Assembly (NCBI GenBank): GCA_031292255.1 | Contig: JARLHN010000029.1 | Coordinates: 62,001-126,000 of the forward strand | Direction: 5' to 3' | DNA: 64,000 bases | Source: Oryzomonas sp. | Lineage (GTDB): Bacteria; Desulfobacterota; Desulfuromonadia; Geobacterales; Pseudopelobacteraceae | Shown: piece after piece, positions 1 through 64,000 of the stretch | Layout: every line of letters begins with the position of its first letter | Position numbering within the stretch: position 1 is the first letter of the stretch | Notes under the pieces: model-generated | The model's input: the letters and a program-made list of their open reading frames with translations, nothing else | Databases searched by the model: none | Told to the model about the DNA's origin: nothing | Translations under genes and position numbers: made by a program

Positions 1-1924
1 CCTTGGCGGAGACGGCAGCGGCCATCCTCAGCTTGCTGGTGGCCTTGGAGGGAACCTTGACCTCGTAGAGGTTGTTCAGACCGGCATCCACTGCCTTGTA
101 GTTCATTTCCAGCACTTTTTCGCCGGCCTTGCCGTAGCTTTTCTTGATGGCATCCTTGATGGAGGCGACGGCGGTCTTGAGCGGAATGATGTTGGATATC
201 TTGAAGAAGGAGGTCTGCATGATCACGTTGATGCGGGGTCCCAGGCCGATCTCGTTGCCCAGCTTGACGCCATCGATCACGTAGAACTTGAGCTTCCTGT
301 CAATGATCTGCTGTTGCACCTCTTTCGGTATGCAGTCCCACACCTCGTCGTGGTCGAAGGGGGCGTTGAGCAGGAAGGTGGCCCCTTTCTTGGCCTTGGA
401 GAGCATGTCGTACTTCTCCAGGAAGGAGAAGTTGTGGCAGGCCACGAAATCGGCCTCCTGGACGAGATAGGGGGCGCGGATCGGCTTCTTGCCGAAGCGG
501 AGGTGCGACGTGGTCATGGAGCCGGCCTTCTTGGAGTCGTAGACGAAGTAGGCCTGGGCGTTGTTCTTGGTTTCCTCGCCGATGATCTTGATCGAGTTTT
601 TGTTGGCGCCCACGGTGCCGTCCGACCCGAGGCCGTAGAACATGGCCTGGTAGACCCCGTCCATGGGGTTCTTGTAGCTTCTGTCCACCTTCAGGCTGCA
701 ATTGGTGACATCCTCCTCGATACCGACCACGAAGTGGTTTTGGGGGGCTTTAGCCTTGAGGTTGTCGAGCACGGCCTTGGCCATGGCAGGGTTGAATTCC
801 TTGGAACCGAGGCCGTAACGGCCGCCGACGATGACCGGGTACCCCTTGAAGGAGAATTTCTTCTCGGCCATGGCCTCGCCGATGGCGGTGCGCACATCCA
901 GGTAGAGCGGTTCGCCCAGGGAGCCCGGCTCTTTGGTGCGGTCGAGCACGGCAATCTTCTTGACGGTCTTGGGCAGGGCCTTGATGAAGGCGTCCAAGGG
1001 GAAGGGGCGATAGAGGCGAATCTTGACCACGCCGACCTTTTCTCCCTTCTTGACCAGGTTCTCGACGGTTTCCTGAACCACGTCGGCGCCAGAGCCCATA
1101 ACGACCACCACGCGCTCCGCGTCCTTGGCCCCCGTGTAGTCGACCAGCTTGTACTTGCGGCCGGTCAGCTTGGCGAATTTGCCCATTTCCTCCTGGACGA
1201 TGTCGATACATTTGGGATAGTAGGGATTGACCGTTTCACGACCCTGGAAGTAGACGTCCGGGTTCTGGGCCGTGCCGCGCATTTCGGGACGGTCCGGGCA
1301 CAGCCCGCGTCCCTTGTGTTCGGCGATCAGTTTGTCGTCCAGCATGGCCCGCATATCGTCGAAGGTAAGCTCCTCGACCTTGAGGACCTCGTGGGAGGTG
1401 CGGAAGCCGTCGAAAAAGTGCAGGAACGGAATCCTGGAGCGCAGTGTGGCGGACTGGGCTATCATGGCGAAATCCATCGACTCCTGAACGTTGTTGGAAC
1501 AGAGCATGGCCCAGCCGGTGGAGCGGCAGGACATGACGTCGGAGTGGTCGCCGAAGATCGACAGGGCCTGGGCCGCGATGGCGCGGGCCGATACGTGGAA
1601 CACGGTGGAGGTCAGTTCGCCGGCGATCTTGAACATGTTGGGGATCATCAGCAAGAGCCCCTGGCTGGCGGTGAAGGTGGTGGTCAATGCTCCGGCCTGC
1701 AATGCTCCGTGGACCGCACCGGCAGCGCCCCCCTCGGACTGCATCTCCACCACGGTGGGGACGTTGCCCCAGATGTTTCTCTCACCCGCGGCGCTCTTGG
1801 CGTCGGATATCTCGCCCATCACCGATGACGGGGTGATCGGATAGATGGCAATGACCTCGTTGGTGGCGTGGGCCACGTGGGCAGCGGCTGTATTGCCGTC
1901 GATGGTTACCATTTTTCTGCTCAT
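1..1924 (-). CDS. nifJ: Pyruvate:ferredoxin (flavodoxin) oxidoreductase, N-terminal part
   Basis: Interconverts pyruvate and acetyl-CoA + CO2 with ferredoxin or flavodoxin as electron carrier, in the cytoplasm; in anaerobes it links acetate and pyruvate. The first 641 residues are inside the window and the rest lies beyond base 1; the usual length is about 1190. The start MSRKMVTIDGNTAAAHVA leads into the pyrimidine-binding domain with YPITPSSVMGE and the typical EMQSEGGAAGAVHGAL and FTASQGLLLMIPNM stretches. The later part (residues about 420-640) matches the gamma-type domain, with MFYGLGSDGTVGANKNSIKI. An AGGAGG Shine-Dalgarno lies 6 bases before the ATG at 1924. Transcribed alone or with recR, 95 bases upstream. 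Identification is secure; the C-terminal ferredoxin and TPP domains cannot be seen. Confidence 0.95.
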   Translation of the reverse strand, partial: MSRKMVTIDGNTAAAHVAHATNEVIAIYPITPSSVMGEISDAKSAAGERNIWGNVPTVVEMQSEGGAAGAVHGALQAGALTTTFTASQGLLLMIPNMFKIAGELTSTVFHVSARAIAAQALSIFGDHSDVMSCRSTGWAMLCSNNVQESMDFAMIAQSATLRSRIPFLHFFDGFRTSHEVLKVEELTFDDMRAMLDDKLIAEHKGRGLCPDRPEMRGTAQNPDVYFQGRETVNPYYPKCIDIVQEEMGKFAKLTGRKYKLVDYTGAKDAERVVVVMGSGADVVQETVENLVKKGEKVGVVKIRLYRPFPLDAFIKALPKTVKKIAVLDRTKEPGSLGEPLYLDVRTAIGEAMAEKKFSFKGYPVIVGGRYGLGSKEFNPAMAKAVLDNLKAKAPQNHFVVGIEEDVTNCSLKVDRSYKNPMDGVYQAMFYGLGSDGTVGANKNSIKIIGEETKNNAQAYFVYDSKKAGSMTTSHLRFGKKPIRAPYLVQEADFVACHNFSFLEKYDMLSKAKKGATFLLNAPFDHDEVWDCIPKEVQQQIIDRKLKFYVIDGVKLGNEIGLGPRINVIMQTSFFKISNIIPLKTAVASIKDAIKKSYGKAGEKVLEMNYKAVDAGLNNLYEVKVPSKATSKLRMAAAVSAK

Positions 1925-2019
1925 GGGTTCCTCCTGTTTGTGGTTATCCTGGATATCGGCTCAATCCGAAGCGTTACGTAACTTTTTGTTCTTGTATCAT
2001 ATCAAGGGGATGATGCCAC

Positions 2020-2625
2020 CTACAACTCGTTTCGCCCCTGGAGCGCCCACTGCACCGTGGCCGCATCGACGAATTCAATATCGCTCCCCAACGGGATGCC
2101 GTGGGCCAGGCGCGTTACCTTCACCCCGTACGGTTTGAGCACCTTGGTCAGGTAGAGAGCCGTCGCCTCCCCTTCCACCGTGAAATTGGTGGCAACGACC
2201 ACCTCGCCTACACCGCCGCGCCCGACCCGTTCCAACAGCTCGGCGATCCGTAGGTCGGAAGGGCCAATCCCACCCAACGGCGAGATCGCTCCCTCCAGGA
2301 CGTGATATACACCCTGGTAGGCGTTGCTCCGTTCCAGCGCCATCAGATCCTGGGAGTTCTCCACCACACAGATCGTGCCGGCATCGCGGTTGCCGGCGCA
2401 AATGGCGCAGGGGTCGTCCTCGGTGACGGCAAAACAGGTGGAACAGGCGTGCACCCTGTTGCGGACCTCTTGAAGGGATTCCGCAAGCGCCGTCAGGTTG
2501 TGGGGAGCTTTGAGCAGATGGAACGCCAACCGCAGGGCCGTGCGCTCGCCAATACCGGGCAGCTTCTTCAACTCTCCAACCAAGCGCATCAATGAGGAAG
2601 ATTTTGTTAGCATATTTTCCGACAC
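2020..2625 (-). CDS. recR: Recombination mediator protein RecR
   Basis: RecR acts with RecF and RecO to load RecA on SSB-coated gaps. The 201 residues show the N-terminal helix-hairpin-helix (LKKLPGIGERTALRLAFHLL), a C4 zinc finger (C61, C64, C73, C76) and a TOPRIM domain from about residue 84, with the expected family length. The GTG at 2625 opens the frame; an ATG at 2613 (MLTKSSSLMRLV) is an equally possible start, since neither has a strong Shine-Dalgarno. Follows ybaB in the conserved order ffs-dnaX-ybaB-recR, but a 243-base gap with a TATAAT-like box near 2645 suggests it may have its own promoter. Confidence 0.95.
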   Translation of the reverse strand: MSENMLTKSSSLMRLVGELKKLPGIGERTALRLAFHLLKAPHNLTALAESLQEVRNRVHACSTCFAVTEDDPCAICAGNRDAGTICVVENSQDLMALERSNAYQGVYHVLEGAISPLGGIGPSDLRIAELLERVGRGGVGEVVVATNFTVEGEATALYLTKVLKPYGVKVTRLAHGIPLGSDIEFVDAATVQWALQGRNEL

Positions 2626-2868
2626 AAATAAAACATTTTTTTATAATTATAGCATGGGTAAAAAAGGTGCTCCCCCGTCATGGAACGGGCCGTCGGACAA
2701 CCGAATACCCTGGAGGAGCACATAATAACGACCTTTACACCCGCAGTGGCATGGTAACGGATTTGCCATATACGCCGTCAACTATTAGCCGAACTAAAAC
2801 TTTTAGTCAAACTAAATATCCTGACAACCATTACCATCATCTCCGCGATGGACAACGCCCCGAAAAGA

Positions 2869-3183
2869 CTAGAAGAGACCTGGAATACTCATGCCGCCGG
2901 TAATCTTGGACATCTCTTCGGAGATTTCGCCGTGAACCTTTTTCATCGCCTCGTTGACCGCAGCGGTGATGAGGTCTTGCAGCATTTCCACATCATTCGG
3001 GTCGACGGCTTCCTTTTTTATCGAAAGTGAAATTATTTCGTTCTTGCCGTTGACCTGGACGTTCACCGCTCCGCCGCCGGAGGACGCTTCGGCTGTCCGC
3101 TGGCTCGCCTCTTCCTGGAGTTTCGCCATTTTTTGCTGAATCATCTGGGCCTGCTTCATGATGCTTGCCAAACCTTTTGACAT
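2869..3183 (-). CDS. ybaB: YbaB/EbfC family nucleoid-associated protein
   Basis: Small dimeric DNA-binding protein of 104 residues. Family hallmarks are the N-terminal helix LASIMKQAQMIQQKMAKLQEE, the beta-strand segment VNVQVNGKNEIISLSI, the DPNDVEMLQDLITAAVNEA helix and the Met/Gly-rich tail ITGGMSIPGLF. The Shine-Dalgarno GGGAGGG lies 4 bases before the ATG at 3183. It sits 53 bases after dnaX in the widely conserved dnaX-ybaB-recR order, so co-transcription with dnaX is likely. The exact cellular role of the family is still poorly defined. Confidence 0.95.
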   Translation of the reverse strand: MSKGLASIMKQAQMIQQKMAKLQEEASQRTAEASSGGGAVNVQVNGKNEIISLSIKKEAVDPNDVEMLQDLITAAVNEAMKKVHGEISEEMSKITGGMSIPGLF

Positions 3184-3236
3184 CTGTCCCTCCCTGGGTA
3201 TGAAATATGTTTAAAACTTGGTTATATGACTCTTTA

Positions 3237-4922
3237 TCACGCCTTGCGAATCTCAGTAACGGTGCCGCCGAATACCCGTACCGCCTCATTGATAACCGGA
3301 TGTCCGGCGACCTCCCGCCTCAGATCTTCCATCAGGCGTTCATTATCGCTCTTTTTTTTTTCCGCCAGTGACTGGGGGGACTCGCCGGTTTCGGGCGTGA
3401 TCGCCTTGATCTTGACCACCGTTTCATGCCCGGTAAACTCTTGCGCCAACGTCCGGATCTCGGCGATGAAATCCGCGTCCTGGGCCATATTCAGATAATA
3501 ACCAACCGGAAAACCGATCTCCATCTGCCCCTGCTCCAGCTTGAGCGGGCTGCCGTGTTCCAGCACCGACCCGTTGGCCGGGCGCTTTTCCACGCAGAAA
3601 GCCACTAAACGCTCCCAGTCGGCGTAACCTCCTCGCGACTGCGGTCGTGGAGGCGGCTCTTGCGGGGGCGCGGCGACCGGACGCGGCGGCTGTTCGCCAC
3701 GGGACGGTTCCGGGCGCTCTACCGGGGCTGCGGGAGTTGCCGCTCGGGTGGCATCCCAGGGAAGGACGGGGGTATGGACCGCCCCGGTTTCGAGCGCCTT
3801 AAGTTTCTCCAGCAATTCCTGAATCGGTATGACCGGAACGAGGGTAGCCGCCTTGAGCAGCGCCATCTCCAGGATCAGGCGGGGGAAGGTGGCATATGCC
3901 ATCTCTGTTTCCGCCTTCAGAAGGAGGGTCAGGCGGCGCTGAATCTCCTGGGCCGAAAAACCCTCCCCCTGGCGGCGCAGCTCTTCAAGCTCCGCCTCGG
4001 CCAGGTCAAGTATCTCTCCGGGACTCTTCACCGAGCGGATCACCAGGAGATTGCGGAAGTGGTCGATCATCTCCTGGCAGAATTGGCGCATATTGTAGCC
4101 GACCCCGTCCACGCGTTTGACGCCCGCCAGCACCCCCTGGGTATTGCCGGCGAAGACCGCCGCGGAGATGTCGGCCAGCAGGCGGCGATCAACGGCCCCG
4201 ATCATGGTAGCCACATCCTCGTCGCTGACGCAGTTGCCGCAAAAGGCCAGCACCTGGTCGAAGACCGACAGGGAATCCCGCATGCTGCCGTCGCCTTTGC
4301 GGGCGATCAGGGCCAGGGCGGCGTCGCTGATGGAGATACCCTCCTTGCCCGCGATAAAGCGCAGGCGCTCGATCAGCTTCGGCATGAGGATGCGTTTGAA
4401 ATCGAAACGCTGGCATCGGGAGAGGATGGTGACCGGGACCTTGTGGGGCTCGGTGGTGGCAAAGATGAACTTCACATGGGCCGGCGGTTCCTCCAGAGTC
4501 TTCAACAGGGCGTTGAAGGCGCTGGTGGAGAGCATGTGAACTTCGTCGATGATGAATATCTTGTAACGGCTGTGGGAGGGAAGGTATTTGATGTTGTCGC
4601 GCAGGTCGCGAACATCGTCCACGCCGGTATTGGAGGCGCCGTCAATCTCGAAGACATCGGTGGAGGTGCCGTCCGTGATCTCCTTGCAGATCGGGCAGGC
4701 GTTGCACGGTTCGGTGGTCATCCCCTGCTCGCAGTTGAGCGCCTTGGCCAGGATACGGGCCGAGCTGGTCTTGCCGACGCCGCGGGCTCCGGTGAACAGG
4801 AAGGCATGGGCCACCCGGCCGGTGTCTATGGCGTTTTGCAGCGTACGACTGACATGCTCCTGGCCGGTCAGCTCTGAGAAGGTCTGGGGACGGTATTTGC
4901 GGGCGAGAACTACGTAGGACAA
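3237..4922 (-). CDS. dnaX: DNA polymerase III subunits gamma and tau
   Basis: Clamp-loader ATPase of the replicative polymerase. The 561 residues start with MSYVVLARKYRPQTFSEL. Walker A (GARGVGKTS) is at about 45-53, the four zinc-binding cysteines are C64, C73, C76 and C79, the Walker B variant DEVH is at 126-129, and the sensor SRCQRF follows near 168. A Pro/Arg-rich linker at about 400-440 joins the tau-type C-terminal domain. The start is TTG at 4922 with GAGGT about 9 bases upstream; no ATG fits the conserved N-terminus. An A10 run at 3352-3361 may cause slippage to a shortened product (see separate entry). Lies downstream of the SRP RNA gene. Confidence 0.96.
   Translation of the reverse strand: MSYVVLARKYRPQTFSELTGQEHVSRTLQNAIDTGRVAHAFLFTGARGVGKTSSARILAKALNCEQGMTTEPCNACPICKEITDGTSTDVFEIDGASNTGVDDVRDLRDNIKYLPSHSRYKIFIIDEVHMLSTSAFNALLKTLEEPPAHVKFIFATTEPHKVPVTILSRCQRFDFKRILMPKLIERLRFIAGKEGISISDAALALIARKGDGSMRDSLSVFDQVLAFCGNCVSDEDVATMIGAVDRRLLADISAAVFAGNTQGVLAGVKRVDGVGYNMRQFCQEMIDHFRNLLVIRSVKSPGEILDLAEAELEELRRQGEGFSAQEIQRRLTLLLKAETEMAYATFPRLILEMALLKAATLVPVIPIQELLEKLKALETGAVHTPVLPWDATRAATPAAPVERPEPSRGEQPPRPVAAPPQEPPPRPQSRGGYADWERLVAFCVEKRPANGSVLEHGSPLKLEQGQMEIGFPVGYYLNMAQDADFIAEIRTLAQEFTGHETVVKIKAITPETGESPQSLAEKKKSDNERLMEDLRREVAGHPVINEAVRVFGGTVTEIRKA
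3351..3361 (-). other. Possible dnaX slippage site (A10-G)
   Basis: The coding strand reads GCG GAA AAA AAA AAG AGC GAT AAT, with ten A in a row at codons 521-524. A -1 shift within the run reads AAA GAG CGA TAA and ends at once, giving a protein about 35 residues shorter that lacks the extreme C-terminus. In E. coli dnaX a programmed -1 shift at A AAA AAG makes gamma, and in Thermus dnaX a poly-A run makes it by transcriptional slippage. No Shine-Dalgarno-like stimulator and only a weak downstream stem (GGCG...CGCC) are seen, so slippage is an inference. Confidence 0.4.
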
Positions 4923-5044
4923 AGGGGCGTTACCTCACAAGGGCTGCATTCGGAGGTCATGAACCATGCATGTAGTGCCGGCGGGGCAGCTCTCGCTGCA
5001 GCCCGAACCGGGGATTCAAGGTCTGCACAACCTGCTTGCAAGCG

Positions 5045-5156
5045 CATATGATAGCCGGGCTTACCCACGGCACACAGCGGTAGCCGCTGCCGTTGCTTCC
5101 TTCCGGACCTGGCGGAGTTCACGGCGTGCCGTTGCGTGGGGCCCGGCTATCATATG
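5045..5156 (-). ncRNA. ffs: Signal recognition particle RNA, small bacterial type (4.5S)
   Basis: The minus strand holds the nearly invariant SRP core CCAGGTCCGGAAGGAAGCA (5094-5112), which forms the GGAA-tetraloop end and symmetric loop bound by Ffh. It is closed by perfect 16-base arms (5045-5060 and 5141-5156, ending GATAGCCGGGC / GCCCGGCTATC), so the transcript folds into one long hairpin of about 100-112 nt. The exact ends are not fixed by the sequence; the mature RNA probably begins at or just inside the CATATG at each end. It lies about 120 bases upstream of dnaX in the same direction, a gene order seen in many bacteria. Confidence 0.93.
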
Positions 5157-5316
5157 CACCTGCAAACGCGAACATGCGGAACAGGGTGTTTTCCGGCTGC
5201 AAAAAGGATATTAATATATCATGTCGCCCCGGCTTTGTCAAAACGATTTCACCGATCAAACGAGGCGGATGGCTTGGAAAGAGAGCGCAGCAAGGGTGAA
5301 AAACGGGCAATCACAT

Positions 5317-5781
5317 CTAGGTGGGTTTTTCCAGTTTTTCCTGAAGCAGGGGGATGATCACGACCTTGATCCTGCCCTTGCCCCACAAACCGATCTTCTT
5401 GGCTGCCGCGCGGGACAGGTCGATGAAGTGGAAGGCCTTTCTGGCACAACGGTCGGTTATGGTGACGTGCACCTCCTGGTTGGTGGCCGGGTTGACGACC
5501 CGCACCACGGTACCCAGGGGCAGGCTTTCATGGGCAGCAGTCAGTTTGTCGGGGTGATAGCGGTGACCCGAGGTCGTCCTGCGACCCTCGAAGCGCTTGG
5601 CGTAGTAGGAGGCGAACCCTTCCATCGGCGGCAGCGGGCTGCTCTTCAGGATGAGCCCTTCGAGCACCTCCTCCAGCTTGGGCGACTCGCCGTCTGCGGT
5701 GCCGGCGGCCCTGACACCAACAGGCGCCAGCAGGAGCAGTGCCACGGCAGCAAATGTAGGTAAGAATGTACGTTTCATCAT
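5317..5781 (-). CDS. rlpA: Septal ring lytic transglycosylase RlpA-like protein
   Basis: Secreted double-psi beta-barrel protein of 154 residues. A signal peptide (MMKRTFLPTFAAVALLLLAP, cut near VRA-AG) is followed by the RlpA barrel: GFASYYAKRFEGRRTTSGHRY, then AAHESLPLGTVVRVVNP and the ITDRCARKAFHFIDLS block with its conserved Asp. Known RlpA proteins bind or cut denuded peptidoglycan; this one lacks a SPOR domain, so septal targeting is doubtful. The first of two adjacent ATG codons (5781) is chosen because GGAG lies 8 bases upstream. It ends without an obvious terminator, 160 bases before the SRP RNA gene. Confidence 0.85.
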   Translation of the reverse strand: MMKRTFLPTFAAVALLLLAPVGVRAAGTADGESPKLEEVLEGLILKSSPLPPMEGFASYYAKRFEGRRTTSGHRYHPDKLTAAHESLPLGTVVRVVNPATNQEVHVTITDRCARKAFHFIDLSRAAAKKIGLWGKGRIKVVIIPLLQEKLEKPT

Positions 5782-5848
5782 AACGAAATCTCCGTACGAT
5801 GTTTTATACAATAAAACAAGCACCGTGTCAAGCGCCGGCTAAACCCCC

Positions 5849-5992
5849 GCAGATTGTTGAAAATCGTCATGAGGAGGCCGGTATGCAAGACGCAAGCGAA
5901 CGAGAGAGCGAGGCGTACCAAGTGGTACGTTGAGCTTTTGAGTGAGCGGCAACGCCGCAAACCGGCCCCGCAGTAGATTTTCAACAATCTGC
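5849..5992. repeat. 144-bp fold-back repeat with 17-bp perfect ends
   Basis: The ends GCAGATTGTTGAAAATC (5849-5865) and GATTTTCAACAATCTGC (5976-5992) are perfect inverted repeats. The interior is GC-rich with a small palindrome (GTACCAAGTGGTAC near 5917-5930). The right end overlaps the last codons of the epimerase gene and supplies its GCA GAT TGT TGA, including the stop. The outer arms resemble those of the element at 32483-32687. The structure is like a MITE or fold-back element; no coding capacity is seen. Confidence 0.75.
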
Positions 5993-6865
5993 CAGGTATT
6001 CGCCGATTCCCTCCCTGAATCCCCTGGGTTCAAACCCAAAGGTTTGCTTCCAGCGACCGTCGCAGATACTCTCCTCCACCAGCATCTGCAACTGGTCCAT
6101 GGTGATGGGAAATTGGGGGATGCCCTGCATGACCGGAATGATCAGCTTCATCACCCCCAGCGGCAGGCGGGGCTTGAGCGGCGCAGACCTGCCCATGGCA
6201 GCGGCAATGGCATCCAGCATGTCCACATACGTCAGGCGGTCGTTGCCGCACAACTCGTAGCACTGGCCGATGGTCGCGGGCATCTCCAGTGCCAGGGCGA
6301 AACAACGGGCCACATCGTCCACATGGATCGGCTGGAGACGGTATGCCCCGCTGCCGATGACCGGCATCGCCGGCGCCAGGCGCAGTTGACGGGCAAGCAT
6401 GGTAATGAAGGCATCCTGCGGCCCGAAGATCAGTGAGGGGCGCAGGATGGTCCATTCCAAGCCGCTGTTTCGCACCAGCTCCTCGGCCCGGAACTTGGTC
6501 CTGTGATACCGGGAAACGGCATTCGGCCTCGTCCCCAAGGCCGACATCTGCACATAGCGCCGGATGCCGGCCCTTTTGGCGGCAGCCAGCAGGTTTGCCG
6601 TGGCCTGCACGTGCAACCGCTCGAAGGTCATACCTTTCGCGGGGAACTCACGGATAATCCCCACCAGGTTTACCACCGCGCCGCATCCGTCAACCCCCTG
6701 CTCGAAGCTCTCCGGGCGGGTGATATCCCCCTCGACCTGTTCAACCCCCTCGGAGGCCGCGCCGCGCCGGTGCACCAGCAGGCGCAACTGGTGTCCCCGG
6801 TCAGACAATTCACGGATCACATGACCACCGACAAAGCCGGTTCCACCTGCGATAAAGATCTTCAT
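5981..6865 (-). CDS. NAD(P)-dependent epimerase/dehydratase family protein (NDUFA9-like)
   Basis: Extended short-chain dehydrogenase of 294 residues. The Rossmann motif GGTGFVGG follows MKIFIA at the N-terminus; VNLVGIIREFP and the SALGTRPNAVSRYHRTK segment (with Tyr and Lys of the active site, YHRTK) match atypical SDRs related to the complex I subunit NDUFA9. The ATG at 6865 is chosen over in-frame upstream codons because GGAGG lies 5 bases ahead and the dinucleotide fold starts right after. The last codons and the stop lie inside a fold-back repeat. Substrate unknown. Confidence 0.85.
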   Translation of the reverse strand: MKIFIAGGTGFVGGHVIRELSDRGHQLRLLVHRRGAASEGVEQVEGDITRPESFEQGVDGCGAVVNLVGIIREFPAKGMTFERLHVQATANLLAAAKRAGIRRYVQMSALGTRPNAVSRYHRTKFRAEELVRNSGLEWTILRPSLIFGPQDAFITMLARQLRLAPAMPVIGSGAYRLQPIHVDDVARCFALALEMPATIGQCYELCGNDRLTYVDMLDAIAAAMGRSAPLKPRLPLGVMKLIIPVMQGIPQFPITMDQLQMLVEESICDGRWKQTFGFEPRGFREGIGEYLADC

Positions 6866-6976
6866 GTCATCCTCCCGGACCCCACGCCAACCGGCCCAAC
6901 CCGTGGGCGACCGACGCTGAAATTGTAACAGGCGCCCCGCGATTTTCAACTGGACATTATGTATATGCAGGGGGTA

Positions 6977-8716
6977 TCAGGAGGGTCTTGCGCCCCACAA
7001 CCGTTCCCGAAGCCCCGAATTCCGTGCCGTGCGGCGCTCCACAATACGGCGAAAGACCTCTTCGGTTCCCCAGATCTCCGCATGCGACCTGGCCCGGGTA
7101 AGCGCGGTATAGAGCAGTTCCCGGCTAAGCGCTTCCGATATGCGTTCCGGCAGGATCAGGAGCACCCTGTCGAATTCCGAGCCCTGGCTCTTGTGGACGG
7201 TCAAAGCGAAAGCGTTTTCATGTGACGGCAGGCGCAAGGGCGAAAGCTGGCGAAGCCCCGTGTCCGGGTCGTAAAACCAGGCGGCCGGGCGGCCGGAAGC
7301 AGGGTCGTCCATCAGTACGCCGGTGTCGCCGTTGAACAACCCCAGTTCATAGTTATTGCCCGTCACCATGACCGGCGTCAGGCGGCCGCCCGGGCGGTCG
7401 TCCCGGCCATGCAGCCCCAGCGCATCCTTGCAGAGCAGGTTCAGGTTCTCCGCCCCCCAGACCCCCTTACGGTGCGGCGTGAGCACCCGGAAGCGGTCCA
7501 ATTCGTCCAGGGCGGCCGCCGGGGTGCCGGCGCGGATGTAGGCGCCGTAACCGTCCTTTACGCGTTCCATAAAGGCGCCTGCAAAGGCACGGCCAGCGGG
7601 CAGCGGCCGCCAGGAGACATCGCCGTACCTGCCGGAGGCGAGCAGGTCCAGGGCCGCCTCTCCATCACCGGCATTGACCAGGCGACTGAGGTTGCCGATG
7701 CCGCTGTCGCTGCCGAAACGGTAACTCCTGGTCAACCGGACCACCGCGGGGCGACCCGGCTCCCCGGCGGAGGGAGCGGCCGATCCCGCACAGATATCGG
7801 CCAGTACGGCGCCGGCCTCCACCGACGCAAGTTGGTCACGGTCGCCCAGCAGGATCACGCGGGCGCTGTCGGGCAGAGCCTCCAACAGCCGCGCCATGAG
7901 CGGCAGATCGACCATGGAGGCCTCGTCCACCACCAACACGTCGCAGGCCAGCCGGTTTTTCCGGTTGTAGCGGCAGGATGCCGTTCCCGGCTTGACGCCC
8001 AGCAGGCGATGGATGGTGGTGACCTCCGCCGACAGCGTCTGCCGCAGGCCATCGCGGAGCGGAAGGCGTTCCAGGGCTAGGACAATGGATCGTCTCAAAC
8101 GCATGGCGGCCTTGCCGGTGGGGGTCGCCAGGACGATGCGCGGCGGATCGTGGGCCAACTCGACGATCAACGCCAGGATGCGGGCTACGGTGGCGCTTTT
8201 GCCGGTGCCGGGACCACCGGAGACGACGGTGAACCCCCGGGTCAGGGCGGATCGGGCCGCTTCCCGCTGGTGGTCGGGTTCTCCCCCCGCGGAGGGAAAG
8301 TAACGCTCCAGGGCGGCCGACAGGGGTTCATCGTCCATGTTCCGCACCACGCTGCGCAGCAGGATGCCGTCGGCCACCTGACGCTCGTAATCCCAGCAAC
8401 GATGCAGATAGAGACGTCCGTCACCATCCAACACCAGCGGTGCATAGTCGCCCGGTCGGCCGACCGTCCCGCACTGCCCGAGCACATTCAGCCATCGGGG
8501 CAAATCCGGTATCCGCGCCTGATGGCCGCAGGAGTGTTGCACCGTGACTTCATCCCCGCCCAGGGCATTCAGATCGAGACAGACGTGTCCCCGGCAGGCG
8601 GCATTGCTGACCAGCGCGGCCGCCACCCAGAGCTCTTCGCAGGGATGGGGGTCAATGCGGAGGATAAAATCCGCAAAGTGCTGGTCCAGAAAGCCCAGCT
8701 GAAGGTTCCCGGTCAT
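6977..8716 (-). CDS. recD: Exodeoxyribonuclease V alpha subunit (RecD helicase)
   Basis: Superfamily 1 5'-3' helicase subunit of RecBCD, which processes double-strand breaks. The 579 residues match RecD1 length. Walker A GGPGTGKS is at 167-174, a TPTGKAAMRL block follows, Walker B is VLVVDEASMVD, then LLGDRDQLASVEAGAVL, and near the C-terminus FALTVHKSQGSEFD and LLYTALTRAR give motifs V and VI. Its ATG (8716) overlaps the stop of the upstream diguanylate cyclase by four bases (ATGA), implying translational coupling. recB and recC are not in this window, so the complex partners must be elsewhere. Confidence 0.93.
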   Translation of the reverse strand: MTGNLQLGFLDQHFADFILRIDPHPCEELWVAAALVSNAACRGHVCLDLNALGGDEVTVQHSCGHQARIPDLPRWLNVLGQCGTVGRPGDYAPLVLDGDGRLYLHRCWDYERQVADGILLRSVVRNMDDEPLSAALERYFPSAGGEPDHQREAARSALTRGFTVVSGGPGTGKSATVARILALIVELAHDPPRIVLATPTGKAAMRLRRSIVLALERLPLRDGLRQTLSAEVTTIHRLLGVKPGTASCRYNRKNRLACDVLVVDEASMVDLPLMARLLEALPDSARVILLGDRDQLASVEAGAVLADICAGSAAPSAGEPGRPAVVRLTRSYRFGSDSGIGNLSRLVNAGDGEAALDLLASGRYGDVSWRPLPAGRAFAGAFMERVKDGYGAYIRAGTPAAALDELDRFRVLTPHRKGVWGAENLNLLCKDALGLHGRDDRPGGRLTPVMVTGNNYELGLFNGDTGVLMDDPASGRPAAWFYDPDTGLRQLSPLRLPSHENAFALTVHKSQGSEFDRVLLILPERISEALSRELLYTALTRARSHAEIWGTEEVFRRIVERRTARNSGLRERLWGARPS

Positions 8717-9810
8717 CGGAGCGGTTGCCCCTCGTCGTGCTTTCCAAGGGAATTTCCATACATAGTGCTGTTGAAAACGGTCAGGCGGTTCTTGCCGGTA
8801 CGCTTGCTGACGTACATGGCCTCGTCGGCGTTGGCCATGACCGTGCGCACATCGCCGCCGTCCTCGGGATAACCTGCCAGACCTGCCGAAAGGGTTGTGG
8901 AGAGCATAACCCCTTCGAAGGCGAACGGCGTCGTCGCCATGTTGGAGACGATACGCTCGACAGCCGCGATCACATCGTGTTTCGTGGTCTCGGTGAACAT
9001 GATGACGAACTCGTCGCCGCCGTAGCGGGCGCAGATATCGGCACCACGGACCGTGGAGACGATCATGGCGGCTACCTGTCGGATCAGTTCGGTTCCGGCC
9101 AGATGACCGTGCCGGTCGTTGACCTTCTTGAGATTATCGGCGTCGATCATGCAGATCGCATAGGGCCGGTTATAGCGTTTCGACAGTTTCTCCTGCGCAT
9201 TGGCCAGAATGAAGAAATTGCGCATGTTGTTGATGCCGGTCACTTCATCGGTCAGGGAGAGCCGTTCCACCTCGCGGCGGGCGCTCTCCGTCTCGCCTGC
9301 CAGCATGGCCCCCAGATGGGCGATCAGCATGAACGGGAACAACTCGAGGGTATGGGTCAGGAAATCATTGAGCCCCTTGAACTCCTCCGAAGCCAGCAGC
9401 ACGTAGGAACTGATGGCCAGGACGGCCATGAAATAGGTGACCCGCCGGCCCTGGGTCAGGGAGGTGGCCATCAGGACCAGGTAGATCAGGGACATGAAGG
9501 GGCTGGTGATGCGGCCGGTGTACCAGCACACCGCCACGATGAAAGCCAGAAAGACCATCAGATCCACAAAGGTCTTGAAGGGGCTGTACTTGCTGGAGAG
9601 AGCGCCATAGCGGGCGTTGATGTTGTAGAAAAACAGCAACACGCAAAAAACGGCCAGGAAGAACAGGCTTGCGTGCTCGTTGGGCATCAGCTTGATGTCG
9701 AGCGTCACCAGGGCGATCAGCAGCCAGGAGATATTGCCCATGATGCGGTCGTACCCCGCATAACGCTGGTGAAAGCTGGGATAGTGCCGAGTTTCTTGAT
9801 TTTCGTCCAT
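8713..9810 (-). CDS. Membrane-bound diguanylate cyclase (GGDEF)
   Basis: Makes cyclic di-GMP from two GTP at the inner membrane. Of 365 residues, roughly the first 200 hold about six hydrophobic helices forming a membrane sensor with no recognised ligand domain. A GGDEF domain follows, with DEVTGINNMRNF, the metal site MIDADNLKKVND and the intact signature YGGDEF. RGAD lies five residues before GGDEF, so the product-inhibition I-site is present. The start at 9810 (MDENQETRHY) is preceded by GGGGA; an in-frame ATG at 9921 would add 37 unlikely residues. Overlaps recD by four bases. Diverges from the WYL regulator across a 238-base region. Confidence 0.92.
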   Translation of the reverse strand: MDENQETRHYPSFHQRYAGYDRIMGNISWLLIALVTLDIKLMPNEHASLFFLAVFCVLLFFYNINARYGALSSKYSPFKTFVDLMVFLAFIVAVCWYTGRITSPFMSLIYLVLMATSLTQGRRVTYFMAVLAISSYVLLASEEFKGLNDFLTHTLELFPFMLIAHLGAMLAGETESARREVERLSLTDEVTGINNMRNFFILANAQEKLSKRYNRPYAICMIDADNLKKVNDRHGHLAGTELIRQVAAMIVSTVRGADICARYGGDEFVIMFTETTKHDVIAAVERIVSNMATTPFAFEGVMLSTTLSAGLAGYPEDGGDVRTVMANADEAMYVSKRTGKNRLTVFNSTMYGNSLGKHDEGQPLR

Positions 9811-9927
9811 AGCAATCCCCGACCGGAATTTCGTCAGCCGGCCATTTGTAAGGTCATCTGGTTTCCATGAAGCCGCCGGGACCGATAAGAGCCTCAGTCT
9901 CCGGTTGATTGGGCCGATCATACACCA

Positions 9928-9942
9928 TGACAGTATGTGTCA
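9928..9942. promoter_or_regulatory. Palindrome TGACA-N5-TGTCA, possible operator
   Basis: A perfect five-base inverted repeat separated by GTATG sits between the divergent diguanylate cyclase and WYL regulator genes, 9 bases upstream of the -35 box of the regulator promoter. The position suits a binding site for the regulator itself, but short palindromes also arise by chance, and there is no second copy to compare. Confidence 0.3.
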
Positions 9943-9950
9943 GAAATTTA

Positions 9951-9978
9951 TTGTCAAAATGGCTCAATCGGCTACAAT
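9951..9978 (+). promoter_or_regulatory. Sigma70-type promoter of the WYL regulator
   Basis: TTGTCA (9951-9956) and TACAAT (9973-9978) are separated by 16 bases, each one mismatch from the consensus hexamers. They lie 70 bases upstream of the ATG at 10049 with no other gene between. Start of transcription would be near 9985. Confidence 0.6.
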
Positions 9979-10048
9979 ATTTTCCCGTCACGTTCCAGTA
10001 TCCGCGTTATCATTGTAATGATAATTCAAAATTCGGCAAGGGGGAAGC

Positions 10049-11071
10049 ATGCAGAAAGGAAAACCGGCCAAAAAGTATTCCCAGGCGGGTCGGCTGCACA
10101 GCATTATCCGGCTGTTTGAAGCCCGGCGGGGCATGACGCTGGACGATCTGGCCGAGGAGTGTGGTGTTGACCGGCGCACCATTCACCGCGACCTGAATGC
10201 CGTCGAGGAGGCCGGCTACACTCTCACCTCCGAGTGGCTGGGGGGTAAAAAGGTCTACAGCTTCCTGACCAAGTCCCGCAACATCCCACCCATTACCTTT
10301 ACTTTGCCACAATTGATGTCGCTCTACCTGCTGCGCTCCCTGGGCGTCTATCTGGCCGGCACCCCATTCCAGGCCGAGACCGAGGAGTTGTTCCGCGCCA
10401 TTACATCAATCCTGCCGGACCGTTACGCCGCCCACCTGGAACGGATCGCGCGGGTATCCCTGCCGATCCTTCACGGTGCCCGGGATTACTCCGCAGCGGC
10501 CGGCTATTTTGAGGGGCTGCAGCGCGCCCTGCTGCACCAGTACCGGGTGCGCCTGAGCTATGCCAAAAAAGGGAGGGACGAACATGAAGAATATGAAATC
10601 GATCCCTATACCCTGGTCTTCCACAAGGGAGGCATCTACCTGTTGGGTTATGCCCACAACCGCGAGGCCATGCGCCTGTTTGCCCTGGAACGGGTCCGCG
10701 GGATCGAGGTGACCCGGCAGCGCTTCGAGATTCCAGCAGGTTATCAGCCGGAGGACCATTTCACAAGTGCCTTCGGCTTGGTCAGCGACACCCCCATGAA
10801 GGTGCGGGTCCGTTTTTCGCCGGACGTCGCCCATGCCGTGAAAGAGCGCGTCTGGATGCCGGGCCAGAAGATCAGGACCGACCGGGAAGGACGGGCAACG
10901 GTAGAGTTTGAGGCCGCCGGGGAGATGGAACTGGTCTCCTGGGTACTTTCCTACGGCATGCATGCCGAGGTGCTTGACCCGCCCGAGTTGCGGCGGGAGG
11001 TGAAGCGCCATGTACGCGAGATGCGCCAGTACTACCGCAGCAAGGAAAAGAAGGGGGAAAAGGCCGGGTAA
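10049..11071 (+). CDS. Helix-turn-helix regulator with WYL domain (YafY/PafB-type)
   Basis: Transcription factor of 340 residues. An N-terminal DeoR-like HTH (residues about 13-60, RLHSIIRLFEARRGMTLDDL then CGVDRRTIHRDLNAVEEAG) precedes a middle linker and a WYL domain at about 165-235 (VRLSYAKKGRDE...YEIDPYTLVFHKGGIYLLGYA). A C-terminal WCX-type extension follows. WYL domains sense nucleic-acid or nucleotide ligands, and several family members control DNA-damage or phage-defence genes; the target here is unknown. Shine-Dalgarno AAGGGGG lies before the ATG. Divergent from the diguanylate cyclase-recD pair, which is a candidate target. Confidence 0.88.
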   Translation: MQKGKPAKKYSQAGRLHSIIRLFEARRGMTLDDLAEECGVDRRTIHRDLNAVEEAGYTLTSEWLGGKKVYSFLTKSRNIPPITFTLPQLMSLYLLRSLGVYLAGTPFQAETEELFRAITSILPDRYAAHLERIARVSLPILHGARDYSAAAGYFEGLQRALLHQYRVRLSYAKKGRDEHEEYEIDPYTLVFHKGGIYLLGYAHNREAMRLFALERVRGIEVTRQRFEIPAGYQPEDHFTSAFGLVSDTPMKVRVRFSPDVAHAVKERVWMPGQKIRTDREGRATVEFEAAGEMELVSWVLSYGMHAEVLDPPELRREVKRHVREMRQYYRSKEKKGEKAG

Positions 11072-11077
11072 TTCCGG

Positions 11078-11187
11078 TTTCAAATCAAAGGTGACAACAA
11101 GGCGGCGGGGATCGAGGCGACGAAGGCGTACAGGTAGCACGTTGAGGAGCCGAAAAGAGCCAACAAAGATGCCGCTTTGATTTGGAA
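11078..11187. repeat. About 108-bp dispersed fold-back repeat, copy 1
   Basis: The ends CAAATCAAAG (11081-11090) and CTTTGATTTG (11175-11184) are perfect inverted repeats. The interior, beginning ACAACAAGGCGGCGGGGA, is clearly related to the element at 47347-47449: both share ACAAGGCGGC, GCGACG-AGGC, GAGGAGC and GAGCCAAC in the same order and spacing. It starts directly after the WYL regulator gene. Confidence 0.7.
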
Positions 11188-11270
11188 TGGGAATAACGGT
11201 CTGTTTGACTTTGCCTGTTGCGTGAATTATAACCAGACACCATTTCATTCAGGAACACGGGCCGGAACCG

Positions 11271-12416
11271 ATGACAGACGATACACAGCTTAAAGACATA
11301 TTGGTCAAACGCATAAAAACGGCAGGCAGGATCACCTTTGCCGCCTTCATGGAGTCCTGCCTGTACGAACCGGGGCTTGGATACTACACCTCGCCGGGAC
11401 GCAAGGTGGGAGCGGAGGGGGATTTCTACACCAGCATCTCGGTGCATGCCGCCTTCGGCCGGGTCATAGCCCGGGAGGTTGCACAGATGTGGCGCTGCCT
11501 GGGCTCACCCGACCTGTTCACGCTGGTTGAGTGCGGAGCCGGCAACGGCCGCCTGGCGTGCGACATCATGGATTACCTGGCCGACCGGGAGCCGGAGATG
11601 TACGCTGGGCTGGACCTGGTGCTGGTGGAACGGGAGCCCTCCCTCCAGGCCGCCCAGGCCGAACTTTTGGACAGCCATCGGGAGCGGCTGCGCTGGCTCG
11701 CACCGGAGGCGTTCGGGACGGAAGGCTTCAGCTTCAGCGGTTGCCTCTACTCCAACGAGTTGATCGATGCCCTGCCGGTACACCGGGTCATGATGACGCC
11801 GGAGGGTTTGCGGGAGATTTACGTCACGCTCGGGGACGGCGGGTTCGCCGAAGAAGCGGGCGAGCTGTCATCGCCGGCCATTGCCGGCCAGCTGGAACGG
11901 ATCGGCGTAACGCTTCTGCCCGGCCAGCAGGCGGAGGTCAACCTGGCCGCTCCGGCGTGGTTGGCTGCAGCCGCACGGTCATTGCAGAGCGGTTTCGTCA
12001 TGACCATCGACTACGGCTACCCGGCGGTGGAACTCTATGCGCCGCAGCGCAAGCAGGGGACGCTTCTGTGCTATTATCGCCACCAGGTGGAGGACGACCC
12101 CTATATCCGCCTGGGGAGGCAGGACATAACCTCCCACGTGGACTTCACCACCCTGATGCGCCGGGGCGAGGAGTTGGGATTGCAGCCGGTCTGGTTCGGG
12201 GAACAGTGCCGTTTCCTCCTATCGGCCGGCATCGTGGAGGAGATCGAGGAGTCCGAGCGCTCGGCGGCATCCGAGGAACAGAAACTCAAGCTGCGCCTGG
12301 TCCTGAAGAAACTGATCATGCCTGACGGGGGCATGGGAGACACCTTCCGGGTCCTGATCCAGTCCAAAGGGGTCGAGAGCCCCCGCCTGCTCTGCCAACG
12401 CCGGATAGGAGGCTGA
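11271..12416 (+). CDS. SAM-dependent methyltransferase, MidA/DUF185 family
   Basis: The 381 residues belong to the family of mitochondrial NDUFAF7/MidA, which dimethylates an arginine of complex I subunit NDUFS2; the bacterial substrate is not established. Seen are the N-terminal ITFAAFMESCLYEPGLGYY, GAEGDFYTSISVHAAFG, the SAM-binding loop ECGAGNGRLACDIM and the downstream SNELIDALPVHRV motif typical of the family. GGAACCG precedes the ATG. Its stop directly abuts the ATG of the next gene, a HAD phosphatase, so the two form an operon. The family name is firm; substrate is inference. Confidence 0.88.
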   Translation: MTDDTQLKDILVKRIKTAGRITFAAFMESCLYEPGLGYYTSPGRKVGAEGDFYTSISVHAAFGRVIAREVAQMWRCLGSPDLFTLVECGAGNGRLACDIMDYLADREPEMYAGLDLVLVEREPSLQAAQAELLDSHRERLRWLAPEAFGTEGFSFSGCLYSNELIDALPVHRVMMTPEGLREIYVTLGDGGFAEEAGELSSPAIAGQLERIGVTLLPGQQAEVNLAAPAWLAAAARSLQSGFVMTIDYGYPAVELYAPQRKQGTLLCYYRHQVEDDPYIRLGRQDITSHVDFTTLMRRGEELGLQPVWFGEQCRFLLSAGIVEEIEESERSAASEEQKLKLRLVLKKLIMPDGGMGDTFRVLIQSKGVESPRLLCQRRIGG

Positions 12417-13052
12417 ATGCCGGGACTCGCCCATTCCTCCATCCGCGGCATCGTCTTCGACCTGGACGGCACCCTGTACGTGTCGAAGCCGTTTGCGGCA
12501 ACGATTCAGGAAGCGGCTGTCGGCTATATCGCACCCCTCAAGGGGATCAGCGGCGATGAGGCGCGCTTGCTGATAGCGGCTGCCCGAACGCGGCTTTCCG
12601 AGATGAATGGAGTTACCCCCACCCTCTCGGCGGTCTGCATTGAATTGGGCGGAAGCATCCGGGACCTGCATGCTGCCTTAGAGGCCCAATTGCGACCCGA
12701 ATCGTACCTGGTGCGGGATGAACGGGTCATTGCCCTGTTGGACCGGTTGTCGCAACGCTTCGAACTCTGTGTCTACACCAACAACAACCGCGCCCTGACG
12801 ACCCGCATCATCGCTTATCTGGGCCTGGACGGCTTTTTCCGGCACATCTTCGCCATTGACGACAGGTGGCTCGCCAAACCGGACGAAGAGATGATGGAAC
12901 AGGTGTTGGACCGGCTGGGCCTGGCGCCGGCCGAAGCGCTTTTCGTCGGGGACCGGTACGACGTGGACCTGCGGTTGCCCGAGCAGCGCGGCTGCCCGGT
13001 CTATCTCAGCCAGAACGTCGAACAACTGCTGAGGCTGGAGGAGTTGCTGTAA
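12417..13052 (+). CDS. HAD superfamily hydrolase
   Basis: Haloacid dehalogenase-type phosphatase of 211 residues. Motif I is FDLDGTLY with nucleophile D15 and acid D17; motif II is CVYTNNNRAL; the motif III lysine is in RWLAKPDEEMM; motif IV is FVGDRYDVDL. A helical cap lies between motifs I and II (about 22-105), as in subfamily I. An AGGAGG Shine-Dalgarno within the end of the MidA-type gene and the zero-base spacing show co-expression. Substrate unknown; members act on small phosphorylated metabolites. Confidence 0.85.
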   Translation: MPGLAHSSIRGIVFDLDGTLYVSKPFAATIQEAAVGYIAPLKGISGDEARLLIAAARTRLSEMNGVTPTLSAVCIELGGSIRDLHAALEAQLRPESYLVRDERVIALLDRLSQRFELCVYTNNNRALTTRIIAYLGLDGFFRHIFAIDDRWLAKPDEEMMEQVLDRLGLAPAEALFVGDRYDVDLRLPEQRGCPVYLSQNVEQLLRLEELL

Positions 13053-13095
13053 CCTAATAAAAACATTTGCCGTTTTCAACAAAGGAGCGTGACCC

Positions 13096-13551
13096 ATGAC
13101 CCAAAGCAAGGAGATGCTCGACGCCGTCATGCGCGCCATCGAGCTTGAAAAAGAGACCTTTGATCTGTACAACAAGGCCGAACACAAGACCTTCAATCCG
13201 GCCGGAAAACGGATTTTCAAGTGGCTGGCCAAGACCGAGGAAGGGCACTACCTGAAATTGACCGAGTTGTACAATTCGCTGCACGAGAGCGGTCACTGGG
13301 TGTTTTACGGCGGCTCCGGCTTCGAGCTGGAAGAGGCCGGCAGCGGCGAACAGCCGACAGGCTTTGATACCGACGACGTTGCAGCCTTGAAGATCGCCCA
13401 GAATATCGAGAAGCGCGGCATGGCATGCTATGAGGATTTGATTACCAAAACCAGCGACCCGGACGGCAAGGCGATGCTGGAAACCCTCAGAAACGAGGAG
13501 ATCGAACACCTGCGGGTGATCACCGAAAAACTGGAGGAGTTGAAAGGATAA
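13096..13551 (+). CDS. Rubrerythrin/ferritin-like diiron protein
   Basis: The 151 residues form a four-helix ferritin-like bundle. Candidate iron ligands are E16 or E20 on helix 1, ExxH at E48-H51, a Glu pair near E105, and ExxH at E135-H138 (NEEIEHLRV). There is no rubredoxin-type Cys4 centre, so it resembles the erythrin-like single-domain proteins of anaerobes rather than full rubrerythrin. These are linked to peroxide or oxygen defence; the substrate here is not known. GGAGCG lies 9 bases before the ATG. Starts 44 bases after the HAD gene, possibly in the same transcript. Confidence 0.75.
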   Translation: MTQSKEMLDAVMRAIELEKETFDLYNKAEHKTFNPAGKRIFKWLAKTEEGHYLKLTELYNSLHESGHWVFYGGSGFELEEAGSGEQPTGFDTDDVAALKIAQNIEKRGMACYEDLITKTSDPDGKAMLETLRNEEIEHLRVITEKLEELKG

Positions 13552-13571
13552 ACTTCAAAACGGCACTTCTG

Positions 13572-13702
13572 CCACAAAGACGCAGAGAACATCACAGAGT
13601 TTTTTCACATATTCTCAAATCCTTAAATGGTAAAGAGAAATTAAATCCGAATATTGTATAATTCATTGAAATGCTTGTCTCAGTGTCTCTGTGGCTCTGT
13701 GG
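13572..13702. repeat. Fold-back element with CCACAAAGACGCAGAG-type arms
   Basis: CCACAAAGACGCAGAG (13572-13587) pairs with CTCTGTGGCTCTGTGG (13687-13702) with a few mismatches; the interior is AT-rich. It fills much of the 360-base gap between the ferritin-like gene and the NmrA gene, in which no gene is seen. Similar arms occur at 33748-33877 and, more diverged, at 45223-45306. Confidence 0.6.
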
Positions 13703-13911
13703 AAAATATTTTTTCCAAGATAAATCGGAACGTAAACGGGGTCCCGCGAGGGGTCCTGTTTTTTTATCGTCGCATCGCGGGGTTCCTGGTGTATTTTCTC
13801 GGCCCCCATGTCCCCGTTTCTTTGTATAATGAAATCAAAGAAAGACGGCGGCATGAAGCCGCCGGGCGCCGAAGGCGGATAGATGGCCCATGGCGCGGAA
13901 AGGGGAAGTGT

Positions 13912-14817
13912 ATGTACGTTATAACCGGAGCAACGGGTAATATAGGAAGCAAGGCGGCCAATATCCTGCTGGAAAAGGGTGAAAAGGTGCGGGTAATCGG
14001 CAGGAGCGCCGATAGGTTGCGGCAGTTCGTGAACAAGGGGGCAGAGGCGGCGGTGGGGAGCCTGAAGGACAGCGCCTTCGTCACCCGGGCCTTTAAGGGT
14101 GCCGACGCGGTATTCGCCATGATCCCGCCGGATCACACGGCCACGGATTTCCGGGCCTACCAGAACGAGGTGGGGACGAGCCTTGCCGCCGCCATCACCA
14201 AGGCCGGCGTCCGGCACGTGGTGAACCTGAGCAGCCAGGGGGCCGACCGTCCGGCGGGAACCGGCCCGATCCTGGGGCTCCACGACCAGGAACAGCGGCT
14301 TGACCGGCTTCAGGGGGTCAATGTCGTCCATGTCCGACCCACCTATTTCATGGAGAACCTCCTGGCGAACATCCCGCTCATCAACCGGCAGGGCATCGCC
14401 GGTTCGGCGATACGGGGAGACGTGAAATTCGCCATGATCGCCACGCGTGACATCGCCGCCAATGTAGCCGTGCAGCTCGTGAACAAGGGCTTCAAAGGGA
14501 CCTCGGCTTGGGATCTGCTCGGCGAGCGCGACCTCTCCCTCAACGAGGCGATTGCCGTCATCGGCCGGGAGATCGGCAAGCCCGATCTGAAATACATGCA
14601 GTTCAGCTACGAGGATGCGGCCAAGAGCATGCAGGAGATGGGCCTCAGCCCCGATATGAGCAGGCTTATCAACGAGATGTGCAAGGCCGTTAACGGGGGG
14701 CTCCTTGGCACCGGCCGTCAACGGACACCGGAAAACACGACCCCCACCTCCATCGAGGAATTTGCGCTGGTCTTTGCCGAGATCTTCGCGGCCTCGACGT
14801 GGCGGCAAGCGGCCTGA
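13912..14817 (+). CDS. NmrA-like NAD(P)-binding oxidoreductase
   Basis: Atypical SDR of 301 residues related to NmrA and azoreductase-type quinone reductases. The Rossmann motif GATGNIG is at 6-12 directly after the start, followed by VRVIGRSADRL, and a middle VRPTYFMENLL that is typical of this group. The start at 13912 is chosen because the fold begins there and AAGGGGAAG lies just upstream; the frame remains open further upstream but over repeat-like DNA. Reaction unknown, possibly a quinone or NADPH sensor/reductase. Ends 27 bases before a strong terminator. Confidence 0.82.
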   Translation: MYVITGATGNIGSKAANILLEKGEKVRVIGRSADRLRQFVNKGAEAAVGSLKDSAFVTRAFKGADAVFAMIPPDHTATDFRAYQNEVGTSLAAAITKAGVRHVVNLSSQGADRPAGTGPILGLHDQEQRLDRLQGVNVVHVRPTYFMENLLANIPLINRQGIAGSAIRGDVKFAMIATRDIAANVAVQLVNKGFKGTSAWDLLGERDLSLNEAIAVIGREIGKPDLKYMQFSYEDAAKSMQEMGLSPDMSRLINEMCKAVNGGLLGTGRQRTPENTTPTSIEEFALVFAEIFAASTWRQAA

Positions 14818-14844
14818 AAAGCGCTGTTTGCCGTTCTCGACAGG

Positions 14845-14872
14845 AAAGCCCGCCAAAAGCGGGCTTTTTTTT
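14845..14872 (+). terminator. Rho-independent terminator after the NmrA gene
   Basis: The stem AAAGCCCGC / GCGGGCTTT with a five-base loop is followed by eight T in total on the plus strand, 27 bases after the stop codon. Confidence 0.9.
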
Positions 14873-15050
14873 CGGGTCTATAACCGAAAGAAAGGTTGGG
14901 GCCAATTCTCCCCTTTGTTAAAAGGGGAAGACGAACAGCACCTTTTTTCGGCTATAGTTCCGTTTTTTTCGTGATTGCAGTCTCCTTGCGTCGTGAACAC
15001 CCGGAGCCCGCGCGATCAAGCCTGCCGGAGCCGCCCCAAACGTCGTTCCT

Positions 15051-16007
15051 TCAAACGACGCTCTTCCGCAGATAGTCGATCAAGGCCGCCATATCCTTCG
15101 GCAGTTCTGTGGTGAACTCCAGGTATTCACCCGTAGCGGGGTGGATGAAGCCCAGGGTGCGGGCATGCAGTGCCTGCCGCCCCAGCGCCGTGATCAACTT
15201 GCGAAGCTGCGTATCGGTAAGGTTGTTGAAGCGCCCGCCGTCGGGATACAGAGGGTCTCCGAGGAGCGGATGGCCGGCCTCGGAGAGGTGCACCCTGATC
15301 TGATGGGTGCGTCCGGTCTCCAAGCGCAACTCCACCAGGGATACCCGGCCGTAGCGTTCCTTCACCCGCCAGCGTGTCACCGCATGCTTGCCGCTTTTGG
15401 CCTTGCCCGACAGGCGTACCCGTTCGGTGGGATGGCGGCCGATGATCCCTTCGATCTTGCCCCCGTCCTCCTTTGGACTCCCGTAAACCAGGGCTTGGTA
15501 GACACGTTTGACGGAATGCACGCTGAACTGGCTTGACAGCGACTGGTGGGCACGATCGCTTTTGGCCGCCACCAGCACGCCCGAGGTATCCTTATCCAGG
15601 CGGTGGACGATGCCGGGGCGCAGTTCGCCGCCGATGCCCGACAGGTCGCTACAGTGGGCCAGGAGCGCATTCACCAGGGTTCCCGTACTGTTGCCCGCCC
15701 CCGGATGCACCACCATGCCGGCAGGTTTGTCGATGACGATCAGGTCGCTGTCCTCATACAGCACCTCCAGCGGAATCGCTTCGGGCTGAGGCTCGGCCGG
15801 CAGGGGCGGCGGTATCTCCACCCGAATGCGCTCCCCCCCCTTGAGTTTCAGGGACGCACGGGCAGTCTTGCCGTCAACCAGCACATTGCCTGCTTCGATC
15901 AAGCGCTGGATCGTGGCGCGGGTCTCTCCCGCCAGTTCCCGGCAGATGAACAGGTCAAGCCGCGTCGGCTCCGCCTCCGGCAAAAAATCGAGAATCGTCA
16001 GGTTCAT
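15051..16007 (-). CDS. rluD: 23S rRNA pseudouridine synthase, RluD family
   Basis: The 318 residues hold an S4 RNA-binding domain (about 15-75, RLDLFICRELAGETRATIQR and NVLVDGKTARASLKLKGGE) and a RluA-type catalytic domain. The catalytic Asp lies in IVHRLDKDTSGVLV; ETGRTHQIRVHL and HARTLGFIHPATGE are further family motifs. RluD makes pseudouridines in helix 69 of 23S rRNA; the exact sites cannot be read from sequence, and RluC-type specificity is possible. Separated from the upstream small gene by a terminator and a dispersed repeat, so it probably has its own promoter. Confidence 0.92.
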   Translation of the reverse strand: MNLTILDFLPEAEPTRLDLFICRELAGETRATIQRLIEAGNVLVDGKTARASLKLKGGERIRVEIPPPLPAEPQPEAIPLEVLYEDSDLIVIDKPAGMVVHPGAGNSTGTLVNALLAHCSDLSGIGGELRPGIVHRLDKDTSGVLVAAKSDRAHQSLSSQFSVHSVKRVYQALVYGSPKEDGGKIEGIIGRHPTERVRLSGKAKSGKHAVTRWRVKERYGRVSLVELRLETGRTHQIRVHLSEAGHPLLGDPLYPDGGRFNNLTDTQLRKLITALGRQALHARTLGFIHPATGEYLEFTTELPKDMAALIDYLRKSVV

Positions 16008-16031
16008 AGGCGTTCAAACTCCGTTATTATC

Positions 16032-16137
16032 CAGCAATGTCCGGTCAGAAAATTGCATTGACTGAAACATGCTCTAAAGTCCCCCTCCCCTTGCGGGAGG
16101 GGGAGCTAACTGCAAATACCAAACCGGACAACACTGG
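16032..16137. repeat. 106-bp dispersed repeat, copy 1
   Basis: Starts CAGCAATGTCCGGT and ends ACCGGACAACACTGG, so its ends contain TGTCCGGT / ACCGGACA inverted repeats. The centre holds a stem CCTCCC / GGGAGG. It is nearly identical, in the same orientation, to 27018-27124. Both copies lie just upstream of a minus-strand start codon: this one 24 bases from rluD. Confidence 0.85.
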
Positions 16138-16145
16138 TTATTATC

Positions 16146-16186
16146 AAAAAAAACAGAGGCGCACCCCCTGTGCAGGAGTGCGCCTC
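16146..16186 (-). terminator. Rho-independent terminator of the small gene at 16216
   Basis: On the minus strand the stem GAGGCGCAC / GTGCGCCTC (16156-16164, 16178-16186) is followed by TG and eight T (16153-16146). It lies 30 bases after the stop of the 87-residue gene and is strong evidence that this gene is a real transcription unit. Confidence 0.9.
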
Positions 16187-16215
16187 CGGAAAAGAACCGC
16201 TCCCGTGGCGGAAAC

Positions 16216-16479
16216 CTACCAGATATCCGACTCGATCTTGCCGGCCCGCTTGATGAGCACGTCCACGACGGCAATGTCGAAGATGGCCTCGGGCTTGAGC
16301 TCGGGCGCCACCCGGGAAAAGAAGTGCTGACGCCCCTCTTCCAGCTCTTCCTGAAGCACATCGAAGATATTGTCGTTCTTGATGCCGCTCTCCACCTTTT
16401 CGGTGTTGTACAAGGCCACATCGGAGATAATGGCCCGGGCCAGCCGTTTTGCCTGATCGGGATTGTCAATCATGTTCAT
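16216..16479 (-). CDS. Small conserved-looking protein of unknown function
   Basis: A soluble protein of 87 residues, MNMIDNPDQAKRLARAIISD onward, rich in charged helices, ending in KRAGKIESDIW. I do not recognise the family. The codon use is like that of the neighbours and a strong terminator follows, so it is likely expressed. AGAG before the ATG is only a weak Shine-Dalgarno. The segment PDQAKRLARAIISDVALYN resembles a short helix found at the C-termini of some Geobacter zinc-ribbon or PilZ-type proteins, but this is from memory and not reliable. Confidence 0.6.
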   Translation of the reverse strand: MNMIDNPDQAKRLARAIISDVALYNTEKVESGIKNDNIFDVLQEELEEGRQHFFSRVAPELKPEAIFDIAVVDVLIKRAGKIESDIW

Positions 16480-16746
16480 AAGCGCTCTTTCACCGTCCGT
16501 TGAAATTTACCTGCGCATACTTGCACAAAATCAAACAAAACTCCAGGAACAAGGTGTGCAGATTCCGACGATTACACGAGGCGAGGCAGTGTCCCGTGCG
16601 GTTAGTTCAAACTCGTAATTCCGGCTCTTTTGGCCGCTGCCGTCGTTGCGGCTCCTCGATGTGGACTCTGCCATACCTACGTCGCCGCGCCTCGGCATCA
16701 GCGAAAATAGCACAGGAATTGCTTCCCACGACTTACCGCACGGACT

Positions 16747-18189
16747 CTAGCGGGGCCGCAAGGCAAAGTAGATGTTGGCATCCCCGCGCTGCACCAGAAT
16801 GGTCAGGGTGCTGCCCGGCCGCGCCTGCCGGATGGCGTGCTGGTACTCGGCAGCGCCGGTGACCCTCGTGCGGTTGACGGAGACGATCACGTCGCCGCGC
16901 CGGATGCCGGCCTCGGCGGCAGGGCCGCCCCTGGACACATCGACGACAATCGCGCCGTCCCCCTCTTCCGAGTCGTCCACCACCAAACCGAGCTGATCGG
17001 CTCGCCCCTGGGATTCACTGCCGCCCGTTCCGCGGCGCTGATTGGGGGCCATATCGGAACTGCTCAGGGTCAGGCTCAGAGCAAGCGCCCTGCCGTCCCG
17101 GAACACCGTGACCTTGACCGGCTTGCCGATTCCGGTCTCGGCCACCAGACGTTGAAGGTGCGTGGGGTCCTTCACGTCGGTGCCGTTAAAGGCGGTGATG
17201 ACATCTCCCTGGCGGATACCGGCCTTCTCGGCCGGACTCCCCTTCGTGATATCGTTGATCAGGGCGCCCTTGGCCTGCTTCAGGCCGAAGGATTTGGCCA
17301 ACTCTTCGGTCACCGGCTGAATCGTCACACCCATCCAGCCGCGGCTGACATTCCCCTTCTGGATAAGCTGAGCGAAGATCGGCTTGGCCATATTTGCCGG
17401 AATGGCAAAACCGATGCCCTGCCCGGCTGCCACGATGGCGGTGTTGATGCCGATGACCTCGCCGTAGATGTTCAAGAGCGGTCCGCCCGAATTGCCGGGA
17501 TTGATGGAAGCGTCGGTCTGGATGAAATTCTCGTAGGTTTCAATGCCCATGTTGGAGCGTCCGGTAGCCGAGATCACGCCGACCGTCATGGTCCGGTCCA
17601 GGCCGAAGGGGTTGCCGATGGCGATAGCCCACTGGCCGACTTCCAGCTTGTCCGAATCGCCAAGAACCGCGGTCGGCAGGTCGGAAGCGTTGATCTTGAT
17701 CACGGCAATGTCGGACTTCTGATCCCCACCGACGACCTTCGCATCATAAACCTTGTCGTTGGAGAGCTTGACCTGGACGGTCTCGGCATCCCGCACCACG
17801 TGATCATTGGTTACGATGTAGCCGTCCTTGCTGATGATGAACCCCGATCCCAGGCTCTTGTCGCGGCGGTACTGCGGCTGGCCGCCACCGAAAAAGTCCT
17901 CGAAAAAGGGTGACATTTCAAATAATGGCTGCTCCATCTTCTTTTTGCTGATAGTGGAGATATTGACGACGCAGGGGGTGACCTTCTTGGCCACGGCAGT
18001 GAAGGCCTTCTGGGTGGAGAGAATATCGGGGGGCACATCCTTGACCGGCGCTTCCGCCTCGCCCCCCTTGCGTTTCGATTCGAAAAACAGGGGCGATTCG
18101 TTCTTGCCGCCGCATGCTGCCAGCCACCCGAGAAGCAGCATGCAGATAGCGGCGAAAATCAGTGATCGGGAGCAGGTTCTTAATTTCAT
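16747..18189 (-). CDS. Do/DegQ-type periplasmic serine protease, lipoprotein form
   Basis: HtrA-family protease/chaperone of 480 residues. A lipobox, GWLAAC (C26), replaces the usual signal peptidase I site, so the protein is probably anchored to a membrane. The trypsin-like domain has the triad H130 (TNDHVV), D160 (KSDIAV) and S234 (NPGNSGGPL). Two PDZ domains follow: one around 290-370 (GWMGVTIQPV...GIRQGDVITAFNG) and one at about 395-475 (GIRRGDVIVSVN). The ATG at 18189 is chosen because the signal sequence starts there, with GGTGAG ahead. Likely clears misfolded envelope proteins. Divergent from an XRE-cupin regulator. Confidence 0.92.
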   Translation of the reverse strand: MKLRTCSRSLIFAAICMLLLGWLAACGGKNESPLFFESKRKGGEAEAPVKDVPPDILSTQKAFTAVAKKVTPCVVNISTISKKKMEQPLFEMSPFFEDFFGGGQPQYRRDKSLGSGFIISKDGYIVTNDHVVRDAETVQVKLSNDKVYDAKVVGGDQKSDIAVIKINASDLPTAVLGDSDKLEVGQWAIAIGNPFGLDRTMTVGVISATGRSNMGIETYENFIQTDASINPGNSGGPLLNIYGEVIGINTAIVAAGQGIGFAIPANMAKPIFAQLIQKGNVSRGWMGVTIQPVTEELAKSFGLKQAKGALINDITKGSPAEKAGIRQGDVITAFNGTDVKDPTHLQRLVAETGIGKPVKVTVFRDGRALALSLTLSSSDMAPNQRRGTGGSESQGRADQLGLVVDDSEEGDGAIVVDVSRGGPAAEAGIRRGDVIVSVNRTRVTGAAEYQHAIRQARPGSTLTILVQRGDANIYFALRPR

Positions 18190-18387
18190 AATGTACTCAC
18201 CATAGTTGAATTCAACTCCGAAACTATTGATCAAATATAAACCGGATGTCAACGGAATTCAAGAGCAGCCGGAGTTGGGCCGCCCGCTTGTTTTATCTGT
18301 TATAATAATGTTATTGAAACGGCATGCGCTTTGTGTAAATATAATTTCGTGCACCCAAACATTCAGGCGTTCTCAAGGGAGGGATCT

Positions 18388-18990
18388 ATGACCGACATCA
18401 AGGCGCAAATCAAGGAATTCCGCATCGGCCAGAAGATCAGGGGGCTCCGCCAGCAGAAACGGCTGACCCTCCAGGAGTTGTCCGATCTGACGACACTTTC
18501 AAAACCGCTTTTGTCGCAAATCGAAAATGAGCAGGTCGTCCCCCCCTTGGCAACGCTTCTCAAAATCGCCAAGGGGCTCAAGGTCGGCATCCATTTTTTC
18601 TTCGAGAACGAAAGCAGCCGCCAGAAATACGTCGTAACCAAAAAAGAGACCCTTCGGGAGTTTGAAGCGGTTCAACGGCCGGTAATCAACGATGTTTCAC
18701 GCCCCTACATCTACCATTCCCTTGCCCAGGGGATGCGGCACAAACACATGGAACCGTTTCTGGTTGAGTTCGACACATGCGACTGGGACGAGCGGCTCTT
18801 CTTCAAACATGAGGGCGATGAAGAATTTCTCTATATCGTGGAAGGTGAGCTGGATCTCCATTACAACCAGGAAATCATCCGCCTGCGCGCCGGCGACAGC
18901 ATCTACTACGACTCAAGCCAGCCCCATGGCTTGGTTGCCGTGGGTCAGGATAAGGCGAAGGCCGTGGCGGTACTGTACACTAAGGATTGA
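18388..18990 (+). CDS. XRE-family regulator with C-terminal cupin domain
   Basis: Transcription factor of 200 residues. An HTH of the Xre/SinR type (about 16-70, KIRGLRQQKRLTLQELSDLT, then LLSQIENEQVVPPLATLLKIA) is joined to a cupin (about 115-195) with HEGDEEFLYIVEGELDL and DSSQPHGLVAVG. Such proteins often control amino-acid, polyamine or redox genes and bind a small ligand in the cupin; the target is unknown here. The Shine-Dalgarno AGGGAGG is 6 bases before the ATG at 18388. A weak promoter (TTGAAA at 18314, TAAATA at 18336) lies upstream. Confidence 0.88.
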   Translation: MTDIKAQIKEFRIGQKIRGLRQQKRLTLQELSDLTTLSKPLLSQIENEQVVPPLATLLKIAKGLKVGIHFFFENESSRQKYVVTKKETLREFEAVQRPVINDVSRPYIYHSLAQGMRHKHMEPFLVEFDTCDWDERLFFKHEGDEEFLYIVEGELDLHYNQEIIRLRAGDSIYYDSSQPHGLVAVGQDKAKAVAVLYTKD

Positions 18991-19023
18991 TTGTCGCCCC
19001 CCCCGCCGCACTACCCGATAGTA

Positions 19024-19052
19024 CCGGTTCTGCACCAAAATTGCAGAACCGG
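19024..19052. terminator. Hairpin between convergent genes
   Basis: Perfect 11-base arms CCGGTTCTGCA / TGCAGAACCGG with a seven-base loop lie between the XRE-cupin gene (ends 18990) and the outer membrane efflux gene (ends 19078). There is no T-run on either side, so it may be a weak two-way terminator or an mRNA-end stabiliser. Confidence 0.5.
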
Positions 19053-19077
19053 CGGACTTGACGCAGGAGTGCGCACG

Positions 19078-20511
19078 TCACACACCCCCTCCGCCAAGCA
19101 CCTTATAGAGCGTTACCATGGTGGCCAGCCGGAGAAGCCTCGTGGCGATCAGGTTTTGCTGGGCGCTGTAGAGGGAACGCTGGGAGTCGAGGACGTTCAG
19201 ATAGCTATCGACCCCTTTATCGTAACGCGCCTGGGAGAGACGATAGCTTTCGGCCGTCGCATCGGTCAGCGATAGCTGCGCCGCGATCTGGTCGTCGATG
19301 GTCCCGCGTTGCGCCAGGGCGTCGGCCACCTCCCGGAAGGCGGTCTGAATGGCCTGCTCGTACTGGGCCACTGCGATATCCCGGTCCACCTCAGACACCT
19401 CCAGGTTGGCCCGATTACTGCCCGCGTCAAAGATGGGTAACGAGACCTGCGGTGCGAAATTCCAGGCAAAGGAACCGTTCTTGAAGAGCCCCGCCAGCCC
19501 TTCGCTGCCGAAACCCACTGACGAGACCAGGGTAATCTTGGGGAAAAACGCCGCCCGCGCCGCGCCGATATTGGCGTTGGCCCCCTTGAGCTGCCCTTCG
19601 GCCTGGAGAATGTCGGGGCGGTGGAGCAGCACGTCGGAGGGCAGGCCGGGCGTCACGTCCTTCAGGGCGGTGAGCGTTTCCACGAGCTTCTGCGGGATCA
19701 GTTCGGCCGGTGCCGGTGAGCCGACCACCAGGTTCAGGGCGTTTTCATCCTGGGCAACCAGGGTGGTGAAGCGGGCGATGTCCACCCGCGCCGTGTCCAC
19801 GCTGGTCTGGGCCTGGTGGAGATCGAGGGCCGAGGAGATGCCCGCCTCGAAGCGGCTCCGGGTGAGCTGGTAGGATGATTGCTGGCTCGCCAGGGTGTCT
19901 CTGGCGAGTTGCAAATGTTCGCGATCGGCGGCCAGGGTCAGATAGCCGACGGCAACCTGGGAAACAAGGCTGATCTGCACGCTGCGCCGCGCATGTTCCG
20001 TGGCGAGGTACTGCTCCAGGGCCTGGTCCTTGAGGCTCTGGACCCGGCCGAACAGGTCCAGTTCGTAGGCGATGGCGCCCAGGCCGACGCTGTATTGGTC
20101 AACCGTCATGGTTTTGCCGGTGCCGGAGAGACCCGCGGGGTACCGTTGGTAGTTGGCGCCGGCAGTTGCATCCACCTTGGGGAAGAGGTCGGAGCGCTGG
20201 ATCTGGTACAGGGCCCGGGCCCGCTCGATGTTCAGGGTGGCAACGCGCAGGTCCCGGTTGTTCTCAAGGGCCAGGGCGATCAGCTTCCGCAGGTGCGGAT
20301 CGACAAAGAACTCTTGCCAGGGGATATCGGCAACGGCCTTTTCGCCGGCTCCCGCCTTTGTCTCTTGATAAGCCGGGCCGTTTGGCCATGAAGCCGGCAC
20401 GGGCGCTGCGGGTTGCTTGTATTTCGGGGCCATGGTGGCGCAGCCGCCCAGGCAGAGGAACGCTCCGAGAGGAAGGCAGAAGGCTGCCGTTAAGCGTTGA
20501 ATCGGTTTCAT
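19078..20511 (-). CDS. RND efflux system outer membrane channel (NodT/OprM family)
   Basis: TolC-like channel of 477 residues that carries drugs through the outer membrane. It is a lipoprotein: the signal ends in CLGGC (C24). Two repeated OEP halves follow, with long coiled helices ([31 protein letters not shown]-like [21 protein letters not shown]) as in OprM/NodT. The gene starts one base after the stop of the RND pump gene and closes the three-gene operon. The substrate cannot be predicted. Confidence 0.92.
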
Positions 20512-20512
20512 G

Positions 20513-23500
20513 TCAGTTCACCTCCGATTGGGTGGCAACAACGTCGGGTCCAACGGGGGCTGTCTGACGCTGCTTCTTCGCGAACAGGCGGGAGACCAGG
20601 ACGAAGAAAAACGGGATAAAGATCAGGTCGATGAAGGTTGACGACAAAAGCCCGCCGGTGACGGCGGTGCCGATGGCGTTCTGGGCACCGGCTCCCGCCC
20701 CGTGGGTCAAGGCCAGCGGCAACGTGCCGAAAAAAAACGCCAGCGACGTCATGATAACCGGTCGCAGCCGGATCTTCACCGCCGCCAGGGTGGCCTCGAT
20801 CAACCCCAGCCCCTGGTGCATCTGATCCTTGATGAACTGGATGATCAGGATGGCGTTCTTCGTTGAAAGTCCCACGGTGGTGAGCAAGCCGATCTGGAGA
20901 TAGACGTCGTTGGGCAGCACCCGTAATGTAACCGCCGTAACAGCTCCTACCAGACCAAGCGGTATCATCAGCATGTTGACGAAAGGGATGGTCCAGCTCT
21001 CATACAACGCCGCCACGCTGAGAAACACCACGATCAACGAGATGGCATAGAGCGCCGGTGCCTGGGCCCCTGCATTCTTCTCCTCGTAGGAGAGGCCGGT
21101 CCACTCATAGCCGATCCCTGCCGGCAGTTGGGCAGCCATCTTCTCCATCTCGGCCATCGACTCGCCGGTGCTCACCCCAGGTGCGGCGTTCCCCATGATC
21201 TCCACGGATGGAAGCCCATTATACCGTTCCAGGCGTGGCGAGCCGTACTGCCAGTTGGTGGTGGCAAAGGCCGAAAAGGGCACCATGTCGCCGGTTTTAT
21301 TGCGGACATACCACGTATTGATATCCTCCGGCAGCATGCGGTACGGTGCTTCGGCCTGAAGATAGACCCTCTTTACCCGGCCGTTTTCGATGAAGTCATT
21401 CACATAGGAACTGCCCCAAGCCGTGCTGAGCACGTTGTTGATATCGTCCAGTGAGACCCCCAGGGCGCCGGCCCGCACATCATCCGTATTCAACTTGAAC
21501 TGGGGAGAGTCATCCTGACCGTTGGGACGCACCGCAATCAGTTTCGGATTCTTCATGGCCATGCCCAAAAGCTGGTTACGGGCCTCCATCAGCTTTGCGT
21601 GGCCAAGTCCGCCACGATCCTGCAACTCGAAGTCGAAGCCGTTGGCCTGCCCCAGTTCCACAACCGCGGGTGGTGAAAAGGCAAAAGCCAGACCGTCCTT
21701 GATGCCGGCGAAGGCTCCCATGGCTCGTGCCGCAATGGCCGGCGACTTTAGATCAGGGGATTGGCGGAGCTTCCAATCCTTAAGTTTCACAAAGGCGAGC
21801 CCCATATTCTGACCACGACCGGCCAAACTGAAGCCCGCCACCGTAATCACCGAATCCACCGTCTTTTGTTCCTTTTCCTCAAAATGCCGTTCAATCTGCT
21901 TGATGACACTGATCGTTCGTTCAAGCGTAGCCCCGGCCGGCAACTGGAGCTGACAGACGATGAAGCCCTGATCCTCATCCGGCAGGAAGGCGGTGGGTAG
22001 ACGCAGAAAAAGGAAAGCCATGCACGCAACGATCACACCGTAAATAATCAGGTAGCGCAACGGCTTGCCAAAGGAGCGGCCGACAATCCCTTCGTACTTC
22101 GTCCTGGCGAAGTCAAACGCTTTGTTGAACCATCGGAAGAACCCCCTGAACCAGCCGGATTCACCCGCTGAATGGCCTTTGGCCACCGGCTTGAGCAGAG
22201 TGGCGCACAGGGCCGGTGTGAGGGTCATGGCAAGCAGTACCGAGAGGATCATGGCGGAGATGATCGTGATGGAAAACTGGCGGTAGATGACGCCGGTGGA
22301 ACCACCGAAAAAGGCCATGGGCGTAAAAACCGCGCACAGCACGGTGACAATGCCCCAGAGGGCGCTGGTAATCTGCCCCATGGACTTGATGGTCGCCTCC
22401 TTGGGAGACAACCCCTCTTCACTCATGATACGTTCCACGTTCTCGACGACGACGATAGCGTCGTCCACCAGCAGGCCGATGACGATGACCAGGGCGAACA
22501 TGGTGAGGGTGTTGATGGAATAACCGGTAGCCGACAGAACCCCGAATGTGCCCAGCAGTACCACCGGTACCGCGATGGTGGGGATCAGGGTCGCCCGGAT
22601 ATTCTGCAGGAAAAGGAACATGATGACAAAGACCAGGAAGACCGCCTCGAACAAGGTCTTGACCACCTCTTCGATGGAAATCTTGACAAAGGGGGTGGTG
22701 TCGTAGGGATAGACCACCTTCACGCCGGCAGGGAAGTATTTGGACAGTTCATCCATCTTCGCTTTGATTCGGTTGGCGGTATCCAGTGCGTTGGCGCCGG
22801 CGGCCAGCCTGATGGCCATGGCGCCTACCGGTTTCCCCTTGTAAAACGACTGGAGATCATAGTTCTCCGTGCCGACCTTGCATTCGGCCACATCCTTCAA
22901 CCTGACCGTGGATCCGTCGTTGTTGGTGCGCAGGACGATGGCCCCGAATTGCTCCGGGGTCTGGAGCAGTGTCCGCGACGTGATGGTAGCGTTCAACTGC
23001 TGTCCCCGTACGGCGGGACTGCCGCCGAACTGGCCGGCCGAAACCTGGGTGTTCTGGGCCTGCAGCGCGGCGGTCACATCATTGGAGGTCAACCGGTAGT
23101 TGTTCAGTTTGGTCGGGTTCAGCCAAATCCGCATGGCGTTCTGGGAACCGAACGTCACCAGTTCGCCCACCCCTTCGAGCCGGCTGACGATATCCTGGAC
23201 GTTGGACACCAGGTAATCGGTCAGGCTGTTGCGGTCCATGGAACTGTCTTCGGAGACAAGGCCAACCAATATCAAAAAGTTTTTGGTGGATTTGACCACC
23301 GAAATCCCCTGCTGCTGCACGATCTGTGGCAGACGAGGCGTGGCCAGTTGCAGCTTGTTCTGCACCTGCACCTGGGCGATGTTCGGGTCGGTGCCGGCCC
23401 TGAAGGTCAGGTTGATGGCCACGGCCCCGGCCGAGTCGCTGGTTGACGACATGTAGATCAGGTTGTCGATCCCATTTAGCTGCTGCTCCACGATCTGGGT

Positions 23501-23683
23501 AACCGTATCCTGCACCGTCTGGGCCGAGGCCCCCGGATAGGTGGCGTTGATAGTGATCTGCGGCGGTGCAATCGGCGGATACTGGGAGACCGGCAAGGTC
23601 TTGATCGCCAGAAGCCCCACCAGCATGATCATGATGGCGATCACCCATGCAAAGATCGGGCGATTGATGAAAAAACGAGGCAT
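20513..23683 (-). CDS. RND efflux pump, HAE-1 family (AcrB/MexB-like)
   Basis: Proton-driven inner membrane drug exporter; 1056 residues, the usual length. It starts [20 protein letters not shown] and has the twelve-helix plan with two large periplasmic loops. The proton-relay aspartates lie in [18 protein letters not shown], and the second half has [13 protein letters not shown] with the matching lysine. GSGGG-type and [20 protein letters not shown] segments near the end are typical of HAE-1. Lies 13 bases after the adaptor gene; co-transcribed with adaptor and outer membrane gene and likely repressed by the TetR protein at 25041. Confidence 0.96.
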
Positions 23684-23696
23684 GGAAGGATCTCCT

Positions 23697-24899
23697 TTAT
23701 TTTCTTGCTACGGCGGGCTGGATCGCTCCGGCGGGAGCTGCCACGGGCTTGCTGCTGAACGGAATAGCCTTGACCGCCGTTCCGGCAGGCGCCCTCTGTA
23801 TCCCTTCCAGGATAACGCGGTCTCCCGCCTTAAGCCCGCCGCTGACCAACCAGCTATCGCCGACTGTCCGGGCAACCGTGATGACTCGCGGCTCAACCTT
23901 CTCTTGCGCCCCTACGACCATGACTATGGCCTCGCCTTTCGGATTACGGGTCACGCCGCGTTGCGGCACGAGAAGGGCGTTCTCGTTTATCCCCTCCTCA
24001 AGAATGGCGCGGACAAACATGCCCGGCAGCAGGGTTTGTTTCGGGTTGGGGAAGATTGCCCGAAGGATAAATGAGCCGGTGCTCTGATCCACGGTAACCT
24101 CGGAAAACTTCAGGGTGCCCGGCAGCGGATAGGCGCTTCCGTCCTCCAGCATCAGCTTGACCCGGGCCTGGGTTGTTGCACTGTTCTTCAGCAGGCCGCT
24201 GGCCAGGTTCTGCTTCAGACGCAGCAACTCGGCGCTGGACTGGGTGACATCCACATACATGGAACTCAGTTGCTGGATGGTGGCCAGCGCCGTGGTCTGG
24301 TTGCCGGTCACCAGGGCGCCATCGGTCACGGTCGAACGGCCGATGCGCCCGGAGATGGGGGCTGTCACCTTGGTATAGGCCAGGTTGATCCGGGCGGTTT
24401 CCACCGCGGCCTTTGCGGAGGCCACATCCGCCTCGGACTGCTTGAGCGCGGCATCGGCGTCATCATAGTCCTGCTGGCTGACCGCCTTGATCTTTACCAG
24501 ATCCTTGTAACGCTCGGCCTTCAGCCGGACTGTCGCGACACTGGCATCTGCCCTGGCAAGCGCCGCCTTGGCGCTGGCATAGGCCGCATGATACGTTGCC
24601 GGGTCGATCTGGTACAACACCTGACCGGCCTTGACGTCGCTCCCCTCGGTGAAGATCCGCTTCTGGATGATCCCGCTGACCTGAGGGCGCACCTCGGCAA
24701 TAAGGTTGGGCGAGGTACGCCCCGGTAATTCCGTCGTCAGGGAAACGCGTTGAGGTTGGACGACAACCACCCCAACCTCGGGGGGACCGCTTTGGGGCAT
24801 CTTGACAGCAGCCTGGGTTTTCCCGCATCCCGACAGGAACACCATTCCCAAAAGCGCTCCCATGGCGCTTACCTGTAAAATCCTGAAATTGCTTTGCAT
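23697..24899 (-). CDS. RND efflux periplasmic adaptor subunit (AcrA/MexA-like)
   Basis: Membrane fusion protein of 400 residues linking pump and outer membrane channel. A lipobox FLSGC (C25) shows inner-membrane lipid anchoring. Lipoyl-type halves flank a helical hairpin ([22 protein letters not shown] and the return strand [20 protein letters not shown]), followed by the beta-barrel domain ([17 protein letters not shown]). The ATG at 24899 is preferred over a GTG two codons earlier because GAGG is 5 bases upstream. First gene of the efflux operon, 76 bases after a GAATGA-N4-TCATTC operator. Confidence 0.94.
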
Positions 24900-24974
24900 A
24901 GGCACCTCTATGTTCGTTAATATATCCGGCCCAACCGCCGGGCCTGCACTTACGGAGCTATCTATTTAAAACTC

Positions 24975-25006
24975 GGAATGAATAGTCATTCCAAACACTG
25001 GTTCAA
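24975..25006 (-). promoter_or_regulatory. Promoter and TetR-type operator of the efflux operon
   Basis: The inverted repeat GGAATGA-ATAG-TCATTCC (24975-24992) shares GAATGA-N4-TCATTC with the operator in front of the tetR gene. On the minus strand it covers a candidate -10 (TATTCA, 24984-24979), with TTGAAC (25006-25001) as -35 at 16-base spacing. Repressor binding would block this promoter directly. Confidence 0.75.
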
Positions 25007-25040
25007 AAAAAACACCCTCTTCTCCTGCTGAATGCCCTGC

Positions 25041-25616
25041 TCACCGCTTTATGGAATCCCAACTGGCAACAATGATCTCTTCCAGAAGATGTTCGTCCAG
25101 CGTGATGAAGCCCAAGGTGTGATCACGGGCAACCGCGAGCAAAGGGCCAAACGCCAGGGAATCGATGACAAAAAGCGGCAGGTCCCTCAGGATCTGCTGA
25201 CTGACGCCTTGTTCGAACAATTCGTTATACACGGTGTGTTTGCACGTGCCCGGCTCGCCCATGATCCTGTCCCTGCGAAAGGCCGCTCCGTATGGAGAGT
25301 AGTAGAATTGTTCCACATAGCGGAAGTCGAGGGGATTGGCGATGAAGTAGGTGAGAAGCCGCGTCCCAAGATGGACAAACCGTTCCCTGATGGGTCTCGT
25401 TCCCGGATAATCTTCGAGGATGAAGGCCGAAATCCTCTTTTCGATATCCTGGTACAGCTCGTTGATGAGGATGTCCTTACTCTTGAAGTAGAGATAGATC
25501 GTGCCGGCGCCGACCCCGGCCCGGTCGGCGATCAGCGCCACCGAAGACCCGTGGAAACCGCACTCGGCTATGAGGTTGCGTGCTGCGTTAAAAATGTCGT
25601 CCCGCTTGCAAGACAT
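25041..25616 (-). CDS. TetR/AcrR family repressor of the adjacent efflux operon
   Basis: DNA-binding repressor of 191 residues with an N-terminal HTH (about 5-50; IFNAARNLIAECGFHGSSVA then GVGAGTIYLYFKSKDILINE) and an all-helical ligand domain for the rest. Encoded just upstream of the efflux operon, on the same strand. A 16-base-arm palindrome overlaps its own promoter, and a shorter copy of the same motif lies in front of the adaptor gene, so it probably represses itself and the pump and is released by a pump substrate. The pairing is inference from matching operators. Confidence 0.9.
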   Translation of the reverse strand: MSCKRDDIFNAARNLIAECGFHGSSVALIADRAGVGAGTIYLYFKSKDILINELYQDIEKRISAFILEDYPGTRPIRERFVHLGTRLLTYFIANPLDFRYVEQFYYSPYGAAFRRDRIMGEPGTCKHTVYNELFEQGVSQQILRDLPLFVIDSLAFGPLLAVARDHTLGFITLDEHLLEEIIVASWDSIKR

Positions 25617-25623
25617 TCGTTGT

Positions 25624-25678
25624 CCCCTATTCTGAATGATCGCTCATTCAGAATAGGGGTCCGTATCCTTCCTGTCAA
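25624..25678 (-). promoter_or_regulatory. Promoter and palindromic operator of tetR
   Basis: Perfect 16-base arms (25624-25639 and 25644-25659, each holding CTATTCTGAATGA) flank a TCGC centre. On the minus strand TTGACA (25678-25673) and TATTCT (25655-25650) are 17 bases apart, so the -10 lies inside the operator. The inner GAATGA-N4-TCATTC is shared with the efflux operon promoter. Confidence 0.82.
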
Positions 25679-25729
25679 GATTTTTTTACTCATCAAAAAC
25701 AATGAAGAGAGGTGCAGGCTCCGGCCGTA

Positions 25730-27001
25730 TCAGGGGGACAGGTCACGGCTACCGGCTGCGGGGATCGATGCCCGCAATGACCGCACCCGCTCCACGGCCG
25801 GCGGATGGGAATAGTAGAAGGCGGCATACCAGGGATGGGGAAAAAGGTTTGAGAGGTTCTCGGCCGACATCTTGACCAGGGCCGAGGCCAGATCCTGCGG
25901 CCTGCCGGTCAGATCCGAGGCGAAGCGGTCGGCCTCGCGTTCGTGGCAGCGGGAACGCCACGCCGAAAGCGGGGACAGGGGAAACAGCGCCAAAGAGCCG
26001 ATGAAACCGAGGATGACCATGCGCGCCGGAAACGACAGGTCCCCTGGCAGTCCCAGGAGGCCGGGCAGTCCGGGCCAGGTGAGCAGCCTGAAGCTGAGCC
26101 ATGACCCGCCGAGCGCCAACACCTCGGCCGTCAGCAACCGTTTCCAGATATGCCCTTTCTTCCAGTGGCCGATTTCATGGGCCAGCACCGCCACGATCTC
26201 GCCGTGGCTCATCTGCCTGATAAGCGTGTCGAACAGCACGATGCGCTTGACCTTGCCGATGCCGGTGAAATAGGCGTTGGAATGCCTGCTGCGCCGGGAG
26301 GCGTCCATCTGCATCACCCGCCCCACCTTCAGGCCGGCTTTCTCCATCATGGCACGGATCTCCGCCTCAAGCCCCTCTTCGGTGACCGGCTCGAACTTGT
26401 TGAAGAGCGGCTCGATCACGTAGGGGGAGATGAACATCATGAACAGGCTGAACAGCGCCATGAAGGCCCACACCCAGACCCACCAGTGCTGCGGGCTCCA
26501 TTGAATGAGCCGGAAGGCCACGCAGGCCAGGAAGGTCAGCAGCAGCGCACCTATGGCCTGGCTCTTGAAAAGATCCATAAGCCACAATCTCGGCGTGGTC
26601 GTATTGAAACCGTAGCGCGCCTCGATGCGGAAGGTGCCGTAAAGGTCGAAGGGAATGCCCAGCAGGGCCTGCGCCCAGGTCAGAAGGAGGAAATAGAGGA
26701 CGGCCTGTGTGATGAAACCCTTGCAGAACCCCAGGACAAGATGGTCATAGAGCACGATCAGGCCGCCGAACAGGAACAGGATCAAAAGCCCGTTGTCCAG
26801 AAGCGACTCCCACAGCCCAAGCCGGCTGCTGTCGAAGGTGTAGGCGGTGCTTGTGCGAAGCTTGCCCTCGTCGATGCTCCCTTCGAACCCCTCGGGCACG
26901 GCCGATCCGTATTGTTTCAGATGGCGCAGGTTGATGTGGCGCAGCCAGTAGGTAAAGGCAGTGACGAGGGCGAACAGGATTAAAAGGGTCAGTTTCATCA
27001 C
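25730..27001 (-). CDS. M48 family zinc metallopeptidase (CAAX prenyl protease-like)
   Basis: Integral membrane protease of 423 residues resembling Ste24. Hydrophobic segments lie near 3-20, 70-92, 100-118, 148-168, 172-192 and 330-350. The zinc site HEIGH is at 275-279 and the third ligand is in CHEREADRFA near 358. The segment preceding HEIGH (RSRHSNAYFTGIGKVKRIVLFDTL) matches the family. Bacterial members degrade damaged membrane proteins; prenylated substrates are unlikely. The start is GTG at 27001 or the ATG right after it at 26998; GGAAGG lies 8 or 11 bases ahead. A dispersed repeat begins 16 bases upstream. Confidence 0.9.
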   Translation of the reverse strand: MMKLTLLILFALVTAFTYWLRHINLRHLKQYGSAVPEGFEGSIDEGKLRTSTAYTFDSSRLGLWESLLDNGLLILFLFGGLIVLYDHLVLGFCKGFITQAVLYFLLLTWAQALLGIPFDLYGTFRIEARYGFNTTTPRLWLMDLFKSQAIGALLLTFLACVAFRLIQWSPQHWWVWVWAFMALFSLFMMFISPYVIEPLFNKFEPVTEEGLEAEIRAMMEKAGLKVGRVMQMDASRRSRHSNAYFTGIGKVKRIVLFDTLIRQMSHGEIVAVLAHEIGHWKKGHIWKRLLTAEVLALGGSWLSFRLLTWPGLPGLLGLPGDLSFPARMVILGFIGSLALFPLSPLSAWRSRCHEREADRFASDLTGRPQDLASALVKMSAENLSNLFPHPWYAAFYYSHPPAVERVRSLRASIPAAGSRDLSP

Positions 27002-27017
27002 AACAATTTCCTTCCTT

Positions 27018-27124
27018 CAGCAATGTCCGGTTAGGAAATTGCGTTGACTGAAACATGCTCTATCATCCTCCCTCCCCTTGCGGGAGGGGGAGCTAACGGC
27101 AAAGACCAAACCGGACAACTTTGG
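27018..27124. repeat. 107-bp dispersed repeat, copy 2
   Basis: Nearly identical to 16032-16137 in the same orientation: same ends (CAGCAATGTCCGGT / ACCGGACAACTTTGG), same GACTGAAACATGCTCTA block and the same CCTCCC-CTTGC-GGGAGG stem. It lies between elbB and the M48 peptidase gene, 16 bases upstream of the peptidase start. Confidence 0.85.
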
Positions 27125-27143
27125 CAAGGTCATGTTCAGACCG

Positions 27144-27176
27144 TAAAGAAGGCACGAAGATTACCCCGTGCCTTCT
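27144..27176 (-). terminator. Terminator of elbB
   Basis: A 10-base perfect stem (AGAAGGCACG / CGTGCCTTCT, 27147-27156 and 27167-27176) with a 10-base loop lies 60 bases after the elbB stop and is followed by a short T-rich stretch on the minus strand. Confidence 0.6.
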
Positions 27177-27236
27177 CTTGTAAGCTGGTCGAGCCTGTAA
27201 CGGGCTCTTTCAAAGGAACGAGAGGATACCACACCT

Positions 27237-27890
27237 TCAAATCAATGCAATCACTTCCTTCACGCACTTGTCGATCCCCTCGCACACCTCGGAGATGCGC
27301 TGCGCCAGCATGTAGGCCGGGGTGGAAACGATCTTGTTCGCGCGGTCCGCGACGAATTCGGTGACCGGGCACACCTGATGCCTGGCACCGGTTTTTTCGA
27401 GCTCTGCCGCCGTGCCCTCGTCATTGCCGATGGTCAGGGTCGGCCCCTTGTCCTTGCCCAACACTGCCGCCACAACAGCCGGAGCGATGCAGATGGCGCC
27501 GATCGGCTTGCCGGCCGCGGACATCTCCCTGAGCAGGCGCGCCACCTCGGGATGGACCGTCGCGCCGGCCCCCTTGGCGGCAAAATCGCACAGGTTCTTG
27601 ACCGCCCCGAATCCGCCGGGAAGAACAACGGCATCCAGGTCGGCCGCCGATACGGCCTTGATGTCGCGGATATCGCCCCGGGCAATACGGGCGGCCTCGA
27701 CCAGTGCATTGCGCTTGTTCCCCGTTTCCTGCATGGTCAGGTGATCGGTCTCGGGGAAATCGACATCGGGCGCCATGCAGACCGCCTCGGCGCCATTCCG
27801 GTCAATGGCCAACAGCGCAAAGACCGCCTCATGAATCTCGCTGCCGTCGCGCACACCGCAGCCCGAAAGTATCACGCCGACCTTTTTCAT
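27237..27890 (-). CDS. elbB: Isoprenoid biosynthesis glyoxalase ElbB
   Basis: DJ-1/PfpI-superfamily protein of 217 residues. It opens with MKKVGVILSGCGVRDGSEIHE, the ElbB signature, and has the VVLPGGFGAVKNLCDFA and GAICIAPAVVAAVLG blocks around the nucleophile-elbow Cys. E. coli ElbB shows glyoxalase activity and has been linked to isoprenoid production; the physiological role is uncertain. AAAGGAGG lies 8 bases before the ATG. It stands alone between the permease and the M48 gene, with a terminator after it. Confidence 0.93.
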   Translation of the reverse strand: MKKVGVILSGCGVRDGSEIHEAVFALLAIDRNGAEAVCMAPDVDFPETDHLTMQETGNKRNALVEAARIARGDIRDIKAVSAADLDAVVLPGGFGAVKNLCDFAAKGAGATVHPEVARLLREMSAAGKPIGAICIAPAVVAAVLGKDKGPTLTIGNDEGTAAELEKTGARHQVCPVTEFVADRANKIVSTPAYMLAQRISEVCEGIDKCVKEVIALI

Positions 27891-28077
27891 ACCCTTTCCT
27901 CCTTTGGTTTTGGTTTCAACCTGAAACGGCTTTTAGACCCAAGAACAACTTGAAATATCACGAACATTAAAAAATTACAGCAACATGGTAATTCTGCGGA
28001 TAGGTCACAATCAAGATGTTTTTTTCGTGTCCTCCGTGAAAAGGCTATTGTGACACAACTTCACCGGATGGCAAGAG

Positions 28078-28097
28078 ACGGGGATTATCGTCCCCGT
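28078..28097 (-). terminator. Weak terminator-like hairpin after the NCS2-type permease
   Basis: ACGGGGA / TCCCCGT with a six-base loop lies 36 bases after the permease stop. There is no clear T-run, so the assignment is tentative. The rest of the 243-base gap up to elbB holds a fragment CGTGTCCTCCGTG resembling the dispersed fold-back arms, and nothing else recognised. Confidence 0.3.
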
Positions 28098-28133
28098 TCC
28101 GGCAGCCGTCACAGCATAGCCGGCCGCCGAATG

Positions 28134-29699
28134 CTACGCCTCGGTGCCGCTGCTTACTGCCTCTTTTCCACGGCTGTAGAAGTGGAGCGCAACCAGCAGA
28201 AGCGCCGAAACAAGGTATGCGAGTGCATACGCCTTGGCTGCGCCGAGTCCAAACCTGTTCTGCACACCGGAAGGGGCGAGGACATAGGCATGGATAACGC
28301 CGAAAAACGACAGCAGGGCTGCGACTGCCGCCCATATCGCTGCCTTCAAAAACACCCTCTCCACAACGAACACCATCATTGCCGAGAGCACCATCCCAGT
28401 CAACAGGAACCCCTGGCTCAGGGAGATGATACCGTAGATATACAGGTCATTCCCGAATTTTGGCGCAACGTCGTACAGACTCGTGCCCGCTTTTCGCAGC
28501 GTTGTATCAATCAGCAGCAGTGCCCACGCAGCCAGCGACGGCATAAGTCCAAGGGTCACCGCCACCGCATGTTTCCGGGGGACCTCGGTGAACGCCTGGG
28601 CCGTAATGATGAGCCCGATCCAGAGTAGAATCCCGATCATTGCCTCCAGCGGCACGACCCTCAGCACCAGAGTCACCCCCCCGATCAGGCAGAGCACTGT
28701 GATCACCATCCCGTTAAGAAGCGAATACCCACACCGGGCTCCCATGGCTTTCCACCCCGGGTGGCCTATGTAGATCGTTGTGGGGAACGGGTTGCCCAAA
28801 CAAGCCGCCACGATGGACCCCAGGCCATTGACCAGAAGGGACGACCGGGTGTCGTAGCGGTCACCTGCTGCCTCCGCACTCTCCAGATTTTGCAGTGAGC
28901 CGACCACGTTGAAGAGCGCCATCGGCACAATAACGGAAAAATACTTCCAGCCCTGGCCGTTGACGAGAAACGCGAACATGTCGCTGAAGGCGGGGTGGGG
29001 CAGATGCACAGCAAAGACGTACGGTTCCTCCAGCGGCTGGAAAAACTGGTAACCGCACCACCTGAGTATCCATCCTATGGCGACACCAAGAAGCACGGCA
29101 ATGAATCCCCCGGGAATACGCAGCGGCAGTTTGACCTGGCTGCCGTAGACCATGATCACGAACAGCGCCGGCACCAGGGCAACCGCCGGCATGGCGAAAA
29201 TCTGGAACACGAACCCCATCGAGATGAAGGTTACGGCAATGCCCGCCAGGGACGAGAGCAGTGCGGCACGCGGTGTGTGCAGACGCAGCCAGTCGCCTGC
29301 AAATGCTCCTGCGCATTCGAGGATGGCGCTGGCGAGACAGGCGAACAGCCCCGCTTGCCAGGCGAGGTAAGGGTTCTTGGTTTCGAAATAGATCGGGGCG
29401 ATGATAAGAAATATGAACGCAATGAGGCTGACGGTGTTGATGCCGTAAGGGAGGGCCGTCACATCCGTCCGCCCTGTTTTCATGGCCAGGCGTCGCGCCT
29501 GCCAACTATAGAAGGCATTACCGAAGAGTATTGACAGCGCCGCTCCCGGGAGAATCCTGCCATATACCAATTCAGGCGGCATTCCGCATACCTTGCCACA
29601 GAGCACGGCGATCAGCATCAACTGCAACAGGTTGTCTACGAACAGGCCGCAAAACCCGTCAATGTCGCCCGATACGAACCAGCCTGCTTTCATGGACAT
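28134..29699 (-). CDS. NCS2/AzgA-like permease family protein
   Basis: Multi-pass inner membrane transporter of 521 residues with about 12-14 hydrophobic segments. The start SGDIDGFCGLFVDNLLQL, TALPYGINTVS and GSLQNLESAEAAGDRYDTRSS, plus LGNPFPTTIYIGHPGWK, fit the nucleobase transporter (NCS2/SulP fold) family, in particular the uncharacterised AzgA-like branch. Substrate cannot be told: purines, pyrimidines and other anions are possible. AGGAG lies 5 bases before the ATG at 29699. Lies 77 bases after the M16 peptidase gene and may be read through from it. Confidence 0.75.
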   Translation of the reverse strand: MSMKAGWFVSGDIDGFCGLFVDNLLQLMLIAVLCGKVCGMPPELVYGRILPGAALSILFGNAFYSWQARRLAMKTGRTDVTALPYGINTVSLIAFIFLIIAPIYFETKNPYLAWQAGLFACLASAILECAGAFAGDWLRLHTPRAALLSSLAGIAVTFISMGFVFQIFAMPAVALVPALFVIMVYGSQVKLPLRIPGGFIAVLLGVAIGWILRWCGYQFFQPLEEPYVFAVHLPHPAFSDMFAFLVNGQGWKYFSVIVPMALFNVVGSLQNLESAEAAGDRYDTRSSLLVNGLGSIVAACLGNPFPTTIYIGHPGWKAMGARCGYSLLNGMVITVLCLIGGVTLVLRVVPLEAMIGILLWIGLIITAQAFTEVPRKHAVAVTLGLMPSLAAWALLLIDTTLRKAGTSLYDVAPKFGNDLYIYGIISLSQGFLLTGMVLSAMMVFVVERVFLKAAIWAAVAALLSFFGVIHAYVLAPSGVQNRFGLGAAKAYALAYLVSALLLVALHFYSRGKEAVSSGTEA

Positions 29700-29776
29700 G
29701 GGTACTCCTTATGATGAGGTAACGCTGCACCAAGCGGCCTTCATGCGTCATTCCAGGCACCTCACGCTCACGCGCA

Positions 29777-32443
29777 TTATCGCGGTTCCGGGCCGCTGGT
29801 GACCTGCACAAACCCCCCAGGCCTGATCCATCTCGAAAAAGCGGACCTGACCTGGGTAGCCGTTACCCCCAGATATATGTTGGCCGCGCGGGTAGGCTCG
29901 TCCAACGGCAGATCCATTTGCGAGAGATGGAGCAGCCCCAGGGCAATACCGGAGGTGCTGGTATTGGACAACAATACCTGGTGGACAAGGAGGTTCTTCG
30001 CCTGGGACAGCTCCTCAGGGGTTACAGGATTCACCTGCATGTCCGCCAGGTCCCGCTCTATGATCAAGCGGGCTTTCGAGACATTTTGGGGATTGCAGCC
30101 GTATTCCGCTCCAAAACTGGAGCGCGTTTTACCGATATTGAGAAAGGCTTCCACCGAATAGACCAAGCCGTTATTCTCGCGGAGATCGTGATAGAGCCTC
30201 GTCGCATAGAACGCCCCGGTGAGGATGTGGAGGCCGACTTGCAAGGGATAGTAATCGGGGTGTGAGCGGGTTACGCCGAGCGTCTCTTCGAGCGTCACCT
30301 CATCCTGCACCCTGCTTTTGTTGGGAACCACCACTGCTGCCGGTTTGTTGTCGGCTATCGGTTGGTTCTCGGTTTCAGGCTTGGGGCCGCCTGCCTTCCA
30401 GTCGCCAAAATATTTTTCGATGGTTGCCCTGGCCTCTTCCGGGGTTATGTTCCCGACGACCACGATGGTCGTCACGTCGGGCCGGAAAACGGTATGATAA
30501 TAGTCCGCGACATTCGCCAGGGTCAATTTGTCCACCGTTTCCGGCTTGGCATAACGGAGCGCCGGGTCATCCTTCGGGTAGAGCGCCGTTTTGAGTGCCC
30601 GGCCGACAAGCCATTTCGGGCTTTTTTCCTGGCCGGCAAGGAGCGCAGAGGTTTCCTTCCGTACAACCTTGAAGGACTCCTCCGAAAGCGCGGGATTAAT
30701 CAGATTGTCTGCTATAAGTGCCACACCGCGGTCAAAATGCCCCTTCAAGGTCTGAAGAGAGAATACGGTTCCCACCTCGGCATCGGCGGCGATCTCATCC
30801 AGTGCGGTTTGAAAACCCAGGCGATCCATGGTTTTGCTGCCATAGGAAAAAAGCCCTCCCAGGATCTCGTCCACCCCATCCTTGCCGGGGAGCGCTTCCA
30901 GTCCCGGATTGTTTTTTACCCGTCCATACAGGGTTACCGCATCGCTGGCCCTGGTCGTCTTTACGATCAGGCGTATACCGTTTTTGAGCTTCAGATCGGC
31001 TGGTTCTTCCTTCGTAACCACAACCTTGCGAGGCATGGTGACATGGGCGGCCCACACGGGGAGTTTCACCCGCTTCACCCGCTTGGGGGCGAAAGATTCA
31101 TTCGTGCGGCTGAAACCTCCGGACGCCACGGGGCTGCCGGACTGCCTGGGCGTCATGATCGCGGTGATGGCCGTGTCATTGACCAGGAATTGCCGCGCGA
31201 CGCGATTGACATCCGCAACGGTAACGTGACCTATGGCCTTGATGTCATCGTCGGGCGAAGAGTGCCCTTCCAGGGCAAGGGCTTGCGACCATGCGGAGGC
31301 CAATCCCTCGACCGAGTTCTTTTGAAATTCGGCCTGGGCGATCTCATGGCGCTTGGCGGCTTCCACCAGCTCAGCGGGGACGCCGTTAGTTACATACTCC
31401 CGGATGATCCTCCTGATGGTCTCCACCATGGGCCGGCCGTCCTCCCCCTGGGGAAATGCCGCCAGGGCAAAACCGTATCCCATCTTGGGCAAGGCGTAAC
31501 TGTCAAAGCTCGCAGAGAGCGCCTTTCCTTCCGGGACAAGGGCATAGAGGTTGGCGCGCCGGCTGGACAGGACATCCGACAATACCATCCCGGCGGCATA
31601 ATCGGGGCTCTCCAGCCCCGGGAACCGGTATGCGGTTACCGCCAGCCCATAGGACAGATCCGAGTCAAGCTCCAGTTCGGCAGGCTTGAGGGGAGACAGG
31701 TCAATGGGGGTGCGGCTCGGCAGCTTTTTCCCGGGGATCGATCCGAACAGGCGCTTGACCATCGCCAGGGTTCGTTGCGGGTCAACATTGCCCACGATGA
31801 CCAGGATCGCGTTGTTCGGCGCATACCAGTCATTGTGGAACGTCTTGAGCATGGCGCCGGTCGTTTTGTCGAATGAAGGCACCGTGCCAAGGGCGTCATG
31901 CTCGTAAGGGGACCCCTCGAACAGCTTGCCCAGCAGACGGGTGCTCAGGATATACTCGGGATCGGACAGGTCCTGAACCACCTCCTGCTCGATGGCCCCG
32001 CGCTCCTCTCCCCATGCCTTGTCGGAATCGAGGATTCCGCGCATCCGCACCGCCTCCACGTGAAGAGCGGTCTCCATGTCTTCAACCGGCACGGTAAAGA
32101 AGTATTGCGTCAGGGACTGTTCGGTTTGGGCGTTGAAATTCCCCCCCATGGCAGCGATTATGGATGACAACTGATCGGAGGAAAGCCCCGGACTGCCACG
32201 GAACATCATGTGTTCCTGGGCATGCGCCATCCCCGGAAAACCGGGAGGGGCCTCGTTTGAGCCGACGAGGTAGTTGACCTGGGTCGTGACGACCGGGGCC
32301 AGTGAGTTCTGAACGATGACCACCCGCAGACCATTTTTCAGGGTAGCCCTGGTAACCTCGCCGCATAATGCGGGGTTAGCTCCGGCAAGGAGAAAGACGG
32401 CCAAGGCGATAACGAGCCCGACATATTTGTTGATCCTGTTCAT
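29777..32443 (-). CDS. Secreted M16 family zinc metallopeptidase, two-unit form
   Basis: Pitrilysin-type protease of 888 residues, a fused pair of M16 units. A signal peptide (about 1-28, ending ANPALCG) leads into the active half with the inverted zinc motif HAQEH (H74, E77, H78) and the downstream Glu in EERGAIEQEVV. The second half (from about 480) lacks the zinc motif but has the R/Y-type substrate-binding end (FYATRLYHDLRENNGLVYSV), so the two halves form one chamber. GGGGGAGGG lies before the ATG. It is the last peptidase gene of the metal-uptake region; it needs zinc itself. Confidence 0.92.
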   Translation of the reverse strand: MNRINKYVGLVIALAVFLLAGANPALCGEVTRATLKNGLRVVIVQNSLAPVVTTQVNYLVGSNEAPPGFPGMAHAQEHMMFRGSPGLSSDQLSSIIAAMGGNFNAQTEQSLTQYFFTVPVEDMETALHVEAVRMRGILDSDKAWGEERGAIEQEVVQDLSDPEYILSTRLLGKLFEGSPYEHDALGTVPSFDKTTGAMLKTFHNDWYAPNNAILVIVGNVDPQRTLAMVKRLFGSIPGKKLPSRTPIDLSPLKPAELELDSDLSYGLAVTAYRFPGLESPDYAAGMVLSDVLSSRRANLYALVPEGKALSASFDSYALPKMGYGFALAAFPQGEDGRPMVETIRRIIREYVTNGVPAELVEAAKRHEIAQAEFQKNSVEGLASAWSQALALEGHSSPDDDIKAIGHVTVADVNRVARQFLVNDTAITAIMTPRQSGSPVASGGFSRTNESFAPKRVKRVKLPVWAAHVTMPRKVVVTKEEPADLKLKNGIRLIVKTTRASDAVTLYGRVKNNPGLEALPGKDGVDEILGGLFSYGSKTMDRLGFQTALDEIAADAEVGTVFSLQTLKGHFDRGVALIADNLINPALSEESFKVVRKETSALLAGQEKSPKWLVGRALKTALYPKDDPALRYAKPETVDKLTLANVADYYHTVFRPDVTTIVVVGNITPEEARATIEKYFGDWKAGGPKPETENQPIADNKPAAVVVPNKSRVQDEVTLEETLGVTRSHPDYYPLQVGLHILTGAFYATRLYHDLRENNGLVYSVEAFLNIGKTRSSFGAEYGCNPQNVSKARLIIERDLADMQVNPVTPEELSQAKNLLVHQVLLSNTSTSGIALGLLHLSQMDLPLDEPTRAANIYLGVTATQVRSAFSRWIRPGGFVQVTSGPEPR

Positions 32444-32482
32444 TAATCCCTCCCCCGCAACTTGCAGACTGTTTAAAAAATG

Positions 32483-32687
32483 AGGTTGTTCAAAAATAGT
32501 CAGATCGTCGCACCCGCAGTATAATCGCCTCAGGCGATTATCGGTGACGGAGCGCCAGCGGAGTTCATCCCGAAGGGACAGAACCGGAACGGTTCAGCTA
32601 AAGGCACAGAGGGAGGCGTGAGCCTCGCTACGCCGCACGAAAGAGCCTTCGAGGATGGCGGCGAGACGGCTGTTTTTCAACAACCTT
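32483..32687. repeat. 205-bp fold-back repeat
   Basis: The ends AGGTTGTTCAAAAATAG (from 32483) and CTGTTTTTCAACAACCT (to 32687) are inverted repeats with two mismatches and resemble those of the 5849-5992 element. Inside is a perfect palindrome ATAATCGCC-TCA-GGCGATTAT (32521-32541). It fills nearly the whole 250-base gap between the M16 gene and the znuA-like gene and almost touches the latter's stop codon. Confidence 0.7.
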
Positions 32688-32693
32688 CCAAGC

Positions 32694-33665
32694 TTACTTA
32701 CACTGCAAACCGGTCCTCAGATTGTCAAGGTTCTTTTTCATCAGGGAGATGAAGGTTACGCCGTGATCCAGATCATCCTTACTGATATTATGGGCGCCAT
32801 GAAGCAAAAGTACGGTCGCCCCGGTCTCCATGGCGATCACCTCCGAGACGCGCGGCGAAAGAAGCTCCTCGCTGTAAACGAACTTCAGGTCCATGGCTTT
32901 CACCTGCTTGACGAGCGCGATCAGTTTGGCCGGCGTCGGTTCGGCATCGGCGTTTACCGCCGAGGCGGACTCATACCGGAGACCGTAGCGGTGGGCAAGA
33001 TAGCCGAAGGCGTAGTGGCCGCCATGCAGGAATACCCGCTTGGCGCAGGTGGACAGCCCGGTCCGGTAATCGTCGTCGAGCCTCTTCAGTTCCGCCTTAT
33101 AAGCAGCGGCATTGGCCAGGTAATACGCCTTATTGGCCGGGTCCCTGGCAACCAAAGCCCCGGCGATGTTGTCCACCATGATCTGCGCGTTACCGAAGTC
33201 AAGCCAGATGTGCGGGTCCATGCCGCCACCATGGTGGTGGTGCCCCGTGCCGTCGTGGCCATCGTGTTCGTCCTCCCCACCCTCCTCCCGGCCTGCCTTG
33301 AGAAAGGTAACGCCCCTGCTTGAGTCAACCAGCGCCACGTTCCCGGCATTCAGGCCTTTGACGAAATTCATCGCCCAGGGCTCCATGTACTCGTTGGTAA
33401 AGACGAAAAGGTCTGCCTTGGTGATCCTGGCGGCATCGTCCGGTTTTGGTTCAAAGGAGTGCGCCTCGACGCCCGGAGGGAGGATCAGGCTGACATCCGC
33501 CTTGTCCCCGCCGATGGTCCGGGCAAAATCGTACAGTGGAAACAGGGTCGTCACAACAACCAGCTTTTTCCGGGCCGAAGGGGAAGACGGCGCCTCCTTT
33601 TTCTGGCAGGCGCACACCAGCGTCAGGCAGACGAACAAGATTACGGCGAACGATATACGCTTCAT
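32694..33665 (-). CDS. znuA: Zinc ABC transporter substrate-binding lipoprotein with His-rich loop
   Basis: Cluster A-I metal-binding protein of 323 residues. The signal peptide ends in a lipobox, LVCAC (C20), so it is lipid anchored. The mature part starts KLVVVTTLFPLYDFARTIGG and has the metal ligand region GVEAHSFEPKP. A flexible His/Asp-rich loop (EDEHDGHDGTGHHHHGGGMD, about 131-150) precedes DPHIWLDF; this loop is a mark of zinc rather than manganese binding proteins. It is encoded away from the ABC genes, past the S9 peptidase, and is a second binding protein for the same or a related importer. Confidence 0.88.
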   Translation of the reverse strand: MKRISFAVILFVCLTLVCACQKKEAPSSPSARKKLVVVTTLFPLYDFARTIGGDKADVSLILPPGVEAHSFEPKPDDAARITKADLFVFTNEYMEPWAMNFVKGLNAGNVALVDSSRGVTFLKAGREEGGEDEHDGHDGTGHHHHGGGMDPHIWLDFGNAQIMVDNIAGALVARDPANKAYYLANAAAYKAELKRLDDDYRTGLSTCAKRVFLHGGHYAFGYLAHRYGLRYESASAVNADAEPTPAKLIALVKQVKAMDLKFVYSEELLSPRVSEVIAMETGATVLLLHGAHNISKDDLDHGVTFISLMKKNLDNLRTGLQCK

Positions 33666-33747
33666 GCGTGAGTCTCCAGTAATTGAATTATTTCCTGAAT
33701 CTGAGAAGACGTCACGGATTCAGGTTATTTTTAACATGGCGGTCAGT

Positions 33748-33877
33748 AACCGCAACGACGCAAAGGGCGCAAAGAAATTGAACTGTTTATGAAAATAAAG
33801 ACTCCGACCAAACAGGTGATAGACTTTAATAAGACAACTGACCGATTTTCCACCGCGTACTTTGCGTCTTTGCGGTT
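33748..33877. repeat. Fold-back element with AACCGCAACGACGCAAAG-type arms
   Basis: AACCGCAACGACGCAAAG (33748-33765) pairs with CTTTGCGTCTTTGCGGTT (33860-33877) with one mismatch; the interior is AT-rich. It separates the S9 peptidase gene from the znuA-like gene and could act as a transcript end. Confidence 0.65.
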
Positions 33878-33893
33878 CAAATGCTTTTCAGAT

Positions 33894-35810
33894 TTATTTA
33901 CCGAGGTACTGACTGAAAAATGCCTCCATGGCGCCATAAAAGTCGAACTGATTTTCCTCATTGTGGAAACCGTGCCCCTCGTTCTCCTTGACCATATACT
34001 GAACCGCAACACCGCGTTTCCTTAATGCCTCAACCATCTGGTCGGATTCGTTCTTGTTCACACGGGGATCGTTGGTTCCCTGTGCGACGAAAAGCGGTGT
34101 TTTAATCCTGTCGGCATGGAAGACCGGAGAAGACGCGTTCAGCAGCTCCTTGTCCTTTTCCGGATCGCCGACCATTTCATGCATCATCTTCAGATACGGC
34201 GCCCAGTAAGGGGGAATGGACTTCATGAAGGTGAAAAGGTTCGCGACGCCGACATAGTCCACAGCGGCGGCATAGAGGTCGGGGGTAAAGGTCACGCCGG
34301 CCAACGTGGCATAGCCTCCATAGCTTCCGCCATAGATGCCGACACGTTTGGGATCGGCAATACCTTCGCGGATGAGCCACGCGACACCGTCGGTGATGTC
34401 GTCCTGCATGGTCCGCCCCCACTGTTTGAAGCTTTTTTCCCAGAAAGCCCTGCCGTAACCCGTGGAACCTCGATAGTTAATCTGGAAAACGGCAAACCCC
34501 CGGTTGGCCAGAAACTGGATTTCAGGATTAAAACCCCAGGAATCGCGACTCCAGGGACCGCCGTGAGGATTGACGATAACAGGGAGATTCCTGGCCTCGC
34601 GATTAAGGGGAAGTGTCAGATAGCCGTTAATCTTCAGGCCGTCCCTCGTTGTATAGGTTACGGCTTGCGTGGTTGCCATATGAGCCGGATCGATGCGGGG
34701 ATTGATCTCCCCGAGAGTCGTCAGAGTGTCCGACCTGGCGGAATAGACGTAGCGGGTACCGGGAGTACGGTCGCTGTAGGCTGCCACAATGAACATGTCT
34801 TCAGCGAGATTTTCATTCTGGATGACCACCTCATAGCCGGGCAGTTTCCCTTGAAGCCGGGCAAAGAGGGCTTTGGTTTCAGGGTCGAAGAAATGCCGCT
34901 GTTCCTTCCAGGTGTTGAAATTTGCCTGGGTGAGCACCTTGCGTTTGTGGGAAAAGGACGCGCCATCGAGGTCCACATCGGGATTTTCAAAGAGTGGTTT
35001 TGATTCTTCGCCACTGTCCGGATCGAGAATCACGAGCGCCGTCTTATCCCGTCCGCGGTTTGAGAGGGCATAGAGAGATTTATTGTCGAAGGTGAAGAAC
35101 AACGGCGCCACCGTGGTGCGGAAGTCCGTGGTCAGTACGGTCTTGAAAGGGTCCTTCTCCGAAGAACGAGACAGGAGGCTGGTGTTCACGCCATCGGTCG
35201 TCGTGGCGATGCGGACCCGGCCCGCATGGTCGGTAAGCCACTGCGTGATGTTGCCCGGATTCTGCGCCACCAGCGTGGAATCACCGGTGATCACGTTGAT
35301 CCGATACACGTCGAAAACCTTCGAATCCCTTTTGTTGTGTTGTACCAGCACATGGTCAGGGTCGTCTCGCAGATCGTCCACGATGGATGCCCGGATCTTT
35401 GGAAGCGGTGTAAGATCCTTTACCTTGCCGCTTAGCACATCAACGGAGACAACATGATAGTTTTCGTCCCCGCCGAAGTCTTTGACATAGAGGATGTGGC
35501 TGTTCCCCTTCCAGAAGAAGCCTGCGATATCACGCTCCGTCTCCTCGGTGAGGCGCCTGGCCCTGTTAAAATCCGGCGCTGTGCCGTCCGGCGGCAGGAG
35601 CACCACATGCAGGTTTTCCCGTCGTTTGTAAGGCTGCATGAAGCCAAGCGTTTTCCCGTCAGGAGAGAGACGGAAGAATGAGCGGTCCGGCTTGCCGAAA
35701 AAGTCCCGCACATCGTAGCGCTTCAAGGGTTCCGAGGCCATGACGGGACTGGCGATAATGGATAACAGCACGACGTTGCAAATGCTGTTTGCGAGTGAGG
35801 TATGCCTCAT
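33894..35810 (-). CDS. Periplasmic S9 family prolyl oligopeptidase-like peptidase
   Basis: Serine peptidase of 638 residues. A signal peptide (about 1-25, ending PVMA-SEP) precedes a beta-propeller (about 30-375) with repeats such as RLSPDGKTLGFMQPY, then an alpha/beta-hydrolase domain. The nucleophile Ser lies in YGGSYGGYATLAG, the acid in FVAQGTNDPRVNKNES and the His in ENEGHGFHNEENQ. The family cuts short peptides, often with acyl- or prolyl-specificity. It follows the metal permease gene by 96 bases and is probably in that transcript; the link to metal uptake is not obvious. GGAG precedes the ATG. Confidence 0.92.
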   Translation of the reverse strand: MRHTSLANSICNVVLLSIIASPVMASEPLKRYDVRDFFGKPDRSFFRLSPDGKTLGFMQPYKRRENLHVVLLPPDGTAPDFNRARRLTEETERDIAGFFWKGNSHILYVKDFGGDENYHVVSVDVLSGKVKDLTPLPKIRASIVDDLRDDPDHVLVQHNKRDSKVFDVYRINVITGDSTLVAQNPGNITQWLTDHAGRVRIATTTDGVNTSLLSRSSEKDPFKTVLTTDFRTTVAPLFFTFDNKSLYALSNRGRDKTALVILDPDSGEESKPLFENPDVDLDGASFSHKRKVLTQANFNTWKEQRHFFDPETKALFARLQGKLPGYEVVIQNENLAEDMFIVAAYSDRTPGTRYVYSARSDTLTTLGEINPRIDPAHMATTQAVTYTTRDGLKINGYLTLPLNREARNLPVIVNPHGGPWSRDSWGFNPEIQFLANRGFAVFQINYRGSTGYGRAFWEKSFKQWGRTMQDDITDGVAWLIREGIADPKRVGIYGGSYGGYATLAGVTFTPDLYAAAVDYVGVANLFTFMKSIPPYWAPYLKMMHEMVGDPEKDKELLNASSPVFHADRIKTPLFVAQGTNDPRVNKNESDQMVEALRKRGVAVQYMVKENEGHGFHNEENQFDFYGAMEAFFSQYLGK

Positions 35811-35906
35811 CTAGGTACTCCTTGCAGGGAATCCGGCATGGTGTTGCCACCAAGTGCCGCATATTTTCGAATGTAACATACTCTGCCTGCTTTGTCCTGT
35901 CGGGTC

Positions 35907-36794
35907 TTATCCGGCAGCCGTGGTCCTGCGGGAGATGATGATAGCGGCAACACTCCAGGCTACCGCGTAAAGCGCCCCCAGAAGGACGACATCCGTGGGG
36001 CCTACAGGCAAGTCCCACGTATACGCAATGAGAAACCCCAACAATGCGACCACGCCGCCAATCAAGGAAGCCATTATGGTGAACTGGTGCATAGTGCGGG
36101 CAAACAGGTGAGCCGTCAAAGCGGGAATCAGCAGGAACCCGAATGCGATCAACGGGCCGACACTAAGCACCGCCATGGAAACGGTCAGGCCGATGAGGAC
36201 ATAGAGCACCACGTCCCATAAAACGACCTTTTTCCGCATTATGATCGCCGTTTCGCGGTCGAACGATACGAGGAGCAGTTCTTTGTGGAATAGTCCCAGG
36301 ATCGCAACCACGAGCGCAAGCGTTGCTGCGGTCAGCACGAGATCCGAATTTGAGATGGTGATGACTTCCCCTTTCATCATATCCAGCCAACCGATCTCAC
36401 CATAGGGATTCTTCGCCAGCAATAGGATACTCAATGCGGATGCCACGACATAGGCAGTGCCGAGCCGCCCCTCGGGTTGTCCGCGGCCGCGTCGTTCCAG
36501 AAACGCCAACAGTAGAATCGCGGACAACGAGAATGTCACCGAGCCGATGAAGGCGAGCGTGTGAGCGCTGTGCGAGCTGTGTTCGGCCAGCTTGAAACCG
36601 AACCACATGGGTAAGGAAAGTGCGATGGCAACACCGGTCGAGGAGATCTGCGGCAGCGCCACGCCCATGAACACGAGCCGGCGCACCACGAGAAATACGC
36701 CGACGAGTGGACAAGCGAGCCCGACGAGCACGCTCGTGTAGATTGAATTGCGCAACAGAAAATCAGGCGAGAGAATTTGAGAGAGTGTTTCCAT
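35907..36794 (-). CDS. znuB: Zinc/manganese ABC transporter permease
   Basis: Integral membrane subunit of 295 residues, ABC-3 family, with about eight helices. It begins METLSQILSPDFLLRNSIYTSVLVG and shows LVVRRLVFMGVALPQISSTGVA (the usual ABC-contact coupling region), and VSMAVLSVGPLIAFGFLLIPA. The frame stays open upstream within znuC, but the ATG at 36794 has GGGGGAAG before it and lies two bases after the znuC stop, so it is the true start. It works with the ATPase at 36796 and one or both binding proteins. Confidence 0.93.
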   Translation of the reverse strand: METLSQILSPDFLLRNSIYTSVLVGLACPLVGVFLVVRRLVFMGVALPQISSTGVAIALSLPMWFGFKLAEHSSHSAHTLAFIGSVTFSLSAILLLAFLERRGRGQPEGRLGTAYVVASALSILLLAKNPYGEIGWLDMMKGEVITISNSDLVLTAATLALVVAILGLFHKELLLVSFDRETAIIMRKKVVLWDVVLYVLIGLTVSMAVLSVGPLIAFGFLLIPALTAHLFARTMHQFTIMASLIGGVVALLGFLIAYTWDLPVGPTDVVLLGALYAVAWSVAAIIISRRTTAAG

Positions 36795-36795
36795 A

Positions 36796-37509
36796 CTAGA
36801 CTTCCCCCCTTTCAAACATTTCCGCCACCCGCTCGACTGAAAGCAGCTCACCTGTCGGGCCACACATGACAGTGCCCTCGTGAAGCCAGATGACATGCCC
36901 GGCATAGTGACGCGCCGAAGCGAAATCATGGGTGACGAGCAGGACGGTAATTTTTCGTTCCTTGTTGATGTGAGAAACAAACTCCAGCACCGCTTTGGTC
37001 GCCTCGCGATCCACCCCCGCAGTGGGTTCGTCCAGCACCAGCACTTCGGGGCGCGTCGCCAAGGCACGCGCTATGAGTACGCGCTGTTTCTGTCCGCCTG
37101 AGAGTTCGGCAAAGCGCCGGCCGCCAAACTCTTCGGCACCCGCAGCGCGAAGGCATTCGCGGGTGAAGTCGCGTTCGCCTGCCGGGACCATGCGTCCCGG
37201 CCCAATTCGCCCGTACACGCCCATGAGGGCGACATCGAACCCCGTCAGCAGATAAATCGGGTCAAACTGGATTGATTGCGGGACGTAACCGAACACAAGC
37301 GGCGCACCCGACGTTGCGGCATCTATGCGGCCGGCGACCGGCGGAAGCAACCCAAGTATGGTTTTCAACAACGTCGATTTGCCTGAACCATTGACGCCGA
37401 GAATGGCCGTGAATGAGGCATCGGCTATAGAAAGCGAGATGCCGGACAGCACCGGCTGACTGTTGTAGCCGATGCTCACGTTGTCCAGTGTGATAAGCGC
37501 CTTATTCAT
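36796..37509 (-). CDS. znuC: Zinc/manganese ABC transporter ATPase
   Basis: Cytoplasmic ABC subunit of 237 residues. Walker A GVNGSGKST is at 38-46, the Q-loop in YVPQSIQFD, the signature ELSGGQKQRV, Walker B VLVLDEPTAGVD and the H-switch in LLVTHDFASA. Family length is normal. Lies 51 bases after the binding-protein gene and one base from the permease gene, forming the tight core of the importer operon. Confidence 0.95.
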   Translation of the reverse strand: MNKALITLDNVSIGYNSQPVLSGISLSIADASFTAILGVNGSGKSTLLKTILGLLPPVAGRIDAATSGAPLVFGYVPQSIQFDPIYLLTGFDVALMGVYGRIGPGRMVPAGERDFTRECLRAAGAEEFGGRRFAELSGGQKQRVLIARALATRPEVLVLDEPTAGVDREATKAVLEFVSHINKERKITVLLVTHDFASARHYAGHVIWLHEGTVMCGPTGELLSVERVAEMFERGEV

Positions 37510-37560
37510 AGTATGTCATATGCCCGCCCGAACCTGTTGGGCGGGCATATCTCCCTCTCC

Positions 37561-38490
37561 TTATCTTTTTGGTGCTGCGGCAACCAGTGTATGGATAATG
37601 TAGTCCATCATCTTGATGTACGTTTCCGTGTGCGGCACACCGCCCGGCATGATGGGGAGCGTTACCATCGTCGCGCCTGCTTGCTCGGCGATACGTTTCG
37701 GCGCCTTTTCAGGGAACTGCGGCTCGCGCACGACGATAGGCACATGTCCGGCCCTCATAGCCGTGACCAATTCCTGGATATGACGCGGGGTCGGATCGAC
37801 ACCCGGCTTCAGTTCGATGGTCTCGAAGTAGTTCATGCCGAAACGGGCCGCGAAGTATGGCCAATGCTCGTGATAGGATACGAATTTCGTCCCCCTGATC
37901 GGTTTGACCGCTTTCTCCCACTCGACGATTCTGGCATTGAGTTTGGCGAGATAGGCATCGCGGTTGCGCGTGAATTCGGCCTTGTGCTGCGGCGCAAACG
38001 TCACCAGCGCGTTGTAGATGTTCGCGATGGCGGTCTTTGCCAATACCGGGTCGAGCATGTAGTGCGGATTGCCGTAAGGATGAACGTCCCCCTCGGAATG
38101 ATCGGTTGATTTGGGTACTTCGCGCGGGATGATCCCCTTGGAGCAGTCAACATAACCGGGTTTGTTAACCTGGATGCGCGAATTCCTGCTCGCTTCCATG
38201 AGCGCCGGAAGGAAGGCATGTTCGCAATCGAACCCCACCAGGACCAGAAGGTCGGCCCGGTTCATCATCGGTACGAAGCTCGGCTTCATCGGCACTCCGT
38301 GGGTGTCTTCGACTCCGGTTGCCAAACTGCGGACCTCGACCAGATCTCCCCCAACTTCGCGCGTGAAGTCCGCCAGGTCGGTAAGGGTAGTGACGACCCG
38401 GATTTTTGCCGCGTGAGCAGGCAGTGCACCCAGGCACAAAACCCCGACCAGCACGATTATCGGGAATATTCGGAACAGTTTTGTATTCAT
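37561..38490 (-). CDS. Metal ABC transporter substrate-binding protein (AztC/cluster A-I type)
   Basis: Periplasmic binding protein of 309 residues. A signal peptide ends in PAHA-AKI; the mature part starts KIRVVTTLTDLADFTREVGG and carries DTHGVPMKP, then GDVHPYGNPHYMLDP and SYHEHWPYFA, which supply the metal-binding histidines. Unlike the znuA-like protein at 32694 it lacks a His-rich loop and a lipobox, and the GDVHPYGNPHY form resembles AztC-type zinc or Mn binders. The ATG at 38490 fits GGAG 9 bases upstream; the earlier TTG is too close. Zinc is the favoured ion but manganese cannot be excluded. Confidence 0.88.
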   Translation of the reverse strand: MNTKLFRIFPIIVLVGVLCLGALPAHAAKIRVVTTLTDLADFTREVGGDLVEVRSLATGVEDTHGVPMKPSFVPMMNRADLLVLVGFDCEHAFLPALMEASRNSRIQVNKPGYVDCSKGIIPREVPKSTDHSEGDVHPYGNPHYMLDPVLAKTAIANIYNALVTFAPQHKAEFTRNRDAYLAKLNARIVEWEKAVKPIRGTKFVSYHEHWPYFAARFGMNYFETIELKPGVDPTPRHIQELVTAMRAGHVPIVVREPQFPEKAPKRIAEQAGATMVTLPIMPGGVPHTETYIKMMDYIIHTLVAAAPKR

Positions 38491-38512
38491 GGTCAATTTC
38501 TCCTTTCAAGCA

Positions 38513-39952
38513 TCAGCGTTGTTGCCAACCATGCGAGTGGGCGCCAATAATCCACGCCCATTGCAGGTAAACGGCATGATCGGGCCGCAGGCCGAATGCG
38601 GCTGTCGATTCGGCGTTGTGGTCGGTGTATGTATACTGGAGACGGATCTGGTTCCAGTGACTGGTGACCCACGTAACATACGGAGAATACGCGAAAGTTT
38701 TGGCTTTCTTGTCCACCGCGTCCTCCACAAATTCGTACATGAAACCGGTAGTCCACTGCCGGTCGAACTTGTAGGCCAGGTACGAGTAGAGGCCGAGAGC
38801 GCCGACTGAGCCGCCAGGGATGGCGTTTCCCCCTGTATTGGTTATATCGTAGCGGTTGTCGCTGTAAAGGAGTTCGGTCCCCCAGGTTACGCTATTGAAC
38901 TGATTGTCGCGGAGCGGCTTGTAGCTTAGCACCAGATCAGCTCCATAGAGACGGCGTTCGCGCTCAATGAATGTGTTTTTGGCCAGGGTCGCGGGAAAAT
39001 CGGGATTGCCGCCGGGACCGCCGGGGTCAGCCCACTGCGAAGCCGTACGTGGGTTCCAAAGACCGGAGATGCCCGGCTCCAGCGAGATATCAGGAGTCAG
39101 ATCGAAATAGGAGGACAAGCGGCTCCAGAAGTTCAAACCGCTGAGGTGGCGGAACTCGCCGGGATTGTTGGGAGGATTGTCGCCCCCGAACTGCGTGCCC
39201 AGGCCCGTTGTCAGGCTTACATAATGATCGACCGGCAAAAGCCAGTTCAGCTGCGCCCCGTCGGTCCTCGATTCGCCGCCGATGTATTGGGCAAGCGCCA
39301 GCGGGCGATTCACGACCGGGAGTTCATGGTCGTGGATGTATCCCAGCCTGCCGAATTCGCCGAAGAACCGGCCCGCCTTCAACTCCAGGTTCCAGGGGAG
39401 TGACGTTGTCTGCAAAGCGGCTTCCTCAAGCCCCCAAGCCAGTTCGCCGGTTACCGGATCGGCCGACCCGTTGGCAACGATATAGGCCTTGGCGAACGGA
39501 TCGACTGACGCTGCCGCGTTCAACTCCACCGAACGTTGGTATACATCAAACCCTCCCGGCCGGTCGCTGCCGGTCTGGGACGGTCCCTTGCCGCGATAGC
39601 CGAAGATCGTCTCACCCACGACCCCGATGGCGGGATTGAATATGCCGGGTTGAGTCCTGGTCTGGTTTTCGACCACCTTCTCCACCTTCTCTTTCAACTC
39701 CTCTACTTGCTGCTGCATCTCCCCGGCCGGCACCGGTTGCCCGGCAGCAACGCCCTCCGGCTGAGGCGATGGTTGCCGTTTTACCTCGGACTTCAATTCT
39801 TCAATCATTTTTCGCTGTTCATCAATGGTCTGTTCCTGTTTTTTCAGGGATTCCTCAAGAGCTTTTATTCGATCTTCCAGGGTTTGAGCAAATACACCCG
39901 TTGAAAACAAGGAAAGGACACAAAACGTGATGAGCGTGGTTATGACCTTCAT
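38513..39952 (-). CDS. Outer membrane beta-barrel porin with coiled-coil N-terminus
   Basis: The 479 residues begin with a signal peptide (MKVITTLITFCVLSLFSTGVFA) and a trimerisation-type coiled coil (about 24-60, LEDRIKALEESLKKQEQTID), then a Pro-rich linker and a barrel with alternating strands ending near AVYLQWAWIIGAHSHGWQQR. This layout is common in Geobacter metal-responsive porins and O/P-type channels. GGAGG lies before the ATG at 39952; earlier in-frame starts lack a signal. It lies 22 bases upstream of the binding-protein gene, so it probably carries metal ions or their complexes into the periplasm for this importer. Confidence 0.85.
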   Translation of the reverse strand: MKVITTLITFCVLSLFSTGVFAQTLEDRIKALEESLKKQEQTIDEQRKMIEELKSEVKRQPSPQPEGVAAGQPVPAGEMQQQVEELKEKVEKVVENQTRTQPGIFNPAIGVVGETIFGYRGKGPSQTGSDRPGGFDVYQRSVELNAAASVDPFAKAYIVANGSADPVTGELAWGLEEAALQTTSLPWNLELKAGRFFGEFGRLGYIHDHELPVVNRPLALAQYIGGESRTDGAQLNWLLPVDHYVSLTTGLGTQFGGDNPPNNPGEFRHLSGLNFWSRLSSYFDLTPDISLEPGISGLWNPRTASQWADPGGPGGNPDFPATLAKNTFIERERRLYGADLVLSYKPLRDNQFNSVTWGTELLYSDNRYDITNTGGNAIPGGSVGALGLYSYLAYKFDRQWTTGFMYEFVEDAVDKKAKTFAYSPYVTWVTSHWNQIRLQYTYTDHNAESTAAFGLRPDHAVYLQWAWIIGAHSHGWQQR

Positions 39953-40107
39953 GCCGCACCTCCACCTCTTCAGGTCGTCTGAATAAATTGTCAACGATGA
40001 ATTGCCGAAAGATACCATTATCCCCATGCCATCCGTGATCAATGACGGCGCACGAGGGCATGACCGGGCTTGCGCCGGGGCTTGGCATCAGTTTTTTCGA
40101 GAGGAAT

Positions 40108-40428
40108 TCAGACGGGAGGAGCGCGGTTTTGCGGGGAATGACAAAAACGGGTTACTACACAGATGAGGACAAGGATTGCAGAACAGGCTGGGAATGTGAA
40201 CGGCAGGTAGGTGACGGCGTGAAGCGTTATCGTGACATCGGCGGTGCGATGGTGGGCAACGGCGCAGATGGGACAATCATCGTCGTGGTCGCGTCCATCG
40301 TCGTGGTGATGGAAGGCGGCCAGCAGGATCGAGAACAGCATAAGCATCGACAGCGCAAGCGCAATAACACGGCGATGCTGCCTGTACTCCGGGATGCTGT
40401 TCCCGGTTATGCGTGATGGTGACTTCAT
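40108..40428 (-). CDS. Small membrane protein with His/Cys metal-binding cluster
   Basis: A 106-residue protein. After about 20 basic residues comes a hydrophobic helix (VIALALSMLMLFSILLAAF), directly followed by HHHDDGRDHDDDCPICAVAHH, a dense run of possible metal ligands with a CxxC; a second hydrophobic stretch lies at about 75-95. It resembles the loosely defined DUF2946-type proteins found near metal uptake genes, but I cannot place it firmly. It is the first gene downstream of a palindrome-controlled promoter, ahead of the porin (155-base gap). There is no Shine-Dalgarno, and transcription would start within a few bases of the ATG, so the mRNA may be leaderless. Confidence 0.65.
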   Translation of the reverse strand: MKSPSRITGNSIPEYRQHRRVIALALSMLMLFSILLAAFHHHDDGRDHDDDCPICAVAHHRTADVTITLHAVTYLPFTFPACSAILVLICVVTRFCHSPQNRAPPV

Positions 40429-40435
40429 GATTACA

Positions 40436-40464
40436 AATAGAAACAGTTTCTATTCATATGTCAA
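40436..40464 (-). promoter_or_regulatory. Sigma70 promoter covered by a 9-1-9 palindrome (putative Zur/Fur-family site)
   Basis: On the minus strand TTGACA (40464-40459) and TCTATT (40441-40436) are exactly 17 bases apart. The perfect palindrome AATAGAAAC-A-GTTTCTATT (40436-40454) covers the -10 and most of the spacer. The 19-base 9-1-9 geometry is that of Fur-family operators, though the sequence is not a known Fur or Zur consensus. With the metal-uptake genes downstream, a zinc-sensing repressor is the best guess. Confidence 0.75.
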
Positions 40465-40501
40465 GCGTTTAATGGCAGAGGAATGGCGCCGCCGGAACTT
40501 T

Positions 40502-41365
40502 TCATACGCCCAATCGATGGAACATGAACACGAAGAGCGAGGCGCAGAGGCAATAATAGCCGAAGAAATGCCAGCGCCCTTTCTCCAGCCAGCTGGAGAG
40601 CCAGCGCAACGCCAGAAGCCCCGCCAGAAAACTCAGCACCATCCCCACGATGCCGGGAAGAAAAAGACCCGCCAGATGTGCTCCCTGCCCTGAAGCGGGG
40701 AGCGCGTGCGCCTTCAAGAGCCGCAGGACTTCACGGGCGATCACGGGCGGGGTCAGCACCACGGCCAGTGCGAAGCTGAATTCCTCGGCCTTCACCCTGG
40801 CGACCCCCAGCAAGAGGCCGACGGAGATGGTCGCCCCGGAGCGGGAAAAACCCCGGAACGGGAGACAGAGTCCCTGCACGGCCCCGATCAGGATCGATTC
40901 CCCGGCCCCTATCTCCCTGGGCCCCACCAAGCGTTTTCCTTTCAGGCCGGCGATGACGATCAAAAGCCCCGCCGCCGCCAGGGCCGCCGAGATGAGGCCC
41001 AGGTTGCCGAAGAGCATCTCGATCTCGGCATGGGAGACGTTACCCAGGACAAAACGCTCGATCAACACCTTCAGCGACAGCCCAACCGCACCGGTCAGGA
41101 TCGTGGCGAGAACGATCAGTTTGAGCGACGCCATGAATTGATGGCGCGAGGCAAAGAACCCTGCTTTCCAGGAGTTCCAAAAATAGCAGATCACCGCGAA
41201 CATGGTTCCGGTGTGGAGCATGACCAATAGCAGCGTCATCTCCGGGATGGTCGGATCGAGCCCCATCAATTTCGCGATCACGATGACGTGGGCGGAACTG
41301 GACACGGGCAATAACTCGGCAGCCCCCTGGACTGCCGCAAGGATGAGGATCTGGATCATGGTCAT
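40502..41365 (-). CDS. uppP: Undecaprenyl-diphosphate phosphatase, divergent UppP/BacA family
   Basis: Membrane enzyme of 287 residues with about eight helices that recycles undecaprenyl diphosphate for cell-wall synthesis. Family motifs are present but altered: QGAAELLPVSSSAHV in place of the usual EGxTEFLPISSTGHL, and LPFRGFSRSGATI in place of PGxSRSG. The Glu and Ser-rich core remain, so activity is plausible, but this may be a second, specialised paralogue. The frame is open 352 codons further upstream against the cupin genes; the ATG at 41365 is where homology starts. It ends 38 bases before the putative metal operator. Confidence 0.82.
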   Translation of the reverse strand: MTMIQILILAAVQGAAELLPVSSSAHVIVIAKLMGLDPTIPEMTLLLVMLHTGTMFAVICYFWNSWKAGFFASRHQFMASLKLIVLATILTGAVGLSLKVLIERFVLGNVSHAEIEMLFGNLGLISAALAAAGLLIVIAGLKGKRLVGPREIGAGESILIGAVQGLCLPFRGFSRSGATISVGLLLGVARVKAEEFSFALAVVLTPPVIAREVLRLLKAHALPASGQGAHLAGLFLPGIVGMVLSFLAGLLALRWLSSWLEKGRWHFFGYYCLCASLFVFMFHRLGV

Positions 41366-41593
41366 ATTGGGTGTTACCTGCCGATCGGTCGGGATATGGT
41401 GAAACGAAGCGCAGCCTAGCATAAAAAATACGGCTGTGCCATCGCCTAAAAATGATTGCATTATCTCATACCGATGGCAGAATGTGAGACATGCGGGCAC
41501 ACTCACCGTCTCGCAGGGCCCGGTGTCCCGGCCCCCTGCCTGCGGTTGACCGCAGTCACCACCAGTCCCAACAAAGAGCGAGGCACAACATCC

Positions 41594-42103
41594 ATGCGCA
41601 CCCAAACCGCCGCTTATTGGATCGACAAGCTGCATCTCACCCGCCATCCCGAAGGCGGCTGGTTCCGCGAAACCTACCGCGCTACGGAGACCATCCCCGA
41701 GGCCGGACTGCCGACCCGCTTTCAGGGCGAACGGGCCTTTTCCACCGCCATCCAGTTCCTGCTGGAGCGGGACGACTGCTCGGCGCTGCACCGCCTGAAG
41801 TCCGACGAGATGTGGCACTTCTACGAAGGCTCGCCCCTGACGGTGCATCTCATCGCTCCGGACGGCGAGTACCGCCCCATCCTGCTCGGCCGCGATCCGG
41901 AACAGGGAGAGCAACTCCAGGCCGTGACGCCGGCCGGGAGCTGGTTTGGGGCCGATTTGGCCGGCTCCGGCGAATTCGCTCTGGTGGGGTGTACGGTGGC
42001 GCCCGGCTTTGATTTTACCGATTTCGAAATGGGCGGCCGCGGCAACCTGGCGGAACTCTTCCCGCAACACGAAGCGCTCATCAGGCGCTTGACCAGGGGC
42101 TAG
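41594..42103 (+). CDS. Cupin domain protein, DUF985 family
   Basis: Single-domain beta-barrel protein of 169 residues. The family start LTRHPEGGWFRETYRAT is clear, followed by AIQFLLERDDCSALHRLKSDEMWHFYEGSPL (cupin motif 1) and CTVAPGFDFTDFEMG (motif 2). The function of DUF985 cupins is unsettled; some resemble sugar epimerase-like enzymes. The ATG at 41594 is chosen because homology starts there; the frame is open to an earlier ATG at 41456 over unrelated sequence. Three bases from the next gene, so they form a pair. Confidence 0.85.
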   Translation: MRTQTAAYWIDKLHLTRHPEGGWFRETYRATETIPEAGLPTRFQGERAFSTAIQFLLERDDCSALHRLKSDEMWHFYEGSPLTVHLIAPDGEYRPILLGRDPEQGEQLQAVTPAGSWFGADLAGSGEFALVGCTVAPGFDFTDFEMGGRGNLAELFPQHEALIRRLTRG

Positions 42104-42106
42104 GCG

Positions 42107-42685
42107 GTGTCCCTCCCGCACCAGCAGGAGATCGCCTGCCAGCAGGTCCTGGTGGAGGATTCGTCGGTCTTCTCCATCCAGTGGAGCGTCTTCCCGGCCC
42201 CCCTTGCGGCGCGGCTCACCCCGGAAATGCTCCTGAACCGCTATCTGGCTTATATCCGCAGGTGCACCGCCACCATCATCCGCCCCCATTGCTCGGCCCC
42301 GGGCATCCGGTTTCGCCTGCTCGGCAGCCGCTGGAGCCTGATCAGCTTTCGGGCGCCGGTCGAAGAGCAACATGCCGTGGTGCTGCGTATCTGCGGCGGC
42401 ATGCTGGTGCAGCCGGGCCACCGCGAACGCGGCGAACTGCGCTTCGCCATCAAGGAAGAGCCGGACGGCATCCGGGTTTCGCTGGAACTCTCCGGGTATT
42501 GTCCGCTGATCCTCGGCAGTCCCTTGCCCTCACCGTTCCGCCGCCTGCTCTACCGCCTTTCCCAAGCGGCTATCCACCGTCTGGTGACGGTTCGTTTCCT
42601 GGCGCTGCTCTATCGGGAACTGTTCGGATCGACCGCGCGCGTCCGCGTGGTGGGCGTCAAGGTACGGGACGGACAGCCGGTTTAG
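42107..42685 (+). CDS. Hypothetical protein paired with the DUF985 cupin
   Basis: A 192-residue protein that I do not recognise. It is mostly beta-strand and basic, without signal peptide or clear membrane helix: IQWSVFPAPLAARLTPEMLL, RFRLLGSRWSLISF, LRICGGMLVQPGHRERGELRF and LYRLSQAAIHRLVTVRFLALLYREL. The start is GTG at 42107, just after AGGGGCTAGG in the cupin gene end. The tight spacing to the cupin and GC-rich codon use like its neighbours support it as a real gene. The two may act together, but nothing in the sequence shows how. Confidence 0.65.
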   Translation: MSLPHQQEIACQQVLVEDSSVFSIQWSVFPAPLAARLTPEMLLNRYLAYIRRCTATIIRPHCSAPGIRFRLLGSRWSLISFRAPVEEQHAVVLRICGGMLVQPGHRERGELRFAIKEEPDGIRVSLELSGYCPLILGSPLPSPFRRLLYRLSQAAIHRLVTVRFLALLYRELFGSTARVRVVGVKVRDGQPV

Positions 42686-42890
42686 CAGGTTCTTGAACAC
42701 CTTCTGTCGGGGACGCTCTGCGGCGAACCATGGTTGTCACGTTTCCGCATAACATACTGAAATACGTCGTTATATACATGTCGGCTCCGGCAGGATCGTG
42801 GTTTTTAGGTTTAGTTTTTTGAATACGCCTCAAAATATGTTACAAGAATACGATACTGTTAATATCTCTTTAGACAAGGAATGAGCTTCC

Positions 42891-45215
<2,325 letters not shown>

Positions 45216-45222
45216 GCGGGTT

Positions 45223-45306
45223 TACCACGAGGACACGGGGAAAAGACAAGCAAAACAAAATCTTGGCTTTTGCCTCTCCTCCGTGAAACCACATGTCTTC
45301 CGTGGT
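45223..45306. repeat. Fold-back element with ACCACGAGGACAC-type arms
   Basis: ACCACGAGGACACGGGG (from 45224) pairs imperfectly with CTCCGTG...GTCTTCCGTGGT (to 45306). It fills the gap between lon and mlaE and resembles in type the elements at 13572 and 33748. Confidence 0.5.
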
Positions 45307-45330
45307 CAAGCTTTATAAAAAAGGTACCGA

Positions 45331-46104
45331 ATGAACACCACCGTCATCGACAGGATCATGCTGCTCTTCTTCGCCGAGCTACAGGGGTGGTTCGCCCTGG
45401 CGGCCAAGACCTTTGCGCGCATGTTCCAGCGCCCCTTCTACTACCGGGAATTCGCCGTGCAGTTCGACAAGCTCGGTTTTTCCTCCCTCTTCATCTGCAT
45501 GCTGACCGGCCTGTTCACCGGCATGGTCATGGCCCTGCAGGCCCTGGTCCAGCTCAAGCCTTTTGCCGCCACCAGCTACGTGGGCGGCATGGTGGCAGTG
45601 ACCATGATCAAGGAGTTGGGACCGGTGCTGGCCTCGCTCATGGTAGCCGGCCGCGTCGGGTCCGCCATTACCGCCGAACTGGGCACCATGGTGGTCACCG
45701 AACAGGTTGACGCCATGCGGGTGGAGGGGACCGACATCGTCAAGCGCCTGGTGGCACCGAGGCTGAAGGCCATGCTCCTGGCGCTGCCGCTCTTGACCGC
45801 GGTGGCCGACGCCATCTCGCTCCTTGGGGGGTATATCATGTCGTCGGGCTACGGTATCAATCCCACCATGTATCTCAAGGGCATCCCCCAGTTCATGGTC
45901 TTCCAGGACTTGATCGAGGGGTTGGTCAAACCGACCGTCTTCGGGCTCCTGATCGCCATGACCGGCTGCTACGTGGGACTCAACACCCGCGGCGGGGCCG
46001 AAGGGGTGGGCAACGCAGCCAAACAGGCGGTGGTGGTCTCCTCGGTGCTGATCCTGATATTCGATTTCTTCCTGACCAAGATCTTCGTGGCATTCAGGGG
46101 ATAA
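45331..46104 (+). CDS. mlaE: Phospholipid ABC transporter permease MlaE
   Basis: Inner membrane permease of 257 residues in the Mla system that moves phospholipids between inner and outer membrane. It has five or so hydrophobic helices and the family motifs FTGMVMALQALVQLKPFAATSYVGG, KELGPVLASLMVAGRVGSAITAELGTM and VTEQVDAMRVEGTD. AAGGTACCGA precedes the ATG. First gene of mlaE-EVE-mlaF-mlaD. Confidence 0.94.
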   Translation: MNTTVIDRIMLLFFAELQGWFALAAKTFARMFQRPFYYREFAVQFDKLGFSSLFICMLTGLFTGMVMALQALVQLKPFAATSYVGGMVAVTMIKELGPVLASLMVAGRVGSAITAELGTMVVTEQVDAMRVEGTDIVKRLVAPRLKAMLLALPLLTAVADAISLLGGYIMSSGYGINPTMYLKGIPQFMVFQDLIEGLVKPTVFGLLIAMTGCYVGLNTRGGAEGVGNAAKQAVVVSSVLILIFDFFLTKIFVAFRG

Positions 46105-46111
46105 GGCAACC

Positions 46112-46582
46112 ATGGCATTTTGGCTCTTCAAAACCGAACCGGGCTGTTTTTCCTTCGATGACCTGAAGGCCTGCCCGAATATGACCGAACACTGGGACGG
46201 GGTGCGTAACTACCAGGCCCGCAACTTCCTGCGGGATCAGATCAGACCGGGCGACGGAGTGCTGTTCTACCACGGCAGCATCCCCGAGCCGGCCGTCGTG
46301 GGCATCGCAGAGGTGGTGCGGGAGGGGTATCCGGATTTCACGGCCCTGAACCCGGACAGCGAGCATTTCGACCCCAAGGCGTCGCCCGGCAACCCGATCT
46401 GGTACATGGTGGACGTACGCTATGGCGAGCCGTTGCCCCAACCGGTCTGCCTTGAGCGGATCAAGGCCAATCCCCTCCTGGCCCACATGCCGCTGGTCAA
46501 TCGCAGCCGCCTCTCCATCCAGCCGGTAACCGCCGATGAATGGCGGATCATCCTGATCATGGGCGGAGTGGAGACCCGATGA
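46112..46582 (+). CDS. EVE domain protein
   Basis: PUA-like EVE domain of 156 residues, close to eukaryotic THYN1. It begins MAFWLFKTEPGCFSFDDL and shows WDGVRNYQARNFLRDQIRPGDGVLFYHG and the NPIWYMVDVRY strand. EVE domains bind modified bases in DNA or RNA and occur in some defence and RNA-modification settings; the role of this stand-alone form is unknown. It is 7 bases after mlaE and overlaps mlaF by four bases (ATGA), so it is expressed together with the lipid transporter without obvious functional reason. Confidence 0.92.
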   Translation: MAFWLFKTEPGCFSFDDLKACPNMTEHWDGVRNYQARNFLRDQIRPGDGVLFYHGSIPEPAVVGIAEVVREGYPDFTALNPDSEHFDPKASPGNPIWYMVDVRYGEPLPQPVCLERIKANPLLAHMPLVNRSRLSIQPVTADEWRIILIMGGVETR

Positions 46583-47331
46583 GCGGCAACAATTGCATCC
46601 GCATGGAAAAACTGTGCTACTCCGTGGGCGGCCGAAAGATCCTGGATGACTTCGACTTCTGTCTGGAACGGGGCGTCAACCGCACCATCCTGGGAGTGAG
46701 CGGCGCCGGCAAGACCACCATCCTCAAACTGCTTCTCGGGCTTTTGATCCCCCAAGCCGGCCGGGTCTACATCGGCGACGTCTGCATCACCGGCCGGCCG
46801 GAGTCAACATTCAGTGAACAACGCAAACGGATCGCCATTGTTTTCCAGGGAGGGGCGCTGTTCGACTCCATGACCGTCGGCGAAAACGTGGGCTACCGCA
46901 TGTTCGAGGAGGGACGGCTTTCGGAAGGGGAAATCGAGCGGATCGTGCTGGAAAAACTTTCGTTCGTTGGCGTGGAGCAGGCGGTCAATCTCTATCCGGC
47001 CGAACTGTCGGGCGGCATGAAGAAACGGGTGGCCATCGCCCGAGCCCTGGCGGCCAACCCGGATTACATCTTCTTCGACGAGCCGACCACCGGCCTCGAC
47101 CCCATCGGGGTCTACAACATCTGTAACCTGATGCAGCGCCTGCAGGCCGAAGGCAAGACCACCCTGATGGTGACCCACGACCTGGAGACAGCCTTCGCCA
47201 CCTCGGAGCGTTTCACCTTCCTGCATCAGGCGCGGATGATCTTCGAGGGGACCGAGACAGAGATGCGGGCCAGCACGATCCCGGAGGTGCAGGAGTTTTT
47301 ACAGCCGACGGAACAGTCGCTGTTTGTATGA
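46579..47331 (+). CDS. mlaF: Phospholipid ABC transporter ATPase MlaF
   Basis: ABC ATPase of 250 residues driving the Mla lipid transporter. Walker A GVSGAGKTT is at 39-47, the signature ELSGGMKKRV, Walker B YIFFDEPTTGLDP and the H-switch TLMVTHDLETA. Its ATG (46579) overlaps the TGA of the EVE gene, so translation is coupled; an earlier in-frame ATG at 46540 would lie inside the EVE gene. A dispersed repeat separates it from mlaD. Confidence 0.94.
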   Translation: MSGNNCIRMEKLCYSVGGRKILDDFDFCLERGVNRTILGVSGAGKTTILKLLLGLLIPQAGRVYIGDVCITGRPESTFSEQRKRIAIVFQGGALFDSMTVGENVGYRMFEEGRLSEGEIERIVLEKLSFVGVEQAVNLYPAELSGGMKKRVAIARALAANPDYIFFDEPTTGLDPIGVYNICNLMQRLQAEGKTTLMVTHDLETAFATSERFTFLHQARMIFEGTETEMRASTIPEVQEFLQPTEQSLFV

Positions 47332-47346
47332 AAAAATCCACGACGT

Positions 47347-47449
47347 CAGATTTGAGATGATAACAAGGCGGCAGGGAGAAAGCGACGGAGGCATAGTGCA
47401 ACTATGTCGAGGAGCTTTCGACGAGCCAACGCGGTTGGCGCTCAAATAG
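47347..47449. repeat. About 103-bp dispersed fold-back repeat, copy 2
   Basis: GATTTGAG (47349-47356) pairs with CTCAAAT (47441-47447). The interior shares ordered blocks (ACAAGGCGGC, GCGACG, GAGGAGC, GAGCCAAC) with 11078-11187. It has been placed between mlaF and mlaD and ends 24 bases before the mlaD start. Confidence 0.65.
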
Positions 47450-47472
47450 GGCATCGTGTCCGACAGGTGGAA

Positions 47473-48561
47473 ATGGATATGGAACGAAGCAACAAGATAG
47501 GCTGGGCCCAGGTACGCGCCGGCGTGTTCATCTGCATAGCGCTGGTATTCGTTGCCGGCGGGGTGCTGCTGATGGGGCAGAAGAACAAGATGTTCGTCCC
47601 CAAGGGTAAGTTGCAGGTGGTAATGGACGATGTGGCCGGCCTCAAGGAAGGCGCTCCGGTCTGGCTGGCCGGCGTGGACGTGGGGGTCGTGACCGATATC
47701 CGCTTTGCCGATCCTAAAAAGAACAACGAGGTGAACATCCGCCTGGAGATCGATGACAAAGCGCTGAAAAAGATCGGTGCAGATTCGACGATCACCATCA
47801 AGACCCGCGGCCTGATGGGCGAAAAATACGTGGACATCACCCCGTCGCAGCACTACTTCGAAAATCCGGCCGCAGTCCTGCGCGGCACGCCGGTCGTGAA
47901 ACTGGATGACGTCATGCAGAAAGCCGGCGCCACCTTCGACCGCCTGAACAAGGTCGTGGACAATATCACCCAGGGCAAGGGGACACTGGGCATGCTGACT
48001 ACCGACGCCACCCTCTACACCAACATCGTCAACCTGACCGGCGAACTCCACTCGCTGGCCGTCAGCATCAACCGCGGCGAAGGAACCCTGGGCAAGCTGA
48101 ACCGCAGCCCGGAGCCCTATGACAGAATGGTCAGCATCCTCAACCGGGCCGACAAGACCCTCCAGGACATCCAGCAGTCCGACGGCACCCTGAACAAACT
48201 GATCTACGACAAGGCGCTCTACAACAAGCTGGTCACCCTCGCGGAAAAGAGCAATCAGGCCGCGGACGACGTGCGTGAACTGAACAGAAAGATTTCTTCC
48301 AAGGACAGCACCCTTGGCCTGTTGATCAATGACCGGGAGTTCTACGACAAGGGGATGTCGCTCTTGACCCGGGCCGATGATTCCGTCAAATCCATCGAAG
48401 AGGTCTCCGCCAACATCAGGAGCGGCAAGGGAACGGCCGGCAAACTGGTGACCGACAAGGAGTTGTATGAGCGCATGAACCGCATGGTGGAAAACCTGGA
48501 TGCCCTGGTGAAAGACTTCAAGGAACATCCCCGCAAGTACATCAAATTCTCGTTGTTTTAA
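47473..48561 (+). CDS. mlaD: MlaD/MCE-domain lipid-binding protein
   Basis: The 362-residue periplasmic subunit of the Mla system. One N-terminal anchor helix (VRAGVFICIALVFVAGGVLL) precedes an MCE domain (about 40-120; LQVVMDDVAGLKEGAPVWLAG and TRGLMGEKYVDITP), then a long helical tail with recurring GEGTLGKL / SDGTLNKL / GKGTAGKLV repeats, a feature of MCE proteins that form tunnels or contact outer membrane partners. Two ATG codons (47473, 47479) compete; AGGTGG favours the second by spacing. Last gene of the cluster. Confidence 0.92.
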   Translation: MDMERSNKIGWAQVRAGVFICIALVFVAGGVLLMGQKNKMFVPKGKLQVVMDDVAGLKEGAPVWLAGVDVGVVTDIRFADPKKNNEVNIRLEIDDKALKKIGADSTITIKTRGLMGEKYVDITPSQHYFENPAAVLRGTPVVKLDDVMQKAGATFDRLNKVVDNITQGKGTLGMLTTDATLYTNIVNLTGELHSLAVSINRGEGTLGKLNRSPEPYDRMVSILNRADKTLQDIQQSDGTLNKLIYDKALYNKLVTLAEKSNQAADDVRELNRKISSKDSTLGLLINDREFYDKGMSLLTRADDSVKSIEEVSANIRSGKGTAGKLVTDKELYERMNRMVENLDALVKDFKEHPRKYIKFSLF

Positions 48562-48638
48562 CGGGTCCGCCGCTTTACCATTGCTATTGTTTCGGCGATC
48601 AAAAATGCAAATCCTTAAATAACACAAGGGGTAAGCCT

Positions 48639-50126
48639 ATGAAACGTATCTGGTTGCTTGTCGTAGCGCTGTGCCTGTGCTCAACCAGCCTCCGGGCCTC
48701 GGGCCTGGAAGACAAGGTCGTCGAACATACCCTGGAGAACGGCATGAAACTCCTGCTGGTGGAGCGCCACACCTCCCCGACCGTTGCGGCCTGGATCCGT
48801 TTCCGGGTAGGGAGCGTGGACGAGCGCAGCGACGAGCAAGGCATCGCCCACATGCTGGAACATATGTTGTTCAAGGGTACCACCACCCTGGGGACAAAGA
48901 ACTATGCCGCTGAAAGACCGTTTTTGGACAAGATCGAACAGACCGCCCAGGCCATGATCGCCGAGAAAGCCAAACGGGACCAGGGGGACAAGGCCAGGAT
49001 TGCCGCGTTGGAGAAACAGCTGGCGGCGTTGGAGGCTGAGGCGTCCCAGTACGTCATAAAGGATGAATTTTTCGAACTCTACGCCAAAAACGGCGGTGTC
49101 GGGTACAACGCCTTCACCAGCCGCGACGGCACAACTTACCTGATCAACCTGCCTGCCAACAAACTGGAGTTGTGGGCGGCCATCGAGTCCGACCGCATGC
49201 AGAACGCCGTGCTGCGCGAGTTCTATTCCGAACGCGCCGTGGTGATGGAGGAGCGCCGCCGCTCCACCGACGCCGACCCGGAAAACAAACTGTGGGAGAC
49301 TTTCGTCGCCTCCGGCTTTCTGGCACATCCCTACGGCCACCCCACCATCGGCTGGCAGTCGGACATCGAGAATCTGACCCGCACCAAGGCAGAACGGTTC
49401 TTCCATGCCTACTACGGCCCCCAGAGCGCCGTCGTGGCCATTGTGGGAGATATCGACACCAAGGCCGCCATCGCCCTGGTGGAGCGTTATTTCGGCGCCA
49501 TCCCGCCTGGCAAGGTACATGCTCCCGTCACTGCCGAAGAACCGAAGCAGGAGGGGGAACGGCGCATCGAACTCGTAGCCGAGGCCGAACCGACTCTGAT
49601 GATCGGTTTCCACAAACCTGCCATCAATGCCCCCGACGACTTCGTCTTCGACGTAATCAGCATGATCCTGGGCAACGGCCGCACCTCGCGCCTGTATAAA
49701 AAATTGGTCATCGAAAAGCAGATCGCCACCGAGGTGGGGGTCTTCGATGCCCCCGGCAGCCGCTACCCCAACCTCTTCCTCGTCAACGCCACCCCCCGTG
49801 CGCCCCACACGTCCACGGAGGTTGAGGAGGCCATCCTCAGTGAGCTTGAACTGCTCAAGACGGAACCGGTCGCCGAACGCGACCTGCAGCGCGTCCTCAA
49901 CAAGATCGAATATGATGAGGCCAGCCGGTTGGGCACCAACGGCGGCCTGGCCCGCAACCTGACCGAGTACGAAGCGGTCGCCGGCACGTGGCGCTACATG
50001 GCCGAATATCGACGCAAGGTGGCTGCGGTCGCTGCCGCGGATATCCAGCGAGTGGCCCGGCAGTATTTCACCAGGGAGAACCGCATGGTCGGATTCATCA
50101 CCAAAAAAGGGGGTGAAGGCAAATGA
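48639..50126 (+). CDS. Secreted M16 zinc peptidase, catalytic subunit
   Basis: Single-unit M16B peptidase of 495 residues with a signal peptide (about 1-20, ending SLRA-SGL). The inverted zinc motif HMLEH (H71, E74, H75) and the later Glu in ERAVVMEERRRS are intact. A helical insert (about 95-140, rich in Lys, Glu and Ala) follows the first motif. It pairs with the downstream gene, which lacks the zinc site; such active/inactive pairs form the closed chamber that the 29777-32443 protein makes in one chain. AAGGGGTAAG precedes the ATG. Confidence 0.93.
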   Translation: MKRIWLLVVALCLCSTSLRASGLEDKVVEHTLENGMKLLLVERHTSPTVAAWIRFRVGSVDERSDEQGIAHMLEHMLFKGTTTLGTKNYAAERPFLDKIEQTAQAMIAEKAKRDQGDKARIAALEKQLAALEAEASQYVIKDEFFELYAKNGGVGYNAFTSRDGTTYLINLPANKLELWAAIESDRMQNAVLREFYSERAVVMEERRRSTDADPENKLWETFVASGFLAHPYGHPTIGWQSDIENLTRTKAERFFHAYYGPQSAVVAIVGDIDTKAAIALVERYFGAIPPGKVHAPVTAEEPKQEGERRIELVAEAEPTLMIGFHKPAINAPDDFVFDVISMILGNGRTSRLYKKLVIEKQIATEVGVFDAPGSRYPNLFLVNATPRAPHTSTEVEEAILSELELLKTEPVAERDLQRVLNKIEYDEASRLGTNGGLARNLTEYEAVAGTWRYMAEYRRKVAAVAAADIQRVARQYFTRENRMVGFITKKGGEGK

Positions 50127-51574
50127 AACGACTGGTCATCTCCCTCTTGTTTCTTGTCACGGCAGGTATGTCCGTGGCCGTTGCTGCCGGCGGAAAAGCC
50201 GACCCCCGAACCATGAGCTTCCCCGAGCTGCGCTTCGAGATACCTGCGGCCGAACGGGTGGTGCTGGAATGCGGCATGCCGGTTTACCTGCTGAGGGATA
50301 CGGAACTTCCCATCATCAACATTACGGCCATGGTCCGCACCGGATCGGTCTATGAGCCGGCCGCGAAAGCCGGCCTGGCCTCGCTGACCGGCAGCGTCAT
50401 GCGAAGCGGCGGCGCCGGCGGGCTTTCTCCGGAAAAGATGGACGACGAGTTGGAGTTCATGGCATCGGCAGTGGAAAGCGGCATCGGTTCCGACATGGGC
50501 ACGGTCTCCCTGACATCGCTCACCAAGAACTTCCGCCGCACCCTGCGCATCTTCTGCGATGTGCTCCTGCGTCCCGATTTCAGCCAGAAGCGGGTCGATA
50601 TCGCCCGCAGACACCTGATCGAAGGTCTGCGGAGGCAGAACGACGACCCCAAGGGGATCTCCGGCCGGGAGATCAACCGGGCCATTTACGCCGGCCACCC
50701 TCTGGGCGTCGTCCCCACATTTGCCTCGGCCAACGCCATCACACGCCAGGACATGGTTGATTTCCACCGCCGTTTCTTCCGGCCGGACGCAATGATCCTG
50801 GCGGTGTCGGGAGATTTCGACCGCACGGCCCTGCTCAAAGAGCTGAACGCTGCTTTCGGCAAACCGGCCACAACCGCTCCGCCGGCGCTGCCGGACATCC
50901 CCCAGCCGACAGCCGACTTTCGCCCCGAGGTGATCTACGGCAAAAAAGAGGTCAACCAAACCGTGATCCGCATGGGGCACCTGGGGATCACCAAAGCAGA
51001 TCCCGATATTTACGCCCTGCGCGTCCTGGATTATATCCTGGGGGGCAGCTTCACCTCGCGCCTGACCATGGAGATCCGCACCAATCAGGGCCTGGCCTAC
51101 AACGTTGACAGCCGTTTCGATGCCGGCCGGCGCTTCACCGGCACCTTTATCGCCGAAACCGAGACCAAGGCCGAATCCACCGGCAAAGCCATCTCCCTGA
51201 TGGAGGAGATCATCGCCGGCATGACCAGGGAGCCGGTCAGCGACCAGGAATTGAAGGCCGCCAAGGAGTACATCATCAACTCATTCATGTTCGGTTTCAC
51301 CAGCCCGGCCTCGATAGCGACCCAGCGGGCGCGGCTGGAGTTCTACGACTATCCTCCCGGCTATCTGGAAAACTACCGCAACAACATCGCCAGGGTGACG
51401 AAGGAGGATGTGCTGGCCGCCGCCCGGAGGCATCTGAAGCCCGAGGCGTTCAAACTGGTGGTGGTGGGCAATGCCGCCAAATTCGACAAACCGCTCGCTT
51501 CCTTCGGCCCTGTCCGCGAACTGGATCTCGGGCAGCAACCTGGAACGCAAGGAGGGAACCATGACATCCATTGA
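50123..51574 (+). CDS. M16 family protein, non-catalytic partner subunit
   Basis: M16B-fold protein of 483 residues with signal peptide (ending SVAVA-AGG). In place of HxxEH it has GLASLTGSVMRSG, so it cannot bind zinc. It keeps the R/Y substrate-binding region (GSFTSRLTMEIRTNQGLAYNV), typical of the inactive partner. Its ATG overlaps the upstream stop by four bases (ATGA), so the two subunits are made in step. The end overlaps the hemerythrin gene by 14 bases. Confidence 0.93.
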   Translation: MKRLVISLLFLVTAGMSVAVAAGGKADPRTMSFPELRFEIPAAERVVLECGMPVYLLRDTELPIINITAMVRTGSVYEPAAKAGLASLTGSVMRSGGAGGLSPEKMDDELEFMASAVESGIGSDMGTVSLTSLTKNFRRTLRIFCDVLLRPDFSQKRVDIARRHLIEGLRRQNDDPKGISGREINRAIYAGHPLGVVPTFASANAITRQDMVDFHRRFFRPDAMILAVSGDFDRTALLKELNAAFGKPATTAPPALPDIPQPTADFRPEVIYGKKEVNQTVIRMGHLGITKADPDIYALRVLDYILGGSFTSRLTMEIRTNQGLAYNVDSRFDAGRRFTGTFIAETETKAESTGKAISLMEEIIAGMTREPVSDQELKAAKEYIINSFMFGFTSPASIATQRARLEFYDYPPGYLENYRNNIARVTKEDVLAAARRHLKPEAFKLVVVGNAAKFDKPLASFGPVRELDLGQQPGTQGGNHDIH

Positions 51575-51965
51575 ATGGGATGAAAGCATGGCGTTGCATC
51601 TTCCCGCCATCGACAGCCAGCACCAACAGCTTATCGGCTGGATAAAAGCGCTCAGCGACGCGGTCCTGAAAGGGGAAGGTGCCCAGGTCATCGATGATGT
51701 GCTGCTGAAGCTGGTCAGCTACGTGCAGGAACACTTCTCCTATGAGGAGCGCCTGATGCTCTCCCATAACTTTCCCGGCTTTACGGGTCACCGCCAGGAA
51801 CACGACTTTTTCGTTACCAAGCTCGCAGATATGCACGCCAGGATCACAAACGGCGAGGAGTTGAGCATCAAGACCCTGGAGTTTCTGATCGATTGGACGA
51901 TAAAACATATCAAGGGGACCGACCAGATTTACGGCCGCTTTCTCCGGGAGGCCGCGGGGGGGTAA
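51561..51965 (+). CDS. Bacteriohemerythrin
   Basis: Oxygen-binding diiron protein of 134 residues. All seven ligands are present: H21, H58, E62, H77, H81, H116 and D121, in DSQHQQL, HFSYEE, HRQEH and HIKGTD. Single-domain hemerythrins store or sense O2 in microaerobes. The ATG at 51561 lies inside the end of the M16 gene with GGAGGG just upstream, so it is likely co-expressed with the peptidase pair. Confidence 0.94.
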   Translation: MTSIEWDESMALHLPAIDSQHQQLIGWIKALSDAVLKGEGAQVIDDVLLKLVSYVQEHFSYEERLMLSHNFPGFTGHRQEHDFFVTKLADMHARITNGEELSIKTLEFLIDWTIKHIKGTDQIYGRFLREAAGG

Positions 51966-51974
51966 AAATTCAAT

Positions 51975-52002
51975 TAAAGCTTTACCCCTACTTTGCCGAT
52001 GT
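51975..52002 (+). promoter_or_regulatory. Sigma28 (FliA)-like promoter of flgM
   Basis: TAAAGCTT and GCCGATGT, separated by 12 bases, match the flagellar sigma28 consensus TAAAGTTT-N11-GCCGATAA at 13 of 16 positions with one extra spacer base. It lies 43 bases upstream of flgM. Confidence 0.65.
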
Positions 52003-52045
52003 AAATAAAAAGGGTAAAATGAGTATAGGTTTGTAGGAGGTTGCC

Positions 52046-52330
52046 ATGAAGATCGACACCGGAATTCAGCCCCCGTCCGGGCCGCAGAATAAAACAATCA
52101 AGGGTTCCTCCGCGCAGAAGAGCGCCGCTGCCAAGTCAGCACAGGAGGAGGGAGACGCATTCAGCGTGAAGCTCTCATCGACCACGGAACAGCTTTTATC
52201 GGGAACGCCTGCGGAGGAACCTGTCAACTGGGAGAAGGTGACATCCATCAGGAACCAGTTGGCTGCGGGCTCATACAATATCAGCGGCACGGACGTCGCG
52301 ACCAAGTTGCTCAATGTCCTTGCCGGCTGA
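52046..52330 (+). CDS. flgM: Anti-sigma28 factor FlgM
   Basis: Small protein of 94 residues that binds and inhibits FliA until the hook is complete. The disordered N-terminal half (PPSGPQNKTIKGSSAQKSAA) is followed by the sigma-binding helices: EEPVNWEKVTSIRNQLAAGSYNISGTDVATKLLNVL, of which VTSIRNQLAAGSYNI is typical. AGGAGG lies 6 bases before the ATG. It stands alone between a hemerythrin gene and a strong terminator, without other flagellar genes nearby, and has its own sigma28-like promoter, which fits feedback control. Confidence 0.9.
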   Translation: MKIDTGIQPPSGPQNKTIKGSSAQKSAAAKSAQEEGDAFSVKLSSTTEQLLSGTPAEEPVNWEKVTSIRNQLAAGSYNISGTDVATKLLNVLAG

Positions 52331-52402
52331 ATAAAAACACCCCGCAAAATTTGAAGCATGGGGAAAAATTATATGTTTTCATGATTGTATGAAACCCCGG
52401 GC

Positions 52403-52435
52403 AATAGCCTTCTAATTTGTTAGAAGGCTATTTTT
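52403..52435 (+). terminator. Terminator after flgM
   Basis: A 13-base perfect stem (AATAGCCTTCTAA / TTAGAAGGCTATT) with a TTTG loop and a following T-run lies 72 bases after the flgM stop. The 120 bases from here to the metH stop hold nothing recognised. Confidence 0.9.
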
Positions 52436-52558
52436 GCATGAAAACCGTCCGTTTCAATCAGGTCAATCCTTCAATCCAACTTCACAATCCACAGCCGAAA
52501 CTTGAATATTGTTTAATAGCTGAACCTGAACCCGCAGATGGTTCCAGACGAAAACGAC

Positions 52559-55500
52559 TCAGCGTCCGACGGCAAAATAGTGTGCCTGGGGATGGTGGAA
52601 CACCAGGGCCGAGACGCTCGCCTCCGGGTCCATCATGTGCCCCTCGGTCAGCTGCATTCCGATCCGCTCGGGCCGCAACAGGGCGAAGATCTTCTCCTGG
52701 TCCGCCATCTCGGGGCAGGAAGCATAGCCGGGGGACACCCGGATGCCGCGGTAATCCCCCTTCAGGATGTCGGCGCTGGACCGTGCCGGGTCGTCGCTGA
52801 TCCCCCAGGCATCCCGGATGCGCCGGTGTACGAACTCGGCCGTTGATTCGGCCATCTCCAGCGCCAGGGCCTGCAAGAGGTGGGACTTCAAGTAGAGCCC
52901 CTCCCCCTTCCAGGTCTCGGCCTGTTGTCGGACCCCGGCACCGGCGGTGGTGACGAACAGGGCCACGCTGTCCAGCTCGCCGCTGGTGACGGGCCGCACG
53001 TAGTCGGCCAGGCAGAGGTGCTCCTCCCCCGGCTGGCGGGGAAAGGTGAAGCGCATGACCTCATTCCCGGAGCCGTCCGGATCGTAGAGGATCAGGTCAT
53101 TGCCGTCCCCGGCGGCCGGGTAGAAGCGGTATAGGGCGCGGGGGTGGATAAGCCCCTGGCTACGGACCAGGTCGATGATCTCCTGTACCTCCCCATGCAG
53201 CTTGAGAGCCTTCCCGTCCTTGTCGGCCAGAAGCTTGTCCACCACGCCGATCAGTCCCAGGTGCTTGCTGTAGAGCATCTGGCGGTTGAGATAGGTGAGC
53301 ACGTGGTCCAGGGGGATCTCCCGGAGGATGTGCTCCTGGAAGTCCGAGGCAACGGGAAGCGGCAAATCGGCGGCTGTTGCCGAGCGGATGCCGGACCCGG
53401 CCGTTTGGGGAGCAGGCGGCCGTGTGGCTGCCTCCCGGCGCGACTCCTCCTGGCGTTCCTCCAGGGCGCGGAGCAGTTCGGGACGCTGGGCCTGGTCGGC
53501 CAACCGGCCGGCGATCTCCAGCCCCTGCATGGCGTCCTTGGCGTACAGTACCGGGCCGCCGTACTCCCCGGCGATGCGGGTGTCGGCAAAACGGCGGGAC
53601 AAGGCAGCACCCCCCACCATCAGGGGAACCCCGATACCGGCCGCTTTCAGGTCGGCGGCGGTAACAGCCATCTGTTGGGCGCTCTTGACCAGGAGCCCGG
53701 AGAGGCCGATAAAATCGGGGTTTTCCCGACGCGCCGCGGCGATCAGCTCCTCCGGCGGCACCTTGATCCCCAGGTTGACCACCTGGAAGCCGTTGTTGCC
53801 CAGGATGATCTCCACCAGGTTCTTGCCGATGTCGTGAACATCCCCCTTTACCGTAGCCAGAAGCAACTTCCCCTTGGCGGCGCTGTCCCCTTTTTCCATA
53901 TGTGGTTCCAGGTGCGCCACCGCACTCTTCATGGATTCCGCCGACTGGAGCACCTCGGCCACGATCATCTGGTTGTCGTTGAACAACCGCCCCACTTCGG
54001 CCATACCGGCCATGAGCGGCCCGTTGATGATGCCCAGCGGTTTGTCGCCCCGCGCCAGGGCCGCATCAAGGTCCGCCGCCAGGCCGTCCTTGCTCCCCTC
54101 GATGATGTAGCGGGGGAGCCGCTCGTCCAACGGCAGAGCCGCGGCCGGTGTCCGGGGCGTGGCCGCCCGCTCGCGGAAATGAGCGGCAAAGGCGGCCACC
54201 GGGTCGCTGCCGCGCCAGAAGAGCAGATCTTCCGCCAGACGCAACTCCTCGGCCGGGATGCCGGCGTAGCGCTCCAGCTTCTCGGTGTTGACGATGGCAT
54301 AGGTCAGGCCCGCTTTGACGCAGTGGTGCAGAAAGACCGAGTTCAGCACCTCGCGACCCGCCGCGGGGAGGCCGAAGGAGACGTTGGAGATTCCCAGGAT
54401 GGTGCTGCAGGCGGGAAAGGCCTCGCTAATCAGGCGCACCCCCTCGATGGTCTCCCGGGCCGAACCGATGTAGTTCTCGTCGCCGGTCCCCACCGGGAAG
54501 ACAAGAGGGTCGAAGATCAGGTCCTCGGGACGCAGGCCGTAGCGCTCCACCAGCAGGTCGTGGGAACGCCGGGCGATCTCCAGCTTGCGTTGGCTGGTGA
54601 CAGCCATGCCGTGCTGCGGGTCTTCGTCGATGCAACCCACGACCACGGCGCCGCCGTAACGTTGCAGCAGCGGGGCCACCCGGGCGAACCGCTCCTCCCC
54701 GTCCTCCAGGTTGATGGAGTTGAGGATGGATTTCCCCTGGATGCGTTGCAGGGACAACTCCATCACCCGGGCATCGGTGCTGTCGATCATGACCGGCACC
54801 CGCACCTTGCGAGGGACAAACCGGAGCAACTGCTCCATGTCGGCCGCCTCGTCCCGGTCCGGGTTGGCCACGCAGACGTCGATGACTTGGGCGCCCCCCC
54901 GGACCTGGGCCCGGGCGATCTCGCTCCCCTCCTCGAACCGCTCGGCCACGATCAGGTTCTTGAAGCGGCGCGAGCCGATGACATTGGTCCGCTCCCCCAC
55001 CAGTACCGGCCGCACGTCATCCTCCACGAACAACGGCTCGATCCCGGCGATCACCCGGCTGCGCCCTCCCCGGAGGCGGCGGGGCGCCTTCCCCTCCACC
55101 ATCCGGGCGATGGCTGCGATGTGGGCCGGGGTGGTGCCGCAGCAGCCGCCGACGATATTGAGCCACCCCTCGTCCACGAAGCGGGCCAGTTTGTGGGCCA
55201 GGGACGCGGGGGTCTCGGCGTACCGGCCATGCTCGTCCGGCAGCCCGGCATTGGGGTAGACCGACACATGACAGGCGGCCAGCCCCGACAGGGCCCGCAG
55301 GTGGTCGGTCATGAACTCCGGCCCGGTGGCGCAGTTGAGGCCGATGCTGATCATCCCCAGGTGATCCTCCAGATGGGCCAGGCTGGCATAGAGCGCCTCG
55401 GCGCCCTGGCCGGCCAGCATGGTCCCGCTGGCCTCGATGGTACCGGAGATCATCAACGGAACCCGGCTACCGTGTTCCGCGAACGCCAGGCGTATCCCTT

Positions 55501-56020
55501 CAGCGCCGGCCTTGAGGTTGAGGGTGTCCTGGGCCGTTTCCAGGAGCAGCAGGTCGGCCCCGCCGGCCAAAAGTCCCAGGGCCTGGAGCCGGAAGGCCTC
55601 CACCAGTTGCGGGAAGGTCACCCCGCCGGTGACGGAGATGGTACGGGTGGTGGGGCCCATGGAGCCGGCCACCCACCGCGGTCTTGCCGCCGTGGCCAGG
55701 GCGTCGCAGGCGGCCCGGGCAAGCTCGGCGGCCCGGCGGTTGAGCTCGAAGGCCTGCCCCTCCAGGCCGTATTCGGCCAGGACGATGGTGGTGGCGCCGA
55801 AGGTGTTGGTCTCGACGATGTCGGCCCCGGCCGCCAGGTAATCCCGGTGAATGGCGCTGATCACATCGGGGCGGGTCAGGGTCAGGTGCTCGTTGCACCC
55901 ATCAAAGGCGGGGCCGCCGAAATCGTCGGCCGTCAGATGCCGTTCCTGAAGTTGAGTGCCCATGGCGCCGTCGATGACCAGGATACGCTCGGCAAGGGCA
56001 GAAATGATCGACTGAGGCAT
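52559..56020 (-). CDS. metH: Cobalamin-dependent methionine synthase, full length
   Basis: The 1153 residues transfer a methyl group from methyltetrahydrofolate via B12 to homocysteine. The homocysteine domain (about 1-300) has the zinc cysteines in GLNCATG and GGCCGTTP. The pterin domain follows (about 320-590; ERTNVIGSRRFKNLI, then ILNSINLEDG). The B12 module (about 630-860) has DVHDIGKN with cobalt-binding H729. The AdoMet reactivation domain is complete to the end (PGYASCPEMADQ, RIGMQLTEG, HPQAHYFAVGR). AAGGAG precedes the ATG. No cobalamin or SAM riboswitch was found in the region upstream, although B12 genes lie 6 kb away. Confidence 0.96.
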   Translation of the reverse strand: MPQSIISALAERILVIDGAMGTQLQERHLTADDFGGPAFDGCNEHLTLTRPDVISAIHRDYLAAGADIVETNTFGATTIVLAEYGLEGQAFELNRRAAELARAACDALATAARPRWVAGSMGPTTRTISVTGGVTFPQLVEAFRLQALGLLAGGADLLLLETAQDTLNLKAGAEGIRLAFAEHGSRVPLMISGTIEASGTMLAGQGAEALYASLAHLEDHLGMISIGLNCATGPEFMTDHLRALSGLAACHVSVYPNAGLPDEHGRYAETPASLAHKLARFVDEGWLNIVGGCCGTTPAHIAAIARMVEGKAPRRLRGGRSRVIAGIEPLFVEDDVRPVLVGERTNVIGSRRFKNLIVAERFEEGSEIARAQVRGGAQVIDVCVANPDRDEAADMEQLLRFVPRKVRVPVMIDSTDARVMELSLQRIQGKSILNSINLEDGEERFARVAPLLQRYGGAVVVGCIDEDPQHGMAVTSQRKLEIARRSHDLLVERYGLRPEDLIFDPLVFPVGTGDENYIGSARETIEGVRLISEAFPACSTILGISNVSFGLPAAGREVLNSVFLHHCVKAGLTYAIVNTEKLERYAGIPAEELRLAEDLLFWRGSDPVAAFAAHFRERAATPRTPAAALPLDERLPRYIIEGSKDGLAADLDAALARGDKPLGIINGPLMAGMAEVGRLFNDNQMIVAEVLQSAESMKSAVAHLEPHMEKGDSAAKGKLLLATVKGDVHDIGKNLVEIILGNNGFQVVNLGIKVPPEELIAAARRENPDFIGLSGLLVKSAQQMAVTAADLKAAGIGVPLMVGGAALSRRFADTRIAGEYGGPVLYAKDAMQGLEIAGRLADQAQRPELLRALEERQEESRREAATRPPAPQTAGSGIRSATAADLPLPVASDFQEHILREIPLDHVLTYLNRQMLYSKHLGLIGVVDKLLADKDGKALKLHGEVQEIIDLVRSQGLIHPRALYRFYPAAGDGNDLILYDPDGSGNEVMRFTFPRQPGEEHLCLADYVRPVTSGELDSVALFVTTAGAGVRQQAETWKGEGLYLKSHLLQALALEMAESTAEFVHRRIRDAWGISDDPARSSADILKGDYRGIRVSPGYASCPEMADQEKIFALLRPERIGMQLTEGHMMDPEASVSALVFHHPQAHYFAVGR

Positions 56021-56249
56021 GTAGACTCCTTATGCAGCTTCCGGAACGGCATTGGCACGATTGGGTGGGCAAACGAATAATTAGATAATCTTAGGATAAT
56101 AACGGGAAGCGGTCAACCACTGAAAAGTGAAAAGGCGAAGCCATCGCGTGTGTGTATTCACCGGAGGAAATCAGATAGGGTTGCGTCACCCTCAATTGGC
56201 CCGAGGATAGGCCGGCCAGAGCCAATATATTGCAACCTATTATTTTATA

Positions 56250-56495
56250 TCAGTTTAAAAGTATCCGTAAATTATGGTTTAGAACCCTTAAATAAAATAT
56301 GTATAATGTATCGGATAAATTCCTCTGGGTATCTTGCTCTTTTTTGTGTCTTGCAAGAGTGTGCAACAGGTCTGCAGGGTCATTCCAAATTCGACCAAAC
56401 AGCACCTTGCTGCGATATTTGGATATCCAGACCATGTGATACTTGCATTCCCGCTTCGTGTGTGTGTCGTCCATGAAGCCTCCTTTTTCATGCAC
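56250..56495 (-). pseudogene. IS200/IS605-type transposase (TnpA) relic
   Basis: An open stretch of 81 codons starts like a Y1 transposase (THTKRECKYHMVWISKYRSKVLFG) and keeps LLHTLARHKK, but then loses similarity; the HUH histidines and catalytic tyrosine are missing. The usual length is about 130-150 residues. It is a decayed copy between metH and the hybrid kinase, in AT-rich DNA. The 632-base gap around it holds only this relic and the hairpin at 56557; the first 200 bases upstream of metH show nothing else recognised. Confidence 0.7.
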
Positions 56496-56556
56496 TTTGA
56501 GCGGTTCACGTTAAGGAGGCTTCTCCATAGTTCAGGAACTGCCAAACTTTTGGGGT

Positions 56557-56575
56557 CCTCCGGCAGAGCCGGGGG
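56557..56575. mobile_element. Subterminal hairpin of the IS200-type relic
   Basis: CCTCCGGC-AGA-GCCGGGGG forms an eight-pair stem with a three-base loop about 60 bases upstream of the tnpA relic start. IS200/IS605 ends carry such a hairpin as the transposase recognition site, so this probably marks the left end. The element's right end was not found. Confidence 0.5.
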
Positions 56576-56652
56576 ATTACGCCGAGGAATTTAGCTGTCT
56601 TGACAACCGGGAGTAGTTTGTCCCACGACCTATCAGTTGGAGCCAGGGAAAT

Positions 56653-59600
56653 ATGCTGTCTTCCATGATCAATAAAAAAATCATCACAATCGGAATTATC
56701 GTGTTCACAGGTGTGGCGCTGTCAGCAGGGGCCTTCATTAAAGCACGTAATTGGGACCGTCAACGGTTATTGGAAGACTTTGATCGAGCCGCAGAAATCC
56801 GTCATGCCTTTTTAAAACGAGAAATTGAATCTGATCTGAATGCATTATTTGTTCTCAAGTCATATTACGTTCTTTCGGGAATAAGTTCGAGAGCAGGTTT
56901 CCACGGCTTCACAGCCCCGCTATTAATGAAGTATCCCAGCATTCAGGCGCTTGAATGGATACCTCGAATAACAGATAGACAGCGTAATGCATATGAAAAG
57001 TCAGTCCGAAAAGATGGTTTCTCAAATTTCCAGATAACTGAACGAACAGCTCAAGGGCAAATCATCCGTGCCGGTCAAAGGCAAGATTATTTCCCTGTCT
57101 ATTTTGTAGAGCCATTCCGAGGCAATGAAATCGCCTTGGGGTTTGATCTGGCTTCGAACTCTCAACGAAAAGAATCGCTTGAGCGATCTTGCGATATCGG
57201 TGCGGAGTTTGCCACGGGACGGATAACGCTGGTGCAGGAAAAGGCGAATCAATTTGGCTTTCTTGTCTTTTCGCCAATTTACCAGAAGAGAATGACCGGT
57301 AATTCGGTAATGGTCCGACGAGAAGGGTTGGAGGGGTTTGTTTTGGGCGTTTTCCGGATCGGCGACACGGTCGAGAAAGCCTTATCGTATCTAACGCCCG
57401 AGGGAATTGACGTCTATATTTACGATAACACCGCGCAGGAAAATGAGTCTCTTCTCTACTACCACTCGTCACGCATGAGAAAAACAGCCGTTTCGCCAAT
57501 AAACAGTCGCGCAGTAGAGCCGGTTAAAGGTCTCAGATATACCCGATTCTTCAATGTGGGGGGGCGCGAATGGCAGATAGTGTGCGTGCCGACACCAGAA
57601 TACATCGCAAACAAGGAAAGCTTGCAGTCTTGGGGATTTTTATTGATTGGGTTGCTGTCGACCGGTCTTCTGACGGCGTTTCTTTTGGTCGATTCCCGGC
57701 GGGCTGAAGAACTTTCAATTACCAATCAGCGGCTCGAGCTTGCGACAACGTCAGGACTCCTGGGTGTCTGGGACTGGGATATCCAGGCTGATGTTTTAAG
57801 ATGGAATGACAGAATGTTTGAATTGTTTGGCATAACTCAAGGTGAATTTGAGGGACATGCCGACGATTTCCCAAAGGCCCTGCATCCTGATGACGTTGTC
57901 AGGGTCAATGAGGCGACCAAAGCAGCAATTGAGGGGCAAGAGTATAACGATATCGAGTTTCGTGTCGTACATCCCGATGGATCCATCAAGATAATCAAAA
58001 CCCATGCCCTTATCATTAGAGATCATGCCGGCATGGCGATAAGGATGATCGGTCTGGATCATGACATAACCGAGCGCAAACTGGCCGAAATGGAACTCAG
58101 GCTGAGCGAGGAACGTCTCCGTACAATATTTGAAGAAGCTCCCATTGGCATCGCCTTCCTTGGCACACAGCGCGAAATCACTCACATAAATAAGCGCTAT
58201 CGCGAATTATTGGGATACAGCGAAGCGGAGATAATTGAGCGAGGACCGGCTGGACTTCTGCACCCGGACGATGTGGAAACCTCGATAGCGCTGAGCACCA
58301 AACTGCACACGGGAGAAATTCCCCGATTTCACATGGAGCAAAGATACATCCGCAAAGATGGCGCAATCGTTTGGTCCGACACAAACATTTCTGTTCTTCG
58401 CGATAAAGACGGGCAGTTGATCCACACCATTGGCTGGGCCCAAGACATCACTGAACGCAAGCAGGCCGAGTTGTATGGAGAAATAGGGCAGATAGCTCTA
58501 CAAATACTGAACGAGCCGGGAAATCTCAGGGAGGCCATCCAACGCATACTTGCATTATTCAAGAGACGAACTGGGTTTGATGCGGTTGGCATTCGCCTGC
58601 AAGAAGGGGATGATTATCCTTACTTTGCCCAAGAGGGATTTTCCGCCGATTTTCTTCTCAGAGAAAACAAGCTGGCCGAATATGATGCTAATGGCGAAAT
58701 ATGCCGGGGCAAGGGCGACTGCGTTTGCCTGGTTTGTACCTGTGGTCTGGTCATTTCCGGCAAGGCCGACTTGGCCAATCCACTCTTTACCTCGGGGGGT
58801 AGCTTTTGGACGAATGATTCCTTCCTCCTCACGGCCATCCACCCCAGTGAAGACCCTCGCCATCATCCCCGCAACCAGTGCATGCACCAAGGCTATGCCT
58901 CCTTGGCTCTGGTGCCCATCCGGAACATGGACAGAATAATTGGCCTGATTCAACTCAGCGATCGATGCAAAGGACAGTTTACCCGCAATATAATCGAAAT
59001 CGTTGAAGGTATCGCCTCACACATTGGAGAGGCCCTGATACGCAAGCAGATTGAGGCTGCTTTACAGGAAAGTGAAGATCGCTATCGAACCATCGTGGAG
59101 AACTCACCGAATTTTGTCATGATCCATGTTAATGGCAAATTCGTTTATCTGAACCCGACGGCAGTGGCGAAATTTGGCATTGCCGATCAACAAGAGCTTA
59201 TCGGTAAACCGATTACCGAGGTTATCAGCCCTGATTTCCGTGACATTGCCTGCGAGCGTGTCGGCAAAATTTTGGCAAGCAACCAAATCAACCAGAAAAC
59301 AGAAGAAAGATTACTCCGGAAAGATGGCAGCACATTCTGGGTTGAGCTAACCGGTATCCCTTATAACTACAACGGAAATAAGGCGGTGCTCGTCATCGCT
59401 GTCGACATTACCGAGCGCAAACAGTCGGAAGAGAACCTTTTAGAATACAACAACCTGCTCAAAGAGGCACGTGAACAGGCAGAATCCGCCAACCGAACCA
59501 AGAGCGCATTCCTGGCCAACATGAGCCATGAAATCCGCACCCCTATGAACGGTGTCATCGGCATGGCTCAGTTACTTGCAATGACTGAATTAGACACGGA

Positions 59601-61005
59601 ACAGTTCGATTATGTCGAGAAGCTAAAGGTCTCCGGCAACAACCTGCTGTCAATCATCAATAATATCCTTGATCTTTCCAAGATTGAGGCGGGCATGGTT
59701 GAAATAAATTTATCCGCATTCAGCCTGCTGCAATGCATCGGCGATGTTGCTCTGACGCTAAGCGCGACCACCTATGACAAAGGTATTTATCTTGACGTTG
59801 ATGTAAGTGCCGATATCCCCGACATCCTGATTGGAGACCAATTAAGAATCAATCAGATACTCTCCAACCTGCTGGGAAATGCCATCAAGTTCACCAGACA
59901 GGGGGGTATCACCATTTCGTCGCACGTCCTGAAACAAGACGAGACGTCCGTGCTCGTGCAGATAGCAGTGAGAGACACCGGTATCGGCATATCTGCGGAA
60001 ACAATTGATAACATATTCCTGCCGTTTGTCCAGGAAGACGGGTCAATAACACGGAGGTTTGGCGGGACAGGATTAGGGCTTTCCATCAGCAAGCAATTGG
60101 TTGAGCTTATTGGAGGTGAAATAGGGGTCGAGAGCCAACAGGGTAAAGGCTCGACATTTTGGTTTACTGTCCCATTCAAAAGATCATCGGAAGGAAAAAT
60201 TGCCGTACCACAGCCCAAGATTACACCCAATTTGCCAGGCGCGCCTGCCGGTTCGGGCAGTGATATTCAAATATTATTGGCTGAGGATGACGAGATCAAT
60301 CAGAGTGTTGCCAAGGCATATATTGCAAAGCTCGGGTATGCCGTGGATACGGTTAGTAATGGTAATGAAGCGTTACGCGCATTGGCAACAAAAGACTACT
60401 CCCTGGTGCTGATGGACTGCCAGATGCCGGAAAAGGGGGGATTAGAGGCCACGACCATAATACGTGACCCTGAATCCGATGTACGGAACCATACTCTGCC
60501 GATTATTGCCTTGACCGCCAATGCCATCACGGGAGAACGTGAGAAATGCCTCAATGCGGGCATGGACGATTACCTGGCTAAACCGCTCAAATATGAGGAA
60601 TTGGTTGAAGTTTTGTCAAAATGGTTGTCAGGCACCCCCAAAACGGAGGTTCAGGTTTTCGATGAAGCCGGATGTATCAAACAGCACCTGGATGACGAAC
60701 AATTTGCGAAAGATACGGTAACCCTGTTCTTAACAAGAGTCTCCGGCTATTTTGCCGCTATTCGGGAATGCCTTGCGACAGGGGATGCCGAAGGCCTACG
60801 ACTCCATTCACATACGTTTAAAGGCGCATCGGCAACGATCCATGCCAACAGGCTCTCCTTGTGCGCCGCTGAACTCCAGGAAATAGGTGAGCGCAATGAC
60901 GTCGCTTTGTCCGATCAACTGATGCTACCGCTTGTGAATGAGTTTAACATCTTGAAGGCGGAATTGGCTAAACGTGGTTGGAACCAGCAAAAGCAGGAGA
61001 AGTGA
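56653..61005 (+). CDS. Hybrid sensor histidine kinase with CHASE, PAS, GAF, REC and HPt domains
   Basis: Membrane sensor kinase of 1450 residues. A helix at about 8-27 and another at about 323-345 flank a periplasmic CHASE domain. PAS domains lie at about 360-480, 490-615 and 795-920. A GAF domain (about 620-785) carries a cysteine cluster C684, C690, C692, C695, C697 and C743. Then come HisKA with H959 (MSHEIRTP), HATPase (to about 1180), a receiver with D1255 (LMDCQMP) and a C-terminal HPt with H1387 (HTFKGAS). The protein can run the whole phosphorelay in cis. Codon use is more AT-rich than its neighbours and an IS relic lies next to it, so it may have been acquired. No partner regulator is nearby. 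Confidence 0.93.
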
Positions 61006-61254
61006 GCAACTGATTTCCAGACAAGTACCACGCGCCAGAAGAATGTTCCAAAAGGAATGGTAAAAAACATGCCCATGGCAATGAATAAAACCTCATTCCT
61101 TTCCCGCATGCCGGTTGTAGATGATGAGGAAGTCTCTCGATATGACCTGCCGGGATACAGACTGCGATAGTCGGCTTTTTTATCGAAAGGTAATTTATGG
61201 ACATGGGGGTTTGGCCTTATGACCCCAAAAAGGAGGAATCGTTGTCGTATCCCC

Positions 61255-62271
61255 CTACACCGATTCACCCTTCGACCCGGCCGCCATCCCCACGGCCATC
61301 CTGACGGCCGCCAGCAGGCTCTTTTCCGAGGCCCGTCCCGTCCCTGCCAAGTCATAGGCAGTGCCATGGTCCACCGACGTGCGGATGATCGGCAAGCCAA
61401 GCGTGACGTTGACCCCATCGTCGAAATGGAGCATCTTGAGCGGTATCAACCCCTGGTCGTGGTACATGGCCACTACCCCATCGTACACACCCTGCTGGGC
61501 AAAATAAAAGAGAGTGTCCGCCGAATGCGGCCCCGTGGCGTCGATTCCCTCGTGCTTCGCCGTTTCGACGGCCGGCGCGATGTATTCCTGTTCCTCGTTG
61601 CCGAACATCCCCCCCTCGCCGCAATGAGGGTTGAGGGCCAACACCGCCAGGCGGGGACGGGCCTTGCCGGTGAGGCGCCGCACCCCGTCCGCCGTAATCC
61701 GGATCGTGTTCAACACCCGCTCCCGGCTGATCAGGCCGGGCACATCACGAAGCGCCTCGTGAATCGTCACCAGGCTGACCCGGAGCAGATCGCCCGCCAG
61801 CATCATCACATAATCATCGACCCCGCACAGCTCGGCCAAAAGCTCGGTGTGCCCGTGGAAATCATGGCCGGCGCGGTTCATGGCCTCTTTGTTGATGGGC
61901 GCCGTGGCCATAGCCGCCACCCGGCCCGCAAGGCAAAGGCGTGCAGCCGTGCAGATATAGCGATAAACGGCTTCGCCGGCTGCCAATGTCGGCCTGCCGT
62001 AGCGCAGATCCTCTTCAGACAGGCGGGAGAGCGGTAAAATGGCCATGGCACCGTCCGGGACCCGGTACGCCTCCTCAGGCTCAGCGACCTCCACTATCCC
62101 CAGCCGCGAGCCGCAGACCTGTAATGCCCGCTCAAGCGCCGGCCTGTCGCCCACGACAAGCGGGGTACAAAGCGCGGCAACCTCGGGATGCCTCCACGCC
62201 TTGACGATAATCTCCGGCCCAACGGCACAGGGATCTCCCATGGTGATGGCTATCAGGGGCTTTTCAGGCAT
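61255..62271 (-). CDS. pdxA: 4-hydroxythreonine-4-phosphate dehydrogenase PdxA
   Basis: The 338 residues oxidise 4-phosphohydroxy-L-threonine in the DXP-dependent pyridoxal phosphate pathway. It starts KPLIAITMGDPCAVGPEI and has the metal-binding histidines in AGHDFHGHTELLAEL, NPHCGEGG and YHDQGLIPLKML, with NVTLGLPIIRTSVDHGTA near the end; length is normal. Its ATG lies 8 bases inside cbiG, so it is translated with the cobalamin genes. The 249-base gap on its 3' side towards the kinase gene holds no recognised feature. Confidence 0.94.
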   Translation of the reverse strand: MPEKPLIAITMGDPCAVGPEIIVKAWRHPEVAALCTPLVVGDRPALERALQVCGSRLGIVEVAEPEEAYRVPDGAMAILPLSRLSEEDLRYGRPTLAAGEAVYRYICTAARLCLAGRVAAMATAPINKEAMNRAGHDFHGHTELLAELCGVDDYVMMLAGDLLRVSLVTIHEALRDVPGLISRERVLNTIRITADGVRRLTGKARPRLAVLALNPHCGEGGMFGNEEQEYIAPAVETAKHEGIDATGPHSADTLFYFAQQGVYDGVVAMYHDQGLIPLKMLHFDDGVNVTLGLPIIRTSVDHGTAYDLAGTGRASEKSLLAAVRMAVGMAAGSKGESV

Positions 62272-63340
62272 AGGGTTCCTCTTCCTTCATCTCTGCAACC
62301 GCCAGGGTGACATTCTCGGATTTGACCTTCTTCAGCAGCAGCCGGCCGCCGCCCGACCCAAGTATGGCGGACGGTTCCGCCACGCCCGAGACGCCGACGG
62401 CCGCCAGGGCATGCGGCGACGGCGGGGACGGGACCGCGACGGCATTCAATTCGTTTGCCCCGAAGCATGTCAGCGGAACGCCCAGCCGTTCGGCAAAGGC
62501 AATCAACCCCGCTTCATCGCGCTTGACCGTTATCGTGGCGATCAACCGCACACTCTTTCGGGAGAGGAATATGCGTTTGAGCTGGGCCGTGACAAAATCA
62601 TCGATTTCATCCACTGCTGTGCCGCGGTTGCATCCGATGCCCAGCACCAGGTTGCAGGGGCGCAGGATCAACAAGTTGTCAGGATGGGTCTGGGGCGGCA
62701 GATGGCGATTGGTGACGAACAGGAAGCCGTGCGCCGGGCTATCCATCGCCTCGGCGAAGGTATCGTGAAAAGAGGTTTTGCCCCGGCCGTACAGCCAGAA
62801 ACGCGTCTTACCCGTGGGATCGACGACGGCGATCTCCTCGTCGTCCAAAAGCAGCCTGTTGAGCAGCTTGACCCGGCTGATGTCGTCGATAACCCACCCC
62901 TGCTCCTTGGCCAGAAGGTCGAACGAAGGAAGCCCATTGGCGTCCGTTGCGGTGGTGATGACCGGCCGGGCCCCGCTGATGAAGGCGCAGCGTTCGGCCA
63001 GTTCGTTGGCGCCGCCCAGATGGCCCGCGATGAGCGAAATGGCAAATTTGCCCGCATCGTCCATCACCACAACCGCCGGGTCTGTTTCCTTGGACTCGAG
63101 AAGCGGTGCGATCATGCGCACCACGATGCCGGCGGCCATGATGAAGACGAAACCGTCGTACGCCCTCCAGAGCGATGCCGTCAGCGTCCTCAGGTCGGCA
63201 GGATCGAATAGGCACCTGTTCGTTCCGGCTTGTCCGGCATAGCGGTTGGAAACTTGCAGATCCGCACCGGGCAACCCGCCCCGCAATCTTTGCCCCAGTT
63301 GAGCCCCGTTGCGGGTTATGGCGATCACGGCGACGCGCAT
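62264..63340 (-). CDS. cbiG: Cobalt-precorrin-5A hydrolase CbiG
   Basis: The 358 residues open the lactone ring of cobalt-precorrin-5A and release acetaldehyde in anaerobic B12 synthesis. It begins MRVAVIAITRNGAQLGQRL; the N-terminal domain has GFVFIMAAGIVVRMIAPLL and GHLGGANELAE, and the C-terminal domain has LGIGCNRGTAVDEI and FAERLGVPL. The ATG at 63340 follows the cbiF stop by one base. GGAG is not seen, so translation may depend on coupling to cbiF. Forms the cbiF-cbiG-pdxA run. Confidence 0.94.
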   Translation of the reverse strand: MRVAVIAITRNGAQLGQRLRGGLPGADLQVSNRYAGQAGTNRCLFDPADLRTLTASLWRAYDGFVFIMAAGIVVRMIAPLLESKETDPAVVVMDDAGKFAISLIAGHLGGANELAERCAFISGARPVITTATDANGLPSFDLLAKEQGWVIDDISRVKLLNRLLLDDEEIAVVDPTGKTRFWLYGRGKTSFHDTFAEAMDSPAHGFLFVTNRHLPPQTHPDNLLILRPCNLVLGIGCNRGTAVDEIDDFVTAQLKRIFLSRKSVRLIATITVKRDEAGLIAFAERLGVPLTCFGANELNAVAVPSPPSPHALAAVGVSGVAEPSAILGSGGGRLLLKKVKSENVTLAVAEMKEEEPYA

Positions 63341-63341
63341 G

Positions 63342-64000
63342 TCATGCAACGGCGCTGCCGCGAAAACCGTGGGAGAAGCCGTCATCGTAGAGCTGCGACC
63401 GCGCCTTGAGCCCTTCACGCCGAGCCGCCAGAACATCTCCGACGATAATCAGGGCTTGGCGCTCGATGCCGGCTTCACGGATCTTGGCGGCGATATCGGC
63501 CAGGGTACCCTCGACGATCAGTTCGTCCTCCCAAGAGGCGCGACAGACCACGGCGGCCGCAGTCGCCGGTGTGTAGGCCCCGGTCAGAAGTTCTTCGACC
63601 ACCCGGTCGATCATGCCAACCGAGAGGTAGATCACCAGGGTAGCGCCAATGCCGGCGATGCGGCCGAGGTTTTCCCGTTCCGGCACCGGCGTGCGCCCCT
63701 CCATACGGGTGAAGATCACTGTCTGGGAAACCTCCGGCAGGGTCAGTTCCTGCTTGAGGGCGGCGGCAGCGGCAAAGGCGCTGGTCACACCGGGCACCAC
63801 ACGGTACGCCACGCCAAGACGATCAAGGGCTTCCATCTGTTCCTGGATGGCGCCGTAGATCGAGGGGTCCCCGGTGTGAAGGCGCACCACGCTCTTGCCG
63901 GCCGGGACGGCATCCATGATGACGTTCATGACCTCGTCGAGCGTCATGCCGGCCGAGTCGTACACAGAGGCATTGGCGGCGTAGCGGCGGACCAGTTCCC
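63342..64000 (-). CDS. cbiF: Cobalt-precorrin-4 C11-methyltransferase CbiF, C-terminal part
   Basis: SAM-dependent methylase of the anaerobic corrin ring pathway. About 219 C-terminal residues are visible; the first 35 or so lie beyond the window edge. Tell-tale segments are ELVRRYAANASVYDSAGMTL, VVRLHTGDPSIYGAIQEQM, VPGVTSAFAAAAAL and IFTRMEGRTPVPERE. The frame has no start inside the window. Upstream gene of cbiG and pdxA. Confidence 0.93.
   Translation of the reverse strand, partial: ELVRRYAANASVYDSAGMTLDEVMNVIMDAVPAGKSVVRLHTGDPSIYGAIQEQMEALDRLGVAYRVVPGVTSAFAAAAALKQELTLPEVSQTVIFTRMEGRTPVPERENLGRIAGIGATLVIYLSVGMIDRVVEELLTGAYTPATAAAVVCRASWEDELIVEGTLADIAAKIREAGIERQALIIVGDVLAARREGLKARSQLYDDGFSHGFRGSAVA

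Follow-up and report, generated by a model that had tools for sequence, protein, structure and literature searches.

A palindrome of 19 bases that lies across the promoter of a metal-uptake cluster raises the question of which regulator it serves and which metal that regulator senses. The original prediction, made on a stretch of 64,000 nucleotides from an Oryzomonas contig (the whole of which is called the window here), was of a perfect 9-1-9 palindrome overlapping the -10 element and the spacer of a promoter with TTGACA and 17-base spacing, ahead of genes for a His/Cys-rich small protein, a porin, a binding protein and an ABC transporter. This description of the site and of the genes behind it proved accurate. 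The sequence AATAGAAACAGTTTCTATT is perfectly self-complementary about its central base, and in minus-strand coordinates the -35 element (40464-40459) is followed by a 17-nt spacer (40458-40442) and by a -10 element, TCTATT (40441-40436), which matches TATAAT at 4/6 positions and sits inside one arm of the palindrome. The palindrome takes in the last 13 bases of the spacer and the entire -10, and so overlaps the core of the promoter, as a Zur operator would. The ATG of the small protein at 40428 stands only 7 nt beyond the -10, and therefore the transcript would be leaderless or near-leaderless. Comparison of sequences makes it highly probable that the palindrome serves as operator for Zur, a zinc-dependent repressor of the Fur family that is encoded on another contig of the same genome (C18) upstream of znuCB. 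The coordinates of the promoter and of the cluster are collected in Table 1.

Table 1. Putative operator, promoter elements and downstream genes, in positions of the window.
Feature	Position	Strand	Basis
Zur operator (putative), 9-1-9 palindrome AATAGAAACAGTTTCTATT	40436..40454	.	layout, relatives' sites, exact copy in L162
-35 element TTGACA	40459..40464	-	TTGACA also present in G118, G072, G045, G121
-10 element TCTATT, within palindrome, 17-nt spacer	40436..40441	-	sequence reading
Small His/Cys protein (106 aa), secreted or in the membrane, start near-leaderless; resemblance to DUF2946 sub-threshold	40108..40428	-	
Porin-like beta-barrel, N-terminal coiled coil	38513..39952	-	structure model, Foldseek
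ZnuA/AztC-like metal-binding protein SBP1 (probable ATG start)	37561..38490	-	PF01297 1.5e-54
ABC ATPase, AztA-like	36796..37509	-	167.6 bits, cut-off 220
ABC-3 family metal permease (start codon presumed)	35907..36794	-	PF00950 2.2e-37
S9 prolyl-oligopeptidase-family peptidase, probably same transcription unit	33894..35810	-	
SBP2, second ZnuA-type binding lipoprotein (presumably same transcript)	32694..33665	-	

The small protein carries the motifs HHHDD...DHDDDCPICAVAHH and a C-terminal NRAPPV; it falls below the Pfam gathering score for DUF2946 (16.1 vs 23.7), and 13 of 15 of its homologues match DUF2946 at E values up to 1. The model of the porin is a beta-barrel following a coiled coil (mean pLDDT 67) and its best Foldseek match in the PDB is OprP (TM 0.52/0.60), alignment against the sequences of solved structures gave weak matches only (best E 0.047, to amylases), and a tblastn search of plasmid records yielded one weak match, in Vibrio campbellii (26%). 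SBP1 finds its best NCBIfam match in AztC, and the equivalog cut-offs for AztA, AztB and AztC were all missed (167.6/220, 91.3/280 and 97/350 bits respectively). The order small gene, porin, SBP, permease is kept in 15 of 16 loci from relatives, all of them chosen by their SBP1 homologue; among these 16 the contig of L051 stops just beyond the porin, and the small gene of L037 (3658-3966, genome G045), which lies on a short contig, is broken by a stop or frameshift. In G110 (L036) the S9 peptidase gene adjoins the small gene. SBP2 is the orthologue of the relatives' box-proximal ZnuA (45-82% identity). The box lies about 150 bp upstream of an SBP2-type znuA in G114, G115 and G117; the order in G118 is box, small gene, SBP2; and in the window a block of porin, SBP1, ABC and S9 genes intervenes between the small gene and SBP2. 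It may well be the case that SBP2 shares the transcript of the boxed promoter, and no position in the window other than the site itself exceeded 16.1 bits in a scan with the position weight matrix described below.

Taken by itself the palindrome is not significant, since two perfect 9-1-9 palindromes were observed in the window against a mean of 0.47 expected (60 Markov-1 simulations, largest count 3), and rarity was rejected as evidence. The second palindrome is at 32522, between the gene for SBP2 and that for an M16 peptidase, and repeat-like inverted sequences were seen at 33700-33890 and 32522-32540, between the genes for the S9 peptidase, SBP2 and the M16 peptidase. At up to 3 mismatches the 19-mer occurs once in the window, at 40436-40454, and the sole other match in the whole genome is at C24:29478, with 3 mismatches, giving 2 matches per strand vs 3 with a reversed control pattern. 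With up to 2 mismatches allowed, a search of the family matched 10 of 76 genomes vs 16 of 76 for the reversed control, and only the G118 site was useful. The significance of the site comes from its position and conservation, not from its letters alone. In G118, a member of the same genus, AATAGAAATTATTTCTATT occupies the same promoter ahead of the same small gene, and the full site, TTGACATCTGAATAGAAATTATTTCTATTTATTAACATG, has the layout seen in the window with the C-N-G centre changed to T-N-A, symmetrically in both halves; C-N-G is the rarer of the two centres. Imperfect palindromes stand at the equivalent position, with the -10 in one arm, in G072 (AAACGAAAATAACTTCTATTT), G045 (AAACAAAAGTAGTTTCTATTT) and G121 (AAATGAAAATAATTTCTATTT), and by eye 5-7 nt separate the -10 from the ATG in each of the five genomes (window 40426-40441). 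Some distant relatives come near this spacing, and a leaderless or near-leaderless start of the small gene may be conserved. In several other relatives (e.g. L039, L046, L047) TTGACA near the ATG is kept and the palindrome is absent. Genome G121 also has a 92-aa Fur homologue consisting of the DNA-binding domain only (L043:9464-9742), which terminates shortly before the Zur box and the small gene and could be read as a truncated or competing regulator.

The original prediction went on to suggest a lineage-specific Zur (or Mur) box, and the suggestion is supported both by the genome's own Zur-like regulator and by a search of relatives for the motif upstream of znu-type genes. The pattern AAATRGAAAYNRTTTCYATTT, which was drawn partly from the window site, matched 61 of 141 Geobacterales genomes at up to 2 mismatches, and its reversed control 17 of 141. 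Seventy-five sites were transcribed from a total of more than 75, the site of G134 being among those outside the 75, and for 33 of the 75 the distance to a ZnuA-family gene downstream is at most 800 bp, against a rough expectation of 0.017. Extending the distance to 3 kb brings the number to 35, the added two being the small-gene sites of the window's genome (G000) and G121. Eight of the other 40 sites stand directly before a gene of the C18 type (G000, G114, G115, G118, G036, G042, G044 and G056), and among the matches listed G000 has only two sites of this pattern, the window site and the one in the C18 promoter. Nine of the remaining 32 were placed at XRE-cupin promoters (2), at two-gene modules or similar (4), at the start of a gene that we take to be lpxK-like (2) and at an unassigned position (1), and similar palindromes also precede unrelated genes. 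The published 23-mer of Geobacter sulfurreducens, at up to 3 mismatches, was found in 24 of 141 genomes and in none of the window's own family, with a single match to the reversed control, in G110. Where a Fur homologue stands between the box and znuA it is of the C18 type, with 45-53% identity and 139-154 bits vs 58-80 bits for the Fur encoded on C2.

A position weight matrix was built from 28 unique znuA and zur boxes, the small-gene sites being excluded, and gave scores of 25.0 bits for the window site, 31.2 for G118, 29.7 for G045, 31.4 for G072 and 37.1 for G121, the last of which is not independent because a training box (G074) has the same 21-mer. The window site tops the window (next 16.1 bits) and its score was reached by 0 of 12.0 million Markov-1 positions; its score is under that of the lowest training box (28.0). 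A matrix made from zur promoters only again placed it first, narrowly, at 20.9 bits vs 20.1 for a low-complexity AT-run, the random-stretch null having been dropped for this matrix since the stretches were drawn from box-rich loci. The pattern derived from the window site had supplied part of the training set, and the test on regulator loci given below therefore weighs more.

The window's genome contains three genes of the Fur family, of which that on contig C2 adjoins feoB, that on C10 adjoins a rubrerythrin-like gene and that on C18 lies upstream of an ABC ATPase/permease pair (znuCB). The C18 protein has the Fur-family domain PF01475 above cut-off and its promoter carries AATAAAAATTATTTTCATT, so that a candidate cognate Zur with the same kind of box is present in the genome. 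Related boxes, placed by eye, come directly after the -10 in 14/14 C18 orthologues of the family, six of them being too asymmetric to appear in the palindrome listing at up to 2 mismatches. Overall similarity does not favour Zur over Fur for the C18 regulator: it scores 46.4 bits against the NCBIfam Zur equivalog NF008646 (cut-off 167), its best NCBIfam model is Fur with 74.4 bits (cut-off 220), and its best matches among solved structures are Fur proteins. An alignment of the 14 orthologues has Cys84, His89-His92 and Cys95/98/135/138 invariant, and the gapless alignment of their profile with Streptomyces Zur places Cys84, His89 and His92 on C79, H84 and H87 of ScZur. In ScZur C79 and H87 are residues of the M-site, and H84 and E105 are residues of the D-site (PMC11077047). 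The M-site pair thus has its counterparts in Cys84 and His92 in 14/14 orthologues, and the D-site has an invariant counterpart for H84, the position aligned to E105 not being conserved. The C2 and C10 paralogues appear by eye to be without the M-site cysteine. This cysteine favours zinc over manganese, and it bears on the proposal that the site is a Mur-type operator, at which a protein of the same family would respond to manganese. That proposal deserves little credence: the ZnuA and MntC families of binding proteins overlap and SBP1 does match manganese models below their cut-offs, but its best match is to a zinc-binding protein, AztC, and the regulator has a zinc-site residue that was not seen in its Fur and PerR paralogues.

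The distribution of the regulator provides the more demanding test of which protein reads the box. Thirty-two loci were collected by similarity of protein to the C18 regulator. In 24/24 loci with at least 37% identity (37-80%) the best box of the locus preceded the regulator by about 27-71 bp; this was so in 0/8 loci with 30% or less, among which L176 offers hardly any DNA upstream. Geobacterales account for nine of the 24 loci, several of their boxes being identical to training boxes, and 15 are from outside the order, with the best box just upstream of the regulator in 15/15; the latter are all metagenome-assembled genomes, assigned to Nitrospira/Nitrospirae, Thermodesulfovibrionales, Nitrospinales/Nitrospinota, Omnitrophota and, in one case, plain bacterium. 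The Nitrospirae bacterium NC_groundwater_1767 (L162) has AAATAGAAACTGTTTCTATTT upstream of its Zur orthologue, and this contains the exact 19-mer of the window. Genes of the znuC/znuB type (ATPase/permease) follow the regulator in 22 of the 24 loci and ZnuA is found in 17; the two exceptions for ATPase and permease are L162, where the stretch ends just past the regulator gene, and L171, where none was seen.

The presence of the regulator can also be set against that of the box at the small gene. The small gene occurs in 25 of 141 genomes, nine with a C18-type regulator (E below 1e-40) and 16 without, and 30 of the 35 listed matches to it were scanned, covering all 25 genomes. A box of at least 25 bits within 330 bp upstream of the small gene was present in five of the nine genomes with the regulator and in none of the 16 without it (Fisher test about 0.002, calculated by hand and uncorrected for kinship between genomes), all other small-gene loci scoring 14.9 bits or less. 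Within the family the figures are 4/4 with the regulator and 0/10 without. The scan found no box before the small gene in 20 of the 25 genomes carrying that gene, and four of these (G049, with 92 bp available, G004, G054 and G065) have both regulator and small gene. Genome G110 is without a C18-type regulator; its second copy of the small gene has a weak box-like site of 14.9 bits at the same offset, and its SBP2 promoter carries GATGTTATATTATAACATA beside a different Fur homologue. This last site (L036:12339-12357) is an E. coli-type Zur-like palindrome, and the other Fur homologue is divergent from SBP2; regulator and box have apparently been swapped.

These counts bear on the proposal that the site is an iron operator bound by the C2 Fur, encoded beside feoB, which must be considered improbable. 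The delta-proteobacterial Fur box, WTGAAAATNATTTTCAW (PMC545781), shares its general form with the site, but 6 of its 16 informative positions differ in the window site as compared by eye; the genes around the site are zinc-type, and 8 of the 10 small-gene genomes of the family that have neither C18-type regulator nor box do have another Fur-family match. The box in zur's own promoter, AAATAAAAATNATTTTCATTT, is within one letter of WTGAAAATNATTTTCAW, and Fur control of zur is possible. It is very unlikely that the site belongs to another protein altogether, such as an XRE-cupin regulator, an autoregulated two-gene module or a PerR-like protein. The XRE-cupin sites (AAATAGAAACTAGTTTTATTT) and the module sites (like ATATAGAAATAATTTCTATAT) do resemble it, but orthologous XRE promoters of the window's genus are without the palindrome and no link of the XRE gene or of the module to metal genes was seen; in G036 and G042 (L199, L204) the znuA box has a PerR-like gene as its neighbour, but both genomes also have a C18-type regulator with its own box elsewhere. 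That the site is a chance palindrome on a promoter can be virtually dismissed, for although the number expected per window allows it, the site persists at its position in G118 and, in weaker form, in G072, G045 and G121, and its exact 19-mer lies upstream of zur in another phylum.

The XRE-cupin and two-gene-module operators were rejected as candidates, no link to the window locus having been seen, and may be described in their own right. Sites of the AAATAGAAACTAGTTTTATTT type lie before an XRE-cupin regulator in two Geobacter-like genomes (L236:2115 in G026 and L237:2288 in G052), the orthologous promoters in the window's genus share CAAATTGTATA(C/A)AAA instead, and a paralogue of this regulator with 39% identity is encoded at 18415-18972 of the window. 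Palindromes of the ATATAGAAATAATTTCTATAT type occur near a small module in L229-L232 (G066, G071, G099 and G105) and look like the autoregulatory operator of another protein. An ORF starting MAHAxRITRPRLTAV, presumably DUF2442-like, is nearby in three of these four.

If the palindrome is indeed the Zur operator, then under zinc sufficiency a metal-loaded Zur dimer on the 19-mer would cover the spacer and the -10 and exclude RNA polymerase. When zinc is low Zur would leave the DNA and the near-leaderless transcript would start, encoding the His/Cys small protein, the porin and the AztC/ZnuA-like binding protein with its ABC transporter; the S9 peptidase and the second ZnuA are probably on the derepressed transcript too. 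A broader proposal, on which our own judgement is evenly divided, concerns a single Zur subfamily that Geobacterales would share with Nitrospirota and a handful of further phyla and that would have an operator code to itself, AAATAGAAAYNRTTTCTATTT. In some Geobacterales this subfamily would have taken control of an uncharacterised path of zinc import, the leaderless transcript of which would encode a regulated outer-membrane porin, a periplasmic HHHDD-DHxDCxICxxxHH protein and the dedicated ABC importer that these two supply. Genomes without the regulator would lack the box as well, and in G110 a different Fur homologue stands beside an E. coli-type box. The window site and its counterparts offer a usable model of the operator for zinc regulation in a large metal-reducing group and its distant relatives, a group for which the literature found gave one predicted site, and the operator marks the unannotated porin and His/Cys small protein as likely parts of zinc uptake.

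This operator with its gene cluster was not met in the literature on Zur and zinc uptake in Geobacter, Desulfuromonadales, Nitrospira and Oryzomonas; RegPrecise, outside that scope, may hold a Zur regulon for the group. The cluster itself can be compared with the AztABC zinc importer, whose AztC, AztA and AztB are resembled by SBP1, the ATPase and the permease, all below cut-off, and the accessory genes differ. The E. coli-type Zur box has the core GTTATANTATAAC, and is alike in proposed function to the window site but different in its letters; this is the type found before SBP2 in G110 and not in the window. In Caulobacter, Zur sites such as GATGTTATATCATAACAAT have been described, and the same study lists two DUF2946 genes among those downregulated, CC2720 being the one of the two that has a candidate site and lies beside the czr genes (PMC4176598). 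Zur boxes are known to differ among lineages and may be 9-1-9 palindromes, often overlapping the -35 and sometimes the -10 (PMC6103462). Two motif strings were not met among the literature matches listed, and nothing on the box stood in passages of PMC2923632. The Gram-positive Zur box consensus, TAAATCGTAATNATTACGATTTA (PMC545781), is like the window site a long AT-rich palindrome with one central base, but the letters of the arms differ. The kind of operator is nevertheless known already, a relative of the site having been predicted in 2004: Rodionov et al. gave the ZUR_Gs site of the zur-znuABC genes of G. sulfurreducens as TAAAtgGAAATgATTTCtgTTTA (PMC545781). The layout of that site is alike, the G118 site matching it at 19/23 positions and the window site at 16/23 (by eye), and many genomes of the order have a regulator of the C18 type placed between a box of this kind and znuA, ZUR_Gs itself probably being of this type. 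The ZUR_Gs site is single and placed before zur-znuABC, whereas the window site, with its C-N-G centre, heads a cluster of small protein, porin and ABC transporter.
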